Part shown: in pieces, positions 1-64,000 of the stretch
Numbering within the stretch: the first letter of the stretch is position 1
Layout of the letters: each line of letters starts with the position of its first letter
Assembly (NCBI RefSeq): GCF_000143845.1
Contig: NC_014363.1
Location: forward strand, 1,845,186 to 1,909,185
Direction of reading: 5' to 3'
Length of the DNA stretch: 64,000 nucleotides
Source of the DNA: Olsenella uli DSM 7084
GTDB taxonomy: Bacteria; Actinomycetota; Coriobacteriia; Coriobacteriales; Atopobiaceae
Notes under the pieces: generated by a model
The model's database searches: none
What the model saw: only the letters and a program-made list of their open reading frames with translations
What the model was told of the DNA's origin: nothing
Position numbers and translations under genes: made by a program

Positions 1-217
1 GGGTCGGGCGGACGTTGTCCATGGCCTTCTTGAAGACGGCCAGGGGATCGCCCTCGGTCTTCTCCTTGACGAGGTCGAAGGCCCCGTAGACGATGCGCTC
101 GGCGGTGGCCTTCTTTCCGTCGAGAAGGACCTTGTTGATGAGCTGGGTCACGAGACGGTTGTTGTAAACGGCGTCCGGCATGACCTCACGGCGGACTGCT
201 GCTGCACGACGCGGCAT
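1..217 (-). CDS. rpsG: 30S ribosomal protein S7, C-terminus off window
   Basis: Small-subunit protein S7, which nucleates assembly of the 16S rRNA 3' domain. Only the first 72 codons are in the window; the gene continues past position 1. The protein begins [19 protein letters not shown] and continues with [20 protein letters not shown], the conserved S7 N-terminus. The ATG is at 217-215 and an AGGAGAT ribosome-binding site lies just upstream (224-230). It follows rpsL at 49 nt on the same strand, the usual str-operon order; fusA would be expected beyond the left edge. Confidence 0.97.
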
Positions 218-266
218 GTTGCATCTCCTAAGAACTGGTTAGCTTACTCGAACGGGACGCCGGGGC

Positions 267-641
267 CTACTCCTTGGGGCGCTTGGCGCCATAGCGGGAG
301 CGGCCCTGCTTGCGGTCCTGAACGGCTGCGCAGTCGTAGGCGCCGCGGACGATCTTGTAACGGACACCAGGCAGGTCGCGAACGCGGCCGCCGCGGATGA
401 GGACGATGGAGTGCTCCTGGAGGTTGTGGCCCTCGCCCGGGATGTATGCGGTGACCTCGATGCCGTTGACGAGACGGACACGGGCGACCTTGCGCAGGGC
501 CGAGTTCGGCTTCTTGGGGGTGGTCGTGAAGACGCGGGTGCACACGCCGCGCTTCTGCGGGTTGTGCTGGAGAGCGGCGTTCTTCGACTTGGCCTTGTGG
601 GAAACGCGGCCCTGGCGGACGAGCTGGTTGATAGTAGGCAA
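267..641 (-). CDS. rpsL: 30S ribosomal protein S12
   Basis: Decoding-centre protein S12, 124 residues, the normal length. The start is a TTG at 641-639 ([12 protein letters not shown]), chosen because AAGGAGAT sits 6 nt upstream at 647-654; the longer in-frame extension has no family similarity. The loops [13 protein letters not shown] and [11 protein letters not shown], where streptomycin-resistance changes occur, look wild type. First gene of the rpsL-rpsG unit, with a promoter at 767-795 giving a leader of about 120 nt. Confidence 0.97.
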
Positions 642-766
642 AGCTGATCTCCTTACTGGGAACTTCCGGTATGCGGTGCGCGAGCACCTATGTATCAGGG
701 AGCCCGCAGCACCGGACCCCCGGATTGTCCACACGCACGAAACGCGGCGCAAAGACGCAAGGTGGT

Positions 767-795
767 ACTTTACGCACCCGTTTCGCTGTTGTCAA
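767..795 (-). promoter_or_regulatory. Promoter of rpsL-rpsG
   Basis: On the minus strand TTGACA (795-790) is followed by a 17-bp spacer and TAAAGT (772-767). This is a near-consensus housekeeping promoter about 125 bp upstream of the rpsL start, with no other gene between. Confidence 0.75.
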
Positions 796-888
796 AACGC
801 CACGGCGCCGGGCGTATCCCTACTTCACGGCAGACACATATACACGCGCTCCATACGCGTACCCCTCCAGTGCGCTACGACGAGTGCG

Positions 889-1303
889 CTACGACGATCG
901 ACCGCCAATGTCCCGCGCGTCCATGCGTCGGCAAAGCAGGCCCGCGAAAACCAAAACCGCGCCCAGGGAGAGAAACGCGCCCACGGCCGAGGTGAGGCCG
1001 GCCCCACGATGTGCATGCACCCGACGCCGCAAACGCTATGCCAGCGATAGACATCGAGAGGCCAACCGGTCCCATCCCCTGCCTCGTGGCACATAGTGCC
1101 ACGAGGCAGGAGGCCATGGCCGCGCCTACCCCAAAACACGAGAGGATGGCCCCCATCTGTTCGCTGCTCCATCCCTGTTCGGAGGTGGGCATCGCGTAAC
1201 CCACCCCCGTCAAGCCCGATGTCGCAAATTCGGCGATGGCCATCAGGACCAGGATCGACTTCAAGGATGGCTTGTCAGCACTTTTCTCAGTCCGCCGCCC
1301 CAC
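889..1303 (-). pseudogene. MFS transporter remnant with internal deletion/frameshift
   Basis: The first 95 or so codons from 1303 give hydrophobic helices (SILVLMAIAEFATSGLTGVG, then GAILSCFGVGAAMASCLVAL and VGLSMSIAGIAFAASG) of major-facilitator type. The reading then shifts: another frame encodes AGLTSAVGAFLSLGAVLVFA, GLLCRRMDARDIGGRSS and a stop at 889-891, which resembles a last MFS helix and tail. Only about 130 residues are recoverable against about 400 for an intact transporter, so this is a decayed gene. It is divergent from the ArsR-type regulator at 1663, a common regulator-transporter arrangement, and was probably that regulator's target. Family assignment is by hydrophobic pattern only. 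Confidence 0.6.
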
Positions 1304-1332
1304 CGCAGACCCGTGCCACCGCCCGGCGAATC

Positions 1333-1424
1333 CGTGCCTGCGATTTCAAAACGTGTGCACGCGAACGATAAAAGTGCAGGTCGCAATCGGTCCCGTGCAC
1401 GCGATTTCAAAACGTGTGCACGGG
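1333..1424. repeat. Paired GTGCAC hairpin repeat, copy 1
   Basis: Two hairpins lie 61 bp apart (core to core). Unit 1 (1333-1361) has arms CGTGCCTGCG / CGTGTGCACG around the 9-nt loop ATTTCAAAA. Unit 2 (1392-1424) has arms CCCGTGCACGCG / CGTGTGCACGGG around the same loop. The same two-hairpin arrangement with the same 61-bp offset recurs at 59462-59553. Immediately to the right (about 1421-1452) GGGCGGCATATGTG is tandemly doubled. Function unknown. Confidence 0.8.
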
Positions 1425-1595
1425 CGGCATATGTGCGGGCGGCATATGTGTGGGCGACGTCAGCCATCGCACCGCGCTCCCCGGCGCTAGGGGCGCTAAG
1501 ATACCCGCAGTGACGCATGCCACGTCGCAGCCATCATGGCCATCGAAGGCCGTGCTGCGCCTTTCGGCCATCTGAGCCGTGTCGTTGTGCTCAGA

Positions 1596-1615
1596 ATGCC
1601 AGTCCGTCTTGGCAT
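1596..1615. promoter_or_regulatory. Possible operator/promoter of the ArsR-type gene
   Basis: ATGCCA (1596-1601) and TGGCAT (1610-1615) form an inverted repeat with an 8-nt spacer, overlapping a CATAAT (1613-1618) that could be a -10 box for the gene starting at 1663. No convincing -35 box is seen. Small inverted repeats of this kind are typical ArsR-family operators; the assignment is inference. Confidence 0.35.
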
Positions 1616-1662
1616 AATCGACCTAAAGGATGACTTGGCAAGTGAGCGCTTGGGGGACATAC

Positions 1663-2253
1663 ATGGAGCAGGAAATCCTGAAGATCTCAGACGTCGCAAC
1701 GCTCAAGGCCTTGTCTAGCCCCGTTCGCATGAGGATTCTTGGGCTCCTGAGAAACGGGGACAAAAGAACCGTGGGGCAGATATCGGCACAGACCGGCATT
1801 GCCCCAGGCAGCGCCAGCTACCATCTTCAAAAGCTCGAAGAGGTCGGATTGGTGAGGCGGGTGGACTATGACGAGGGCGACCACAGGCAGAGCTGGTGGG
1901 AGACATCGCGGGCCGTGATAGAGCCCAATCCGGACACGGATGCAGCCTCTGGCCTAGAGGCCGAGGTTGCCATCAGAAGGGCGTCGGCGCAATCATACGC
2001 TGACGCATACGGGCGTTACCTCAACAGCTATGAGACGATTCCCCGTGAATGGCGTGACAGCGAGATCGGATTTGACTCAGTTCTCAGTCTTACCCCATCA
2101 GAACTCAAGAGTCTGCAGACAGAGCTCGGCGACGTTCTTGACACATGGCGGCAGAAGTCCCGCAATCGCTCCGAAGAAGCTGAAAGTAGGAGTGAGAAAG
2201 ATGGGGATGAGCGAGTGCTCGTGATAGTTAGCGGCTTCGTCTGGAGCCCATAG
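1663..2253 (+). CDS. ArsR-type winged-helix transcriptional regulator
   Basis: A 196-residue regulator. The N-terminal half is a winged helix of ArsR/HTH_20 type: ALSSPVRMRILGLLRNGDKR, then QISAQTGIAPGSASYHLQKL as the recognition helix region, then EVGLVRRV. The C-terminal half is charged and ends in ERVLVIVSGF, like the short conserved tail of this family. The start at 1663 (MEQEILKISDVATLKALSS) is preferred over an ATG at 1630 because it begins right before the conserved domain and has a G-rich stretch (1651-1656) at suitable spacing. No CxC metal motif is seen, so it need not sense metals. Its likely partner, the divergent MFS transporter, is broken, so the regulator may be an orphan. Confidence 0.8.
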   Translation: MEQEILKISDVATLKALSSPVRMRILGLLRNGDKRTVGQISAQTGIAPGSASYHLQKLEEVGLVRRVDYDEGDHRQSWWETSRAVIEPNPDTDAASGLEAEVAIRRASAQSYADAYGRYLNSYETIPREWRDSEIGFDSVLSLTPSELKSLQTELGDVLDTWRQKSRNRSEEAESRSEKDGDERVLVIVSGFVWSP

Positions 2254-2323
2254 GCACGGATGCCGGTGCCATCCGCACCGGATCGTGTCGGCAATAGCAT
2301 GAAACTGATGTGCGAGCGGTCCT

Positions 2324-2511
2324 ATGTAACAAAATTGGCACTTATGTGTGTTTCGGACGCATTGGCAACGACTTTGTGGAGGCGAATAGCCCCCTGTGAA
2401 GCCGTGTAACCTGCTTATTTTGTTGTAATTACAACAGAATAAGCAAATTTCCTTCACTAGGCATGACATCAGCACCGGCCAAAGTACACATATCTGCCAA
2501 TTTTGTTACAT
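2324..2511. repeat. MITE-like element with 17-bp terminal inverted repeats
   Basis: The ends are perfect 17-bp inverted repeats: ATGTAACAAAATTGGCA at 2324-2340 and its complement at 2495-2511. The similarity extends imperfectly inward (TATGTGT on both sides). In the middle (2412-2445) is a 34-bp palindrome with one mismatch centred on TTGTAATTACAA. The 188-bp element is AT-rich against its GC-rich surroundings and has no coding potential. This is the shape of a miniature inverted-repeat transposable element; no clear target-site duplication is visible. The rest of 2254-2598 shows nothing recognisable. Confidence 0.6.
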
Positions 2512-2598
2512 CCAGCCTTTCGTGTGACCTCTACGCATAGATAGGCGGCCTCGAGGCGGCCTCATCACCACGAAACAGCGCCCCTTCCTCACAACAAA

Positions 2599-2630
2599 GC
2601 GCCCCTTCGCGCTGGGTTGCGAAGGGGCGC
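2599..2630 (-). terminator. Terminator of rpoBC
   Basis: A perfect 12-bp stem (GCGCCCCTTCGC and its complement) with an 8-nt loop lies 29 bp past the rpoC stop. On the minus strand it is followed by a short T-rich run (CTTTGTTG). Confidence 0.75.
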
Positions 2631-2658
2631 CGGCAAAACCAAATCGATCAAACGCCGC

Positions 2659-7089
<4,431 letters not shown>

Positions 7090-7094
7090 GTTCG

Positions 7095-10610
<3,516 letters not shown>

Positions 10611-10663
10611 CAGGCACTTCCTCCTTCAACGAGACAAAAAAGCGGCAGTTGTCGCAATCTAAT

Positions 10664-10692
10664 AAAGTAACGAAGTCATCCGGGAAGGTCAA
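10664..10692 (-). promoter_or_regulatory. Promoter of rpoBC
   Basis: On the minus strand TTGACC (10692-10687), a 17-bp spacer and TACTTT (10669-10664) lie 54 bp upstream of the rpoB start codon. Confidence 0.65.
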
Positions 10693-10950
10693 CGGAAGGG
10701 GCTTGACAAGTGGCACGAAATATTTTATGGCAACCACCACCCCTTCTACCTGCGCGTTAACAAATACGATTGTGAATTCCCTGTGTAACGTGCGGAAAGG
10801 CATCCGATCGCATTTGTCAAGACCCCAGCGGCGACGGGGCGGCTCTCGCACACGGAAAACCAAGCGGGAGCAGACGGGGCGGGTGCTGGTGCGGGTGCTG
10901 GTGCGGGGCGGTCACGCGAAAGGATGTGCGCGTGCGCGGACTTCGATTGC

Positions 10951-11075
10951 CGGAAGTGAGTACTTTTTGGGCTCCTTCGGGGACGTATAGCGCCTGACGA
11001 AGTTGCATTTCTCGACATCTCCGCAGGTAAACGTATTGGTGAAATTACCAGAAGTGAGTGGCGGTACTCACTTCT
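10951..11075. repeat. GAAGTGAGTAC repeat family, copy A
   Basis: Begins CGGAAGTGAGTACTTTTT, contains ATCTCCGCAGGTA near 11017-11029, and ends in a hairpin CAGAAGTGAGT / ACTCACTTCTG (11049-11076, 6-nt loop). A second copy with the same blocks in the same order and spacing is at 39163-39292. A further inverted AGTACTCACTTCGGACAATT follows at about 11084-11103. The rest of 10693-10950 shows only a short GGGTGCTGGTGC tandem near 10879-10902. Confidence 0.75.
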
Positions 11076-11110
11076 GAAGCACCAGTACTCACTTCGGACA
11101 ATTCCGACAC

Positions 11111-11180
11111 GGACTGACGGGCCCGGCGCGAACCGGAAGACCGACGGACTGACGGGCCCGGCGCGAACCGGAAGACCGAC
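11111..11180. repeat. 35-bp perfect tandem duplication
   Basis: Two identical 35-bp units (11111-11145 and 11146-11180), each starting GGACTGACGGGCCCGGCGCG. Non-coding, between the rpoB promoter region and the rplL terminator. Confidence 0.85.
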
Positions 11181-11240
11181 GCGAGCTCCCACGCTGCGCT
11201 TGCCGCGCCAAATCCCCATCGTGTTGGGTCCCACACGAAA

Positions 11241-11265
11241 GAACCCCCTCGTAGAGAGGGGGTTC
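11241..11265 (-). terminator. Terminator of rplJ-rplL
   Basis: A perfect 10-bp stem GAACCCCCTC / GAGGGGGTTC with a 5-nt loop lies about 90 bp past the rplL stop, followed on the minus strand by TTTCG. Confidence 0.75.
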
Positions 11266-11355
11266 CGAAGGGTGGACGGGTGAGGTGAATCCGCTTTGGC
11301 TCGCATTCGCTTTAGACCGAGACCGCCCTCACCCGAAGTCCGATGTGACTCGAAG

Positions 11356-11733
11356 TTACTTCAGGGTGACGGTGGCGCCAGCCTCCTCGAGCTGAGCCTT
11401 GGCGGCCTCGGCGTCCTCCTTCTTGGCGCCCTCGATGAGGACCTTGGGGGCGGACTCGACGGCCTCCTTGGCCTCCTTCAGGCCAAGGGAGGTGAGGGAG
11501 CGGACGACCTTGATGACGGCGATCTTGTTGTCGCCGAAGGCGGTCAGCTCGACGTCGAAGTTGGTCTTCTCCTCCTCGGCGGCAGCGGCACCGGCGGCGG
11601 GAGCGGCGGCGACGGCAACGGGAGCGGCGGCGGAGACGCCGAAGACGTCCTCCAGCTCGTGAACGAGCTCGGAAAGCTCGAGGGCGGGCATCTCCTTGAG
11701 GGCCTCGATGATCTCATCCTTGGTGACAGCCAT
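11356..11733 (-). CDS. rplL: 50S ribosomal protein L7/L12
   Basis: Stalk protein that recruits translational GTPases, 125 residues. It has the N-terminal dimerisation helices ([20 protein letters not shown]), an alanine-rich hinge (about 35-52) and the C-terminal domain with [23 protein letters not shown] at 11733 with GGAG about 6 nt upstream. Follows rplJ after 108 nt in the same unit. Confidence 0.97.
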
Positions 11734-11841
11734 GTCAGTTCTCCTTCTGTAGCGGGCGCACCTCCGGCGCCCATGTACGGTTCTCGTTTGCGCTGCGACC
11801 GCAGTCTTCACACGGTCGCAGTAGTGCGGGCGAAGGCGTGC

Positions 11842-12357
11842 TTACGCGGCCTTCTGGTCGGCGACGGCCTGGAGCGCCGTGGCGAGGCCACGGGCGGGAC
11901 CAGCGCAGACCTGAGCGATGCCAGAGAGCGGGCTCGCGACGACGTAGACCAGCTTGGCGAGCAGCTCCTCGCGGCTGGGCAGGTCGGCATACGCCTTGGC
12001 CTCCTCGGCAGAGAGGGCCTGGCCATCTGCGATGGCTCCGATCCACTCGATCTTCTTGAGTGCCTCGGACTGCGTCTTGATGGCCTTGGCCGCCTCGACG
12101 GGGTCGTTCTCGTAGAACACGTACGCGCAGGTGCCGACAAGGCCATCGACCTCCGGCAGGTCCGCATTCTTGAGCGCGAGCTTGACGATGTTGTTCTTGT
12201 ACACCTTCATGTGGGCACCGACCTCGCGGAGGGAGCGGCGAAGCTCCTGGGTCTCCTTGACGGTCAGGCCGCGGTAGTCGATGAAGAAGACGCCCTTGGA
12301 GCTCTCCAGGGACTCGCCGACCTTCTCGAGCATGGCAATGTTGGACTTGTTGGGCAT
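11842..12357 (-). CDS. rplJ: 50S ribosomal protein L10
   Basis: Base of the ribosomal stalk, 171 residues: N-terminal rRNA-binding domain (KGVFFIDYRGLTVKETQELR) and a C-terminal helix that carries L7/L12 dimers. ATG at 12357 with AAGGAGGTG just upstream. L10 with L12 classically represses its own mRNA through a leader structure; the structured stretch at 12374-12730 is the place for that. Confidence 0.96.
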   Translation of the reverse strand: MPNKSNIAMLEKVGESLESSKGVFFIDYRGLTVKETQELRRSLREVGAHMKVYKNNIVKLALKNADLPEVDGLVGTCAYVFYENDPVEAAKAIKTQSEALKKIEWIGAIADGQALSAEEAKAYADLPSREELLAKLVYVVASPLSGIAQVCAGPARGLATALQAVADQKAA

Positions 12358-12373
12358 GGGTTACACCTCCTTG

Positions 12374-12730
12374 TCGTCACGATCGGGCACGAGCCGCCGA
12401 CGCGGGCGGGCCTCCACGCGAAAGACCCCGCTTGGCGTTGCCAAAGCGGGGTCCGAGAAGACAAGTTCCAAGACCACCTCGGCAGGCGGGTCTCCCCTTT
12501 GAGCCTTGCGGCACCGGCTGTCTTTGGCAGCGGACGTGCAGTCTGCAAAATCACCCTCTCGGGCACGGCACATTGTCGCAGCCCAGGCAGGCCAAGTCAA
12601 GGAGAGGGGCGTGCGCCCCTCACGCCGGACACGCCCTCCACACAAAGAGTGGCCCCTGGCAACCCTGGGCCCGGCCAGGTGCTGAACCGCCTCCCTTTCC
12701 CTGGGGACATGGGAAAAGGGAGGCGGTTCA
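12374..12730 (-). promoter_or_regulatory. Structured leader upstream of rplJ
   Basis: The spacer between rplA and rplJ holds two strong minus-strand hairpins. The nearer one (12424-12453) pairs GACCCCGCTTGGC with its complement (one bulged base) and is followed by TTTCG, like an attenuator. The farther one (12683-12730) has arms of 19-20 nt with a single bulge and a 9-nt loop, but no T run. A weaker GGCCCGC stem at 12791-12825 could end rplKA transcription. This fits an L10-type leader, though the kink-turn binding site was not confirmed. Confidence 0.5.
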
Positions 12731-12904
12731 TGCCGCTGCGGGGCCGCAGTCGCGAGTCGGTCGCCGCAGACGGCGCCTTTCGCAAGAAGGGGCCCGCATG
12801 CCGCCGGAAGGACGGGACGCGGGCCTCGCTCAGGCGCTTGGCCAGGCGCTTGTCGGGATAGGTGCCTGGCGATGCACGGACACGGAAAGCGCGGAACCGG
12901 CCAC

Positions 12905-13612
12905 CTACTCCTCGGTGAAGTTACGGGTGACGGAGGTATCCACCTTGACGCCCGGGCCCATGGTGGAGGAGACCACAACGGACTTGACGTAACGACCCTT
13001 GGCGCTCGAGGGCCTGACGCGGAGGAGCTCGGTGTAGAGGGCACCGTAGTTCTCGGCGAGGGCCTCGGCGGAGAAGGACGCCTTGCCCATGGGGACGTGG
13101 CAGATGCCGTAACGGTCGGCACGATACTCGACGCGGCCGGCCTTGAGCTCCTTGACCATCTTCTCGACATCCATGGTGACGGTGCCGAGCTTGGGGTTTG
13201 GCATCAGGCCACGGGGGCCGAGGACGCGGCCGAGGCGACCGACCTTGCCCATGAGGTTGGGGGTTGCGATAACGGCATCGAAGTTGAGGTTACCGGCCGT
13301 GATCTCGGCGACGAGGTCGTCAGAGCCGACGATGTCGGCGCCGGCAGCCTCGGCCTCACGGGCCTTCTCCCCCTCGGCGAAGACGGCGACGCGGACGGCC
13401 TTGCCGGTGCCGTTGGGCAGGGAGATGGAGCCGCGGACGTTCTGGTCCGCCTTGCGAGTGTCGACGCCGAGGCGGACGGAGACCTCGACGGTCTCGTCAA
13501 ACTTGGCGGAGGACAGCTCCTTGACGAGTTCCATGGCCTGCTTGGGCGTGTAGAGCTTGCCCGCCTCGATCTTGGCGGCGGCGTTGTTGTAGTTCTTTCC
13601 ATGCTTCGGCAT
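12905..13612 (-). CDS. rplA: 50S ribosomal protein L1
   Basis: 235 residues. The L1 signature around [20 protein letters not shown], then PNPKLGTVT, is intact, and the protein ends with RNFTEE. It builds the L1 stalk at the E site and in many bacteria represses rplKA translation. Start ATG 13612 preceded by AGGAGGTAGGAAC. Downstream of rplK with a 123-nt gap. Confidence 0.97.
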
Positions 13613-13735
13613 TGTTCCTACCTCCTGTGGTAGACGCGTGGTTCGACGGGCGCCGTGGCCCTCCCACTATGCTTGAGACCCCACGACGCGGGGCCCATAG
13701 GGCATGCCCAAAGGCCGCAGATGCGACCAGGACCG

Positions 13736-14164
13736 CTACTCGGCGATGGTGACGCCCATGGAGCGGGCGGTACCGGCAACGATCCTCTTGGCGGCCTCGA
13801 CGTCGTTGGCGTTGAGGTCCGGCATCTTGATCTCGGCGATCTTGGTGAGCTGCTCCTGGGTGAGCTGGCCGACCTTGTCGCGCTGCGGGACGCCGGAACC
13901 GCCCTTGAGGCCGAGCTCCTTCTTGATGAGCTGGGCCGCAGGGGGGGTCTTGGTGATGAAGTCGAAGCTGCGGTCCTCGTAGACCGTGATCTCGACGGGG
14001 ATGATGTCTCCGGCCTTGTCGGCAGTCGCCGCGTTGAAGGCCTGGCAGAACTGCATGATGTTGACCTGGGCGGCGCCCAGGGCGGGGCCGACGGGGGGCG
14101 CGGGGTTGGCGGCGCCGGCGGGAATCTGAAGCTTGATGAAGTGCGTGACCTGCTTCTTAGCCAT
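13736..14164 (-). CDS. rplK: 50S ribosomal protein L11
   Basis: 142 residues. N-terminal [20 protein letters not shown] and C-terminal [10 protein letters not shown] blocks are typical of L11, the thiostrepton-site protein of the GTPase centre. ATG at 14164 with GGAGAAC upstream. Same order nusG-rplK-rplA as in most bacteria. Confidence 0.97.
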
Positions 14165-14273
14165 TGCTGGTTCTCCTTCAAAAGTGAGTCAGTGCGTACG
14201 TGCTGGCAAAGCTATGTAACACCGGAACCCCGAGAAGCAATCCTCACCGATACGGGGTGTGGCCGGGGTTTCG

Positions 14274-14822
14274 CTAGGAGATGGTGGCGATCTGGTCCAG
14301 CGTGAGCTCGACCGGGGTCTCCCGACCGAAGATCGTGAGCATGACCTTGACCTTGCCCGCCTCGGGCATGACCTCGGAGACGAGACCGTCGAAGTCCGCC
14401 AGAGGACCGCTGACGACCTTGACCGCCTGTCCCACCTCAAGGTCGGTGGTCATGGTGGTGCGTTTGGGCTCCTGGGCACCTCTGGGGTTGGTGCGGCGCA
14501 TGATCTTGTTGAACTCGGAGCGCCGCAGGGGCGTGGGCTTGCCGTCGATGCCGACGAAGCCGGTCACGCCCGGGGTGTTGCGAACGACGGCCCAGGAGTT
14601 GTCGTCGACGTCCATGCGAACGAGGACATAGCCGGGGAAGACCTTGGACTCCTTGGTCTCGCGCTTGCCGCCATCCTTGATCTCGGTGACCTCCTCGGTC
14701 GGGATCTGGATGTCGACGATCTGGTCTTCCAGGCCATAGGTCTCGATGCGGTGCTCGAGGTCGGTCTTGACCTTGTTCTCGTAGCCCGAGTAGGTGTGGA
14801 CCACGTACCAGCGCTTAGCCAT
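14274..14822 (-). CDS. nusG: Transcription elongation/termination factor NusG
   Basis: 182 residues. NGN domain (RWYVVHTYSGYENKVKTDLE, and FPGYVLVRMDVDD) followed by a KOW domain at the C-terminus (EVGQAVKVVSGPLADFDGLV). Binds RNA polymerase through the NGN domain and couples to Rho or S10 through KOW. Starts 3 nt after the secE stop, so the two are co-translated. Confidence 0.97.
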   Translation of the reverse strand: MAKRWYVVHTYSGYENKVKTDLEHRIETYGLEDQIVDIQIPTEEVTEIKDGGKRETKESKVFPGYVLVRMDVDDNSWAVVRNTPGVTGFVGIDGKPTPLRRSEFNKIMRRTNPRGAQEPKRTTMTTDLEVGQAVKVVSGPLADFDGLVSEVMPEAGKVKVMLTIFGRETPVELTLDQIATIS

Positions 14823-14825
14823 GTG

Positions 14826-15200
14826 CTACCCCCTCAGTCCGGTAAAGCCGACGAGCGCCGCGACGAAGCCGGTGTCCACGAGCCAGATGACGATGCCGAA
14901 GACGATGAGCATGGCTATGACGGCCACGGAGTAGTTCTTGAGCTCCGGCCTGCTCGGCCAGACCACGCGGTGCATCTCCGCGCGCACCTCCGAGAGGTAG
15001 CTGCCGATGCGCCCCTTCTTCTTGGGAGCCTTGACGACCTTGTCGGCCTTCTTGGGGGACTGTGCGGATGCGGAGGCACCAGCCCTCTTGGGAGGCTTGT
15101 CGTCTCCGCCAGAGAGAGACCGCCGCTCCGCCTCGCGCTCGGCGCGCACCTGAGCACGAGCCTGGCGGGCCGCCCTTTTCTGACGCTCTTTTTTCGCCAT
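14826..15200 (-). CDS. secE: Preprotein translocase subunit SecE
   Basis: Small clamp subunit of the SecYEG channel, 124 residues. The conserved amphipathic stretch EVRAEMHRVVWPSRPELKNY precedes a single membrane helix (VAVIAMLIVFGIVIWLVDTG). The N-terminal 75 residues are a basic, low-complexity extension, longer than in E. coli's minimal homologues but common in actinobacteria. Position directly before nusG supports the call. Confidence 0.93.
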   Translation of the reverse strand: MAKKERQKRAARQARAQVRAEREAERRSLSGGDDKPPKRAGASASAQSPKKADKVVKAPKKKGRIGSYLSEVRAEMHRVVWPSRPELKNYSVAVIAMLIVFGIVIWLVDTGFVAALVGFTGLRG

Positions 15201-15280
15201 CCTTCAAACCCCTCTGGGGCGCGGGCCCCTGTTCATAGAAACCGGCTCACCCCGATATGAGGAAAGCCGGTGGTGTGATC

Positions 15281-15356
15281 TGGCAGGCCAGGTAGGACTC
15301 GAACCCACAACAAACGGTTTTGGAGACCGCCGCTCTACCATTGGAGCTACTGGCCT
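15281..15356 (-). tRNA. tRNA-Trp (CCA)
   Basis: 76-nt cloverleaf with the 3' CCA encoded. Acceptor AGGCCAG / CTGGCCT, anticodon loop CTCCAAA with anticodon CCA, T arm GGGTTCGAGTCC. Sits between rpmG and secE, as in many bacteria. Confidence 0.95.
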
Positions 15357-15371
15357 GTATGCGACCCTATT

Positions 15372-15521
15372 CTAGCGGGTCTCCCTGTGAAGGGTATGCT
15401 TGTGGCACCACGGGCAGTACTTCTTCAGTTCCATACGATCGGGCGTGTTGGACTTGTTCTTGTCCGTGGTGTAATTGCGACGCTTGCACTCGGTGCATGC
15501 GAGGGTAACCAGTGTGCGCAT
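15372..15521 (-). CDS. rpmG: 50S ribosomal protein L33
   Basis: 49 residues starting [19 protein letters not shown]. Two CxxC pairs (CTEC and CPWC) mark the zinc-binding form. The ATG at 15521 is chosen over a longer frame because GGAGGA lies 4 nt upstream and it gives the exact family length. First gene of the rpmG, tRNA-Trp, secE, nusG unit. Confidence 0.95.
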
Positions 15522-15574
15522 GAGTCCTCCTGTAGACCGTCGCCTTCGAACCGCTCGAGACGACGCGATGGAAT

Positions 15575-15604
15575 ACGCTACCATGTGGCGCTTTCCACTG
15601 TCAA
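15575..15604 (-). promoter_or_regulatory. Promoter of rpmG-tRNA-Trp-secE-nusG
   Basis: On the minus strand TTGACA (15604-15599), an 18-bp spacer and TAGCGT (15580-15575) lie about 55 bp upstream of the rpmG start. The rest of the 15522-15844 spacer holds a GGGCCCAC / GTGGGCCC hairpin (15715-15733) and the tuf terminator. Confidence 0.6.
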
Positions 15605-15780
15605 CTACCGATAGGTCCGGGGACAAGCCTCAACAAAACCACCAAATGGGTGACCTGACCTCTGTGTTGGCAGACCGGCAACCCGCCATGGGACCAGCCG
15701 TGCAGCTGCGTTGTGGGCCCACGCCGTGGGCCCGTGCCGTAGGCCTACATCGACGCACGGGCGTCGCACGCAGCAAGGAA

Positions 15781-15814
15781 GGACCCGACGCCCCCGCAAG
15801 AGGGTGTCGGGTCC
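15781..15814 (-). terminator. Terminator of tuf
   Basis: GGACCCGAC...GTCGGGTCC stem about 30 bp past the tuf stop, followed on the minus strand by TTCCTTGC. Confidence 0.7.
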
Positions 15815-15844
15815 AGAAGCCACTCTGCTACGAGGCAGCGTGAG

Positions 15845-17050
<1,206 letters not shown>

Positions 17051-17102
17051 TGCCGTCCTCCTTAAGAACCAACCTTGCGGCCACAACACTTCTATATTTC
17101 AA

Positions 17103-17120
17103 ACGGCGCCGAAGCGCCGT
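17103..17120 (-). terminator. Hairpin between tRNA-Met and tuf
   Basis: ACGGCGC / GCGCCGT stem with a 4-nt loop, followed on the minus strand by TTTG. It could be a weak terminator or a processing site between the tRNAs and tuf. Confidence 0.4.
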
Positions 17121-17128
17121 AAGAAGTC

Positions 17129-17205
17129 TGGTACCGGTGACTGGATTCGAACCAGTGACATCGCGGGTATGAGCCGCGTGCTCTAACCAGCTGAGCTACA
17201 CCGGC
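17129..17205 (-). tRNA. tRNA-Met (CAU), elongator type
   Basis: 77 nt with encoded CCA. Acceptor GCCGGTG / CACCGGT, anticodon loop CTCATAC. The anticodon stem CGCGG / CCGCG lacks the three consecutive G-C pairs of the initiator, so it is elongator Met; a lysidine-modified tRNA-Ile2 also has CAU and cannot be fully excluded. Confidence 0.88.
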
Positions 17206-17220
17206 ATTGCCACTTGAAAA

Positions 17221-17296
17221 TGGAGCCCGCGACCGGATTCGAACCGGTGACCTCTTCGTTACCAACGAAGTGCTCTACCGACTGAGCTACACGGGC
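17221..17296 (-). tRNA. tRNA-Thr (GGU)
   Basis: 76 nt with encoded CCA. Anticodon loop TTGGTAA gives anticodon GGU; acceptor GCCCGTG pairs with CGCGGGC. Confidence 0.94.
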
Positions 17297-17301
17297 AGGT
17301 A

Positions 17302-17385
17302 TGGTGGGGATGCTTGGACTCGAACCAAGGAACCCAGAGGGAGCGGATTTACAGTCCGCCGCAGTTGCCGCTGTGCCACATCCCC
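17302..17385 (-). tRNA. tRNA-Tyr (GUA)
   Basis: 84-nt class II tRNA with a long variable arm and encoded CCA. Anticodon loop CTGTAAA gives GUA; acceptor GGGGATG / CATCCCC. Confidence 0.94.
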
Positions 17386-17437
17386 ATTCCGTTTTCAAGC
17401 TGCTCGCACAGGCATGAAGCCCCTGCGAGCGGAAAGA

Positions 17438-17466
17438 ATATTACGACCACGCAAACGTACTGTCAA
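17438..17466 (-). promoter_or_regulatory. Promoter of the tRNA-Tyr/Thr/Met-tuf unit
   Basis: On the minus strand TTGACA (17466-17461), a 17-bp spacer and TAATAT (17443-17438), close to the ideal housekeeping promoter. A GCTCGCA / TGCGAGC leader hairpin (17402-17430) follows before tRNA-Tyr. Confidence 0.78.
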
Positions 17467-17552
17467 CGCATTCCACCCGTCCGGGCGTATCCCTCTCATA
17501 GGTCCTACACAACGGCAGGTCACAAGCCATGTCGGGGTGGTTTTGGGCAAAA

Positions 17553-17581
17553 GGGCGCCCCCTCGACGGGGAGGGGCGCCC
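17553..17581 (-). terminator. Terminator of tRNA-Thr (UGU)
   Basis: GGGCGCCCC / GGGGCGCCC stem just past the tRNA, followed on the minus strand by TTTTG. Confidence 0.7.
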
Positions 17582-17590
17582 GAGCGGTCC

Positions 17591-17665
17591 TGGAGCTGGC
17601 TATAGGACTCGAACCTACAACAACTGGTTTACAAAACCAGGGCTCTACCATTGAGCTAAGCCAGC
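17591..17665 (-). tRNA. tRNA-Thr (UGU)
   Basis: 75 nt with encoded CCA. Acceptor GCTGGCT / AGCCAGC, anticodon loop TTTGTAA gives UGU. With the GGU gene nearby it gives two Thr isoacceptors. It has its own terminator and is 59 bp past the yacP stop. Confidence 0.94.
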
Positions 17666-17724
17666 GCGTCCCTCGCATGATAGCGTCTTGCGCGCAAGTC
17701 CGCCAGCACCGGTCGGAGGATGCC

Positions 17725-18267
17725 TCATTTCCCCAGAAGCTCCCAGAGCCTGTGGCGCTGCTCCGGGCTCAGGCGGTCCTCGAGGGTCATGCGCGTCGTC
17801 TGGGCGCGCCTCTGTTCCTCGGCCACCTCGGCGTCGCCGACCTCCATCTCGTGGACGAGAAGGTCGCTCGACATCCTCGCGACGCCCATGCCCACCGTGG
17901 CGCGGACCGTGTTGTCAGACGTCACGAGCGCGACCGACCTCCCCGCCCTGCGTGCGTCGGTCACGATGCGCTCGATCAGCGCGTCGGCGCTCTCGCCCTG
18001 ACGGGAGAACTCGACCGTGACGCCCGCGCACATGCAAGTCGGCCGCTCGTCGGAGAGGTTGTTGGCGCCGTCGAACACGACGACGGCGTCGTAGCGACCC
18101 TGCGCGAAGGCGGCCACGTCCGTGACCAGACGTTCGCGCGCCCGCACGAAGGGATCGGTGCCGAGGTCGCGCGAGTCGCCCCCCTCGTCCACCAGGTGCT
18201 GGTAGCGCGGGCTCGCCCCCATCACGTTGTAGCCGTCCACGACCAGCAGGTCATGTCGGGCGGACAT
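17725..18267 (-). CDS. NYN-domain ribonuclease, YacP/Rae1-like
   Basis: 180 residues of the PIN-like NYN_YacP family, whose Bacillus member Rae1 cuts mRNA inside the ribosomal A site. The acidic active-site residues are visible in LLVVDGYNVMGASP (Asp near 11), AVVVFDGANN and ALVTSDNTVR. It directly abuts rlmB (start 18267, stop of rlmB 18268-18270), so the two are translationally coupled. The cluster clpC-disA-ispD-ispF-cysS-rlmB-yacP is the same order as in Bacillus, but radA, mrnC and sigH are absent here. Confidence 0.88.
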   Translation of the reverse strand: MSARHDLLVVDGYNVMGASPRYQHLVDEGGDSRDLGTDPFVRARERLVTDVAAFAQGRYDAVVVFDGANNLSDERPTCMCAGVTVEFSRQGESADALIERIVTDARRAGRSVALVTSDNTVRATVGMGVARMSSDLLVHEMEVGDAEVAEEQRRAQTTRMTLEDRLSPEQRHRLWELLGK

Positions 18268-19167
18268 CTAGTCGCCCCCCTCGGCCGATGGCGAGGGGCC
18301 CATGCTCGACCTGCGCAGCCACTCGTAGCAGAGGACCGTGGCCGCCTGCGCCACGTTGAGCGACTCGATGCGTCCACGCTGGGGCAGACGGCAGCCAAAG
18401 TCGCACCTCTCGCGAACGAGGCGCGATATGCCGCCGCCCTCGGACCCCATGACCAGGCAGAGCCTTCCGCCGAGAGGCGCGCTCCACGCGTCCTGCTCGG
18501 CATGCTCGGTTGCGGCAGCCACCCAGAAGCCGGCCTCCTTGAGCCGGTCGAGGGCGGTGGCCAGGTTGGGAACCCGCGCGATGGGAAGGTGCATGACCGC
18601 ACCCGCGGACGTCTTGTAGGCGCCGACGCCCACGCTGGCGCTGCGGGCGTTGGCGATGACGATGCCCGAGGCGCCCACGACCTCCGCAGAGCGGACTATG
18701 GCACCGAAGTTGCCCTCGTCGGTCACGTGGTCGAGGAGGACGACGAGCGCGTCGCCGCTGCCCGCGCTGGAGATGACGTCACCGAGGGTCGCGTACTCGA
18801 AGGGGCTGCTCTCCACGATGATGCCCTGATGGGCCCCGTGCGAGCTCAGGGAGTCGAGTCGTGCGCGGGAGACCCGCTCGACGGGCACCTGGGCCTCTGA
18901 CAGGCGCTCGACCAGGCGGGCAAGCGTCTGGTCCGCACCACCGGAGGCGTCCGCGACCAGGGCGCGCCTGAGGGGGACGCCCCCCTCGAGCGCCTCGGCG
19001 CAGGCGCGCCTGCCCTCGATGAGGCCCTCACGCGAAGGCGTGGTGGCCTGACGCGTGCGGCGGCCGGACGTTCCGCCACCGTGCCGCCCCCCGGTCGGAG
19101 CGGACGGGGACGCCTTGTGAGACGAGGGCGACGAGGCCCGCCCCCGGGGCTGTCTCTTGCGCGCCAT
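18268..19167 (-). CDS. rlmB: 23S rRNA 2'-O-methyltransferase RlmB (TrmH family)
   Basis: SpoU/TrmH-family methyltransferase, 299 residues. After a basic, low-complexity N-terminus of about 40 residues comes the substrate-binding domain (IEGRRACAEALEGGVPLRRA) and then the trefoil-knot domain with motif 1 DHVTDEGNFGAIVRSAEVVG, motif 2 LVMGSEGGGISR and motif 3 LPQRGRIESLNVAQAATVL. The family methylates the ribose of a 23S guanosine (G2251 in E. coli). Start chosen as ATG 19167, 10 nt after the cysS stop, because the longer extension only overlaps cysS. Confidence 0.9.
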   Translation of the reverse strand: MARKRQPRGRASSPSSHKASPSAPTGGRHGGGTSGRRTRQATTPSREGLIEGRRACAEALEGGVPLRRALVADASGGADQTLARLVERLSEAQVPVERVSRARLDSLSSHGAHQGIIVESSPFEYATLGDVISSAGSGDALVVLLDHVTDEGNFGAIVRSAEVVGASGIVIANARSASVGVGAYKTSAGAVMHLPIARVPNLATALDRLKEAGFWVAAATEHAEQDAWSAPLGGRLCLVMGSEGGGISRLVRERCDFGCRLPQRGRIESLNVAQAATVLCYEWLRRSSMGPSPSAEGGD

Positions 19168-19177
19168 GCCCCGCCCC

Positions 19178-20659
19178 CTAGTCCCTGGCCCTGCGCAGAC
19201 GGGTGCCCGCGGGCGTGTCCTCCAGGACGAGACCCAGGCCAGCGATGCCGTCGCGGATGGCGTCCGCGACGCCCCAGTCCTTGGCGGCGCGCGCCGCCTC
19301 GCGGGCATCGATCAGTGCCCGGGCAGCCTCGTCGGCGAGGTGGCCCTCGAAGCCGGCATGGCGGCGGGCAAGGTCCACAAGCTCGATGGGAAGCTCCTCC
19401 CCACCGGAGCCCCGGACCAGGTCGATGCCCATGACGGCGGAGAGCTCGACGAGCATGTCCGCCGCACGCAAAACCGGGGCCGTGGCGACGACGCCCGCCC
19501 TCTCGGCCAGATAGGTGTTAGCGGAGGTCACCAGCGAGAAGATGGCCGCGAGGCCGCCCGAGGTGTTGAAGTCGTCATCCATCTGACGCACGAACTCGGC
19601 ATGCGTGGCGTCGACGGCGGCACCCAGGCTGCGGTCGGCATCGCACAGCTCGCCGTCCTGCGGCGCGTTCTCGGCGGCCCAACGCAGGTTCTTGACGCAG
19701 GTGCGCAGGCGCTCGAGCGTGCCCACGGCACCCTCGAGCTGATCCGTCTGAAAGTCCAGCGCGGAACGGTAGTGGGTCTGCAACATGAGCAGGCGCACGG
19801 CGCCGGCGGGGTAGTCGTCCAGCACGTCCTCGAGCGTAAGGAAGTTGCCCAGCGACTTGGACATCTTGTCTCCATTGACGCGCAGCATCCCCGCGTGCAT
19901 CCAGATGTTGGCGAGGGGCGCGCCCCAGGCGCACAGGGCCTGAGCGCACTCGTTCTCGTGGTGCGGGAAGACGAGGTCCTGCCCACCGCCATGGATGTCG
20001 ATGGGCGTGCCCAGGTAGTGGTGGATCATGGCGCAGCACTCGGTGTGCCAGCCGGGACGGCCCTCGCCCCAGGGGCTGGGCCAGCTGGGCTCGCCGGGCT
20101 TGGCGGCCTTCCAGAGGGCGAAGTCAAACGGGTCGCGCTTGTCCTCGTTGACCTCGACGCGCTCGCCGGCGCGCAGCTGGTCGAGGTCGCGGCCCGAGAG
20201 GGAGCCGTAGTCGTGGTCGGAGCGGACCGAGAAGTACACGTCGCCGTTGCCGGCCACGTAGGCATGGCCCTTCTCTATCAGGGTCTCGATCATCTGCCGC
20301 ATGGCCTCGACCTCGCGCGTCGCGCGCGGGCGGATGTCGGGGTCGAGGATGTTGAAGCGGCGCATCTGGTCGATGAAGGCGCAGGAGAACTCCTCAGCCA
20401 CCTCGGTCGCGCTGCGCCCCTCGTCGTTGGCGCGGTTGATGATCTTGTCGTCCACGTCGGTCAGGTTCTGGGCGAAGGTCACCTGGTAGCCCTTGTAGGT
20501 GAGGTAGCGGCGGATGACGTCGAAGGAGAGGAAGGTGCGGGCGTTGCCGATGTGGATCTGGTCATAGACGGTGGGCCCGCAGACGTACATGCGGATGTGC
20601 CCCTCCTCAAGAGGCCTGAGCTCTTCCTTCCTGTGGGTCTGGCTGTTGTAGACGAGCAT
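19178..20659 (-). CDS. cysS: Cysteine--tRNA ligase
   Basis: Class I synthetase, 493 residues. HIGH motif as HIGN (CGPTVYDQIHIGNARTF near residue 28), KMSKS as GDKMSKSLGN, and zinc ligands in YVCGPT, HTECCAM and HHENE. The start ATG 20659 (MLVYNSQTHRKEELRPLEEG) is set by the family N-terminus and an AGGAGA upstream; the long in-frame extension covers ispF on the same strand in another frame and is not real. Lies between ispF and rlmB. Confidence 0.96.
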   Translation of the reverse strand: MLVYNSQTHRKEELRPLEEGHIRMYVCGPTVYDQIHIGNARTFLSFDVIRRYLTYKGYQVTFAQNLTDVDDKIINRANDEGRSATEVAEEFSCAFIDQMRRFNILDPDIRPRATREVEAMRQMIETLIEKGHAYVAGNGDVYFSVRSDHDYGSLSGRDLDQLRAGERVEVNEDKRDPFDFALWKAAKPGEPSWPSPWGEGRPGWHTECCAMIHHYLGTPIDIHGGGQDLVFPHHENECAQALCAWGAPLANIWMHAGMLRVNGDKMSKSLGNFLTLEDVLDDYPAGAVRLLMLQTHYRSALDFQTDQLEGAVGTLERLRTCVKNLRWAAENAPQDGELCDADRSLGAAVDATHAEFVRQMDDDFNTSGGLAAIFSLVTSANTYLAERAGVVATAPVLRAADMLVELSAVMGIDLVRGSGGEELPIELVDLARRHAGFEGHLADEAARALIDAREAARAAKDWGVADAIRDGIAGLGLVLEDTPAGTRLRRARD

Positions 20660-20739
20660 CTCTTCTCCTTGGGTTCGGCGCCCCTGGCGCCTGCTGCGTA
20701 TGGTTGCGGTGGTCCGGCGGTGTCGTTTGACGCGAAATG

Positions 20740-21240
20740 CTACCCCACTTCGCGCCGGGAGGCACATCCGTCGTCGAGAAGGACCACGGCCCAGGCCGCG
20801 ATGCCCTCCCCGCGCCCCACGAAGCCAAGGTGCTCCGTGGTGGTCGCCTTCAGCCCCACGCGCGAGACGTCCACGCCCATGGCGTCGGCGAGACGCGCGC
20901 GCATCCGGTCGCGATACGGCGACAGGCGGGGCGCCTGGGCGGCGACGGTACAGTCGCAGTCGAGGATGCGGCAGCCCCTCTCGCGTACGATGCCCGCCAC
21001 GCACGAGAGCAACCTGCAGGAGTCCGCCCCCGCGTAGGCAGGGTCGTCGTCGGGAAACAGCTGGCCGATGTCGCCGGCACGCAGGGCCCCGAGGACGGCA
21101 TCCATGAGGGCGTGGGCGACGACATCGGCATCCGAGTGGCCCAGCAGGCCACGCTCGCAGGGCACCTCGACACCTGCCAGGACGAGACGGCGCCCCTCGG
21201 CGAAGGCGTGGACGTCGAAGCCGTGCCCGACCCTCAGCAT
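20740..21240 (-). CDS. ispF: 2-C-methyl-D-erythritol 2,4-cyclodiphosphate synthase
   Basis: MEP-pathway enzyme, 166 residues. The zinc and substrate motifs are clear: GHGFDVHAF near the start, then LLGHSDADVVAHALMDAVLG and the TTTEHLGFVGRGEGIAA block near the end. It overlaps the end of ispD by 7 nt, so IspD and IspF are coupled; in some bacteria they are one fused protein. Confidence 0.95.
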   Translation of the reverse strand: MLRVGHGFDVHAFAEGRRLVLAGVEVPCERGLLGHSDADVVAHALMDAVLGALRAGDIGQLFPDDDPAYAGADSCRLLSCVAGIVRERGCRILDCDCTVAAQAPRLSPYRDRMRARLADAMGVDVSRVGLKATTTEHLGFVGRGEGIAAWAVVLLDDGCASRREVG

Positions 21241-22055
21241 GGGGAGGCCCCCTCACGACCGCCTAGGATATCCGGTCCGCAGCCCTCCGAGATGAGCCTG
21301 CGCTCGAGCAGGGCCTCGGCGATGACGTAGTCCTCGGGGACCGTCACCTTGATGTTGTCGCGCGGCGAGTTGACGCAGACCACGCGGCCGCCACACCGCT
21401 CGACGAGCGAGGCATCGTCGGTGCCGCGGTAGTCGTCCAAGAGCGCGGCCGTATGGGCGGCAGCGAGTTCCTTGACACCGAAGACCTGCGGAGTCTGTGC
21501 GCACCAATAGAAGGAGCGGTCGGGCGTGGAGATGATGGTCTTGTCCTCGACCAGCTTGAGTGTGTCGGTCGAGGGCGTGGCGCATATGGCGCCGGATACC
21601 GCGTCGTCGTCGCGGACGCGTGCGATGCAGCGCTCGAGGGCGTCCGCCGTGACGAGCGGGCGGGCCGCATCGTGGATGGCGACGAGAGCGTAGTCGCGCG
21701 GGACGGCCCCGAGTCCCGAGAGGACGGACTCCTGGCGCGTCGCACCCGCAGGGGCGACGCTCACCTCGTGGCTGAGCCTCACGCGGGACAGGGCCTCGCC
21801 CAGCAGGACCTCCTCACGCTCGGGCGCACAGACCACGACGATGTGTCCCACGGACGGCGACCGGTCGATCGCCAGCAGCGACCAGCAGACGATGGGCAGC
21901 CCGCAGAGCTCGACGAACTGCTTGCCCCGCGGGTCGCCGAAGCGCAGGCCCAGGCCTCCAGCCACGACGACCGCGCAGGTGTCCGGCGCAGGGGTGGCCG
22001 ACGGGACGCGCTGGGCCGCCGCGCAGGCGCAGGGCCTGGGGGTGGCGGCGCTCAT
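21234..22055 (-). CDS. ispD: 2-C-methyl-D-erythritol 4-phosphate cytidylyltransferase
   Basis: MEP-pathway CTP transferase, 273 residues. The nucleotide-binding loop is AVVVAGGLGLRFGDPRGKQF (about 30-50), with ALVAIHDAARPLV and the QTPQVFGVKELAAAH block further on. The start is ATG 22055, which overlaps the disA stop in an ATGA. The first 28 residues are alanine-rich and not conserved, so a later start is possible. Confidence 0.92.
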   Translation of the reverse strand: MSAATPRPCACAAAQRVPSATPAPDTCAVVVAGGLGLRFGDPRGKQFVELCGLPIVCWSLLAIDRSPSVGHIVVVCAPEREEVLLGEALSRVRLSHEVSVAPAGATRQESVLSGLGAVPRDYALVAIHDAARPLVTADALERCIARVRDDDAVSGAICATPSTDTLKLVEDKTIISTPDRSFYWCAQTPQVFGVKELAAAHTAALLDDYRGTDDASLVERCGGRVVCVNSPRDNIKVTVPEDYVIAEALLERRLISEGCGPDILGGREGASPC

Positions 22056-23128
22056 GCGCGCTTGCCCCACATGCGGTAGAGGCTGTCTGCCAGGATGCCG
22101 GGGTTCTCGACGCCCAGCCGGTCGAGGCGGGAGGGGTTCTGCTCGATGTCGTCGAGGAGATGCTGCAGCGAGCCGTACTCGTCCACGATCTTGTCTGCCA
22201 TGCCCTTGCGCACGACCGAGACGTTGGAGAGGGTGCGCAGGCCCAGTGGGGTGATGATGGAGTCCTCGCCCTTGCCCTCGTAGCCCAGAAGCGCCCCCAC
22301 GCGCTTGGACGAGCGCAGCTGAGTGTTGACGGTCTCGTGAAGGGCCCGGCGGATGGCGGCGGCGTTCTCCTCGGACGAGTCCGCGGCATAGTCGCGGATG
22401 AGGAGGGTGTAGTCGTACGATGCGCTGCCGATGAACTCCTCGCGCTGCATCGCGATGGTCTTGCCCTCGCTGCCGAGCTGCAGTATGAGGCTGTCGAGCT
22501 CCTCCGACGCGGTCATGAGGACCTCGAAGAGGTAGATGGTCTCCGCGATGTCCGAGAGGGTGACGTAGTTGTCCAGCTCGAGCGTAGTCAGTCGTAGGAG
22601 CGTGCGGTCAAGCTGGCCACGGGTGCTCTGCATCGAGACGAGCAGCTGGTTGACCGAGCTCATGATGTCCGGCACGGAACGCAGCTGGTGGCCCTTGCCG
22701 TCGACGTAGACGGTGACGACCTGGCGGCGCTCGGAGACCGAGATGACCGTGGCCTTGGTGAGCAGGCTCATGCGCGCGGCAGTGCGGTGGCGCATGCCCG
22801 TCTCGGACGTGGGCAGGGACGGGTCGGGGTTCAGGTGGTAGTTGGCGCGCAGGATCCGGGTCAGGCCCTTGTCGATCACGATGGCGCCGTCCATCTTGCT
22901 GAGCTCGAAGAGGCGGTTGGCCGTGAAGGAGATGTCGAGGCGGAAGCCGTCGTCTCCCGCCGCGAGCACCGCGTCGGTGTCGCCGATGCAGATGAGGGCA
23001 CCCAGGTGCCCCGCGAGGACCATGTCGAGGGCAAGGCGCAGGGCCGTGCCGGGGGCACACTGCTTGACGGCCGCCCTGAGGCGCTCGCCGGCATCGACGG
23101 TCTCGCCCTCCCGCGCGGTAACGTCCAT
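22052..23128 (-). CDS. disA: Diadenylate cyclase DisA
   Basis: Makes c-di-AMP from two ATP and scans DNA for branched structures. 358 residues with the DAC active site: DGA at 80-82 and RHR at 113-115 (GMRHRTAARMS). A helical linker follows, and the C-terminus has helix-hairpin-helix DNA binding (NPSRLDRLGVENPGILADSL). Start ATG 23128, because GGAGGGGAGAG lies upstream; an ATG five codons earlier is less well placed. RadA, its usual partner, is not next to it here. The 99-bp spacer to clpC carries a GGCCGG hairpin and an ACTGTC / GACAGT palindrome. Confidence 0.95.
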   Translation of the reverse strand: MDVTAREGETVDAGERLRAAVKQCAPGTALRLALDMVLAGHLGALICIGDTDAVLAAGDDGFRLDISFTANRLFELSKMDGAIVIDKGLTRILRANYHLNPDPSLPTSETGMRHRTAARMSLLTKATVISVSERRQVVTVYVDGKGHQLRSVPDIMSSVNQLLVSMQSTRGQLDRTLLRLTTLELDNYVTLSDIAETIYLFEVLMTASEELDSLILQLGSEGKTIAMQREEFIGSASYDYTLLIRDYAADSSEENAAAIRRALHETVNTQLRSSKRVGALLGYEGKGEDSIITPLGLRTLSNVSVVRKGMADKIVDEYGSLQHLLDDIEQNPSRLDRLGVENPGILADSLYRMWGKRA

Positions 23129-23227
23129 CGCTCTCCCCTCCACATAGGGGCCGGCCCGCAGAGCGGACCGGCCGGACTGTCCTAGACAGTATATGACGTG
23201 CGGGCGCGCGTCCGCACGGACGCGGCG

Positions 23228-25840
23228 TCAGTCCTCAGAAGCAGCGGTGCCGCCCGGGGCCTGCGCGGTCGGCGCGGCAGGGGCCGTAGGGCTCCAGTGG
23301 TCGCGGGCGCGCGGCAGGTCCATGTGGACGCGCTCCTCGATGGCCGGGATCTCCCCCTCGACCCGCGCGAAGACGAGCTTGTCGTCTTGCGCGTCGACGC
23401 CGATGACGTCACCGGCCTTCCACGCGCCCATGAGCATCTCCTCGGAGAGGGGGTCCTCGATGAGGGTCTGGATGGCACGGCGCAGCGGGCGGGCGCCATA
23501 GACGGGATCGGTCCCCTCCCTGGCGATGAGGTCACGAGCGGCATCGGTGAGCTCGATGGACATGCCCTGGGCCACCAGGCGGTTGCGCAGGTCGCGCACC
23601 ATGAGGTCGACGATGCCGCGCAGCTGCTCGCCCGTGAGGGACTTGAAGACCACGATCTCGTCCACGCGGTTGAGGAACTCGGGGCGGAACAGGCGCTTGA
23701 GCTCGCCTTCGACGCGGCTGCGGATCTCCTTGTCAGACAGGCCGCCGTCGCCCTGGGAGCTGAAGCCCATGGGGGCGGTCTGTGCGATCTCGCGGGCGCC
23801 TATGTTGGAGGTCATGATGACGACCGTGTTGGAGAAGTCCACCGTGCGACCCTGCCCATCGGTCAGGCGCCCCTCGTCCAGGATCTGGAGAAGGACGTTG
23901 AACACGTCTGGGTGGGCCTTCTCGATCTCGTCGAGGAGGATGACCGAGTACGGGCGCCGACGGACCGCCTTGGTGAGCTCTCCGCCCTCGTCGTAGCCCA
24001 CATACCCCGGAGGTGCGCCGACGAGCTTGGAGACCGAGTGCCTCTCCATGAACTCCGACATGTCGAAGCTCACGAGCGCCTCCTCGCTGCCGAAGAGGAA
24101 CTCAGCGAGCGACTTGGCGAGCTCGGTCTTGCCCACGCCCGAGGGTCCCAGGAAGATGAACGAGCCGCCGGGGCGACGGGGGTCCTTGAGTGGCGAGCGG
24201 CTGCGGCGGATGGCCCTGGCGACCTTGGTCACGGCCTCCTCCTGGCCCACGACGCGCTGGTGGAGTGCGTCCTCGCAGCGCAGGAGCTTGGCCGCTTCCG
24301 CCTCGGTGAGGTTTGAGACGGGCACGCCCGTGATGTCCGAGATGACGTCGGCGATGTCGGCGGCGTCAACGGACACGACGTTTCCGTCCATCTTCTCGCG
24401 CCAGGCCTTCTCGAGGTCATCGCGCCGGGAAAGGAGCTCGCGCTCGCGGTCGCGCAGGCGCGCCGCCTCCTCGAACTCCTGGGCCGAGGCGGCCTCGGCC
24501 TTCTCGTCCCTGACGCGGGCGAGCTCCTCGTCCACCTTCGCGAGCTCGGGGGGGAGGCTCATCTTGTGCACGCGGGTGCGGGCCCCCGCCTCGTCGATGA
24601 CGTCGATGGCCTTGTCTGGCAGGAAGCGGTCCTGCACGTAGCGGTTGGAGAGGGTGACCGCCGCGGCGAGCGCCTCGTCGGTGTAGTGGACATGGTGGTG
24701 GCTCTCGTAGCGATCCTGAAGCCCTCGCAGGATCTGGAGGGTATCCTCGGGCGTGGGCTCACCGATGCTGACCGGCTGGAAGCGGCGCTCGAGTGCCGAG
24801 TCCTTCTCGATGTGCTTGCGGTACTCCTCGGCCGTCGTGGCGCCGATCACCTGTATCTCGCCACGGGACAGGGGGGGCTTCAGGATCGACGCCGCGTCGA
24901 TGGAGCCTTCGGCCGAGCCGGCGCCGATGATGGTGTGCATCTCGTCGATGAAGAGGATGTCGTTGCCGGACCCCATGACCTCGGCGACGACCTTCTTGAG
25001 GCGCTCCTCGAACTCGCCACGGTACTTGGAGCCGGCGACCAGCGAGGCCACATCCAGGGTCCACAGCTGCTTTCCGCGCAGGATGTCGGGCACGTTGCCC
25101 GAGGCGACAAGCTGTGCCAGCCCCTCGACGATGGCCGTCTTGCCCACGCCGGGGTCGCCCAGGATGAGCGGGTTGTTCTTCTGGCGGCGCGCCAGCACCT
25201 GCATGACGCGCTCGACCTCACGGTCACGGCCGATGACGGGATCGAGCTTGCCGTCGGAGGCGAGCTTGGTGAGGTTGCGGCCGTACTGCTCGAGCATGGA
25301 GCCGTCTTCTGGCGAAGACGCCCCCTGCTGGGGCATGGCGCCCATGAACTGGGGGCCAAAGCCCACCGCCTCGGCGACCGTGGTATCCGCACCCCTGCCG
25401 GCGCCCTGGCCTATGAGCTCCTCGACGGCATTTCGGACGGCGTCGCCCGAGACCCCCATGCGCGAAAGGGCGGTCATGGCGCGCCCGTCGCCCTCGGCGA
25501 CGAGGCCGAGGAGCAGATGCTCCGTCGCGATGTAGGTCTGGCCGCGAGCCATGGTCTCGCGATAGGCGTCCTCGAGCACGCGCTTGGCGCGCGGCGTGAA
25601 CGGGATGTGTCCGCCGGGGACGGGCTCGGAGTCCTCGGTCGAGATCTCCTTGATGGTCGCGAGCGTCTCCTCGTGCGTGACGTCGAGCTTCTTGAGCGCC
25701 TGCGCGGCGATGCCGTCGCCCTCCCTGATGAGGGCCAGCAGGAGATGCTCGGTGCCGACGTACATCTTGCCGAGGCTGCGGGCCTCGTCCTGCGCGAGGC
25801 TCATGACCTTGCGCGCCTTGTCTGTGAACTTCTCGAACAT
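23228..25840 (-). CDS. clpC: ATP-dependent Clp protease ATP-binding subunit ClpC
   Basis: AAA+ unfoldase feeding ClpP, 870 residues. Order: double Clp_N repeat (1-150), AAA-1 with [13 protein letters not shown], a middle UVR-like coiled segment ([20 protein letters not shown]), AAA-2 with [20 protein letters not shown], and a C-terminal D2-small domain. The last 40 residues are alanine- and proline-rich and look non-conserved. No CtsR, CIRCE or HAIR box is recognisable in the 245-bp upstream spacer, which holds only a doubled GGCACGTGGGCC (26005-26016, 26031-26042). Confidence 0.96.
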
Positions 25841-26085
25841 GTGGTACGCATGCCCCCTTGGATATGCGGAGGGCGCCGGGTTGGGACGGCCGCCCCCACC
25901 CGGCGCCCACCGAGCTTCAACGCTAGGTGTGTACCCACGTCATATGATCGCTAACGCCTTCCACAAAAGACGCGCTGGCCGAGAGGGGCGCGCCCGCAGG
26001 CCGAGGCACGTGGGCCGCGAACCAAACCGTGGCACGTGGGCCACCTCGACTCGCACCTCCAACATTTCCAGCCTTAGACCTCAGC

Positions 26086-26751
26086 CTACAGCATGCCCTC
26101 CCCGTCCTTGGCGTAAATGTCACCGGCGGGTGCGATGGCCTTCATCGCCCCGAGGATCTCGTCCAGCAGCTCATCGACCCCCATGCCGTTGAGCTCGGCA
26201 CCCTGGCGAATGACGTCACGATCGCAGCCGGCGGCGAAGCGCTTGTCCTTGAACTTCTTCTTGAGCGACTTGAGCGGCATGTCCATCACTGATCCGGACG
26301 GACGCACGCGAGCGGCCGCCTGGATCAGGCCCGAGAGCTCGTCGCAGGCGAAGAGCACCCGTTCCATCTTGAGCTGGGGCACGGGAAGCTCGGTGTTGAC
26401 GTCGGAGTTGTGCGTCATGATGGCATGCGCCAGATACGGGTCGGCCCCGGCCTCGGCCAGGAGCTCCGCGGTCTTGATGGTGTGGTTGTGGTCGTCCTGC
26501 CACTTCTCCCAGTCGAGGTCGTGCAGCAGGCCAACCTGTCCCCAGAAGTCGACGTTCTGGGCGTCGTACCTCTCGGCATAGTGGCGCATGAGGGCCTCGA
26601 GGGTCTCGCCGTGGCTGATGTGGAACGGGTCCTCGTTGTGCATCTTCAGCAATTCAAAGGCCTGGTCACGCGTCAGGCCGCTCTCGAGCCTCTGGCCCTC
26701 CTCGGCCACTGCCTCGGCCGCAGCCCTCGCGGAAGCGCTCATCTCTGCCAT
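26086..26751 (-). CDS. HD-domain metal-dependent phosphohydrolase
   Basis: 221 residues. The HD signature is readable: HISHGETLEALMRHYAERYD, then GQVGLLHDLDWEKW with the paired His-Asp, then AHAIMTHNSD. The family hydrolyses phosphate esters or nucleotides; this member resembles stand-alone HDIG hydrolases, and its substrate cannot be told. Start set at ATG 26751 (MAEMSASARAAAEAV) because GGAGGT is 6-10 nt upstream; the longer frame upstream has no family match. Between lysS and clpC on the same strand but separated by 155 and 245 bp. Confidence 0.8.
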   Translation of the reverse strand: MAEMSASARAAAEAVAEEGQRLESGLTRDQAFELLKMHNEDPFHISHGETLEALMRHYAERYDAQNVDFWGQVGLLHDLDWEKWQDDHNHTIKTAELLAEAGADPYLAHAIMTHNSDVNTELPVPQLKMERVLFACDELSGLIQAAARVRPSGSVMDMPLKSLKKKFKDKRFAAGCDRDVIRQGAELNGMGVDELLDEILGAMKAIAPAGDIYAKDGEGML

Positions 26752-26906
26752 GCTGGGACCTCCTTGTCGTGACGTCGCCATGCCAACATGCCTCAGTCGT
26801 ACCGACGCGTACCGACATACTAAGCCATGTCGCGCCGCCATGCCCGCGACCACGGTCGGAACGTCCACGACCACATCGGCACGCCCGCAGGCGCACCGGC
26901 ACGCCC

Positions 26907-29000
26907 CTAGTACAGCTTCGATCCTGCCGGGATGGCGTCGTCCACCATCAGGAGGTCGAGACGCTCCTCTCCCTTGACCTCATGGATGGCCGACAGGAGC
27001 ATGCCGCAGGAGTCGACGCCCATCATCCTGCGCGGCGGGATGTTCGTGATCGCCACGAGGTTCTTTCCCACAAGCTCCTCCGGCTCGTAGTAGGCGTGAA
27101 TGCCCGAGAGGATCGTGCGCTCCTCCCCCGTACCGTCGTCGAGCGTGAACCGCAGGAGCTTCTTGCTCTTGGGGACCGCGACGCACTCCCGCACGCGCAC
27201 GACGCGCATGTCCGACCGGGAGAAATCGTCGAAGCTGACGTCGGTGGCGATGGGCTCAATCGTGACGTCCCCCTCTACGACTGACCCCGCAGGCCCCGGC
27301 ACCGACACGACGGGGGGCTCGGGCCCGACGTCCGTGGGCCCGGCGGTCGCGGCGACTCCCCCATCGTCGTCAGCCCGCACGGCCCCAGGGCCCACACCCG
27401 TCCCCGCGTCGGAGAGCAGCGCGTCGATGTTGGCTGCCGCACCGTCCGTGCGCGCACCCGTGACCTGGGCGGCAATCTGCTCGCGCGTGACGGCCTCGGG
27501 CTTCATCTGCGGGAACAGCAGCACGTCGCGGATGGCGGGCTGGTCGCAGAACAGCATCACCATGCGGTCGATGCCAAAGCCGATGCCACCTGCAGGCGGC
27601 ATGCCGTACTCAAGCGCACGGACGTAGTCGTAGTCGTAGCCCATGGCCTCGTCGTCGCCGAAGCCCTTGGCCGCCACCTGCTCGGCAAAGCGGCCGGCCT
27701 GGTCGACGGGATCGTTGAGCTCGGAGAACGCGTTGGCGTACTCATGGCCGGCAATGACCAGCTCGAAGCGGTCCGTGATGCAGGGGTCGTCGTCCTTGCG
27801 CTTGGCCAGTGGGCTGACCTCCTCGGGATAGTCGCACACGAAGGTGGGGTTCACCAGGGTCTCCTCGCCCAGCTCGTCGTAGAGCTCGAACAGGAGCTTG
27901 CCGGCGCCCCAGTTCTCCCGCCATTCGATGCTATGTGCGGCACAGAGTTCGCGCAGGTGGTCGAGGGGCGTGTCGATCGTGAGCTCCTCGCCGCAAACCT
28001 CCGAGGCGATCTCGGCCACGGTGGCAGAGCGCCAGGTGCCGGAGAGGTCTATCTCCTGGCCCTGGTAGACGATGGCCTCGTGGCCCTCCTCGCAACCGCA
28101 GGCCTCGCGGGCGATGGCCTTGAAGAGCCCCATGGTGAGGTCCTTCATGCCCTGCAGGTCCGAGTAGGCGCAGTAGGCCTCCATCGAGGTGAACTCGGGA
28201 TTGTGGGTGAGGTCCATGCCCTCGTTGCGGAACTGGCGGCCGATCTCGAAGACGCGCTCCATGCCTCCCACGATGAGGCGCTTGAGCGGAAGCTCGGTGG
28301 CGATGCGCAGGTAGAAGTTGCGGTCGAGGGCATTGAAGTGCGTCACGAACGGGCGCGCGTTGGCACCACCCAGGATGGCGTGCATCATGGGGGTCTCGAC
28401 CTCGATATAGCCGTCAGACTCCATGTAACGGCGAATCTGGCTCACGATGGCACTGCGCATGCGGAAGGTGTCACGCACGTCACGGTTCATGATGAGGTCG
28501 ACGTAGCGCTGGCGGTAGCGCAGCTCGCGGTCCGTGAGGCCATGGAACTTCTCCGGCAGCGGCCGCACGGACTTGGAGAGCAGCGTGACGCTCGTGGGCG
28601 AGACCGAGAGCTGGCCGCGACGCGTACGCAGGACGGTGCCGCGCGCCTGAATGATGTCGCCCAGGTCAAGCTGGCCGAGAAGGCCCCAGTCCTCTGCGCT
28701 GAGGTTGTTGACGCGACAGAACAGCTGGATCTCACCCGAGACGTCCTCGATGACGAGGAAGCGGGCCTTACCCTGTCGGCGGTACGCACGGATGCGGCCG
28801 GCCAGGGAGTACTCATCCGTGGTGTCCGCGCCATCCTCCAGGCTGGCATAGCGTTCCGCCAGTTCGGCTGCGTGGGCGGTAATGTCGCTCTTGGTGGGGT
28901 ATGGGTTCACGCCTGCGTCGATCAGCGCCTGGCGCTTGGCGCGGCGGACGGACCGCTCGTCGTTGATGTCGGTCTCGGGGGCGATGCTCTGGTCGGCCAT
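26907..29000 (-). CDS. lysS: Lysine--tRNA ligase with C-terminal tRNA-binding domain
   Basis: Class II LysRS, 697 residues. The OB anticodon domain is followed by the catalytic core with motif 2 (FRNEGMDLTHNPEFTSMEAY) and motif 3 (GGIGFGIDRMVMLF), ending near residue 495. A Pro/Gly/Ala-rich linker of about 85 residues leads to a second OB fold of Trbp111/EMAPII type (SRSDMRVVRVRECVAVPKSK, then VAITNIPPRRMMGVDSCGM, about 590-697), the domain normally found at the end of MetRS. The start ATG 29000 is chosen because the 49 in-frame codons before it are not LysRS-like. Intact to the stop. Confidence 0.93.
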   Translation of the reverse strand: MADQSIAPETDINDERSVRRAKRQALIDAGVNPYPTKSDITAHAAELAERYASLEDGADTTDEYSLAGRIRAYRRQGKARFLVIEDVSGEIQLFCRVNNLSAEDWGLLGQLDLGDIIQARGTVLRTRRGQLSVSPTSVTLLSKSVRPLPEKFHGLTDRELRYRQRYVDLIMNRDVRDTFRMRSAIVSQIRRYMESDGYIEVETPMMHAILGGANARPFVTHFNALDRNFYLRIATELPLKRLIVGGMERVFEIGRQFRNEGMDLTHNPEFTSMEAYCAYSDLQGMKDLTMGLFKAIAREACGCEEGHEAIVYQGQEIDLSGTWRSATVAEIASEVCGEELTIDTPLDHLRELCAAHSIEWRENWGAGKLLFELYDELGEETLVNPTFVCDYPEEVSPLAKRKDDDPCITDRFELVIAGHEYANAFSELNDPVDQAGRFAEQVAAKGFGDDEAMGYDYDYVRALEYGMPPAGGIGFGIDRMVMLFCDQPAIRDVLLFPQMKPEAVTREQIAAQVTGARTDGAAANIDALLSDAGTGVGPGAVRADDDGGVAATAGPTDVGPEPPVVSVPGPAGSVVEGDVTIEPIATDVSFDDFSRSDMRVVRVRECVAVPKSKKLLRFTLDDGTGEERTILSGIHAYYEPEELVGKNLVAITNIPPRRMMGVDSCGMLLSAIHEVKGEERLDLLMVDDAIPAGSKLY

Positions 29001-29422
29001 CACAGCTCCTACCCGCGCCATCAGGGCGCGGTCCGTGGTCTCTCTCTTCAACTGGTACTGTAGCGATTCCGTTCCCAAAAACGGTTGCGACCACCGAAAC
29101 GACGTAGGCACGGGGCAGGGGCAGACGACGTCGGAGTCCGCCACCATCTGCGGCTTTTGGGGTTAAGCTTCGGAAAGTGCGTCTGCCAGAGGCGGCTGAC
29201 GAAGGGCAGCCGGGATGCGTTTTCGATGCGGCGATCATTCCAGCCTTCCGCGTGCAGGCTCTTTGCGGTGATATAGGTTGCGCAGGTTCCACGCTGACAG
29301 AATTGGGGCTCCCCCCCCCGCCCATCGGCTCTAAGGATAAGGATGCCTATGGAAAAGCGACGGCCGCCTCGTTGCGAAGCGGCCGTCGATGGCGTTTCCT
29401 CTGTGCTGCGGCGAGCGTAAAC
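29001..29422. other. Spacer between lysS and the surface-protein gene
   Basis: No gene. It holds the surface-protein terminator (29353-29388), a C9 run (29311-29319) and a TTAAGCTTCG...GTCTG stretch near 29163-29190 that resembles one arm of the inverted repeat at 31235-31290. Confidence 0.6.
29353..29388 (-). terminator. Terminator of the LPQTG surface-protein gene
   Basis: CGACGGCCGC / GCGGCCGTCG stem followed on the minus strand by CTTTTCC, about 35 bp past the stop. Confidence 0.75.
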
Positions 29423-31138
29423 CTAGTGCTTCTTCAACGCCCTCACGCCCACGGCCGTGCCGATGGCCACCGCAGCGGCGAGTGCCGTCGCGATGAACGG
29501 CAGGGAGCTCGTCGGGTCGCCCGTCTGAGGCAACGTTTTGCGGGACGTGGTCTTAGTTGCAGGATAGGTCGTGGGGGTGGGTGACTTCGCCTCAGGCTTT
29601 TCGGGCGTCTTCGGATCGCTCGGCGCCTTGACGGTATACGCCAGCTTCGGGATATCGAAGTCTTCCTCTGCGCCCTGGACGCCTGCGGAATTGACGGGCA
29701 GGAGCGTCGCCTTGGTGTTGGTGGCAAGCTCGTAGTCGCCCGGCTCGGCCGGAGCCTTCGCCAACGCGACGTCGTACGTCAGCTTCACGGGTGCGAAGTT
29801 GGAGATCGCCTCGTGCGCGGTGAACTCGTAGGCGTCCGCATCCGCGTCGTACGTCAAGGTGAAGCGTGGGCTCGTGGATCCCGTGCTATGGAAGCTCCAG
29901 GTGTTCTCGCTCTCTCTCGTGACCTCGAGCTGCTCGGTTCCGACGCTGACCGTCGCCGTTCCGGGGACGAAGTCGAAATCGTAGCTTTCGCCCTTGCCCA
30001 TGGAGTCGGTGACCTTCGAACCGGCGCCGCAGGCATACAGGATGTTGTTGGCGATCTGCGTGAAGTCGAGCGGCGTGCCTCCGTTGAGCTGGTCCATGAA
30101 CTTGGTGGAGAAATCGGAATCTTCGCCCGTGCGCACGGCGTAGCAGGCATAGCCCTCGCCCTTCAAGGCCTGCCACACGGCGTAGGCCTCGTAGACCGCA
30201 CGGTCAGGCGCCATGGCATGGTCGGCCTGGGTCCCGTGCTCGATGAAGGCGAAGCTCGGATCGGTGATGGCGCCCGTCGCGGGATCCTTCACCATGCTCG
30301 TGGCGTCGTTGCCGTAGGTCTTGAAGTCGCGCGCATACGTGTCGCCGTCGTTCGCGACCCATTCGACGAGGTGGGCATAGTAGGTGTCCCAGTCGCCGTA
30401 CGGCATGGCGTAGGTGCTCGAAGCGGGCGTGCGCGCCTGGCGCCACTCGTCGATCATGCCGAAGTACACGAAGTTCCTCAGATCGATCTCGCTTGCGGCC
30501 TGCTGAGACGTCGGGTCGGTGTACGAGTACTGGTAGTAGATGTCCTTCACCGTGCCGTCCTCGGCCGTGAACAGGCGCGTCAGACCGTCGCTCACCAGGA
30601 TGACATGCTTGCGGTTCGCGGGCGTATCCGTATCCGCATCCAGCATGGCCTTGGCTTTGGCAAGGCCGTCCTGCATGTTCGTGCCGGACCTTAGAGCGCC
30701 CGTGTAGCCTCCCGCGATGGCTCCCTTGAACGCATCGACGCTGCCGGCGTTCAGCTCGGAGAGCCCCTTTTCCACGTGACCGTCGCCCTTGAACGACACG
30801 ACGCCCACCTTCACCTGGTCGGCGCCCGCCACTTCGGCAACGAGCCTGTCAAGCGTGGCCTTGGCGTCGTTGATGGCATCGTCCCCACAGCTCGAATTGT
30901 CCACGACGAAGACGATGTCGGATGAAAGCTTGGCCTCGGAGCTCGGCAACTGGAGCGTGACGCGGGCGGTCTTGCCCTCGTCGACCCACGTTGCCGCCTT
31001 CGATTTGGAGACCGTCCAGGTGCCGGTATCCGCCCATACGGATGCTGGGAGCGCGATGAAGAGGGCTGCGGCGAGCGCGGCGGCGCATGCCAGGGCCAAG
31101 ACCCCCTTCTTGCGCAGTGACGGTACGGTTTCCCTCAT
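29423..31138 (-). CDS. LPXTG-anchored von Willebrand factor A surface protein
   Basis: 571 residues, likely exported and anchored to the cell wall by sortase. A signal peptide spans about 1-36 (KKGVLALACAAALAAALFIA then ALPASVWA). A vWA domain starts near residue 73 with IVFVVDNSSCGDD; the metal site is DNSSC where DxSxS is usual, while the distal SGTNMQDG and VILVSDGL parts are present. The C-terminus has a Thr/Pro-rich stretch, the sortase motif LPQTG, a hydrophobic helix and RALKKH. It sits between lysS and greA with its own terminator, as an accessory insertion would. Adhesin or pilin-tip function is possible but not shown. Confidence 0.85.
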   Translation of the reverse strand: MRETVPSLRKKGVLALACAAALAAALFIALPASVWADTGTWTVSKSKAATWVDEGKTARVTLQLPSSEAKLSSDIVFVVDNSSCGDDAINDAKATLDRLVAEVAGADQVKVGVVSFKGDGHVEKGLSELNAGSVDAFKGAIAGGYTGALRSGTNMQDGLAKAKAMLDADTDTPANRKHVILVSDGLTRLFTAEDGTVKDIYYQYSYTDPTSQQAASEIDLRNFVYFGMIDEWRQARTPASSTYAMPYGDWDTYYAHLVEWVANDGDTYARDFKTYGNDATSMVKDPATGAITDPSFAFIEHGTQADHAMAPDRAVYEAYAVWQALKGEGYACYAVRTGEDSDFSTKFMDQLNGGTPLDFTQIANNILYACGAGSKVTDSMGKGESYDFDFVPGTATVSVGTEQLEVTRESENTWSFHSTGSTSPRFTLTYDADADAYEFTAHEAISNFAPVKLTYDVALAKAPAEPGDYELATNTKATLLPVNSAGVQGAEEDFDIPKLAYTVKAPSDPKTPEKPEAKSPTPTTYPATKTTSRKTLPQTGDPTSSLPFIATALAAAVAIGTAVGVRALKKH

Positions 31139-31234
31139 TGCGTCCTCTCTTTCCCTATGAACAACCCTGCGATGTAGACCAATGTACCAATGCGCACATT
31201 ATATGCCTCCACGGCGAGAACTGAATGGGAGGTT

Positions 31235-31290
31235 AAGCTTCGAAGCGTGTGTCTGGTGGAATCATTCGCCAGACACACGCTTCGAAGCTT
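31235..31290. repeat. 22-bp perfect inverted repeat
   Basis: Left arm 31235-31256 begins AAGCTTCGAAGCGTG; the right arm 31269-31290 is its exact complement; the loop is 12 nt. It lies just upstream of the surface-protein gene. A related TTAAGCTTCG sequence is on the other side of that gene near 29163. Confidence 0.8.
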
Positions 31291-31398
31291 GGCCCGGCTT
31301 TTGCCGTCCTCACGAACCCGGGTCCTCTCCGGCGGGGCGTCCAACTCGCACCTCCGGGCGTGACGGTCCCCACGACCTCGCAGTCACCATGGGCAGCC

Positions 31399-31434
31399 TT
31401 TGCTTCTCCTGTAAACTTTGCTTCTCCTGTAAAA
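31399..31434. repeat. 18-bp tandem duplication
   Basis: TTTGCTTCTCCTGTAAA occurs twice in a row (31399 and 31417), directly beside the greA terminator. The rest of 31139-31488 holds only the inverted repeat and the terminator. Confidence 0.7.
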
Positions 31435-31462
31435 AAGGCGGCCCCGATTGAATCGGGGCCGC
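31431..31462 (-). terminator. Terminator of greA
   Basis: A perfect 12-bp stem (GCGGCCCCGATT and complement, 31438-31462) followed on the minus strand by six T residues; 27 bp past the greA stop. Confidence 0.88.
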
Positions 31463-31488
31463 TCCTGGCTGCGGGGCAATCCGGTGGG

Positions 31489-31962
31489 CTAGCGCGTGAT
31501 GTTGACGACCGTGTACGTGCGGAGCTTGCCGTTTGGCGTGGTGAAGGAGACCTCGTCGCCCACGACGTGACCGATCAGGACGGCACCGGCTGGCGACTCG
31601 TTCGAGATGCGGTGCTCGAGGGAGTTGGTCTCGGTGGTCCCCACGATGGTGAAGGAGGTCTTCTTGCCCTTGGCATCCTCGAGCTCGACCGTGGTGCCGA
31701 TGGAGACGGAGAGCTCGCCCTCACCTCGCTCGACGACCTTGGCCGCCACAAGGATCTGGCGGATCTCGTTCACGCGAGACTCGTTCTGGGATTGCTCCTC
31801 CTTGGCCGCATCATACTCGGCGTTCTCGGAGAGGTCGCCGAAGCCGCGGGCCTCCTTGATGCGCTCGACGATCTCGTCGCGCCTCTCGCCCTCGCGGTAG
31901 GCAAGCTCGTCGACGAGCTTCTGGCGACCTTCGGGGGTGAGGATGATTTCCTTGTTTGCCAT
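31489..31962 (-). CDS. greA: Transcription elongation factor GreA
   Basis: Rescues backtracked RNA polymerase by stimulating transcript cleavage. 157 residues: N-terminal coiled coil with the acidic tip GFGDLSENAEYDAAKEEQ (the two catalytic acids included) and a C-terminal FKBP-like domain (SPAGAVLIGHVVGDEVSFTT). Start ATG 31962 (MANKEIILTPEGRQKLVDEL) matches the family; the longer frame does not. Only weak SD (AGAAGAAAG) is seen. Normally next to lysS; here the surface-protein gene separates them. Confidence 0.95.
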   Translation of the reverse strand: MANKEIILTPEGRQKLVDELAYREGERRDEIVERIKEARGFGDLSENAEYDAAKEEQSQNESRVNEIRQILVAAKVVERGEGELSVSIGTTVELEDAKGKKTSFTIVGTTETNSLEHRISNESPAGAVLIGHVVGDEVSFTTPNGKLRTYTVVNITR

Positions 31963-32024
31963 GATTCGCTTTCTTCTAGCGGCGGTGGAATCTTGCAGGA
32001 CCCGATGAGATCCGGTGGGGTCGT

Positions 32025-32348
32025 CTACTCGCCGAGCTTGTTGCCACACTTGGAGCAGAACGCGGCATCGGAGGCGTTCTTGCTGCCGCACTTGGGGCAG
32101 AAGGCGCCATCCCCCGGAGCATCCTCGTCGGAGTCGCCAGCAACTTCCTCGACATCCTCAGCATCCTCGGCGTCATCCTCGACCTCGTCGGCCTTGGAAG
32201 CGGTCTCCTCGCCGTCCATGCCCTCGCGCACGTTCTTGACGGTCTTGCCCAGAGCGCTGCCGAGCTTGGGAAGGTTCTTGGGCCCAAAGATGACCAGGAT
32301 GATGACTAGGATGATGATGATCTCGAAGGGACCGAGTCCAGCTATCAT
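32025..32348 (-). CDS. TatA/E-like protein with C-terminal zinc ribbon
   Basis: 107 residues. The N-terminus is a clear TatA: membrane helix GPFEIIIILVIILVIFGPKN with the FGPKNLPKLGSALGKTVKN amphipathic helix. A strongly acidic linker (about 45-80) follows, and the last 27 residues form a double-CxxC zinc ribbon (FCPKCGSKNASDAA, then FCSKCGNKLGE). The usual TatA tail is an unstructured charged stretch, so the ribbon is unusual. Start ATG 32348 is chosen for GGAGGC 4 nt upstream. No tatC is nearby. It probably forms the Tat pore; the ribbon may bind a metal or a partner on the cytoplasmic side. Confidence 0.8.
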   Translation of the reverse strand: MIAGLGPFEIIIILVIILVIFGPKNLPKLGSALGKTVKNVREGMDGEETASKADEVEDDAEDAEDVEEVAGDSDEDAPGDGAFCPKCGSKNASDAAFCSKCGNKLGE

Positions 32349-32492
32349 AAATGCCTCCAAATGAGTTCTATGCAAGACCAGCGCGCCAGCGCACGCGAAG
32401 GCGCAACGGCTAGTATAGCCGAGCGAGAGCCCCGCTCACAATCTCTACTGGCCCCGATGGGGACATTTCCCCGCTAGGAATGTATCTCCCCC

Positions 32493-33506
32493 ATGCCCGT
32501 CATCCTTACATACCTACTCGTGTTCGCCCTCGTCGCAGACGCCATCTTCGTCGCAGCGCTCGTCATCCTGCGCAGGCGAGGCGTCTACCTACGTCTTCGC
32601 TCCAAGTTTGGGCCAATCATGGTCTTTGACTCGACGGATGATGACGGGGTGCCCGTGCGCCTGCTCAACGTGGGGGGCAAGTTCCAATCGGTAGGCTACG
32701 TAGACGAGGGGCTGCGCTACGAGTTGGCCTGCGTCTATCACCGCTACTTCGCGGAGATCCTCTCCATCGCGGCAAACCCGGGGAGTGTCGCAGAGAGGGC
32801 CGCTGGACGCGGAGTCCCGGAACGCAGTACCACGGGACGCGACGGCACGGGATGCGACGTGGCGCACGACGCTGGGTCCGACAACGCAGGGTCCGACAAC
32901 GCAGGGCAGAACCTGGGACAAGAACGGCCTTGGTCAGGAGATGCCCTGGTCATAGGGGGTGGCGGCTACTCGTTCCCCAAGTGGCTCGTGGCCCACTGTC
33001 CCCAGGCACGGGTCACGGTGGTGGAGATAGATCCCGTGATCTCGGACATCGCGCGCAGGCGCTTCTTCCTGGACGACCTGATCCGCGACTTTGGCGCAAC
33101 GCCAGGCGACGCCCACGCAACGCCGAGCGACACCTCGCCGGGCCGCCTACGACTCGTCTGCGATGACGGGTGGGCATATCTGCGTGGATGTGGCTGCCAC
33201 TTCGACCTCATCGTAAACGACGCATTTGGCGGCAGGAAGCCACTGGGACCCCTCAAGACCAGCGAGGGCGCACGCAGCGTGCGAGAACATCTCAGCGAGC
33301 ACGGCATCTACCTGGCAAACGTGATCTCCGCACTCGAGGGAAAGAGGGCCAGGCCGCTTGAGGAGAGCCTTGCGGCATGCAAGGGTACCTTCGCGCACGT
33401 CTACCTCATTCCAGAGCGCCCCGAAGAGCCCGAGCGCGAGGGAGACAACGTCCTGATTGCCAGCCAGCTGCGCCTTTCCATCCAGAAGTGCTACGCAGTT
33501 CAGTAG
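32493..33506 (+). CDS. Spermidine-synthase-like methyltransferase-fold protein with N-terminal membrane helix
   Basis: 337 residues. An N-terminal helix (LTYLLVFALVADAIFVAALV) anchors it. From about 150 it has the Rossmann SAM-binding fold of the polyamine synthase family: ALVIGGGGYSFPKWL, then VTVVEIDPVISDIARRRF, then FDLIVNDAFGG. Residues about 100-145 are a low-complexity insertion in which 15 bp (GGTCCGACAACGCAG) is doubled. The reaction is uncertain because the family includes real aminopropyltransferases and relatives of unknown role. Transcribed alone, opposite to tatA. Confidence 0.65.
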   Translation: MPVILTYLLVFALVADAIFVAALVILRRRGVYLRLRSKFGPIMVFDSTDDDGVPVRLLNVGGKFQSVGYVDEGLRYELACVYHRYFAEILSIAANPGSVAERAAGRGVPERSTTGRDGTGCDVAHDAGSDNAGSDNAGQNLGQERPWSGDALVIGGGGYSFPKWLVAHCPQARVTVVEIDPVISDIARRRFFLDDLIRDFGATPGDAHATPSDTSPGRLRLVCDDGWAYLRGCGCHFDLIVNDAFGGRKPLGPLKTSEGARSVREHLSEHGIYLANVISALEGKRARPLEESLAACKGTFAHVYLIPERPEEPEREGDNVLIASQLRLSIQKCYAVQ

Positions 33507-33787
33507 GCGCGTCCCTCTCGGATGGGATCGACTGGGACTGAACGCACGAAGGCACGGTAAGCTGCCACGCAGACGCGCGCGGACACAGGACGCGTGCCGC
33601 CGGGGAGGGGCACCCCCAGGCGCCGTTGCGGCACAGGCGCATCCGCAGACGCGCGCTCCCAGGGATGCCACTTCGCCAACGCGACCGGCGAGGCGATCGT
33701 CGCCAAGGTCAAGGAGGCCCCCGGGCCCAGGGCGCGCTGCAGATAACGGCGCTGTGGCGGGCCACGTGGCCAAACCGTGACAAATTG

Positions 33788-33828
33788 TGGCGCCGTGGCA
33801 CGGATTCTGCGCCACAGCGCCATTTTTT
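33788..33828 (+). terminator. Terminator-like hairpin with T6
   Basis: TGGCGCCGTGGC pairs with GCCACAGCGCCA (one mismatch) and is followed by TTTTTT on the plus strand. It is 280 bp past the spermidine-synthase-like gene, the only plus-strand gene upstream. Confidence 0.55.
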
Positions 33829-33902
33829 GTTACGGTTGGGAGGGGCTTCGGGCAAAAAGTTGGTCCGTCGAGGTCCGGATTGGATAGAGTGGTCAATAGA
33901 GT

Positions 33903-33934
33903 GGTCAACCGGAATCGGACGATTCCGGTTGACC
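33903..33934. repeat. 15-bp perfect inverted repeat
   Basis: GGTCAACCGGAATCG and its complement separated by 2 nt. No T run. Could be an operator or a cruciform. Confidence 0.75.
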
Positions 33935-34110
33935 CTCATGCATGTTCCTACTCATGTCCACACAGCGGCACGTGCCCCAGCGTCGGGCGCGTACGGCGAA
34001 CGTTGCGGCACGTCTCGATGTACTGTGGATAAGCTCCACCGCCTCCCGCAGGTCAACCCCATCACGACACGCAACGCCCCGTCGCAACGCGCGCTACCAG
34101 CGGGCGCAGC

Positions 34111-34869
34111 TCAGAGCGTGAGGAGCAGGGCCATCTTGAAGGGCCTGTCCGCGCGGACGAAGTGGCGCCCGCCCTTGTCGAACTTGAAGTTCTCACCCGC
34201 ATGGATGACGTGCTCCTGGCCCTCGTAGCCGATGACCCCCTCGCCATCGAGCGCGAAGACCAGTGCCTCGCCGGGAGCGGAGTGCTCGTCCAGGCCGGTG
34301 CCCGCGCCAAAGCTCATGAGGGAGAGCTTCATCCCGTCGTTGCGGGCCAAGTCCATGTTCACGACCCTGCCGTCCTGGTAGGGCAAGAGGTCCGCCAACT
34401 TGACGACCTCCCCTGATTTGAGCGTGTCGTTCATGGCGGCCTCCTTCTTGAGGGTGACTTCCGTGTACACGCAACCCGCATCCGTACGGACCCCCAGCGT
34501 GACATCGGGGAGAGACACAACGGCCTCACCAGAGGCAACGGCTAGGGCGCGTGCAGGGCCCCTGACGTGATGCCGGGCGGGGTCGTTGGGGCCAGCGAAG
34601 TCTGTGGAACCATCCTGACCAGCAAAGCCAGCGGGATCGGCGAGACCCGTAGGGTCAGCTGAACCCTGGTAGACCTCCATGTCACCCCATTCGACAACGA
34701 ACAGCTTGTGGTAGTCGTAGCACTCTGCGCTGATGTCCGTGTGGGCGGCAAGAGAGAAGTTGGTGATGGACAGGCCGTTCGCATGGTGAATCGTCTGAGA
34801 CGTGGTGCACCCAGAAACCGGCGGCATGTCGTCACTAATCGAGAAGACCTTTCCAGCTGGCAGCTTCAT
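34111..34869 (-). CDS. Two-cupin-domain protein
   Basis: 252 residues with two small beta-barrel (cupin) regions. The second is clear: GAGTGLDEHSAPGEALVFAL, then GEGVIGYEGQEHVIHAGENF, which keep the His/Glu metal-binding pattern. The first (ISAECYDYHKLFVVEWGDME) is less regular and is interrupted by an insertion rich in Ala, Asp, Gly and Pro (about 80-115). Start ATG 34869 (MKLPAGKVFSISDDMPP), preceded by AAAGGGG. An internal ATG (MNDTLKSGEVV) begins the second cupin and could be a separate start. Substrate unknown; such proteins include sugar isomerases and regulators. Confidence 0.65.
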   Translation of the reverse strand: MKLPAGKVFSISDDMPPVSGCTTSQTIHHANGLSITNFSLAAHTDISAECYDYHKLFVVEWGDMEVYQGSADPTGLADPAGFAGQDGSTDFAGPNDPARHHVRGPARALAVASGEAVVSLPDVTLGVRTDAGCVYTEVTLKKEAAMNDTLKSGEVVKLADLLPYQDGRVVNMDLARNDGMKLSLMSFGAGTGLDEHSAPGEALVFALDGEGVIGYEGQEHVIHAGENFKFDKGGRHFVRADRPFKMALLLTL

Positions 34870-35029
34870 GGCATGCCCCTTTCTGTAGTGTCGCTCACCC
34901 GTCCCATTCGCAGGGGCAGCCGTCCAAAAGCGACGGTCGCAAAAGCCTGGGAATCTCAAGGTAGTTCAGCGTACGGATGATTTCCGTTGGAATAGCAACA
35001 GAAACGAACTCCGGGGAAAGAATCCCAAA

Positions 35030-35833
35030 TCAACATGCCGCGTGACGGCGGAAGACTAGATAGGTGTTGAGATTGCCCGTACGGCCATCGGACGAGAAGC
35101 GCTCCCGGACGGTCGAGAGGTCCGACACGGCGTCCACGAGAGCCGTTATCCCGTCCGCATCGAAGCTGTGGCAGTAGCGCCAGACGTCGGGAAGCCCCTG
35201 CCATCCCACCAGATAGTCATCGGCGTCGAGATCGCTGGGGGCCAAGCCCAGCGACCCGAGGGCCTCGACGGTAGTTTCGCGCGCACGCCGCGCAAGCCTG
35301 GGGCTGTTCATGAACTGCCAGAGCGAAACGGCACAGGTTCCCCCGGGACGCGTCGCGCCGAGCAACGCCCGAAGGAGGGCAACCCGTGCCGCCCAGGTGG
35401 GCACATGGTGCATGAACCCAAAGCAGACCGTCAGATCCGCGGGGGCAGACGCGGGTGCAGGGAACGCCAGCGGGACACCATTGAGGAGTCGTTCCACCAG
35501 ATCGATTTGGGTGAAGTCAACCTTCCAGGGAAGCGGAGGGGCGCAGCGGCGGACAAGCGACGGACAACTGTCGACCGCGCAATAGGCGACCCGTGCCGGT
35601 ACGGGCGACGATGCCATCCTAGATGCAAGGTAGGTGCCAAAACGCAGGTTCCCGCAGGCCACGTCCAAGACGGAGAGCGTCGATGGCGTTGCGGTCACGG
35701 CAATGCCGGCAAGGGAGACCACCCTCCCCCACCCCGGCCATGGTGCCTGGCGCGTCTGGCAGAACGAGCTGGCCTGGGCTCGGTAGAACTCCGCGTTCAG
35801 GCTGTTCATGCGACGTGCGACGTCAGTGTTCAT
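35030..35833 (-). CDS. Trm9-like class I SAM methyltransferase (probable tRNA wobble-uridine modification)
   Basis: 267 residues. The N-terminus EFYRAQASSFCQTRQAPWPG matches the Trm9/ALKBH8 hallmark (FSxTRxxPWP). Motif I is VLDVACGNLRFG, and VCFGFMHHVPT follows. Near the C-terminus DDYLVGWQGL and WRYCHSFDADGITALVD match the Trm9 LVPW ... RYYHxF block. In eukaryotes Trm9 methylates cm5U34 to mcm5U34 in tRNA. Start ATG 35833 is chosen where homology begins. The divergent neighbour is Elp3, the enzyme that makes cm5U34. Function is inferred from motifs and this pairing. Confidence 0.72.
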   Translation of the reverse strand: MNTDVARRMNSLNAEFYRAQASSFCQTRQAPWPGWGRVVSLAGIAVTATPSTLSVLDVACGNLRFGTYLASRMASSPVPARVAYCAVDSCPSLVRRCAPPLPWKVDFTQIDLVERLLNGVPLAFPAPASAPADLTVCFGFMHHVPTWAARVALLRALLGATRPGGTCAVSLWQFMNSPRLARRARETTVEALGSLGLAPSDLDADDYLVGWQGLPDVWRYCHSFDADGITALVDAVSDLSTVRERFSSDGRTGNLNTYLVFRRHAAC

Positions 35834-36008
35834 GTAGCCTCGGCGCTTCGTGGTAGAGCCGCGCCCCCCTCCCCTCCAGGTGCTCGGCAGCGCGCAGTCG
35901 GTGTCGGCAGCGCACATGTGGTTGACGCTGACGGCACCCATGGCGCTACGATGCCAACAGTATGAACCGTCGACACGGCGGCGGGACCAGACGTGAGGGG
36001 GCATCACC

Positions 36009-36014
36009 TATAAT
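36009..36014 (+). promoter_or_regulatory. -10 box of elp3
   Basis: Perfect TATAAT 36 bp upstream of the elp3 start. The -35 position (about 35986) is not consensus. Confidence 0.45.
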
Positions 36015-36049
36015 TGCGCCCCACGGAGAGTCCCGTACGGAGAGGCCGC

Positions 36050-37972
36050 ATGGAAGACTTCCTGCTGGACATACTCGATCACCTGCGCTCGCTGCCACCG
36101 GAGCGGGCGGGCGATGCCTTGGCCCCGCTGGAGCTGGACGCCATCTGGCGCCGGCACAACCGTGGCGCGCGCGAAGGTGACAGGCGCCTCTCCAAGCGCT
36201 TCATCCTGCCCTTCTACCAGCGAACAAAGCAGCGGGACCCCATACGCTGGACCAGCTGGAACGTCGACGCCACGCTGGAGGAGCGCCTGGTGCGCACCAT
36301 TCGCATGAAGCCGCGCCGCACGGCCTCGGGCGTGGCCACCATCACGGTCATCACCAGGCCGCAGGCCTGCTCCAGCGACTGCCTGTACTGTCCCTGCGAC
36401 CTGCGCATGCCCAAGAGCTACCTGGCAGGGGAGCCTGCCTGCCAGCGTGCGGAGCACAACTTCTTCGACCCCTACCTGCAGGTGGCCTCACGCCTGCGCG
36501 CCCTCTCGCAGATGGGCCACTCCGTCGACAAGGTCGAGCTCATCATCCTGGGTGGCACTTGGAGCGACTACCCGCGCGCCTACCAGATCTGGTTCGTGCG
36601 CGAGCTGTTCCGTGCGCTCAACGACTGGCCCATTGCGGACGAGGCGCTACGCCGACGTTACGGCAGCTACCGAGAGCTGGGGCTCACGAACGACGCCACA
36701 CGGCTGGCAGCCTTCGTCGCACCTCAGCAGGCCCTGGTCGACCGGGGCGAGAAGAGCTACAACGACGCGCTGCGCGACCTCTACCGGGAAAGCCGCCCCC
36801 ACCGGGCTGCGGCCAAGCGCATGGGCGCGACCCTGGACGGGCTTGCGACGGAGCAGCTGCGCAACGAGTGCGCTTCCCACCGCGTCGTGGGCCTGGCGAT
36901 AGAGACGCGCCCGGACCTGATAACGCCTGCATCACTCACGCTGTTTCGGCAGTTGGGCTGCACCAAGATCCAGATGGGCATCCAGTCCACCCGCCAGGAG
37001 ACCCTGGACGCCAACGGACGCCGGACAAGCATCGAACAGGTCAGGCGGTCCTTCTCGCTCATTCGCCTCTTTGGCTTCAAGATACACGCCCACCTGATGG
37101 TGAACCTGCTGGGCTCCACACCGGAGTCCGACAAGGAGGACTTCCGCACCTTCGTGAGCGACCCCGGCTTCCTTCCCGACGAGATCAAGCTCTATCCCTG
37201 CGCGCTGGTCGCAGGCACGAGGCTGGTCCGTCTCTTCGAGCGGGGCGCATGGCGCCCCTACGACCGAGAGGAGCTTGTCGACGTGCTCGCGAGCGATGTG
37301 CTGGCCACGCCACCGTACGTCCGCATCTCGCGCATGATCCGCGACATCAGCGCGGGAGACATACTGGTGGGCAACAAGCACACCAACCTGCGCCAGATGG
37401 TCGAGGGTCAGATCCGGCGCGACGGGACGGCGAAGGGCGTACGCGAGGTTCGCTTCAGGGAGATCTCGCTGGACGCCGTCGACCTGGGCTCCCTGGCCCT
37501 GGACGACGTCACGTACCAGACCGCCGTCACGGACGAGCACTTCCTGCAGTGGGTCACGCCCGAGGGGCGCATCGCGGGCTTTTGTCGGCTGTCGCTGCCA
37601 CATTGGAGGGAGCTTGCTGCGAGCGACGCGACCGCAGCGGCAGGCGGCGCAACGTCGGTCGAGAGGGACGAGGCCGATGTTGATGGGGGTGCCGACGTGC
37701 AGGCCGAAGTGCGGGCCAGCGAGCTGCCAGTCGAGCCCGGCGAGGCCATGATCCGCGAGGTCCACGTATACGGCCAGGCCGCCCGCCTGGGAAAGGCGGA
37801 TGCTGCGGCCCAGCACCAGGGGTTGGGCCGCGCGCTCGTGGAACGCGCCTGCGGCATCGCCCGCAGCGCGGGGTACACACACGTCAACGTCATCAGCTCC
37901 GTGGGCACGCGCGCGTACTACCGGCGTCTGGGGTTTACGGACGTGGGGCTGTACCAGCGCAGGGGTCTATAG
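36050..37972 (+). CDS. Bacterial Elp3: radical-SAM/GNAT tRNA U34 carboxymethyl-synthesis enzyme
   Basis: 640 residues. The radical-SAM domain has CSSDCLYCP (about 115-123) and the family blocks FFDPYLQVASRLRALSQMGH then SVDKVELIILGGTWSDYP; the C-terminal acetyltransferase domain has QHQGLGRALVERACGIARSA and VISSVGTRAYYRRLGF. A loop of about 45 residues rich in Ala, Glu and Asp (about 525-570) interrupts the GNAT part. Elp3 homologues use acetyl-CoA and SAM to add the cm5 group to U34; bacterial and archaeal ones work without Elp1/2/4/5/6, none of which is here. Start ATG 36050 with AGAGG upstream; a TTG at 36014 overlaps the -10 box. Divergent from the Trm9-like gene. Confidence 0.9.
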   Translation: MEDFLLDILDHLRSLPPERAGDALAPLELDAIWRRHNRGAREGDRRLSKRFILPFYQRTKQRDPIRWTSWNVDATLEERLVRTIRMKPRRTASGVATITVITRPQACSSDCLYCPCDLRMPKSYLAGEPACQRAEHNFFDPYLQVASRLRALSQMGHSVDKVELIILGGTWSDYPRAYQIWFVRELFRALNDWPIADEALRRRYGSYRELGLTNDATRLAAFVAPQQALVDRGEKSYNDALRDLYRESRPHRAAAKRMGATLDGLATEQLRNECASHRVVGLAIETRPDLITPASLTLFRQLGCTKIQMGIQSTRQETLDANGRRTSIEQVRRSFSLIRLFGFKIHAHLMVNLLGSTPESDKEDFRTFVSDPGFLPDEIKLYPCALVAGTRLVRLFERGAWRPYDREELVDVLASDVLATPPYVRISRMIRDISAGDILVGNKHTNLRQMVEGQIRRDGTAKGVREVRFREISLDAVDLGSLALDDVTYQTAVTDEHFLQWVTPEGRIAGFCRLSLPHWRELAASDATAAAGGATSVERDEADVDGGADVQAEVRASELPVEPGEAMIREVHVYGQAARLGKADAAAQHQGLGRALVERACGIARSAGYTHVNVISSVGTRAYYRRLGFTDVGLYQRRGL

Positions 37973-37992
37973 GGCGTCGAGAGGCGCTCGGT

Positions 37993-38462
37993 GGATACCG
38001 GTCTACGATCAGCTCACTGATCGGACTCGCGGCGGGGACGCCGATAGGAGTCTGCCGCTTCTCCCTGCAGGGGCGACTCGCGAGGCGTCGCACGTCCGTT
38101 GGCCTGATGGTTGCAGGCCCCTCTCTCACTGCGCCATCATTCGTGCAGTTGTCCAGCATGGGCATGTTTGCTGGCACGATCGCATCCACCAGTGTGGGCA
38201 TGTTCGCGATACCGGCCGGTCCTGCACTCGCGTTGGGCTCGACGCTTTTCGCCACGGGAGCGTCACTGCGGCTGGAGGAATGACCGGCACCCTGGCTCAG
38301 CGTCATGGGCTATCCGATCGAGAAAAGCTGGTATTGAGGGAGATGCTGGATGGATCCGCTGTGAGGGGAACGGGCAAATCCCTTGGCCTTTCGATGGGAA
38401 CCATCGGCACATACCGATCAAGAATCTATAAGAGGCTCGGGTCAGAAGTGCCAGCGGCGCGA
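37993..38462 (+). pseudogene. LuxR-type membrane regulator, broken (fragment A)
   Basis: A hydrophobic segment (TISSLIGLAAGTPIGVCRFS ... TAPSFVQLSS, then IPAGPALALGSTLFATGASL) ends at a stop overlapping an ATG at 38281. Continuing in another frame is a LuxR helix-turn-helix (GLSDREKLVLREMLDG, then LGLSMGTIGTYRSRIYKRLG). After GLG the frame shifts again at the GGG run 38439-38441; the expected VRSASGAIALAKTA follows in the next frame. The N-terminal membrane part is missing. This looks like a decayed Coriobacteria-type multi-spanning LuxR regulator. Confidence 0.6.
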
Positions 38463-39141
38463 TTGCGCTTGCAAAGACAGCCATTCAGGAAGACGAGCAT
38501 GTCGCAGCAGGTGGGCAAACGAGTGCCGAGAGAAACCTCAGTAGCAGACGGCCCCTTGCCCGTAAAGCCCTCCTTGCCATTTCAATCATCGTCCTTCTCC
38601 TTTCCTCGCTGCCCCTCGACGCCGTAGCATGGCTGCAAAGGGATGTGGGGTGGCGCGGAATGGCTTTCACTGCTCGCGCAACTGGTTGTATTCGGATTGG
38701 CTGAGAGCGGGTTAGCCTTCCTCGGCATCTGGGGATGGCTTGTCTTTCTTGTCTTGGGTTTGGGCGCAGCCCACGTTCTCGCACCAAGGCATGTCAGCCG
38801 TATCCGACGCCTTCCCTTCGCGGCAAGCGCCATCATGTTCTCCATAGCAGGCTTCCTGATAGCGTTGTGCACAGGGACAGTGGCCGTCGAGGCCGCTATT
38901 GCGGACTCCCACACCTTCGTCTCCGTTGCTTTGGCGCTATTCTCTGCCGTGCCGCTGATATGCCTCATCATGACGCGAGAGTCTGACGCCATCCCATTGG
39001 AAAGGCTCTGCGCCGGAGAAAATGTCGCCACCATTGCCGACGGGCTTTGTTTGGCCCGCAGCACAGTGGCGACGTACAGGAAGAGCGTCTACCGAAAGGC
39101 TGGCGTGCACTCTCAGTGCGGGCTCGTCACTCTTGTCGGAA
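38463..39141 (+). pseudogene. LuxR-type membrane regulator, broken (fragment B)
   Basis: Continues from fragment A: a linker, then hydrophobic helices (LLAISIIVLLLSSLPLDAVA; after a frameshift near 38643-38646 EWLSLLAQLVVFGLAESGLA, then FAASAIMFSIAGFLIAL, then FVSVALALFSAVPLICLIM) and a second LuxR HTH (ERLCAGENVATIADGLCLAR, then STVATYRKSVYRKAG). It runs into the GAAGTGAGTAC repeat, which provides its apparent end. Whether A and B were one protein with two HTH domains or two genes is unclear. Confidence 0.55.
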
Positions 39142-39162
39142 GTGAGCGAAGTGAGCGCTTGT

Positions 39163-39292
39163 CGGAAGTGAGTACTTTTTCGGCCTTTCCAGGGACACTT
39201 CGCATCCATCAGACGCATATCTCCGAGATCTCCGCAGGTACAGGAGTTGCCAAAATTATCCGAAGTGAGTACCGGTGCACACTTCGGATAAT
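39163..39292. repeat. GAAGTGAGTAC repeat family, copy B
   Basis: Starts CGGAAGTGAGTACTTTTT, contains ATCTCCGCAGGTA (39228-39240), and ends in a perfect 13-bp hairpin ATTATCCGAAGTG / CACTTCGGATAAT (39255-39292, 12-nt loop). Same blocks and spacing as copy A at 10951. Preceded by a short AGTGAGCG tandem (39140-39158). The downstream stretch 39293-39459 is GC-rich with CCCGGGGCCCGCCGC-like tandem repeats and no gene. Confidence 0.75.
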
Positions 39293-39459
39293 CACGACGC
39301 GCCCGGGGCCCGCCGCACGCGGGGCCCGCCGCGCCCCCACGACGCGCCCGGGGCCCGCCGCGCCCCCACGGCACACGCGAGGCCCACCACACGAGCAACC
39401 TGCCTCGCGCATGCGCCCATGCGCTTGCCCATCCGCTGCCATGGGCGCTCCGCCGACCC

Positions 39460-41340
39460 CTATGCAAACTGGCTCTGGTAGAGCTCCGCGTAGGCGCCAC
39501 CCCGGGCCATAAGCTCCTCGTGCGTGCCCTGCTCGATGATGGTGCCGTGATCCATGACCAGGATCAGGTCGGCATCCACGATCGTCGAGAGGCGATGGGC
39601 GATCACGAAGCTCGTACGGTTCTCCATGATGGCCTCCATCGCGCGGGTGATGTACTGCTCCGTGCGCGTGTCGACGCTCGAGGTGGCCTCGTCCAGGATG
39701 AGCATCGCGGGGTCCGTCAGCATGGCGCGGGCGATGGTCAGCAGCTGGCGCTGGCCCTGGCTCAGGCCCTCCGCATCATCGGAGAGCATCGTGTCGTAGC
39801 CTTGTGGCAACGTGCGCACAAAGAAGTCGACGCGCGCGGCACGCGCGGCAGCCTCCACCTCCTCACGGGTGGCCCCGGGCTTGCCATAAGCGATGTTCTC
39901 GGCGATCGTGCCCTCGAACAGCCAGGCGTCCTGCAGCACCATGCCAAACTCGCGACGCAGGTCGGCACGGGTCATGGCGCGCGTGTCCACGCCGTCGAGC
40001 GTGATTCTCCCGCCATTGGTCTCGTAGAAGCGCATGAGCAGATTGATGAGGGTCGTCTTGCCTGCGCCCGTGGCGCCGACGACGGCCACCTTCTGCCCCG
40101 GCTCCGCCACGAGGCTCACGTCACGCATGAGCGGCTTGTCCGGAGAGTAGCCAAAGCGCACGTGCTCGAACGCGACACGGCCACGCACGGGCCCCGCCAG
40201 CACAACGGGCAGCTGGGGATCGGGCTCCACCTCGTCCTCGTCGAGCAGGGAAAACACGCGCTCAGCCGCAGCGAGGGCTCCCTGCAGCATGTTGACCGTG
40301 AGCGACAGTTGCGTGAGCGGCTCGGACGCCTGCGTGATGTACTGGAAGAACGCCTGGAAGCGTCCCACGCTCAGGCGGCCCACGATCAGCATGCCGCCGG
40401 CCAGCAAGGCGATGCACACCTGGGAAAGTCGGACCAGAAACCGAATCGCGGGCGCGATGGCGTTGGTCAGGAAGTCTGCCCACGCACTCGCGCGGGCCAG
40501 ATCCCGTGCCACGGAGCTGATGGAGTCCAGGCTCGCGTCCTCACGGCCGAAGGCCTTGATGATCGCACGCCCCGTGTAGGCCTCCTCGACCTTGCCCGTC
40601 AGATCGCCCAAGATGGCCTGGCGGCGGCCATAGGCGTCAAGCGTCTTGCCGGCGGCGACCTTGGTCAGCGCGAACGAGAGCGCCATGAACGTGCAGAACA
40701 GTCCCGTCAGCACAAGGTCGAAGGTCGCCATCATGATGACGGCGCCGACGAGCGTGGCGAAGCTGATGATGAGCTGCAGCAAGCCGCGCTGCAGGACCTC
40801 GGAGATCTTGTCAAGGTCGTTCGTGGCGCGACTGATGGTGTCGCCCGGCTGATGGGCATCGTAGTACGAGAGGGGTAGGCGCCCGGCCTTCTCGCCTATG
40901 CGCTTGCGCAGGTCCAAGTTCAGACGTTCGGCGAAGCTCGACATGACCAGCGACTGGATGCTGTAGAACAGCCAGGCCGCGGTCCAGACGCCCAGAAGGC
41001 CCAGGATCTGCAGGCCGCCACTGTCCCAGCCGACCGAAAACTCCCGCCCCGCGGCGAACGACTCCTGGATGCAGACCCACAGGAAGTCGAGCAGGTATGC
41101 GCTGTATGCAGGTGCCGCGAGGCTGCAGGCCACATAGAGCACGGCGCTCGCGGCCGCAACGACGAGACGCCAGCGCTCACCCGTTGCCGCCCGCCACAGG
41201 CGAACCGCAGTGCGCAGCGCGTCCGCAGGGACCTCGGATTCCCCGTCCCCCACTGGCCTCCCCACGGGCCCGAGGCCCTCGGTCGGCTCGGGCCCCTCGG
41301 TCGGCTCGACGGCCCCCTCGTCGCTACGCACGTGCGCCAC
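39460..41340 (-). CDS. ABC exporter half-transporter (canonical ATPase partner)
   Basis: 626 residues, type IV exporter layout: about 45 residues of Pro/Glu/Gly-rich leader, six membrane helices (about 60-330) and an ATPase domain with VVGATGAGKTTL (Walker A), LSQGQRQLL (signature, LSQGQ for LSGGQ) and LILDEATSSVD (Walker B, catalytic Glu present). GTG start at 41340, overlapping the end of the upstream gene by 17 nt. It pairs with that gene's product as a heterodimer. Substrate unknown; MarR-linked pairs often export drugs or toxic compounds. Last gene of the marR operon. Confidence 0.88.
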   Translation of the reverse strand: MAHVRSDEGAVEPTEGPEPTEGLGPVGRPVGDGESEVPADALRTAVRLWRAATGERWRLVVAAASAVLYVACSLAAPAYSAYLLDFLWVCIQESFAAGREFSVGWDSGGLQILGLLGVWTAAWLFYSIQSLVMSSFAERLNLDLRKRIGEKAGRLPLSYYDAHQPGDTISRATNDLDKISEVLQRGLLQLIISFATLVGAVIMMATFDLVLTGLFCTFMALSFALTKVAAGKTLDAYGRRQAILGDLTGKVEEAYTGRAIIKAFGREDASLDSISSVARDLARASAWADFLTNAIAPAIRFLVRLSQVCIALLAGGMLIVGRLSVGRFQAFFQYITQASEPLTQLSLTVNMLQGALAAAERVFSLLDEDEVEPDPQLPVVLAGPVRGRVAFEHVRFGYSPDKPLMRDVSLVAEPGQKVAVVGATGAGKTTLINLLMRFYETNGGRITLDGVDTRAMTRADLRREFGMVLQDAWLFEGTIAENIAYGKPGATREEVEAAARAARVDFFVRTLPQGYDTMLSDDAEGLSQGQRQLLTIARAMLTDPAMLILDEATSSVDTRTEQYITRAMEAIMENRTSFVIAHRLSTIVDADLILVMDHGTIIEQGTHEELMARGGAYAELYQSQFA

Positions 41341-43186
41341 CCCCCTTCACCTGGGACTCGTAGATGTCCCGATAGGTGGGACAGTCATCCAGCAGCTCGG
41401 CGTGGTCCCCCAGGCCAACGATGCGCCCCTCCTTGAGGACGACGATCTGCGCCGCATCCCGGATGGTGCTCACGCGCTGTGCGATTATCAGCACGGCCGC
41501 ATCTGCGAGCTCCCCTGCGAGCGCATGGCGCAGGGCCGCATCGGTCTTGTAGTCAAGCGCGGAGAACGAGTCGTCGAACACGTAGAGGTCCGCCCGTCGC
41601 ACGAGGGCCCGAGCGATGGCCAGGCGTTGGCGCTGGCCACCCGAGAAGTTCGAGCCCCCCTGCGCCACGCGAGTCCCCAGCCCCTCGGGCAGCTCGCGGA
41701 CGAAGGTGGCCTGGGCCACGTCGAGTGCGCGCCAAAGCCCCTCGTCGGTTGCGCCCGGAGCGCCGTCGCGCAGGTTGGAAGCGATGGTCCCTGAGAAGAG
41801 CCAGGCCTTCTGGGGCACGTAGGCTATGTGCGAGCGCAGGTCTTCCTGGGTGAGGTCGCGCAGGTCGACCCCCCCGAAGGCAAGCGTGCCGTCCGTCACG
41901 TCGTGGAAGCGCAGCAAGAGCCTTGCGACGGTGGACTTGCCCGACCCGGTGTTGCCGACGATGGCGCAGGTCTCGCCGCGCCGCAGGTCGAAGTTGAGGT
42001 CATGCAGGGTGTCTTCGTCGGCGGCGGCAAAGCGGAGGCTCACGTGGTCGAAGCGCACGACGGGTCCGGCGGGGATGTCGTGCGCGGGATCGGGGGCCGA
42101 CCCGGCGGTGGCCGCGGGGCTGACGGGGCTGCCGTCGGTCGCGGTCCCGGCAGGGGGCAGGCGGACGGGGGCCTCGGGGTCCGCGATGGCCACCTGGGTG
42201 CCGAGGACTTCGGCGGCACGCGTGAGACAGGCCAGCGCACGCGGAACCTGGAGCATAGCGAACTGGGCCATCATCATGAAGAACATCAGGAGCATGGCGT
42301 ACTCGATCAGCGCCGAGATGGAGCCTATCTGCATGGCGTGGACTCCCACGCGATCCGCCCCCAGCCACATAAGTAGCACCTCCACGATATTCATGAGGAA
42401 GAACGTGGAGCAGTCGGCGATGGAGAAGATCATGTTCACCCTGATGGCGTTCCTGGCATAGTCCTCGAAGGTGTCTTCGAGCCGCCTGCGCTCCTGGGCC
42501 TCCTTGCCAAAGGCGCGGATCACTCGGACGCCGGTGATGGTCTCGCGCAGGCGGGCGTTCATGCGATCGATGAACTCCTGCAGCCTGAGGAAGATGGGCG
42601 CCGACAGCGCGACGGCCACGGCCGAGATCACCGTAAGGACGAGCGAGAGCGCGACGAGCACCTGGCCCATGAGGGGATCGATCCCCCAGGCCAACACCAC
42701 GGAGACCACGCAGATCACGGGCACGGGGAACATCATCGTGAAGCACATCAGGAGCGTCTGCTGTACCACGTTGGCGTCTGACAGGGTGCGGGTGATCATG
42801 GAGCCCGTGCCAAAACGGACGAAATCCGCACCCGAAAGCGCAAGCGACTTCTCGTACACGGCAATGCGCAGGTCACGACCAATGTCGGCGGCAAGCTGCG
42901 ACGCAAGGTAGTACGAGACGATGCAGCCGCCCGAACCTACGACGGAGGCGGCCAGCATGCGCAGGGCATGAGGTGCGACCTGAGACGCATCGCCCGTCGC
43001 CATGGCGACGTTGATGAGCGCGGAGAGCTCCGTGGGGACGTAGAGCATGCCCACGACGTCACAGAGCAGCATGGCGGCCGTGAGGAGGGTCCGACCACCG
43101 TATGGCGCAATGAGGCTGGCGAGGAGGCCGAATGCCGTACGCTTGCTGTATTCGCGCCCAGCGCGAGAGTCCCGCGCGGGCATCAC
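41324..43186 (-). CDS. ABC exporter half-transporter (degenerate-site partner)
   Basis: 620 residues: six membrane helices, then an ATPase domain with VGNTGSGKSTV, FSGGQRQRL and a Walker B of LYVFDDSFSALD. The residue after Walker B is Asp where the catalytic Glu is usual, as in the degenerate site of heterodimeric exporters (TM287/288-like). The linker near 340-375 is rich in Pro and Ala. Overlaps marR by 4 nt (ATGA) and the next gene by 17 nt, so the three are coupled. Confidence 0.88.
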   Translation of the reverse strand: MMPARDSRAGREYSKRTAFGLLASLIAPYGGRTLLTAAMLLCDVVGMLYVPTELSALINVAMATGDASQVAPHALRMLAASVVGSGGCIVSYYLASQLAADIGRDLRIAVYEKSLALSGADFVRFGTGSMITRTLSDANVVQQTLLMCFTMMFPVPVICVVSVVLAWGIDPLMGQVLVALSLVLTVISAVAVALSAPIFLRLQEFIDRMNARLRETITGVRVIRAFGKEAQERRRLEDTFEDYARNAIRVNMIFSIADCSTFFLMNIVEVLLMWLGADRVGVHAMQIGSISALIEYAMLLMFFMMMAQFAMLQVPRALACLTRAAEVLGTQVAIADPEAPVRLPPAGTATDGSPVSPAATAGSAPDPAHDIPAGPVVRFDHVSLRFAAADEDTLHDLNFDLRRGETCAIVGNTGSGKSTVARLLLRFHDVTDGTLAFGGVDLRDLTQEDLRSHIAYVPQKAWLFSGTIASNLRDGAPGATDEGLWRALDVAQATFVRELPEGLGTRVAQGGSNFSGGQRQRLAIARALVRRADLYVFDDSFSALDYKTDAALRHALAGELADAAVLIIAQRVSTIRDAAQIVVLKEGRIVGLGDHAELLDDCPTYRDIYESQVKGGGARA

Positions 43187-43659
43187 GCCCCATCCCCCTC
43201 GGAACGTGCGAGCGCCGAGAGCTCGGCGTCGATCGCATCGGTGTAGGCGCGGACGATGCGGACGAACGCGCGCCGGTCCGCAGGCGAGAGCGAGTCGAAG
43301 GCGCGCCGTTCCGCCTCGATGGCAGGATCTATGCTCTTGCGGCAGAAGTCCTGGCCGGCGGGCGTCAGCACAATGACCTTGCTGCGGCGGCTGCCCTCCT
43401 CGAAGGAAAGCGACACCAACCCGCGCGCCTCGAGGGCCTTGGTGGCGGAGTTCACCGTCTGCCGCGAGTACGAGTAGTCCTCGGCCACCTCGTGCTGGGT
43501 GACGCGGCCACCACGGGCTGCGGCGGAGACCAGCAGCCAGAAGGCGCTGTCAGACAGCCCGCAACCATGTGCGAAGCGGTAGTAGAGGCGGTCGGTCTCC
43601 TTGTAGATGATGTCGATGTCGCGCGCTGTGGGCAGCCGCTCGCTGGGCGCAGGTGACAC
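43183..43659 (-). CDS. MarR-family transcriptional regulator
   Basis: 158 residues with a winged helix (GGRVTQHEVAEDYSYSRQTV, NSATKALEARGLVSLSFEEG, then SRRSKVIVLTPAGQ). GTG start at 43659 (MSPAPSERLPTARDIDIIYK): AAGGGGAGG lies at the right distance, and an ATG at 43728 would sit inside the operator and promoter. Likely represses itself and the ABC pair through the palindrome at 43713-43726; a ligand, perhaps the exported compound, would relieve it. Confidence 0.85.
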   Translation of the reverse strand: MSPAPSERLPTARDIDIIYKETDRLYYRFAHGCGLSDSAFWLLVSAAARGGRVTQHEVAEDYSYSRQTVNSATKALEARGLVSLSFEEGSRRSKVIVLTPAGQDFCRKSIDPAIEAERRAFDSLSPADRRAFVRIVRAYTDAIDAELSALARSEGDGA

Positions 43660-43706
43660 GCTCCCCTCCCCTTGTACGTGGTCCGAGCCCGGATGATCAG
43701 CGGGTG

Positions 43707-43735
43707 ATAATAGTCCGAGTTCGGACATATGTCAA
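43707..43735 (-). promoter_or_regulatory. Promoter and operator of the marR-ABC operon
   Basis: On the minus strand TTGACA (43735-43730), a 17-bp spacer and TATTAT (43712-43707). The spacer contains a perfect palindrome GTCCGAACTCGGAC (43713-43726). A repressor bound there would block polymerase directly, so this is the likely MarR site. Confidence 0.8.
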
Positions 43736-43745
43736 GGGAAGCCAG

Positions 43746-44906
43746 CTACAGGCTGGCCATCAGCTCGTCGACGAGGGCGTCAAGCTGGGCGAGCGAAGCG
43801 TCGTCGAGCGAGCCTTTGACCGTCACGACGCTCTCGGCAAGCGAGAGGCCGCGGCAGGGCTCGAGTGCCGCACGCAGGCCCTTGGCGGCCGCCGGCATCC
43901 ACGAGCCGCCTTCCATGAGACCCACGGTGCGAGCCTGGAAGGCATGGTCCGCAAGCAGGCTGGCAAAGTCATGCATGGCGGGGAAGATGCCGCCGTTGTA
44001 CGTGGTGGTTGCGAGCACCAGGCAGCTGCGACGGAAGGCGTCCGCAAGCGCCTGGGAGGCGTCGTCACGCGCAAGGTCGTAGACGGACACGCTGGGGCAC
44101 CCCCTCTCGCCCAGACGCTGGGCGAGAAGCTCGACGGCCTTCCTGACGTGACCGTATACGCTGGTGTAGGCGATGGTGACGCCAGGTGCCTCGGCCTCAT
44201 AGGACGACCAGGTCTGGTACAGGTCGAGGTAGTGGCCCAGGTCCTGCGACAGCACGGGGCCATGCAGCGAGCAGATGGCCTGGACGTCCAGCTGGGCCAC
44301 CTTGCCCAGGACTTTCTGGACGTTCGCGCCAAACTTGCCGACGATGCCGAAGTAGTAGCGGCGCGCCTCGTCGTCCCAGGGCTCATCCACGTCGAGCGCA
44401 CCAAACTTGCCGAACGCGTCTGCCGAGAAGAGCAGCCTGTCCTCCTCGTCATAGCTGAACATGACCTCGGGCCAGTGGACCAGGGGGGCCGCGATGAACG
44501 AGAGGTGCTTTCCTCCCAGGTCGAGGACATCGCCCTCCTTCACCACCATGCGACGGTCCTCGTAGGCGGTGCCGAAGTAGCTCCTCATCATGTTGAACGC
44601 GCCAATGCTCGCAACGACCGTGGCCGCGGGATAGCGGTCCATGAAGACGGCGACGTTGGCGCTATGGTCGGGCTCCATGTGGTGAACGACGAGGTAGTCT
44701 GGCATGCGACCAGCCAAGGTGGCGTCGAGCTTGGCGAGCCATTCGTCGCCGAAGCTGGCCTCGACGCTGTCCATGACGGCAATCTTGTCGCTGGCGACCA
44801 CGTAGGAGTTGTACGCCATGCCGTTGGGGACGGCAAACTGGCTTTCGAAGTAGTCGATCTGGTGGTCGTTGACCCCGATGTAGGAGACGCCTTCTGCGAT
44901 CTGCAT
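43746..44906 (-). CDS. Flavodiiron protein (A-type flavoprotein)
   Basis: 386 residues: an N-terminal metallo-beta-lactamase-like diiron domain with HHMEPDHSANV (HxExDH ligands) and GPVLSQDL, then a flavodoxin domain (IAYTSVYGHVRKAVELLAQR, and LATTTYNGGIFPAM, FMN loops). It reduces O2 to water or NO to N2O using reduced rubredoxin or F420-type donors, which fits an anaerobe facing oxygen or nitrosative stress. No rubredoxin domain is fused. Transcribed in the opposite order to the marR unit but on the same strand; own promoter not clear. Confidence 0.92.
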   Translation of the reverse strand: MQIAEGVSYIGVNDHQIDYFESQFAVPNGMAYNSYVVASDKIAVMDSVEASFGDEWLAKLDATLAGRMPDYLVVHHMEPDHSANVAVFMDRYPAATVVASIGAFNMMRSYFGTAYEDRRMVVKEGDVLDLGGKHLSFIAAPLVHWPEVMFSYDEEDRLLFSADAFGKFGALDVDEPWDDEARRYYFGIVGKFGANVQKVLGKVAQLDVQAICSLHGPVLSQDLGHYLDLYQTWSSYEAEAPGVTIAYTSVYGHVRKAVELLAQRLGERGCPSVSVYDLARDDASQALADAFRRSCLVLATTTYNGGIFPAMHDFASLLADHAFQARTVGLMEGGSWMPAAAKGLRAALEPCRGLSLAESVVTVKGSLDDASLAQLDALVDELMASL

Positions 44907-44991
44907 GCTGGATGAACCTTTCTGCTGGGAGTGACGGCCTGCGAAACCTCAGGCCGCCGGGTCCGTAGGCCGCCGGAGGCAGCGGATGGGG

Positions 44992-45066
44992 CCACGTTGC
45001 CGCAAGCCCCGCGCCGCGCGATCCACGCCGTCACGAGCCCCACGTTACCGCAAGCCCCGCGCCGCC
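44992..45066. repeat. 26-bp direct repeat
   Basis: CCACGTT(g/a)CCGCAAGCCCCG occurs twice, starting 44992 and 45040, with GCGCCGC following both. Non-coding spacer between the flavodiiron gene and the NIF3-like gene. Confidence 0.75.
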
Positions 45067-45156
45067 GTATGGCGTGGCATACCAGGACATAGTATCCCTC
45101 AGCAAGCGTCCCCCAGCACGGATGATTTCACGAAGCGCAGGAACAGGGGCGCACGC

Positions 45157-46044
45157 TCATGCCCGGTCCCCGCGCTCGGCAACGACGTACTGGTATGTGT
45201 CGCCCATCGGTACGAAGTGCATGGGAACGCCAGAGGTGCCCAAGGCTTCGGGAAGCCAGGAGACCATGTACTCCATGCCCGGCTCCTCCAGGTTGAAGTG
45301 GCCGACGGTAATGGCGCACTTGCCCTGGTGGAGCATGCCCGCGTCACGGATGTACTCGCTCGTGGTGAAATCGACAAACTCCATGGTCACAAGTGCGTCG
45401 ACGCGCTCGGAGTCCACAAAGGCGGTCTCGCGGTTGTCCACTTCCGGGACACCGAGGACGTGCATCGGGATGTGCACGCGCTCCACCAAGGCGCGGGGGT
45501 CGCCGATCAGACGGGTCCCATTGAGCCCGAGCTTTCGCACGACCTCACGCGCAAGGTCCCGACCAGACATCGGGGGAATCCTATAGTCAAGGCACATGGA
45601 GAGATTCCCGGTGCGGCAATCAAGCCAACCCATCTTCCACGCAAGGCCGTAGAAGATGCCATCGACAAGAGCTCCCCCTTCATCGATGGGCACCTTGGAG
45701 TGAATGTAGTCGTGGCAGCGCCAGACCACACCGCCCCATGCGTCGAGCAGCCCCCTCTTTGCCAGGTAGGTGGCATTGCCAGAAATGAGATCCTGGTGGT
45801 CACCGTGGTTCCAGAAGAGGGCCTCATGACAGATGATCAGATTCGCGCCAATGCGCCGTGCAGCACAAATGACGTCTACCGTGGGCCACAGGCAGGTGAC
45901 GACACCTGTGCACTCCTCGTCCAGGCGTCCGGCACCATAGGTAACACGGTCGCGCGTGGTGGCCTCGTCAATGGGCTCGCCCGAGTCGAATGAAACGCCA
46001 GAGCAGTAGCCCTTCACAGCTTGAATGACCTCAGCGACTCTCAT
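45157..46044 (-). CDS. NIF3/DUF34-family metal-binding protein
   Basis: 295 residues. The family dinuclear-metal pattern is visible: GANLIICHEALFWNHGD near residue 65 and VGHFNLEEPGMEYM near 255 (His and Glu ligands). No inserted PII-like domain. The family is linked to nucleotide or small-molecule hydrolysis, but its reaction is unknown. It starts 14 nt after the PTS EIIA stop and is the last gene of the mannose-family PTS operon, an unusual place that suggests a role with the imported sugar. Confidence 0.78.
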   Translation of the reverse strand: MRVAEVIQAVKGYCSGVSFDSGEPIDEATTRDRVTYGAGRLDEECTGVVTCLWPTVDVICAARRIGANLIICHEALFWNHGDHQDLISGNATYLAKRGLLDAWGGVVWRCHDYIHSKVPIDEGGALVDGIFYGLAWKMGWLDCRTGNLSMCLDYRIPPMSGRDLAREVVRKLGLNGTRLIGDPRALVERVHIPMHVLGVPEVDNRETAFVDSERVDALVTMEFVDFTTSEYIRDAGMLHQGKCAITVGHFNLEEPGMEYMVSWLPEALGTSGVPMHFVPMGDTYQYVVAERGDRA

Positions 46045-46058
46045 TGCTCCGTCACCCT

Positions 46059-46457
46059 CTACTCGTCATCGTCGCTTACGTTCGCCTGATAGGTGTTGAT
46101 GAGACGCATGGACTGGCGTCCCGTCTCGATTGCCCGGTCGATGAGCTCGCTCGTCAGTGGGCCCTCGTGCAGGCAGAGCTCCAGGGCAACGGCGACGTTC
46201 ACCCCCGCCACCAGGAACACGTGGTCGCTCATGAAGGGGGCGAACGCCTGGCTTACGCTTCCTTGAAGGATGTCGGTGAGCACGAGCACCTCGTCGTCCT
46301 GAAACTCTGCGAAGAGCCCTGCGACCTGGGACTCGAGAGGGCGTTCGTCCACGTAGGCGCAGATGACGTCCAAGGGCTGGCTGTTTCCCAGAAAATTGAG
46401 GGTATCTGCCAGTCCCCGCGCAAAGCAGTGATGAGAGGCAAGGACGACGTGTCTCAT
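46059..46457 (-). CDS. PTS mannose-family EIIA component
   Basis: 132 residues. N-terminus MRHVVLASHHCFARGLADTL with the phosphorylated His at about 9, then EVLVLTDILQGSVSQAF and VFLVAGVNVAVALELCLHEG, all typical of EIIA-Man/levan domains. It passes phosphate from HPr to EIIB. Sits between EIID and the NIF3-like gene. Confidence 0.92.
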   Translation of the reverse strand: MRHVVLASHHCFARGLADTLNFLGNSQPLDVICAYVDERPLESQVAGLFAEFQDDEVLVLTDILQGSVSQAFAPFMSDHVFLVAGVNVAVALELCLHEGPLTSELIDRAIETGRQSMRLINTYQANVSDDDE

Positions 46458-46546
46458 GAGCTAGACTCACTCCCAATCTTTCTTCGAGATGCAACGCGAC
46501 GTGCGGCGAGGGCGGGACACGCGGAACTACGCCGCAATGAGCATAC

Positions 46547-47440
46547 CTATGCCGCAGGCGGCACGCCAAGGATGCCGAAGGCTGCGCACACCCAGCAAGC
46601 GACGATGATGCCCAGAATGATCCAATTGAGCTTGACGCCCCTCTTGATCAAGCGGTAGGCAAGCGCTGCCACAAGGACTGCCAGGAGGTTCGGGAAGATC
46701 TGATCGAGAACGCCCGTCTGAAGCGGCAGGGACACGTCACCAAACGCAAAGGTGACGGGCGTGTAGATGGTAATGGCAGAGTAGATGAGGGACCCGACAA
46801 CAGTAAGGCCCAGGATGGAGGCGGCATCCGTGAGGACGCTGATCCTATCGGCCATGCCGGTGATCACCTTGGCGCCGGCATTGTAGCCCTGGACGTAGTT
46901 CTGGAGACGCCAAACCAGGATGGCGGCCCAGACGGCAACCCACAGGAGTATGCCCACGGGATTGCCCTGCATGGCCATGTAGCCGGCAATGGAACCCAGT
47001 ATGGTCATGGGGAGAATCCAGATCAGAACGTCACCAACCCCGGAAAGCGGGCCCATGAGGCCGATCTTGAGATCGTTCTCGGCCTGCATGCCAGCAAGGT
47101 GCCCCTTGTCTTCCATTGCCAGGCCAGCGCCAAGCAGCAGGCCAGAGACGGGCGGCGTCGCGTTGAAGACGCAGTCGAGCTGGTTGAGGATGGCGGCGTT
47201 GAAGGCGTCCTCGTCGTTGCCGTAGATCTTGCGTAGCGCGTAGTAGGCGGCAAACGCGCAGCAGGGGGCGTTCTGGGTCGCATACGAATAGGAAGCCGTA
47301 TCCATGAGCAGCATGCGGCGGCTGCAGATCCTAAGGTCTTCCCTCGTCAACACGGGCTCGTAGGAGCCGTCAGGGAGCTGGACCGGGGCGGGAGCCTCAT
47401 CGAAGTCCTTGAAGTCCTTGGGCCTGAAGAAATCACTCAT
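46547..47440 (-). CDS. PTS mannose-family EIID component
   Basis: 297 residues. Conserved NAPCCAFAAYYALRKIYGND and GPLSGVGDVLIWILPMTILG blocks, then several membrane helices. Start ATG 47440 (MSDFFRPKDFKDFDEAPAPV) overlaps the EIIC end by 8 nt. The longer in-frame extension overlaps EIIC and is not real. Membrane partner of EIIC; no closely related sugar can be named. Confidence 0.92.
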   Translation of the reverse strand: MSDFFRPKDFKDFDEAPAPVQLPDGSYEPVLTREDLRICSRRMLLMDTASYSYATQNAPCCAFAAYYALRKIYGNDEDAFNAAILNQLDCVFNATPPVSGLLLGAGLAMEDKGHLAGMQAENDLKIGLMGPLSGVGDVLIWILPMTILGSIAGYMAMQGNPVGILLWVAVWAAILVWRLQNYVQGYNAGAKVITGMADRISVLTDAASILGLTVVGSLIYSAITIYTPVTFAFGDVSLPLQTGVLDQIFPNLLAVLVAALAYRLIKRGVKLNWIILGIIVACWVCAAFGILGVPPAA

Positions 47441-48221
47441 CCTCGAGCTCGCCTCCGTTCTGGGTAGCGACAGCGGAAGCCATGCCGCCGTCCGACTTGA
47501 ACCTAAAGTACTCAATTGCAACGGCAACGCCGATGAGGGCAATGGGGAGCACCGAGAGCCTAAGGTAGGCAGCAAGTACGTAACCTACGATCAGGAAGGC
47601 GTAGAACTTGTTGACCGGCATGAACGTAAGGAGCATCGCAAAGCCCGTGACAGGGAGGATTCCCGCTGCAATTGTGAGCCCGGTCGTAAACCAATCGGGC
47701 GTGACGGCCAGAACGGCGTCGACTGCCTGCTGGCCAAACGCCAGCACCAGGGCCATGGGAACTGCGCCCTGGAGGAACAGCCACAGGTGCGAGAGGAAGA
47801 ACGAGCGAAGCATCTTCGTGTACTCACGCTTGGCGGCATACCCTCGAATCACCTTGAAGACCCAGGAGTTGTAGACCTTGAACATGACGTCCAGCTGCAC
47901 GTAGAGCATCGCGACGGCAACGCCCACCGCAAGGCCGACGGAGATGTCCTGGCTACCGGTGATGCAGGCAAGCACGGTCGCAACCATCCCTGCCATGCCG
48001 TAGTCGGGGGCCGATGACCCACCCAGGCCGGCAGCGCCCATGGACATGAGCTGGATGGTGCCGCCCACGACAAGGCCGGTGTAGGGGTCACCCAGGATGA
48101 TCCCCGTAAGCCAGCACATGAGGGCATGCTGGAAGGGAAAGAGCTGCGTTGAGTACTGGTCCGCTGCCCTGAAGCCCGAGAGGACAACGATCAGGATGAA
48201 CTGGAGCGCGTTGACCGCCAT
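47433..48221 (-). CDS. PTS mannose-family EIIC component
   Basis: 262 residues of the EII-Sor type: LSGFRAADQYSTQLFPFQHA, then IILGDPYTGLVVGGTIQLM and GGSSAPDYGMAG, and about eight membrane helices. Forms the sugar channel with EIID. Starts 17 nt after EIIB. Confidence 0.92.
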   Translation of the reverse strand: MAVNALQFILIVVLSGFRAADQYSTQLFPFQHALMCWLTGIILGDPYTGLVVGGTIQLMSMGAAGLGGSSAPDYGMAGMVATVLACITGSQDISVGLAVGVAVAMLYVQLDVMFKVYNSWVFKVIRGYAAKREYTKMLRSFFLSHLWLFLQGAVPMALVLAFGQQAVDAVLAVTPDWFTTGLTIAAGILPVTGFAMLLTFMPVNKFYAFLIVGYVLAAYLRLSVLPIALIGVAVAIEYFRFKSDGGMASAVATQNGGELEDE

Positions 48222-48238
48222 GGCTCGACCACCTTTCT

Positions 48239-48727
48239 CTAGGCTCCGATGTACTGGGAAATGGGAACTGGCTTGTCGGTTGTCATGTAACGCACCTCAA
48301 CCCTCGTACCAGCTGCCACGATCTCCTTGTAGATGGGGATGTCATCATTGCGGATGAAGGCGCGGCGGCCGGCCTGGACTCCCTGCGTTCCCGCGGGGGG
48401 AAGCTCGGTCAACCCCAGCGTGAGCACGGGAATGCCCTGCCCGCATCCGATCAGGTCGAGGAAGGTCCGGGGATCGCGCGCGATCACAAAGACGGTGTGG
48501 TTTTCGTACTTGCCGGCCCTGAAATTGGCATAGGCCTTCTCGTGCGAGATGATCGAGAGTGCCTGGCCCGAAGGCTTGGACATCCTCATGGCAGTCTTGC
48601 GCACCTCGTCATTGGCAGTGGCGTCGTCAATGATCATGGTGCGCTGGGTGGCGTACGTCGGGCACCAGAAGCCCTGAACGATGCCATGGAGGAGTCGGTA
48701 GTCGATTCTCCCCGCGGTGATGCTCAT
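48239..48727 (-). CDS. PTS mannose-family EIIB component
   Basis: 162 residues. Starts MSITAGRIDYRLLHGIVQGF; the phosphorylated His is at 14 (RLLHG). Motif differs slightly from the usual RIDDRLIHGQV. A CIRNDD-like FIRNDDIPIYKEIV block follows. Start ATG 48727 chosen because the preceding in-frame codons have no similarity and AGGAGTG is at the right distance. First gene of the EIIB-EIIC-EIID-EIIA-NIF3 operon. Confidence 0.92.
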   Translation of the reverse strand: MSITAGRIDYRLLHGIVQGFWCPTYATQRTMIIDDATANDEVRKTAMRMSKPSGQALSIISHEKAYANFRAGKYENHTVFVIARDPRTFLDLIGCGQGIPVLTLGLTELPPAGTQGVQAGRRAFIRNDDIPIYKEIVAAGTRVEVRYMTTDKPVPISQYIGA

Positions 48728-48831
48728 CTTCACACTCCTTCCTCTCCTCTTGCGAAGGACAGGCGCCTGAGGGGCGCGACCGTCCAACGCCTGGCTTCTC
48801 GCACATATCGCACGGTACAAGAGGGGGCGGT

Positions 48832-48858
48832 CGAGAGATGCCGGATGGGCATCTCTCG
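48832..48858. promoter_or_regulatory. Inverted repeat upstream of the PTS operon
   Basis: CGAGAGATGCC and its complement GGCATCTCTCG with a 5-nt spacer (48832-48858), 105 bp upstream of EIIB; a second TCGAGAG / CTCTCGA pair (48831-48837 and 48872-48878) overlaps it. It could be the LevR-like protein's site or end the levR transcript. The rest of 48728-49073 is featureless, and no TGGCAC-N5-TTGC sigma-54 box was found. Confidence 0.45.
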
Positions 48859-49073
48859 CCAGAGGCCCCACCCTCTCGACGCTAGGGAGCTTTGGTTCGC
48901 GGGGGGAATGCGGTGGCGTCGACACTCGCCTTCGACACTTGTGCACGGCCTTGCCCCCAACCGTGCGGGGCTATCGCCTCATCGCAGGCGGGCATCCCGC
49001 GGGCGACGGCGATTTTCGGCGTCCTTGCGCCATGTCACCCACGACCCACGCCATGGTCCCTGTCCCCCGCGCG

Positions 49074-51815
49074 CTATTCGTCTTCCAACGTCAGGCTCGC
49101 CAAGCTGCCGCAGGGGCCCTCGTCTTCAGGCCCCGCATGAAGCATATGGAATACGTAGGCAACCTCTGACAGCGGAATCTCCACACGGTACCTGCGGCAC
49201 ATGTCATCAAACGACTGTCGGAACCACGCGATGAAGTCAGCGCTCTCCCCTTGGAACCGCTCGAGGTCGCCCGGATAGGCGTCCACGAAATTCTTTGTGA
49301 CCAGGCGCTCGATGAGTCCGCAGAGATGCACGTACAGTCCGATCTGGCGCCGGGAGTCAATGGGCTTGCCACGCAGGGTCGAGAGCTTCTGGATGGCACG
49401 GTCTGCCTCAAGGTAGAGCATCTCCGGATTGAGGATGGTGATGGACTCGAGGACGTTCTTGAGGGTGACGTTCCGCAACAGCTTGCGATGGAACGCCGCG
49501 ATGCCCTCCGGTCCAAGCGAGGTGCGCAGGGCATTGTCCAGCGCCTCCGATGAGCCTGCGCACAGGATGTCCTCAAGGGCGACGAACGGGACGGAGACGA
49601 TCCCGGGGTCCATGGTTCCAACGAGCGCGCGCACCCGGTACGCCGAGAAGATCGGAGCATGATCGCCCATACGAGAGAGCTCATGGTAGTCACAGGCGAC
49701 AAGACCCATGGGAAGGTCCTCTGGAAGGCTGTCGCGCACGAGGTCTCGCAGCTTCTGCGCTGCAGCGTCACCAGCTTCCGAGGAGAAGGCGATTGCCTCC
49801 TCAGCCCGGGGCTCGTCTATCACACGGTACGTGGGGGCACATGTGTCGCGGGCCATGGACATCACCTCGTCAATGCTGCCGTGCGAGACCAGGGCACCTC
49901 CTATCTCAAGCGCCAGCCCGGTAGACACGTTGCTCACGACATATATCTTTCCATTCGGAATGCCGGCAACCACGTCGGTCACCTGCGAGAGCGATCCCAT
50001 GTCAACCAGGATGGCAACGGTCCTTGCGAAGGAGTAGCGCTCAAGCATACGCGACAGTGGCACGGCCACATCGCTTACCTGCTGGTCGTAGGTCATATCG
50101 ATGGCCTCGAACACGTGCCGGTGAAGCATCTTGTTGGCTGCGTCTGCCATGCTCGTCGCCGTGGCGTACCCATGGCAGAGGACGATGCCGAAAGCGTCAC
50201 GTGCCTCAGAGGTCTCGGCCAGGAGCTCCGTCACCTCAAGAAGCAGCATGACGGCTACGGCGTCACTCAGCTCGACCCCCAGGGCAGAGCGCACGCCCGA
50301 GCCGATCTGGTCAAAGATGGCGCCAACCATCGAAGAGTCGGCCCTCAGGGTCTCAGCCATGCGCATGAGCAGGTCATGGCGCACCTTATACCAGCGAACG
50401 AGCTTCGCCCCTCCCCACAGCTGGACGGAGAGCGACTGTGCCAAGACACGTGTCCTCTTTCGATTGAACTCTATTCCGTACGTACTGTTCAAGCTCTCGA
50501 TGATGGGATTCAGGACCTGCTCGTATGCGGCCACGCGGGCACTGGCGCCTTGTCCGTCAAAGCTCAGGTAGTCCTCGTAGTCATGCATGGTCTCAAGGGC
50601 CCCGTGAACGAGCTCGTCTTGTTCCAGCTCGTTTGACTCGTAGGCCTGGTACAGCTCGACGAGGCGCTGGAAGAAGCCGAGGATGCGTCTGGTATGGCTC
50701 GGAGAGACGGGCTTTGTGCCGCTCACCAGCTGGTCGTCATCGACCTCAGGCTTGGTCGCGCCCAGCAGGTGAAGGGGAAGGTTATACGAGCGTATGACCA
50801 TCCTCTCGTCGATGCGGTTCAGGTAGGCGCTGGCGCAGCAGGTCGCTATGCAGGACTTCAGCCCGTCGATGTTCTCGTCGAAATCCGCAGCGACCAGGGC
50901 GCGCAGGGCACCTCGGCTGATTGACACGTCCGCAGCCGCCCGGCGTCCCTCGGCACGAAGGAAGTGCAAGACCAGAGCCGTGCGCTCGTCTGCGTCACGC
51001 TCGGCATACCGGGGAAGGTGGACGCCGATGGGAAGCATGCGGGAGAGCTCTGAGACCCGGGCGCTTTGAGCGGATCGCGCCGTCGAAAGGATGAATCGGG
51101 TCTGGGCAGGAGCACCCTCCGCCTCGCAGCCTCCCTCGAGGATGCGGTTGACGATGAGCTCGCTCGTGGTGTGGGCCAGATGATCGAAGCGGCTGACGAA
51201 CACCACACCGTCCCGCGCCTGCTGGACGGCGCCCCCCACGCCGCCCCCACCGAAGATATCCGCCTCTGCGGCACCGTCGCTTTCCTCGTAGCGGCTGCAG
51301 TCGATCTTGACGAAGCGCGCCCCTGGAGGGAACGTCCCGGAATTCACGCCATATTCAAAGCTGAGGTTGGCCAGGAACTCCTTTCCCGTACCGTGGTCTC
51401 CCACCAGCAGAACGGGCAGGCCGTGAGGCGGATACGAGATGGCGCTCCTGAGCTGCTCTATACAGACTCCAAGACTCATGTCGCAGCCAAGGGCCTTCTC
51501 GAAGTCACGCTTTCTCGTAGCTCCGACGCTTGCGAGCAGCTCCTCTAAGGACGTGTATTCTGATCGCGCAAGGCGCGCCTGAAGGCAGCGCTCGAGCGAT
51601 GCCCTATGCATGAAAAGCCTGGGACGGACACCAACCTTCACCACCAGGCCATCTCGGACGAGCTCGTTGAGGTACTGGCTCGCCAGGTTCCTGCTGATGT
51701 GGCACCTGCCTGCGATTTTTGCGGTGGTGAATTCGACGGCGGAGTTCGGATAGACCTCCCGTGTAGCACGGTCGAGGTAGCGGAGCACATCACCCTTTGT
51801 GTCTGACGCGGCCAT
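49074..51815 (-). CDS. LevR-like PTS-regulated transcriptional activator lacking sigma-54 motifs
   Basis: 913 residues. N-terminal winged helix (AGRCHISRNLASQYLNELVR), then an AAA+ module with Walker A LLVGDHGTGKEFLANLSFEY. The place of the GAFTGA loop reads DIFGGGGVGGAVQQA and Walker B reads DGVVFVSRFDHL, with the DE pair lost. A PRD domain, an EIIA-Man-like domain (AFGIVLCHGYATATSMADAA, with the phosphorylatable His) and a second PRD (about 800-880) follow. Family members normally drive sigma-54 promoters of mannose-type PTS operons, such as the one at 48727-46059. Here it probably works another way, as actinobacteria are not known to have sigma-54. Start ATG 51815 with AAGGGGGG upstream. 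Confidence 0.82.
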   Translation of the reverse strand: MAASDTKGDVLRYLDRATREVYPNSAVEFTTAKIAGRCHISRNLASQYLNELVRDGLVVKVGVRPRLFMHRASLERCLQARLARSEYTSLEELLASVGATRKRDFEKALGCDMSLGVCIEQLRSAISYPPHGLPVLLVGDHGTGKEFLANLSFEYGVNSGTFPPGARFVKIDCSRYEESDGAAEADIFGGGGVGGAVQQARDGVVFVSRFDHLAHTTSELIVNRILEGGCEAEGAPAQTRFILSTARSAQSARVSELSRMLPIGVHLPRYAERDADERTALVLHFLRAEGRRAAADVSISRGALRALVAADFDENIDGLKSCIATCCASAYLNRIDERMVIRSYNLPLHLLGATKPEVDDDQLVSGTKPVSPSHTRRILGFFQRLVELYQAYESNELEQDELVHGALETMHDYEDYLSFDGQGASARVAAYEQVLNPIIESLNSTYGIEFNRKRTRVLAQSLSVQLWGGAKLVRWYKVRHDLLMRMAETLRADSSMVGAIFDQIGSGVRSALGVELSDAVAVMLLLEVTELLAETSEARDAFGIVLCHGYATATSMADAANKMLHRHVFEAIDMTYDQQVSDVAVPLSRMLERYSFARTVAILVDMGSLSQVTDVVAGIPNGKIYVVSNVSTGLALEIGGALVSHGSIDEVMSMARDTCAPTYRVIDEPRAEEAIAFSSEAGDAAAQKLRDLVRDSLPEDLPMGLVACDYHELSRMGDHAPIFSAYRVRALVGTMDPGIVSVPFVALEDILCAGSSEALDNALRTSLGPEGIAAFHRKLLRNVTLKNVLESITILNPEMLYLEADRAIQKLSTLRGKPIDSRRQIGLYVHLCGLIERLVTKNFVDAYPGDLERFQGESADFIAWFRQSFDDMCRRYRVEIPLSEVAYVFHMLHAGPEDEGPCGSLASLTLEDE

Positions 51816-52022
51816 ACGCAGCCCCCCTTGCACGCCAACATACACGATTAGATACCCTCGGCGACTGAAGTGGATGCCGTGCCGTGGGTGCTAAGCGCAA
51901 GCGGCAGGAGGCTGATGACCGGCTTTTGCGATGGCTGGCTCGCCGGCAACCCAGCCAAGCCCGCATCTGTCAGGGCTCCCTGTTCCCGGGCCTCCCCCTC
52001 TCCTTGCGGCCCACGCGTCAAC

Positions 52023-52052
52023 CATGCGCGCACGGCCCATGCGCGCACGGCC
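52023..52052. repeat. 15-bp tandem duplication
   Basis: CATGCGCGCACGGCC occurs twice in tandem. The spacer 51816-52141 otherwise holds nothing recognisable; it is GC-rich and non-coding. Confidence 0.75.
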
Positions 52053-52141
52053 AAGGCGGGATGATGCGGGGGCATCCGTGCTCCCGAGTAGCGCATCGCG
52101 GAGCGGGTGCGCTCGCACGTCCTCCCGGCTCGCACGGCCCC

Positions 52142-53845
52142 TCAGCTGACGCGTCCCGACCTCATCTCGATCACCTCATCGGCGATCCCCATCGTGGACG
52201 CGCGGTGCGAGATGAGCAGAACCGTCCGCGAAGCGCGCTGCTCGCCGAGGCTCCTCAGGATCGCGCCCTCGTTGAGGGAGTCCAGATTGCTCGTCGGCTC
52301 GTCGAGGAGCAGAAAGGGCGCGCCATGCAGGAAGGCACGCGCAAGCCCCAGCCGCTGCCTCTCACCACCCGAGAGCGTGTCGCCCAGCTCGCCGACCATC
52401 GTGTCGTATCCCTGGGGGAGGCTCATGATGAAATCGTGCACTGACGCCGCCTTGCACGCCTCCTCGACCTGCTCGCGCGTGGCATCGGGGCGCGCGAGAA
52501 GCAGGTTGTCGAGGATGCTGTCGTGGAACAGGTGAGTGTCCTGCTCGACGAGGGCCTCGGCCTCCCGCAGCGAGCTGGTGTTGATGTCACGCACGTCCTT
52601 GCCCGAAAGGGCGACGCGTCCCTCGTCCACGTCCCAGAACCGCATGAGCAGACGGCACAGCGTGCTCTTTCCGCTGCCGCTCCTTCCAGTGATCCCCACG
52701 ATCGCGTTGGCGGGAACCTCGGCGCTCACGTCGGAGAGGATCTGCTCGCCGCCGTAGGAGAAGCTCACGTGCTCGGCTGCAGCACCAGAGAACTCGACGT
52801 CACATCCCCCATCCTGCTCGGGCACGACGGGCTCCTCGTCCAGGACCGCAAGGACGCGCGCGCCGGAGGCGATCGTGCCCTGAAGGGTCACTCCGAGCGC
52901 GGCGAGCGCGGTCGTCGGACCGAAGGAGCTGAGGATACTGACCGTTGCCAGTACGACGGCCCCAGCCCCCACGGAGCCCGCCTGAAACAGCAAGGCGCCC
53001 AAGACGAGCTGTCCCAAGCCGAACAGCAGGATGAGCCCGCTGGTGATTGCGATGCCGTCCGAGGACCTGTCGTTGAGCAGGCCCTGAACGCGCACGAGCT
53101 CGCGCGAACGGCTGTCGAGCTCCTCCAGCCGACGCCCGCCGGCACCAAACTGGCGTGCCTCGCGCAAGCCTCTCAGGCTGTCCAGCACGAACCCCGAGAG
53201 GTCGCCCGCAAGCTCGCGGCACCTGCGTCCCGTGTCGCCCGTCAGCCTGGAGAGCAGCACGGGCACCAACGCCCCCACCACAAGATATGCGATAAGTCCG
53301 ACCAGTCCGAAGAGCGGGTGGAGGCTCCCCATGAACACGATCATGACGATCGAGGTGCCTACCGCTATGCAGATGGGCGAGATCGTGTGCGCGTAGAACA
53401 CCTCGAGCAGCTCCACGTCAGCGGTGATGGTGGAGATGAGGCTGCCCTTGTCGGCCCCGGCGAGCTTGGCGGGGGCCAGGCGCCGCAGCGAGGCGAACAC
53501 CCTATCACGTATCGAGGCGAGCAGCTTGAAGGCGATGTAGTGGTTGCAGGTCTGCTCGATGTAATGAAGCACTCCGCGCACGATGGACATTGCCACAAGA
53601 ACGGCGATGACGCTCGTAAGCGTGAGCCCAAACGGATGCGCGATCACACCCGCCGCGGAGAGGCCCGCCGCGACGGCGAGAACGGGGATGAACGTCGCAC
53701 ACAGATGGCCCACGATGCCGAAGAGCACGGCGAGCGCGATGGTGCCCGCCATGGGGCGCGCAAGGCCGAGCATGCGCCGCATGACATGCAGGTTGCCGCC
53801 CGCTTCGACGTCACCGCCTGCCTCGCCACTACTCACCGTACGCAT
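52142..53845 (-). CDS. ABC half-transporter, CydC-like
   Basis: 567 residues with six membrane helices (LAVLFGIVGHLCATFIPVLA at the start, others through 320) and an ATPase domain: GITGRSGSGKSTLCRLLMRF, DTLSGGERQRLGLAR and FLLLDEPTSNLD. Start ATG 53845 overlaps the end of the next gene by 17 nt. It partners the upstream product in the CydDC pattern, which exports thiols or handles heme-linked compounds; whether that holds here is unknown. No cyd oxidase genes are near. Confidence 0.82.
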   Translation of the reverse strand: MRTVSSGEAGGDVEAGGNLHVMRRMLGLARPMAGTIALAVLFGIVGHLCATFIPVLAVAAGLSAAGVIAHPFGLTLTSVIAVLVAMSIVRGVLHYIEQTCNHYIAFKLLASIRDRVFASLRRLAPAKLAGADKGSLISTITADVELLEVFYAHTISPICIAVGTSIVMIVFMGSLHPLFGLVGLIAYLVVGALVPVLLSRLTGDTGRRCRELAGDLSGFVLDSLRGLREARQFGAGGRRLEELDSRSRELVRVQGLLNDRSSDGIAITSGLILLFGLGQLVLGALLFQAGSVGAGAVVLATVSILSSFGPTTALAALGVTLQGTIASGARVLAVLDEEPVVPEQDGGCDVEFSGAAAEHVSFSYGGEQILSDVSAEVPANAIVGITGRSGSGKSTLCRLLMRFWDVDEGRVALSGKDVRDINTSSLREAEALVEQDTHLFHDSILDNLLLARPDATREQVEEACKAASVHDFIMSLPQGYDTMVGELGDTLSGGERQRLGLARAFLHGAPFLLLDEPTSNLDSLNEGAILRSLGEQRASRTVLLISHRASTMGIADEVIEMRSGRVS

Positions 53846-55565
53846 GGACGCCCTCCCCTCGATAGGACTCGAGCTCCCGCTGCGTGCGCCAGAGCCTCGC
53901 ATAGGAGGGGCAGCCCGCAAGCAGCTCGTCGTGGTCGCCCACCCCGACAATCGAACCGGCGTCGAGGACGTATATGCGCTCGGCGTCAACCACGTTGGCA
54001 AGCCGATGCGATATGACGATGACCGAACGCTCGTGCGCAAGCTCGCGCACGACCCCCATCACGACCTCCTCGCTCTCCACGTCGATGTTGCTCGTGGCCT
54101 CGTCGAAGATGTAGATTGGCGACTCGTGCAGCAGTGCGCGCGCGATGGCAAGGCGCTGCCGCTGCCCGCCCGAGAGGTTGGCGCCCTCGCCCTCCAGCAT
54201 GGTGTCGAGTCCGCGCTGCCCGCGCAGGAAGGCTCCCAGCGCAACCGCATCGAGCGCCTCCCACAGCGCATCGTCGCTCGCATGGGGGCTTGCCATGAGC
54301 AGGTTGTCGCGCACGGTGCCGCGAAACAGGTAGCTGCCGATGCCCACCGAGGTGATGGTACGTGCCAAGCTCTCGCGCCTGATGTCGCGCACCTGCTTGC
54401 CCCCCAGCCTGACGTCACCGGAATACGCATCCGAGAGTCCGGCGAAGAGCTGCGCCACCGTGCTCTTGCCGCAGCCGCTGCCGCCAACGATGGCAGTCAC
54501 GCCGGAGGCGGGCACCTCCATCGAGACCCCATGCAGGACCTCGCGCCCGTCCCCATAGGAGAAGCACGCGTCGCTCATGGAGAGCGTGTCCCCCGGCACG
54601 GCGTCCAGCGTCTTCTCGCACGGCTCGTCGAGATCGAGGATGCGGAAGATCTTCCTGCTCGCAGCCATGCCGTTCATCGCGACGTGGAAGAACGAGCCCA
54701 GCTGGCGCATGGGGAGGAAGAAGTCGGCCGAGAGCAGCGCGATCATGAGAAAGCCCTGCAGGGCGACAGAGCCCGTGGAGAGCTCGAGGAGCGCCACGCC
54801 GATGCCCGCCGCAGCGCCGCCGAGGGCGATGACGTCCATGACGATGATGGAATTGAGCTGCATGCGCAGCACCTTCATCGTGATGACGCGGAAACGCTCG
54901 GCCTCCTCGTTCATCTGCCTGTGGCGCGCCTCGTCGGCCTGGTAGATCTTGAGCGTGGTGAGGCCCTGCAGGTTCTCCAGGAAGCCGTCACCCAGCGCCG
55001 CGTACTCGTCCCAGTAGGATCCGAGCAGGCGCTTCGCGACTCGCTGTATGACCATGATCACGAGGGGGATGAGCGGCACGAACACGAGCAGGACGACCGC
55101 GGCCGGCACGCTGATGGGCGCCGTGATGGAAAACAGCGTGACCGGCGCGAGCAGGGCATAGAGGAGCTGGGGCAGGTACTTGCCAAAGTAGGTCTCGAGC
55201 TGCTCGGTGCCCTCGACTGACACCTGCACGACCTCGGCAGTCGTGACGTCTCGTAGGTACGTGGGGCCGAGGCGCAGCATCTTCTCGTAAACCTTGCCGC
55301 GCAGGATGCGCTTCACGTCGCGCGCCGCGCGAAACGATGCCCGTGAGGAGAGGCGCGACGAGGCGACCTTGATCAGGGCGGGACAGAGGAGGAGCGGAAT
55401 CTCCGCAAGAGGGGTCTCGCCCCCGCTCACGATGGATGCCATGAGCACCGTGATGCCATAGACCATCACCACGTTGGCGGCGAGGCCAACCCAGAGCCAC
55501 GCCACCGTCGCGACGATGTGCCTCATCGCCCCGGGCGCAAGGCCCAGCAGCCTTCTGTCGAACAT
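53829..55565 (-). CDS. ABC half-transporter, CydD-like
   Basis: 578 residues. Membrane helices then the coupling segment GDGFLENLQGLTTLKIYQAD, characteristic of CydD, and an ATPase domain with AIVGGSGCGKSTVAQLFAG, NLSGGQRQRLAIAR and IYIFDEATSNID. Start ATG 55565 (MFDRRLLGLAPGAMRHIVAT), preceded by GGGAGGAAG. Upstream (55653-55675) CTGCCT and AGGCAG form an inverted repeat. Divergent from the IrtAB-like pair; the shared spacer is about 270 bp. Confidence 0.84.
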   Translation of the reverse strand: MFDRRLLGLAPGAMRHIVATVAWLWVGLAANVVMVYGITVLMASIVSGGETPLAEIPLLLCPALIKVASSRLSSRASFRAARDVKRILRGKVYEKMLRLGPTYLRDVTTAEVVQVSVEGTEQLETYFGKYLPQLLYALLAPVTLFSITAPISVPAAVVLLVFVPLIPLVIMVIQRVAKRLLGSYWDEYAALGDGFLENLQGLTTLKIYQADEARHRQMNEEAERFRVITMKVLRMQLNSIIVMDVIALGGAAAGIGVALLELSTGSVALQGFLMIALLSADFFLPMRQLGSFFHVAMNGMAASRKIFRILDLDEPCEKTLDAVPGDTLSMSDACFSYGDGREVLHGVSMEVPASGVTAIVGGSGCGKSTVAQLFAGLSDAYSGDVRLGGKQVRDIRRESLARTITSVGIGSYLFRGTVRDNLLMASPHASDDALWEALDAVALGAFLRGQRGLDTMLEGEGANLSGGQRQRLAIARALLHESPIYIFDEATSNIDVESEEVVMGVVRELAHERSVIVISHRLANVVDAERIYVLDAGSIVGVGDHDELLAGCPSYARLWRTQRELESYRGEGVHAYGE

Positions 55566-55652
55566 CTTCCTCCCCTGCGCGCGCAGCACGCGCGCCCCAT
55601 TGGCGCGCAACCTCTATCTGGGTCATGGAGCGGTCGCATACAGACACACGAG

Positions 55653-55675
55653 CTGCCTGGCATAAAGTTAGGCAG
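55653..55675. promoter_or_regulatory. CTGCCT...AGGCAG inverted repeat
   Basis: CTGCCT (55653-55658) and AGGCAG (55670-55675) with 11 nt between, containing AAAGTTAG, in the divergent spacer upstream of the CydD-like gene. Possible operator; the same AAAGTTAG occurs in the operator candidate for the other pair. Confidence 0.4.
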
Positions 55676-55759
55676 ACGCAACTGACTACGCGGACATGAT
55701 AGCACGGCCATTCCTTTACCACCTGCTTGATGTGGGGGCAAGCTGGCTACAGCCTGACG

Positions 55760-55816
55760 TTGCCAGCCGTCCGCCAGACGTATAGTATGGGCAAAAAGTT
55801 AGATAAGGCTAATTTT
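55760..55816 (+). promoter_or_regulatory. Promoter and possible DtxR/IdeR-type box of the IrtAB-like pair
   Basis: TTGCCA (55760-55765), a 17-bp spacer and TAGTAT (55783-55788) read as a promoter. Just downstream AAAGTTAG - ATAAGG - CTAATTTT (55795-55816) is a near-palindrome (7 of 8 arm bases) resembling the TTAGG...CCTAA iron boxes of DtxR/IdeR. It would overlap the start of transcription. Inferred by similarity of pattern only. Confidence 0.4.
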
Positions 55817-55835
55817 GTGGATAGGAGATCGGCCC

Positions 55836-57686
55836 ATGCCAGCATCCACCGAGGTCGACAACGACCGCACGAGAACCGGGCAGGGGGACGCACAGGCCAA
55901 GAAGGAGAGGGGCGCGCGCCTGAAGAGCCTCTACCTGCAACTCACCGAACCGGCTCATCCGCTCATCATCCAAGGCATGGTCATGTCGGCGCTGTCGGCG
56001 ACCTGCGGATTCGTCCCCTACCTGATAGCCATCGCCATAGCCCAAGCCGCCCTGCGCGACGCCATGCCCTCCGCAGGCACGCTCGCCCTCATGGTCGTCG
56101 CGGCCATCGTATTCGCGGCGGCCGACCGCATGCTCTTCGGCGGCGGCACCGGCATCTGCCACAAGGCCGATGCCGACTTCCGCGTCCACGCGCGCCATAT
56201 CCTGCTCGACCACTTCTCCAAGCTTCCGCTCGGATGGTTCGACGACCGCAGCTCGAGCGAGGTCAAGCAGGCGGTCTCCGACGACATCCTCGGCATGCAC
56301 CAAACCATCGGGCATGCTCCGACGGAAATCGTGAAGGCCGTGCTTTCGCCGCTCATCCCCCTCGTCATCCTCTTCGTCGCCGACTGGCGCATGGCGCTTG
56401 TGTTCCTGGTCTACATGACCGTGCTCGTCGTCGTATCGATGGCATTCATGATGCGCGACTACAAGACGCTTGCCGCGCGCTACGGCGAAGCCAACGTCGA
56501 GCTTTCGTCCGCGATCGTCGAAATAGCGGACGGCATCGAGGTCGTGAAGACGTTCGGCAGCGCGCGAGAGGCCGGGTCCCGCTACCGCGATGCGGTCGAA
56601 GAGCTGACCGACGTCACCTTCGAATGGACGAAGGTGACCGCCGGTCCCTTCAGCATGCTGGGCGGATTCGCCTCGCCAGGAACCGTGCTCGCGTTCCTCG
56701 GACTTGCGAGCAGCCTCTTCGTCGCGAAGGGATGGTTCGATTTCGCCGACTGCGTCCCCTTCCTCGTCCTGGGACCGAGCATACCCGCAGGGCTCGTGAC
56801 CTTGGCTTCGGGCATGGGATTCCTGCGCACGGCGAAGCAGAACCTCGAGCACATCGCGCAGGTCCTCTCCGCCGAACAGCTTCCCGAGGCGGAGGAGGCC
56901 AAACGGCTCCCCGGCTCGGATCTCGACGTCGCCTTCGACGAGACCTCGTTCTCCTACGGAGAAAGCACCCGCCTCGCGCTCGATCACGTGAGCGCATGCA
57001 TCGCACCGGGAACCATCTGCGCCCTGGTAGGCGATTCGGGCAGCGGAAAGACGACGTTCGCGCGCCTCATACCCCGCTTCTGGGACCCGACTTCGGGTTC
57101 CGTGCGGCTCGGCGGGCATGACCTGCGCGACGTATCCTCCCAATCGCTTCTCTCGCAGGTGGCGATCGTCTTTCAGGAAAGCATGCTGCTATCGCTCAGC
57201 ATCCGCGACAACATCAAGCTCTCCTGCCCCGATGCGACGGACGACGAGATGATCGAAGCCGCGAAGGCCGCGCAGATTCACGAGCGGATCCTCTCGTTCC
57301 CCCGGGGATACGACTCCGTCGTCGGGTCGGCCGACTGCAGCCTCTCCGGCGGCGAAGCCCAACGCATCGCCATTGCGCGCGCGATTCTGCAGGATGCGCC
57401 CGTGCTCGTGCTGGACGAGGCCACCGCACACGCCGATCCCGAGAACGAGACCGCGATCCAGACGGCGCTCAGCCGCCTGTCGCACGGACGGACCACGGTC
57501 GTTATCGCCCACAGGCTCAACACCGTGACGGGGGCCGATCGGACGCTCGTCCTGGAAGACGGCCGCGTCATAGAGTCCGGGCGACACGACGAGCTGCTCC
57601 AGGCGAACGGGCGATATGCGAGGCTCTGGCAGACGCAGCAGGTCAATGCATTCCACGCGCACGGCACCGAGGAGGCGGCGCTATGA
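55836..57686 (+). CDS. ABC half-transporter, IrtA/YbtP-like
   Basis: 616 residues. Membrane part with FRVHARHILLDHFSKLPLGW, typical of the siderophore-linked IrtAB/YbtPQ group, and an ATPase domain with LVGDSGSGKTTFARLIPRFW, SLSGGEAQRIAIAR and LVLDEATAHAD. The first 40 residues are a charged leader. ATG 55836 chosen because AGGAGATC precedes it at 55823-55830. Overlaps the next gene in an ATGA, so the two form a heterodimer. Likely moves a siderophore or metal complex; the direction cannot be told from the sequence. Confidence 0.82.
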   Translation: MPASTEVDNDRTRTGQGDAQAKKERGARLKSLYLQLTEPAHPLIIQGMVMSALSATCGFVPYLIAIAIAQAALRDAMPSAGTLALMVVAAIVFAAADRMLFGGGTGICHKADADFRVHARHILLDHFSKLPLGWFDDRSSSEVKQAVSDDILGMHQTIGHAPTEIVKAVLSPLIPLVILFVADWRMALVFLVYMTVLVVVSMAFMMRDYKTLAARYGEANVELSSAIVEIADGIEVVKTFGSAREAGSRYRDAVEELTDVTFEWTKVTAGPFSMLGGFASPGTVLAFLGLASSLFVAKGWFDFADCVPFLVLGPSIPAGLVTLASGMGFLRTAKQNLEHIAQVLSAEQLPEAEEAKRLPGSDLDVAFDETSFSYGESTRLALDHVSACIAPGTICALVGDSGSGKTTFARLIPRFWDPTSGSVRLGGHDLRDVSSQSLLSQVAIVFQESMLLSLSIRDNIKLSCPDATDDEMIEAAKAAQIHERILSFPRGYDSVVGSADCSLSGGEAQRIAIARAILQDAPVLVLDEATAHADPENETAIQTALSRLSHGRTTVVIAHRLNTVTGADRTLVLEDGRVIESGRHDELLQANGRYARLWQTQQVNAFHAHGTEEAAL

Positions 57687-59407
57687 TCGTCGATAGGATA
57701 GACAGGCTCGCCGGACGCCCGACGGGCATCAAGGCGCAGGTCGCGTACTTCGTGGTCTGCAGCGTGCTCGAAGGCGGCGTGTACGCCGCGCTCCTCCCGT
57801 TGCTCCAGGCCCTGTACGGAGGCGATGGCCATGGAGCCCTCGTCTGGTCGGTCGTCGCTTGCGCCGCAGGCATCGCCTGCGCCGTCGCGAACTACCTTTC
57901 CGAAACCCACGGATACATGATCGGCGACGTCGTGATCCTGCGCAGCATCCAGGAACGCTTGGGCGACCATATCGTGAAGCTTCCGCTCGGATGGTTCACC
58001 GCCGGACGCGCGGGCGAGCTCGCCGCCCTGCTCGAGCGCGACCTCCAGATGATCATGAATTTGCCGGGCATCTTCCTGAAGCAGCTCGTGATCGCGGTCG
58101 TCGTGCCGGCCTGCATCGCCGCGCTCTTCCTTGCCGTGGATTGGCGCGTCTCCCTCGCCTATATCGCGCTCATGCCCGCACTGTACGTCTGGTCGAAGAA
58201 GATGGCCGGCGCCGCAGGCGCGGGACACGCCGAAGAGGAGCGGTCGAACGCACACTTGGCGGGACGCGTGCTCGAATTCGTTCGGGCGCAGCCGATCCTG
58301 CGTGCGACGGGCACGGCCCGAAACGGCTGGCAAGCCCTTGAGGACGACATCTCCCGCGACCACGAGACCACGGTGCGCACGCTCGAAATGACTCAGAAGC
58401 CCATAACCGTTCACACGTTGCTCGTCTATGCGTCGTTCGGGCTTACGTTCCTCTGCGCGACGACGCTGCTGGCGATCGAAGCCGTGACGCCGGTCGAGTA
58501 CCTCTTCGTGATCGTGCTCGCGCTGCGTTCGACCGATGCTCTCCATAAGGCGGCAAGCCAGGCCATGGCCCTCAACGTATGCCAGAACGCCATAGACGCA
58601 TCCGAGGAGATCCTGGCTGCGAAGCCCCTGCCTGAGACCTCCGACCCGAAGAGGCCGATGGGCGCGTCGATCGAATTCGACGACGTGCGCTTCTCCTACG
58701 ATGGAGCGCGTCGGGTCATCGACGGCGTAACGCTTTCCTGCCCCGAAGGACGGCTGACCGCCCTCGTCGGTCCATCGGGATCAGGAAAGACGACGCTGAC
58801 CAGGCTTATCGCACGATTCTGGGACGTCGATGCAGGAGCGGTGCGCATCGGCGGCGTAGATGTGCGGGACATGGCGGTCGACGAGTTGCTCGGCATGATC
58901 TCGCTCGTGTTCCAAGACGTGTATCTGTTCGACGGCACGATAGAGGACAACGTCCGCTTCGGACAGCCCGACGCGACCGACGAACAGGTCCGCCGTGCCG
59001 CGCGCATCGCACGACTCGACCAGGTCGCGGGGCGTCTGGAGGACGGATGGGGCACGCGCGTCGGCGAGGGCGGCGGACGCTTGTCGGGCGGCGAACGTCA
59101 GCGCGTGTCGATCGCCCGAGCCCTGCTCAAGGACGCGCCCATCGTGCTTTTCGATGAGGCGACCGCGGCGCTCGACGCGGAGAACGAGGCTGCGATCGTG
59201 GATGCCATGCACGAGCTTGCGCGCGACCGGACGGTCGTCGTCATCGCGCACCGGCTTTCGACCATCGCCGAAGCCGACCAGATCGCCATGCTCGAAGACG
59301 GACGCGTCACGCAGCTCGGCTCCCATGAGGAACTGCTCGCCCAGGAGGGGCGCTACCGCAGCTTCTGGAGCGACCGCCAGCGCGCGCAAGGCTGGAAGGT
59401 GCGCTAG
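57683..59407 (+). CDS. ABC half-transporter, IrtB/YbtQ-like
   Basis: 574 residues. Six membrane helices, then GPSGSGKTTLTRLIARFWDV, RLSGGERQRVSIARALL and IVLFDEATAALD, all canonical. Starts ATG 57683 in overlap with the preceding stop. Second half of the pair. Followed by a repeat-rich spacer and the oppositely transcribed sodA. Confidence 0.82.
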   Translation: MIVDRIDRLAGRPTGIKAQVAYFVVCSVLEGGVYAALLPLLQALYGGDGHGALVWSVVACAAGIACAVANYLSETHGYMIGDVVILRSIQERLGDHIVKLPLGWFTAGRAGELAALLERDLQMIMNLPGIFLKQLVIAVVVPACIAALFLAVDWRVSLAYIALMPALYVWSKKMAGAAGAGHAEEERSNAHLAGRVLEFVRAQPILRATGTARNGWQALEDDISRDHETTVRTLEMTQKPITVHTLLVYASFGLTFLCATTLLAIEAVTPVEYLFVIVLALRSTDALHKAASQAMALNVCQNAIDASEEILAAKPLPETSDPKRPMGASIEFDDVRFSYDGARRVIDGVTLSCPEGRLTALVGPSGSGKTTLTRLIARFWDVDAGAVRIGGVDVRDMAVDELLGMISLVFQDVYLFDGTIEDNVRFGQPDATDEQVRRAARIARLDQVAGRLEDGWGTRVGEGGGRLSGGERQRVSIARALLKDAPIVLFDEATAALDAENEAAIVDAMHELARDRTVVVIAHRLSTIAEADQIAMLEDGRVTQLGSHEELLAQEGRYRSFWSDRQRAQGWKVR

Positions 59408-59461
59408 CCAACCCGACCGACATGCAACGAAAGGCCGGGTCCAGCGAAAGGCCGGACCCGG

Positions 59462-59553
59462 CGTGCATGCGAATTGAAAACGTGTGCACGGGGCCATCGC
59501 CGAACTGGGCTTTTCTCGACCACGTGCACACGATTCGAAAACGTGTGCACGTG
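59462..59553. repeat. Paired GTGCAC hairpin repeat, copy 2
   Basis: Unit 1 (59462-59490): CGTGCATGCG / CGTGTGCACG around AATTGAAAA. Unit 2 (59521-59553): perfect arms CACGTGCACACG / CGTGTGCACGTG around ATTCGAAAA. Core-to-core offset is 61 bp, as in copy 1 at 1333. The sequence between the units resembles the complement of copy 1's (GAgAAAAGcccAGttCg). Lies between the ABC pair and sodA, in convergent-gene space where a terminator could sit. Confidence 0.8.
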
Positions 59554-59587
59554 CGGCGGATGGGCACATGCACGACAGGGCGCTGAG

Positions 59588-60202
59588 TTACGCGGTGGCC
59601 TTCGCATAGTTGGCGGCGACGGCATCCCAGTCAAGGACCGAGAAGAACGCGTCAACGTAGTCGCCGCGCAGGTTCTTGTACTTCAGGTAGTAGGCGTGCT
59701 CCCAAACGTCGATGCCCAGGATCGGGGTGACACCAAGGCCCTCGCTGAAGGGGTTGTCCTGATTGGGGCTCGACGTGACGCTCAGGGTCCCGTCAGGGGC
59801 GGCGTTGAGCCACGCCCAGCCGGAGCCAAAGCGCCCGACGGCAGCCTTCTTGAGCTCTGCCTTGAGCTCGCCGACGCTGCCGAAGGCCTCCTCGATCCTC
59901 TCCCTCAACACGCCCGCAGGCTCGGCGGCGGGAGCGGGGGACATGATGGAGAAGTACAGGTTGTGGTTGTAGAACCCGCCGCCGTTGTTGCGGATGGTGC
60001 CGCGCAGGGGCTCGTCGATGCCATCCAGGGAGGAAAGGAGTCGCTCGATGGGCTGATCGGCGACACCGGCCTTCTCGGCGGCGGCATTAAGGGCGTTGGT
60101 GTAGGTGGTGTGGTGCTTGGAGTAGTGGGTCTCCATCGTCAGCGCGTCGACGTAAGGCTCGAGGGCGTCATAGGCGTAGGGAAGCTTGATCTGCTCGAAC
60201 AT
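59588..60202 (-). CDS. sodA: Superoxide dismutase, Fe/Mn type
   Basis: 204 residues. Metal ligands are all visible: HYSKHHTTY (His near 27), GGGFYNHNLYF (His near 80), and GIDVWEHAYYLKYKNLRGDY (Asp and His). TSSPNQDNPF is present near 145. Metal choice, Mn or Fe, cannot be settled from this. Start ATG 60202 (MFEQIKLPYAYDALEPYVDA) with GGAGC 10 nt upstream; the longer frame is not conserved. With the Dps gene just upstream it forms a small oxidative-stress block. Confidence 0.95.
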   Translation of the reverse strand: MFEQIKLPYAYDALEPYVDALTMETHYSKHHTTYTNALNAAAEKAGVADQPIERLLSSLDGIDEPLRGTIRNNGGGFYNHNLYFSIMSPAPAAEPAGVLRERIEEAFGSVGELKAELKKAAVGRFGSGWAWLNAAPDGTLSVTSSPNQDNPFSEGLGVTPILGIDVWEHAYYLKYKNLRGDYVDAFFSVLDWDAVAANYAKATA

Positions 60203-60299
60203 GGTGAAGCTCCTAACGTGTTGGGTTTCTGCTCGCATAGTTCCTCGTGCGGAAGCCTCGCGGGGCCTCCCTTGGGGCTCTGCCACCTCAAAGGCTCTG

Positions 60300-60743
60300 T
60301 CACGCCTGCCTGAGCATGGACTTCATGAACCAGATCTCCTTGTTGTAGGCAGCGACCTGGTCCTCCATGGCGTTGGAGACGGCAAAGTCCTCGTCCCCGC
60401 AGGCGTCACGAATCCCAAGGGCCTGCGTCTTGAGGGCGGCCATGTCATCGAGGGCGGTCTGGATGGCGTCCTTGACGGCCCAAGCCTTGGCGGGGACGTC
60501 CTCGATGGTCGCAAGCTCCAGGAACTCCCTGTAGCTCGCAGCGGGGGTCTCGCCGTTCTGGGCGAGCAGCTCGGCAACCTCGTCCATGTTGTCGGCGTAG
60601 GCGTCGTAGAGCGCCTCGAGGTACTCGTGGACTGCCTTGAACTGCAGACCAAAGACGTTCCAGTGGAGGTTGTGGGTCTTGATGTACACCACGCCAAGGT
60701 TGGCGACGTAGGAATTGACCTGCTGAACGAGTTCCTTCTTCAT
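60300..60743 (-). CDS. dps: Dps-family ferritin-like protein
   Basis: 147 residues. Four-helix bundle with the Dps ferroxidase pattern: YIKTHNLHWNVFGLQFKAVH, then EYLEALYDAYADNMDEVAEL (His, His, Asp, Glu). Stores iron and removes peroxide; many members bind DNA, but the N-terminus here is short and not very basic. Start ATG 60743 (MKKELVQQVNSYVANLGVVY), preceded by GGAGAGAG. A possible promoter (TTGCAT-17-TGTAGC) lies near 60800-60835. 97 bp upstream of sodA on the same strand. Confidence 0.92.
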   Translation of the reverse strand: MKKELVQQVNSYVANLGVVYIKTHNLHWNVFGLQFKAVHEYLEALYDAYADNMDEVAELLAQNGETPAASYREFLELATIEDVPAKAWAVKDAIQTALDDMAALKTQALGIRDACGDEDFAVSNAMEDQVAAYNKEIWFMKSMLRQA

Positions 60744-60871
60744 TGCTCTCTCCTTTTTCCTCTCGAGTCGGCAGCCCATTGGAATGGGGCCGGCAACAGC
60801 TAGTGCTACACCCTCTATACCCCACTCATGCAATTGTTACTCATTCACTAGCAAAAAAGTCTGGAGAGCTC

Positions 60872-61060
60872 CGCCGAGGGGGGTGCGGTGACTCCATGGT
60901 AGCCGCGTTCGCCGTCGCCCTCGAGCGCAGGATGGGTGCCCGCGAGGCCTTATCCTATGCGGTCGCCGTCGGCTCCGCAGCGGCCATGTCCCCCAACACG
61001 GGCGACTACGACCCCAGCGACCGTGATGACATCCTGCCAAAGGTTGAGGTCAGGACTATC
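60872..61060 (+). pseudogene. 3' fragment of a PfkB-type (1-phosphofructokinase-like) kinase
   Basis: GGCGDSMVAAFAVALERRMG matches the catalytic GAGDSMVAGF motif of fructose/tagatose kinases (Ala replaced by Cys), and SPNTGDYDPSDRDDILPKVE then VRTI is like their C-terminus. The N-terminal three quarters are missing. Remnant of a lost gene. Confidence 0.6.
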
Positions 61061-61073
61061 GGGGAAGGGGGGC

Positions 61074-61327
61074 ATGAGCGAGCCCTACGAGATCTGCGCG
61101 GCGCTCCCCCACATCTACGTGGGACGGTTTGCGAAAGCGAGATCGAGGGTGCCAGCGTTATCAGCGTCGGGCTCAGCCTGCTCGAGTTCGAGCAGCTCCT
61201 CGAGTACCACGCGTTCCGTTACACCAGGCTCGGGACGCGCAACATGGACTTCGAGCGCATGCTCGAGAGCGTCGTCGCCATCGAGCTGCCGAGGCGCGGC
61301 TACGAGGCGTACGCGGACATGCCCTAA
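61074..61327 (+). pseudogene. Short unrecognised reading frame with frameshift
   Basis: ATG at 61074 with GGAAGGGGGG upstream gives MSEPYEICAALPHIYVGRFA; the neighbouring frame from about 61135 gives SEIEGASVISVGLSLLEFEQ, then LLEYHAFRYTRLGTRNMDFE, then a stop at 61325-61327. Together about 85 residues with one frameshift. I do not recognise the family. Coding potential is moderate, as hydrophobic and acidic runs are balanced. Confidence 0.35.
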
Positions 61328-61395
61328 CCTACTCGTATCTCAGCAGGGCATAGTGCTGCAACGGATCCCTTGGGTCGGACCCATGCCACTTGGGC

Positions 61396-62616
61396 TTACT
61401 TAGGCCTACCAGGACCTGACTTCAACCGATCTGGCGCATAGCGTGCACCAGACCATGGGAGCGGGGACGAGGAGCCCTGCGCCAGCGCCAGCCCATCGGC
61501 CAGGCAGCCCACCGCATAGAGCGGGATGCTCTCCACGTCCCCCGTGCCGAAGTTGCGCGCGGAGACGCGCACGACGCGGTCGGGACGGTACTTCTCGCGG
61601 TACACGCCGAGGCTCCTCGAGCGCGCGTTCTCGGTGGACTTGACCTCGACGGGCACCGCCCCGGCCGACCCGTCCTCGACGACGAGGTCCACCTCGGCCC
61701 TGTTGCCGCTCGTCCAGTAGCGGGGCGTGATGCCGCGGGCGACCATCTGCTGTACCACGTAGTTCTCGGTGAGGCCACCCGCATCAAGCAGCGACCGCTT
61801 GCGCTCGTCGAAGAGCACCGCCGCAGGAATGCCCGACATGGTGGACAGAAGGCCAACGTCATTGGCGTACACCTTGAAGGCGCCCGCGTCCTCCTGCAGG
61901 CGCAGGGGCACCCGCCCCGAGGACACGCGCACACACTTGTCTACGAGCCCAGCCGAGAGGAGCCACGAGATGGCCCCCTCGTACTGGCTCGCCCTACCGC
62001 CGCTGCGCACCTGCTTGTACTGGAACTTGTGGTTCTCCTTGGCCAGCTGTCCGGGCACGCTGTTCCAGACATCACGTGCACGTGCGACATCCGTAGGGTT
62101 AGGGGCGTACTTGGCCATATCCGCCAGGTAGAGGTTGAGGATGTCGCGGTGCACGCGAACGGCGTCCCGTACATCTCCCGAGCGCGCGTAGGCATCGACG
62201 GCCTCCGGCATGCCTCCCACGAGAAGATAGGTGCGATAGTGGTCCATAGCCTGGTCGTGGAGCTGGTAGGCATGCATCTCCGCGTACGCCTCACGTATCC
62301 CCTCGAGCATGAGGCCGTGGCCCGTCGCCACCATGAACTCGTCGAACGTCATCGGGTGGATCGTCATGGTGTTGACCTTGCCCACCGGCAGCGAATAGTC
62401 CCCCTTGTTCACCGCCACGCCAAGGAGGCTGCCCGCCGCTATGACGTGGTGTGGGAAGCCCGACTTCTGAACGTACTTGAGCGCGGTCAGTGCACGGTTG
62501 GACGCTTGCACCTCGTCGAAGACGTAGAGCATGCCAAAAGGAGCAGTGAGCCGGAGGCCGTGCGTGCGCGTCCACCACGTCCGCGGGGCGTGGCAGTCGT
62601 AGCCATGCGGGCACAC
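61396..62616 (-). pseudogene. AAA ATPase of the DUF4143 family, N-terminus missing
   Basis: 406 codons remain. It begins with about 28 residues of unrelated sequence and then GMLYVFDEVQASNRALTALK, the Walker B region, followed by the helical and DUF4143 C-terminal half (QYEGAISWLLSAGLVDKCVR, TENYVVQQMVARGITPRYWT and VDLVVEDGSAGAVPVEVKS, the nuclease-like block). The first 90 or so residues with Walker A are gone, and 62617-62821 contains nothing like them. Family members are often linked to mobile or defence loci. Very likely non-functional. Confidence 0.7.
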
Positions 62617-62821
62617 GTCGCGCGTCGGGAGCGCCCCCCACCAGGGGAGCGTTTCCTTTTGTGTAGGGTTTGTACAGGTCAGATACCATGAGGGTACGCG
62701 ATTGAGGCCGCGCTACGGCGGAGGCCAAGCCCCTCCGCCACCCGTCCCGCACGCGCAGGCACCCCTAATGCTTGTGGGGACGGGATGGGGCCAGACCTTG
62801 CTCACGGCCTCCTAACTGACA

Positions 62822-64000
62822 TTACTTTTCGCTCTCGCTGACCAGCTCGACGATCAATTCATCGTGGTCGATTCCCATCGCATCGAAGATCTCCCCAAGG
62901 TTAGATGCCATACTCCATACTGAAAGGCTATGCCTGGCGTAGAGGTTGTCTAGCACCTTGACGTAGAGCGAGCCTTCGTCGCTCTCGGAGAAGTAGGTCT
63001 TAGCGTGACTTGCGACCGACATAGCACCCTTGCGGAACTGCGCGGCGTCAAGCTCCGAAAGAATGGAGAGCATGTCGGTGTACATGTTCTTCCAGACCCC
63101 CTCTTGGTGCCTGTCCCCGAAGAACGACCAGGCGTTGATCTTCCTGCCGCTGAGGTCATGGATCTCGTCGAGGGTGAAGCGATTGGACTCATCCACCCTC
63201 ATGACAACGGAATCCGTCGGCATGGGCCAGAGCTGGCAGAACAGATCCTGCATCATGGCGCAGCGAGCCTCCAGCTCCTCCTCATCCCATTTCTGCCGCT
63301 GGGCAATCCAAGCGTTCATGTGGACGTGGCTATCCTTGAAGCCGTCCTCCATGTCGCGCTTCTGCACGAAGGGCCTATTGGAGTACTTGGGGTTGAAGCC
63401 CGTGAGCGTGAGGTTGGCGATGCGGTTCAGCCACTTCGCATGAATCGCGTCCGCAAGCGGACCGAGGTCGCGCCTCCAAATGGGAGTGAGTGTCTGGGGC
63501 ATGACGTGCTCGATAGTGAGCTTGGGAGGATCGGCCTCGAACGCGCCGCGCACGTCGAGCTGCTCGGGCCCGTCACCGTTCTCGAGGTACTGGAAGAGGA
63601 AGAGCTTGTAGTCCTTCTTGACGCCCGTGAAGAAGTCGCGCGACTCGACGCTGGCCCGGAACTCATCGTCTCGCACGAAACGGGTCACGCCGGTCTCACT
63701 CTTAGAGAGAAGGATGTGTGCCAGCATCTGGTCGTAGGTGGTGTCCTCAGCCTTTCTCCGCTCGCGGCACACGTCATCGTGCAGGGTCATGAAAACCTTG
63801 TTGAGGCCGTTGGATCCTATGTTGCACACCCAGCGCCGGAACATGTAGGACTCGACGAGTTTGACCGCCCTGGCGACCTCGCCCCAGGAGACCTCGCCCC
63901 TCGAGCGCGTCATGAAAAGCGCAAGTAGGTAGGGGCTCGTAATGTCAAAGCCGAGGAGGTTGAGCCTGCGCATGGCGTCGTCCACAGCGGGGATGCCGCT
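62822..64000 (-). CDS. GmrSD-type nuclease (DUF262/DUF1524), N-terminus off window
   Basis: 392 residues visible; the 5' end is beyond position 64000 because the frame is open to the edge. The His-Me finger nuclease block is clear: KLTIEHVMPQTLTPIWRRDL, then KWLNRIANLTLTGFNPKYSN, with the catalytic His and the Asn pair. The C-terminal 130 residues (WSFFGDRHQEGVWKNMYTDM and onwards) are not recognised. The DUF262 NTPase part would lie outside the window. GmrSD-like proteins restrict modified phage DNA, so this is a probable defence gene. Confidence 0.78.
   Translation of the reverse strand, partial: SGIPAVDDAMRRLNLLGFDITSPYLLALFMTRSRGEVSWGEVARAVKLVESYMFRRWVCNIGSNGLNKVFMTLHDDVCRERRKAEDTTYDQMLAHILLSKSETGVTRFVRDDEFRASVESRDFFTGVKKDYKLFLFQYLENGDGPEQLDVRGAFEADPPKLTIEHVMPQTLTPIWRRDLGPLADAIHAKWLNRIANLTLTGFNPKYSNRPFVQKRDMEDGFKDSHVHMNAWIAQRQKWDEEELEARCAMMQDLFCQLWPMPTDSVVMRVDESNRFTLDEIHDLSGRKINAWSFFGDRHQEGVWKNMYTDMLSILSELDAAQFRKGAMSVASHAKTYFSESDEGSLYVKVLDNLYARHSLSVWSMASNLGEIFDAMGIDHDELIVELVSESEK

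Follow-up and report, generated by a model that had tools for sequence, protein, structure and literature searches.

We analyzed a stretch of 64,000 nucleotides (the window) from the complete 2.05-Mb genome of Olsenella uli DSM 7084. It contains a divergent pair of genes, one encoding a putative tRNA methyltransferase and the other a radical SAM protein of the Elp3 family:

35030..35833, minus strand: methyltransferase, 267 aa, Trm9-type class I SAM-dependent; predicted tRNA carboxymethyl-ester methyltransferase converting cm5U34 to mcm5U34
35834..36049, no strand: intergenic region, 216 bp between the start codons of the divergent genes; probably a promoter region shared by both
36050..37972, plus strand: Elp3, 640 aa, radical SAM and GNAT (KAT) domains; predicted tRNA U34 carboxymethylation (cm5U34)
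36368..36391, plus strand: Elp3 [4Fe-4S] cysteines C107, C111 and C114 (CX3CX2C) in the radical SAM domain, assigned by alignment
36632..36832, plus strand: insertion of ~67 aa in the Elp3 radical SAM domain (~residues 195-261), assigned by alignment with approximate borders

The ORF listing bears out the two intact, divergent reading frames described in an earlier note on this DNA; at full length they span 35030-36007 (minus strand) and 36014-37972 (plus strand). Aligned homologues of the methyltransferase begin at the ATG at 35833, which is therefore very probably its start codon, and the protein then opens MNTDVARRMNSLNAEFY. For Elp3 the most probable start codon is the ATG at 36050, upstream of which stands the sequence GGAGAGG; the TTG at 36014 is a less likely start. 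These two ATG starts therefore leave a gap of 216 bp between divergent genes, and no sigma-70 consensus was found in this intergenic region.

The Elp3 protein scores 372.5 bits against TIGR01211 (NCBIfam ELP3; cut-off 350) over its radical SAM and GNAT domains, matches Pfam families PF16199, PF04055 and PF00583, and matches Elp3 crystal structures with an E-value of 5e-73. In alignments, C107, C111 and C114 are invariant in 72 Coriobacteriia and seven other Elp3 proteins. Prior work on M. infernus (Min) Elp3 found that E207, K302 and Y304 are needed for activity (PMC13315578); the counterparts in the window protein are E285, K380 and Y382, and these are kept in the 72 Coriobacteriia Elp3s apart from one sequence that is gapped at the lysine and the tyrosine. 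With the TIGR01211 cut-off passed and both the Fe-S cysteines and the catalytic Glu/Lys/Tyr present, the protein is the intact radical SAM/GNAT Elp3 that had been recognized earlier. The Coriobacteriia Elp3s that we inspected carry the ~67-aa insertion, which is absent from six archaeal-type actinobacterial Elp3s (see below), and because of this extra segment their tRNA contacts may differ.

The methyltransferase has no named family among those searched: Pfam returned generic methyltransferase domains below cut-off, and NCBIfam returned nothing. Its Trm9 motifs, FCQTRQAPWPGW at the N-terminus and DYLVGW...WRYCHSF...GNLNTYLV at the C-terminus, show the highest conservation within the family. 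In 27 homologues, the invariant positions include F16, Y17, F24, T27, R28, W32, G34 and W35 in the N-terminal region, H142 and H143 in the core, and D206, W211, R219, C221, H222 and N256 in the C-terminal region. The Trm9 motifs first noticed in the sequence are therefore real, and a chance origin is ruled out since they coincide with invariant family columns. Searched against PDB sequences, a Coriobacteriia profile of the 27 homologues found Yarrowia Trm9 (5cm2) first, with an E-value of 1.7e-6, followed by the next match at 3.4e-3. A broader, combined profile also placed 5cm2 at the top (E = 4.6e-17), seven orders of magnitude ahead of the next protein (1.1e-9), with an alignment to 5cm2 that extends to the RYxH motif. 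The earlier note had allowed that profile searches might place the enzyme in an unrelated family; they instead give Trm9 as its best solved relative. P0001, a haloarchaeal protein that shares these motifs, is likewise a Trm9 relative (top PDB match 5cm2, 1.3e-16), and the Coriobacteriia profile matched it at 3.2e-15, compared with 4.8e-8 for a control methyltransferase that lacks the motifs.

Residues R29, H115, R241, Y243 and N271 are important in yeast Trm9 (PMC5372719). By alignment, four of the five appear to have counterparts in the Coriobacteriia enzyme, namely R28, H142/H143, R219 and N256, the last of these assigned through a short C-terminal alignment. The position of Y243 is occupied by an invariant cysteine (C221) in Coriobacteriia, and the pocket therefore differs from that of yeast Trm9. 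An AlphaFold2 model of the methyltransferase (pLDDT 92.9) shows a class I fold. Foldseek places Trm9 second for this model, and VIA-align lists METTL6 and N-terminal methyltransferases first, with 5cm2 absent among the 50 matches listed; fold comparison alone thus does not discriminate between methyltransferase families, and we dropped it as a guide to identity. Viral contigs yielded 52 related methyltransferases, of which none of the best 25 combines the TRxxxW and RYxH motifs, and no Elp3 was found in viral contigs.

A search of the phylum identified six deep-branching Actinomycetota outside Coriobacteriia that carry an archaeal-type Elp3 (~600 bits). In three of these (L123, L124 and L125), Elp3 adjoins a shorter and much clearer Trm9 homologue, with the motifs SETRLFPWKDI, IPWKKRDG, QRYCHAF and SNIYLV in the L124 protein. 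The Trm9-type gene is divergently adjacent to Elp3 in all four genomes whose contigs reach far enough; in the other two the contig ends first. Profile searches recovered a full-length Trm9-type copy from each of the six genomes (E = 8e-49 or better), and partial, generic matches only from their Elp3-less relatives. These proteins bridge the Coriobacteriia enzymes and Trm9: the Coriobacteriia profile aligns with one bridge protein over its full length (hhalign, 2.1e-21), and that protein aligns with Trm9 5cm2 at 1.2e-16 through the C-terminal RYxH motif. At the position of yeast Y243, the Trm9-grouped bridge enzymes have cysteine or phenylalanine. In a tree with viral-contig methyltransferases as the outgroup, bridge proteins and Trm9 group together at 99/89, and the Coriobacteriia join weakly at 82/45 on a long branch (1.85), in a tree with few outgroups and long branches. 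As to METHYLTRANSFERASE identity, the Coriobacteriia enzyme is best called Trm9-type, divergent, given the firm grouping of bridge proteins with Trm9 and the weak, long-branch joining of the Coriobacteriia enzymes.

The two genes are almost always retained or absent together across the class. Among 248 Coriobacteriia genomes, 138 have both genes, 2 have Elp3 only, 0 have the methyltransferase only and 108 have neither; in the two Elp3-only genomes, Elp3 lies near a contig end. Both genes occur in the same 59 of 110 Coriobacteriia genera, and the by-genome Fisher p-value of 2e-69 for co-occurrence is overstated because the genomes are related. Within one genus (g4), one genome (G056) has neither gene and the other four sampled have both. 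Elp3 lies within the flank at 75 of 80 named loci and is divergent at 73 of them, with a median gap of ~105 bp. Two complete genomes keep the genes unlinked, 243 kb apart in G134 and 78 kb apart in G162, and co-retention is therefore not just a matter of physical linkage. The co-conservation that the earlier note asked to have checked is thus borne out, nearly perfectly in Coriobacteriia and in all six deep-branching actinobacteria. The genes are usually divergent neighbors. Its remark that bacterial Elp3 is uncommon needs to be revised for Coriobacteriia, where Elp3 is present in 140 of 248 genomes.

We infer no third component encoded between the two genes: by eye, the genes found in gaps of 1-4 kb look unrelated (rubrerythrin-like, Fur-like, transporter-like and transposase-like). 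Separately, in G039 a single deletion in the shared start region seems to have cut off the N-terminal portion of each gene, although an assembly fault is possible.

Eukaryotic Trm9 needs Trm112. The earlier note had found no Trm112-like partner in the window, and this extends to the complete 2.05-Mb genome, where Trm112 has no match even at an E-value of 0.01. Across the class a stand-alone Trm112 (~60 aa) is not evident; the matches are short and lie mostly inside open frames of ~300-1100 aa that belong to other proteins, and we rejected Trm112 as a hidden partner. The methyltransferase would therefore be either autonomous or dependent on another partner.

MnmG was detected in 1 of 248 Coriobacteriia genomes by a search whose control was positive in nine known bacteria. 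Neither MnmG nor MnmE scored over cut-off in the O. uli genome or the six bridge genomes, and the matches to MnmE were confined to the GTPase region. MnmA is present in the O. uli genome, as are tRNAs Lys-UUU, Glu-UUC, Gln-UUG, Arg-UCU, Gly-UCC and Leu-UAA; the first five are among the yeast mcm5U substrates (PMC5372719).

Together, these data make it probable that the pair forms a minimal two-enzyme bacterial route to mcm5U34, as predicted from sequence. Elp3 would use acetate derived from acetyl-CoA and radical SAM chemistry to carboxymethylate the wobble uridine at C5 (cm5U34), for example in tRNAs Lys-UUU, Glu-UUC, Gln-UUG, Arg-UCU and Gly-UCC, and would do so without the other Elongator subunits; this step is suggested by the close Elp3 homology and the conserved catalytic residues. 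The divergently encoded Trm9-type methyltransferase would then esterify the carboxylate to give mcm5U34 without Trm112, as its Trm9-type homology and its co-conservation with Elp3 suggest. Where MnmA acts it would add a 2-thio group, giving mcm5s2U34 in some tRNAs, and with MnmA present in the genome the product is probably mcm5s2U34. The pair would thereby take the place held in most bacteria by MnmE/MnmG, which make cmnm5U. The activities, the order of the steps, the product and the substrate tRNAs are those that we infer from homology and genomic context; the least certain of them is what the Coriobacteriia methyltransferase acts on, in view of its divergence and of the missing Trm112. The assignment of cm5U34 formation to Elp3 and of mcm5U34 formation to the methyltransferase, as the earlier note had read the locus, is well supported as a prediction by profiles and co-conservation. 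On a broader scale, we judge it probable that cultivable bacteria, namely Coriobacteriia and some deep-branching Actinomycetota, make mcm5(s2)U34, a nucleoside of eukaryotic/archaeal type, through two dedicated enzymes alone, Elp3 and a Trm112-independent Trm9, replacing MnmE/MnmG.

Elp3 could make cm5U34 while the methyltransferase acts on a different target, either another position in those tRNAs or a protein, the pair being inherited together because both enzymes serve the same tRNAs. The divergent active site, with its change of Y243 to cysteine, the long branch of the methyltransferase and a generic fold to which other RNA and protein methyltransferases are close would all be compatible with this scenario. 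We nonetheless consider it unlikely: the two genes co-occur one-to-one even when unlinked, the Trm9 residues that orient cm5U34 are conserved, and the six deep-branching actinobacteria, whose enzyme groups firmly with Trm9, show the same pairing. A reading in which the two proteins act in a pathway unrelated to tRNA, for example in the modification of a metabolite or a protein, could draw on the former naming of Elp3 as a histone acetyltransferase and on the fact that its function in Coriobacteriia is predicted only. This is very improbable, given that acetyl-CoA hydrolysis by bacterial, archaeal and yeast Elp3 is triggered by tRNA only (PMC6367351), that the Elp3 catalytic residues are kept, that its partner is of the Trm9 type, and that MnmEG are absent.

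The methyltransferase might also resemble CmoM and act on the carboxyl group of cmo5U34, with Elp3 an incidental neighbor. The class I fold is also that of CmoM and the Cmo enzymes, and CmoM is among the fold matches, at rank 42. This reading is extremely improbable: the methyltransferase goes strictly with Elp3, and CmoB is absent from 248 of 248 Coriobacteriia genomes in a search whose control was positive in E. coli, so that cmo5U is not expected by the CmoB route. The reading that we prefer is sequential action of Elp3 and the Trm9-type methyltransferase on the wobble uridine.

A 2017 review described a bacterial homologue of the Trm112-dependent methyltransferases as undetectable (PMC5372719). 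A 2020 review gave Dehalococcoides as the sole bacterial clade with Elp3, with direct evidence for the Elp3 product there lacking (PMC7663514), and a second review from 2020 assigned mcm5U to archaea and eukaryotes, not to bacteria (PMC7694415). A 2026 paper reports Elp3 in numerous bacteria (PMC13315578). We found no description of a bacterial Elp3-Trm9 pair in the open-access literature; priority is uncertain, with subscription papers and preprints outside this search. The pair probably represents the core of the Elongator/Trm9 pathway, cut down to two genes in bacteria and working without Trm112. It predicts a tRNA modification previously unassigned to bacteria, in a class with many gut and oral members that have no usual wobble-uridine enzymes. 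Since the pair is widespread in this class, which includes cultured gut and oral bacteria, the presence of bacterial cm5U-derived nucleosides is directly testable. The pair would also offer a small system, free of accessory subunits and of Trm112, in which to study Elongator and Trm9 chemistry, and would be a case of MnmE/MnmG replaced by an Elongator-type route.

Several known systems provide points of comparison. The same two chemical steps predicted for the Coriobacteriia pair are carried out in eukaryotes by Elongator (Elp1-6) with Trm9-Trm112 or ALKBH8-TRMT112. Compared with this mcm5U34 pathway, the Coriobacteriia pair retains the Elp3 catalytic residues and the Trm9 TRxxxW, HH and RYxH motifs and, by alignment, the C-terminal asparagine, but comprises two genes, has no stand-alone Trm112 and has a cysteine in place of Trm9 Y243. 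To our knowledge, Elp1, Elp2 and Elp4-6 are not expected in bacteria. The MnmE-MnmG system (with MnmC or MnmL/MnmM), which makes cmnm5U/mnm5U34, modifies the same C5 position of the wobble uridine and has the same decoding role as the Elp3 pair, but its enzymes are unrelated to the Elp3/Trm9-type pair and MnmG is missing from all but one of the 248 Coriobacteriia genomes. The structurally characterized Elp3 of Dehalococcoides mccartyi (DmcElp3) is also bacterial and stand-alone and matches the window Elp3 with an E-value of ~1e-69; it differs in its archaeal-like sequence, and a partner methyltransferase is not described in the literature that we found. Archaea such as Haloferax and Sulfolobus likewise have a stand-alone Elp3 and a Trm9-type methyltransferase, with the genes sometimes clustered, as in S. 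solfataricus (PMC5372719). In descriptions of archaeal Trm9, Trm112 is either a partner or part of a fusion. The Coriobacteriia enzymes lie on a divergent branch of their own and are usually encoded in divergent orientation to Elp3.

Two genomes assembled as single contigs keep both Elp3 and the Trm9-type methyltransferase despite a separation of 243 kb in one (G134) and 78 kb in the other (G162). Besides the copy near Elp3, an extra full-length methyltransferase match was detected in genome G058 (contigs C4 and C6), and an extra partial match in genome G229 (contig C1); these additional matches may be duplicated or remnant copies.

Both genes appear truncated in genome G039 (contig C9; locus L152, 3539-5300), where the methyltransferase is reduced to its C-terminal part and Elp3 to residues 203-640, with the two remnants flanking ~0.4 kb. 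A single deletion spanning the divergent start region may have inactivated both genes; alternatively, the truncations may reflect an assembly fault.

Among the 248 Coriobacteriia genomes, MnmG was found in only one, G071 (locus L039), and this genome lacks the Elp3 pair. We also identified a Coriobacteriia-type methyltransferase with an adjoining Elp3 in a metagenome-assembled genome labeled Propionibacteriaceae (L075), a label that may be wrong.

Window positions 32493-33506 encode a spermidine-synthase-like protein that is similar to the fused MFS/spermidine synthase family and is missing the MFS part, and the gene at 38643-39512, which adjoins the Elp3 gene, encodes a LuxR-type HTH protein with a hydrophobic N-terminal region.

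In the Coriobacteriia Elp3 proteins compared, the radical SAM domain is interrupted by a ~67-aa insertion (approximately window 36632-36832, and the homologues). This insertion is missing from Elp3 of the six deep-branching actinobacteria, and Natrinema Elp3 has an insertion of its own, shorter than and unlike the Coriobacteriia one.
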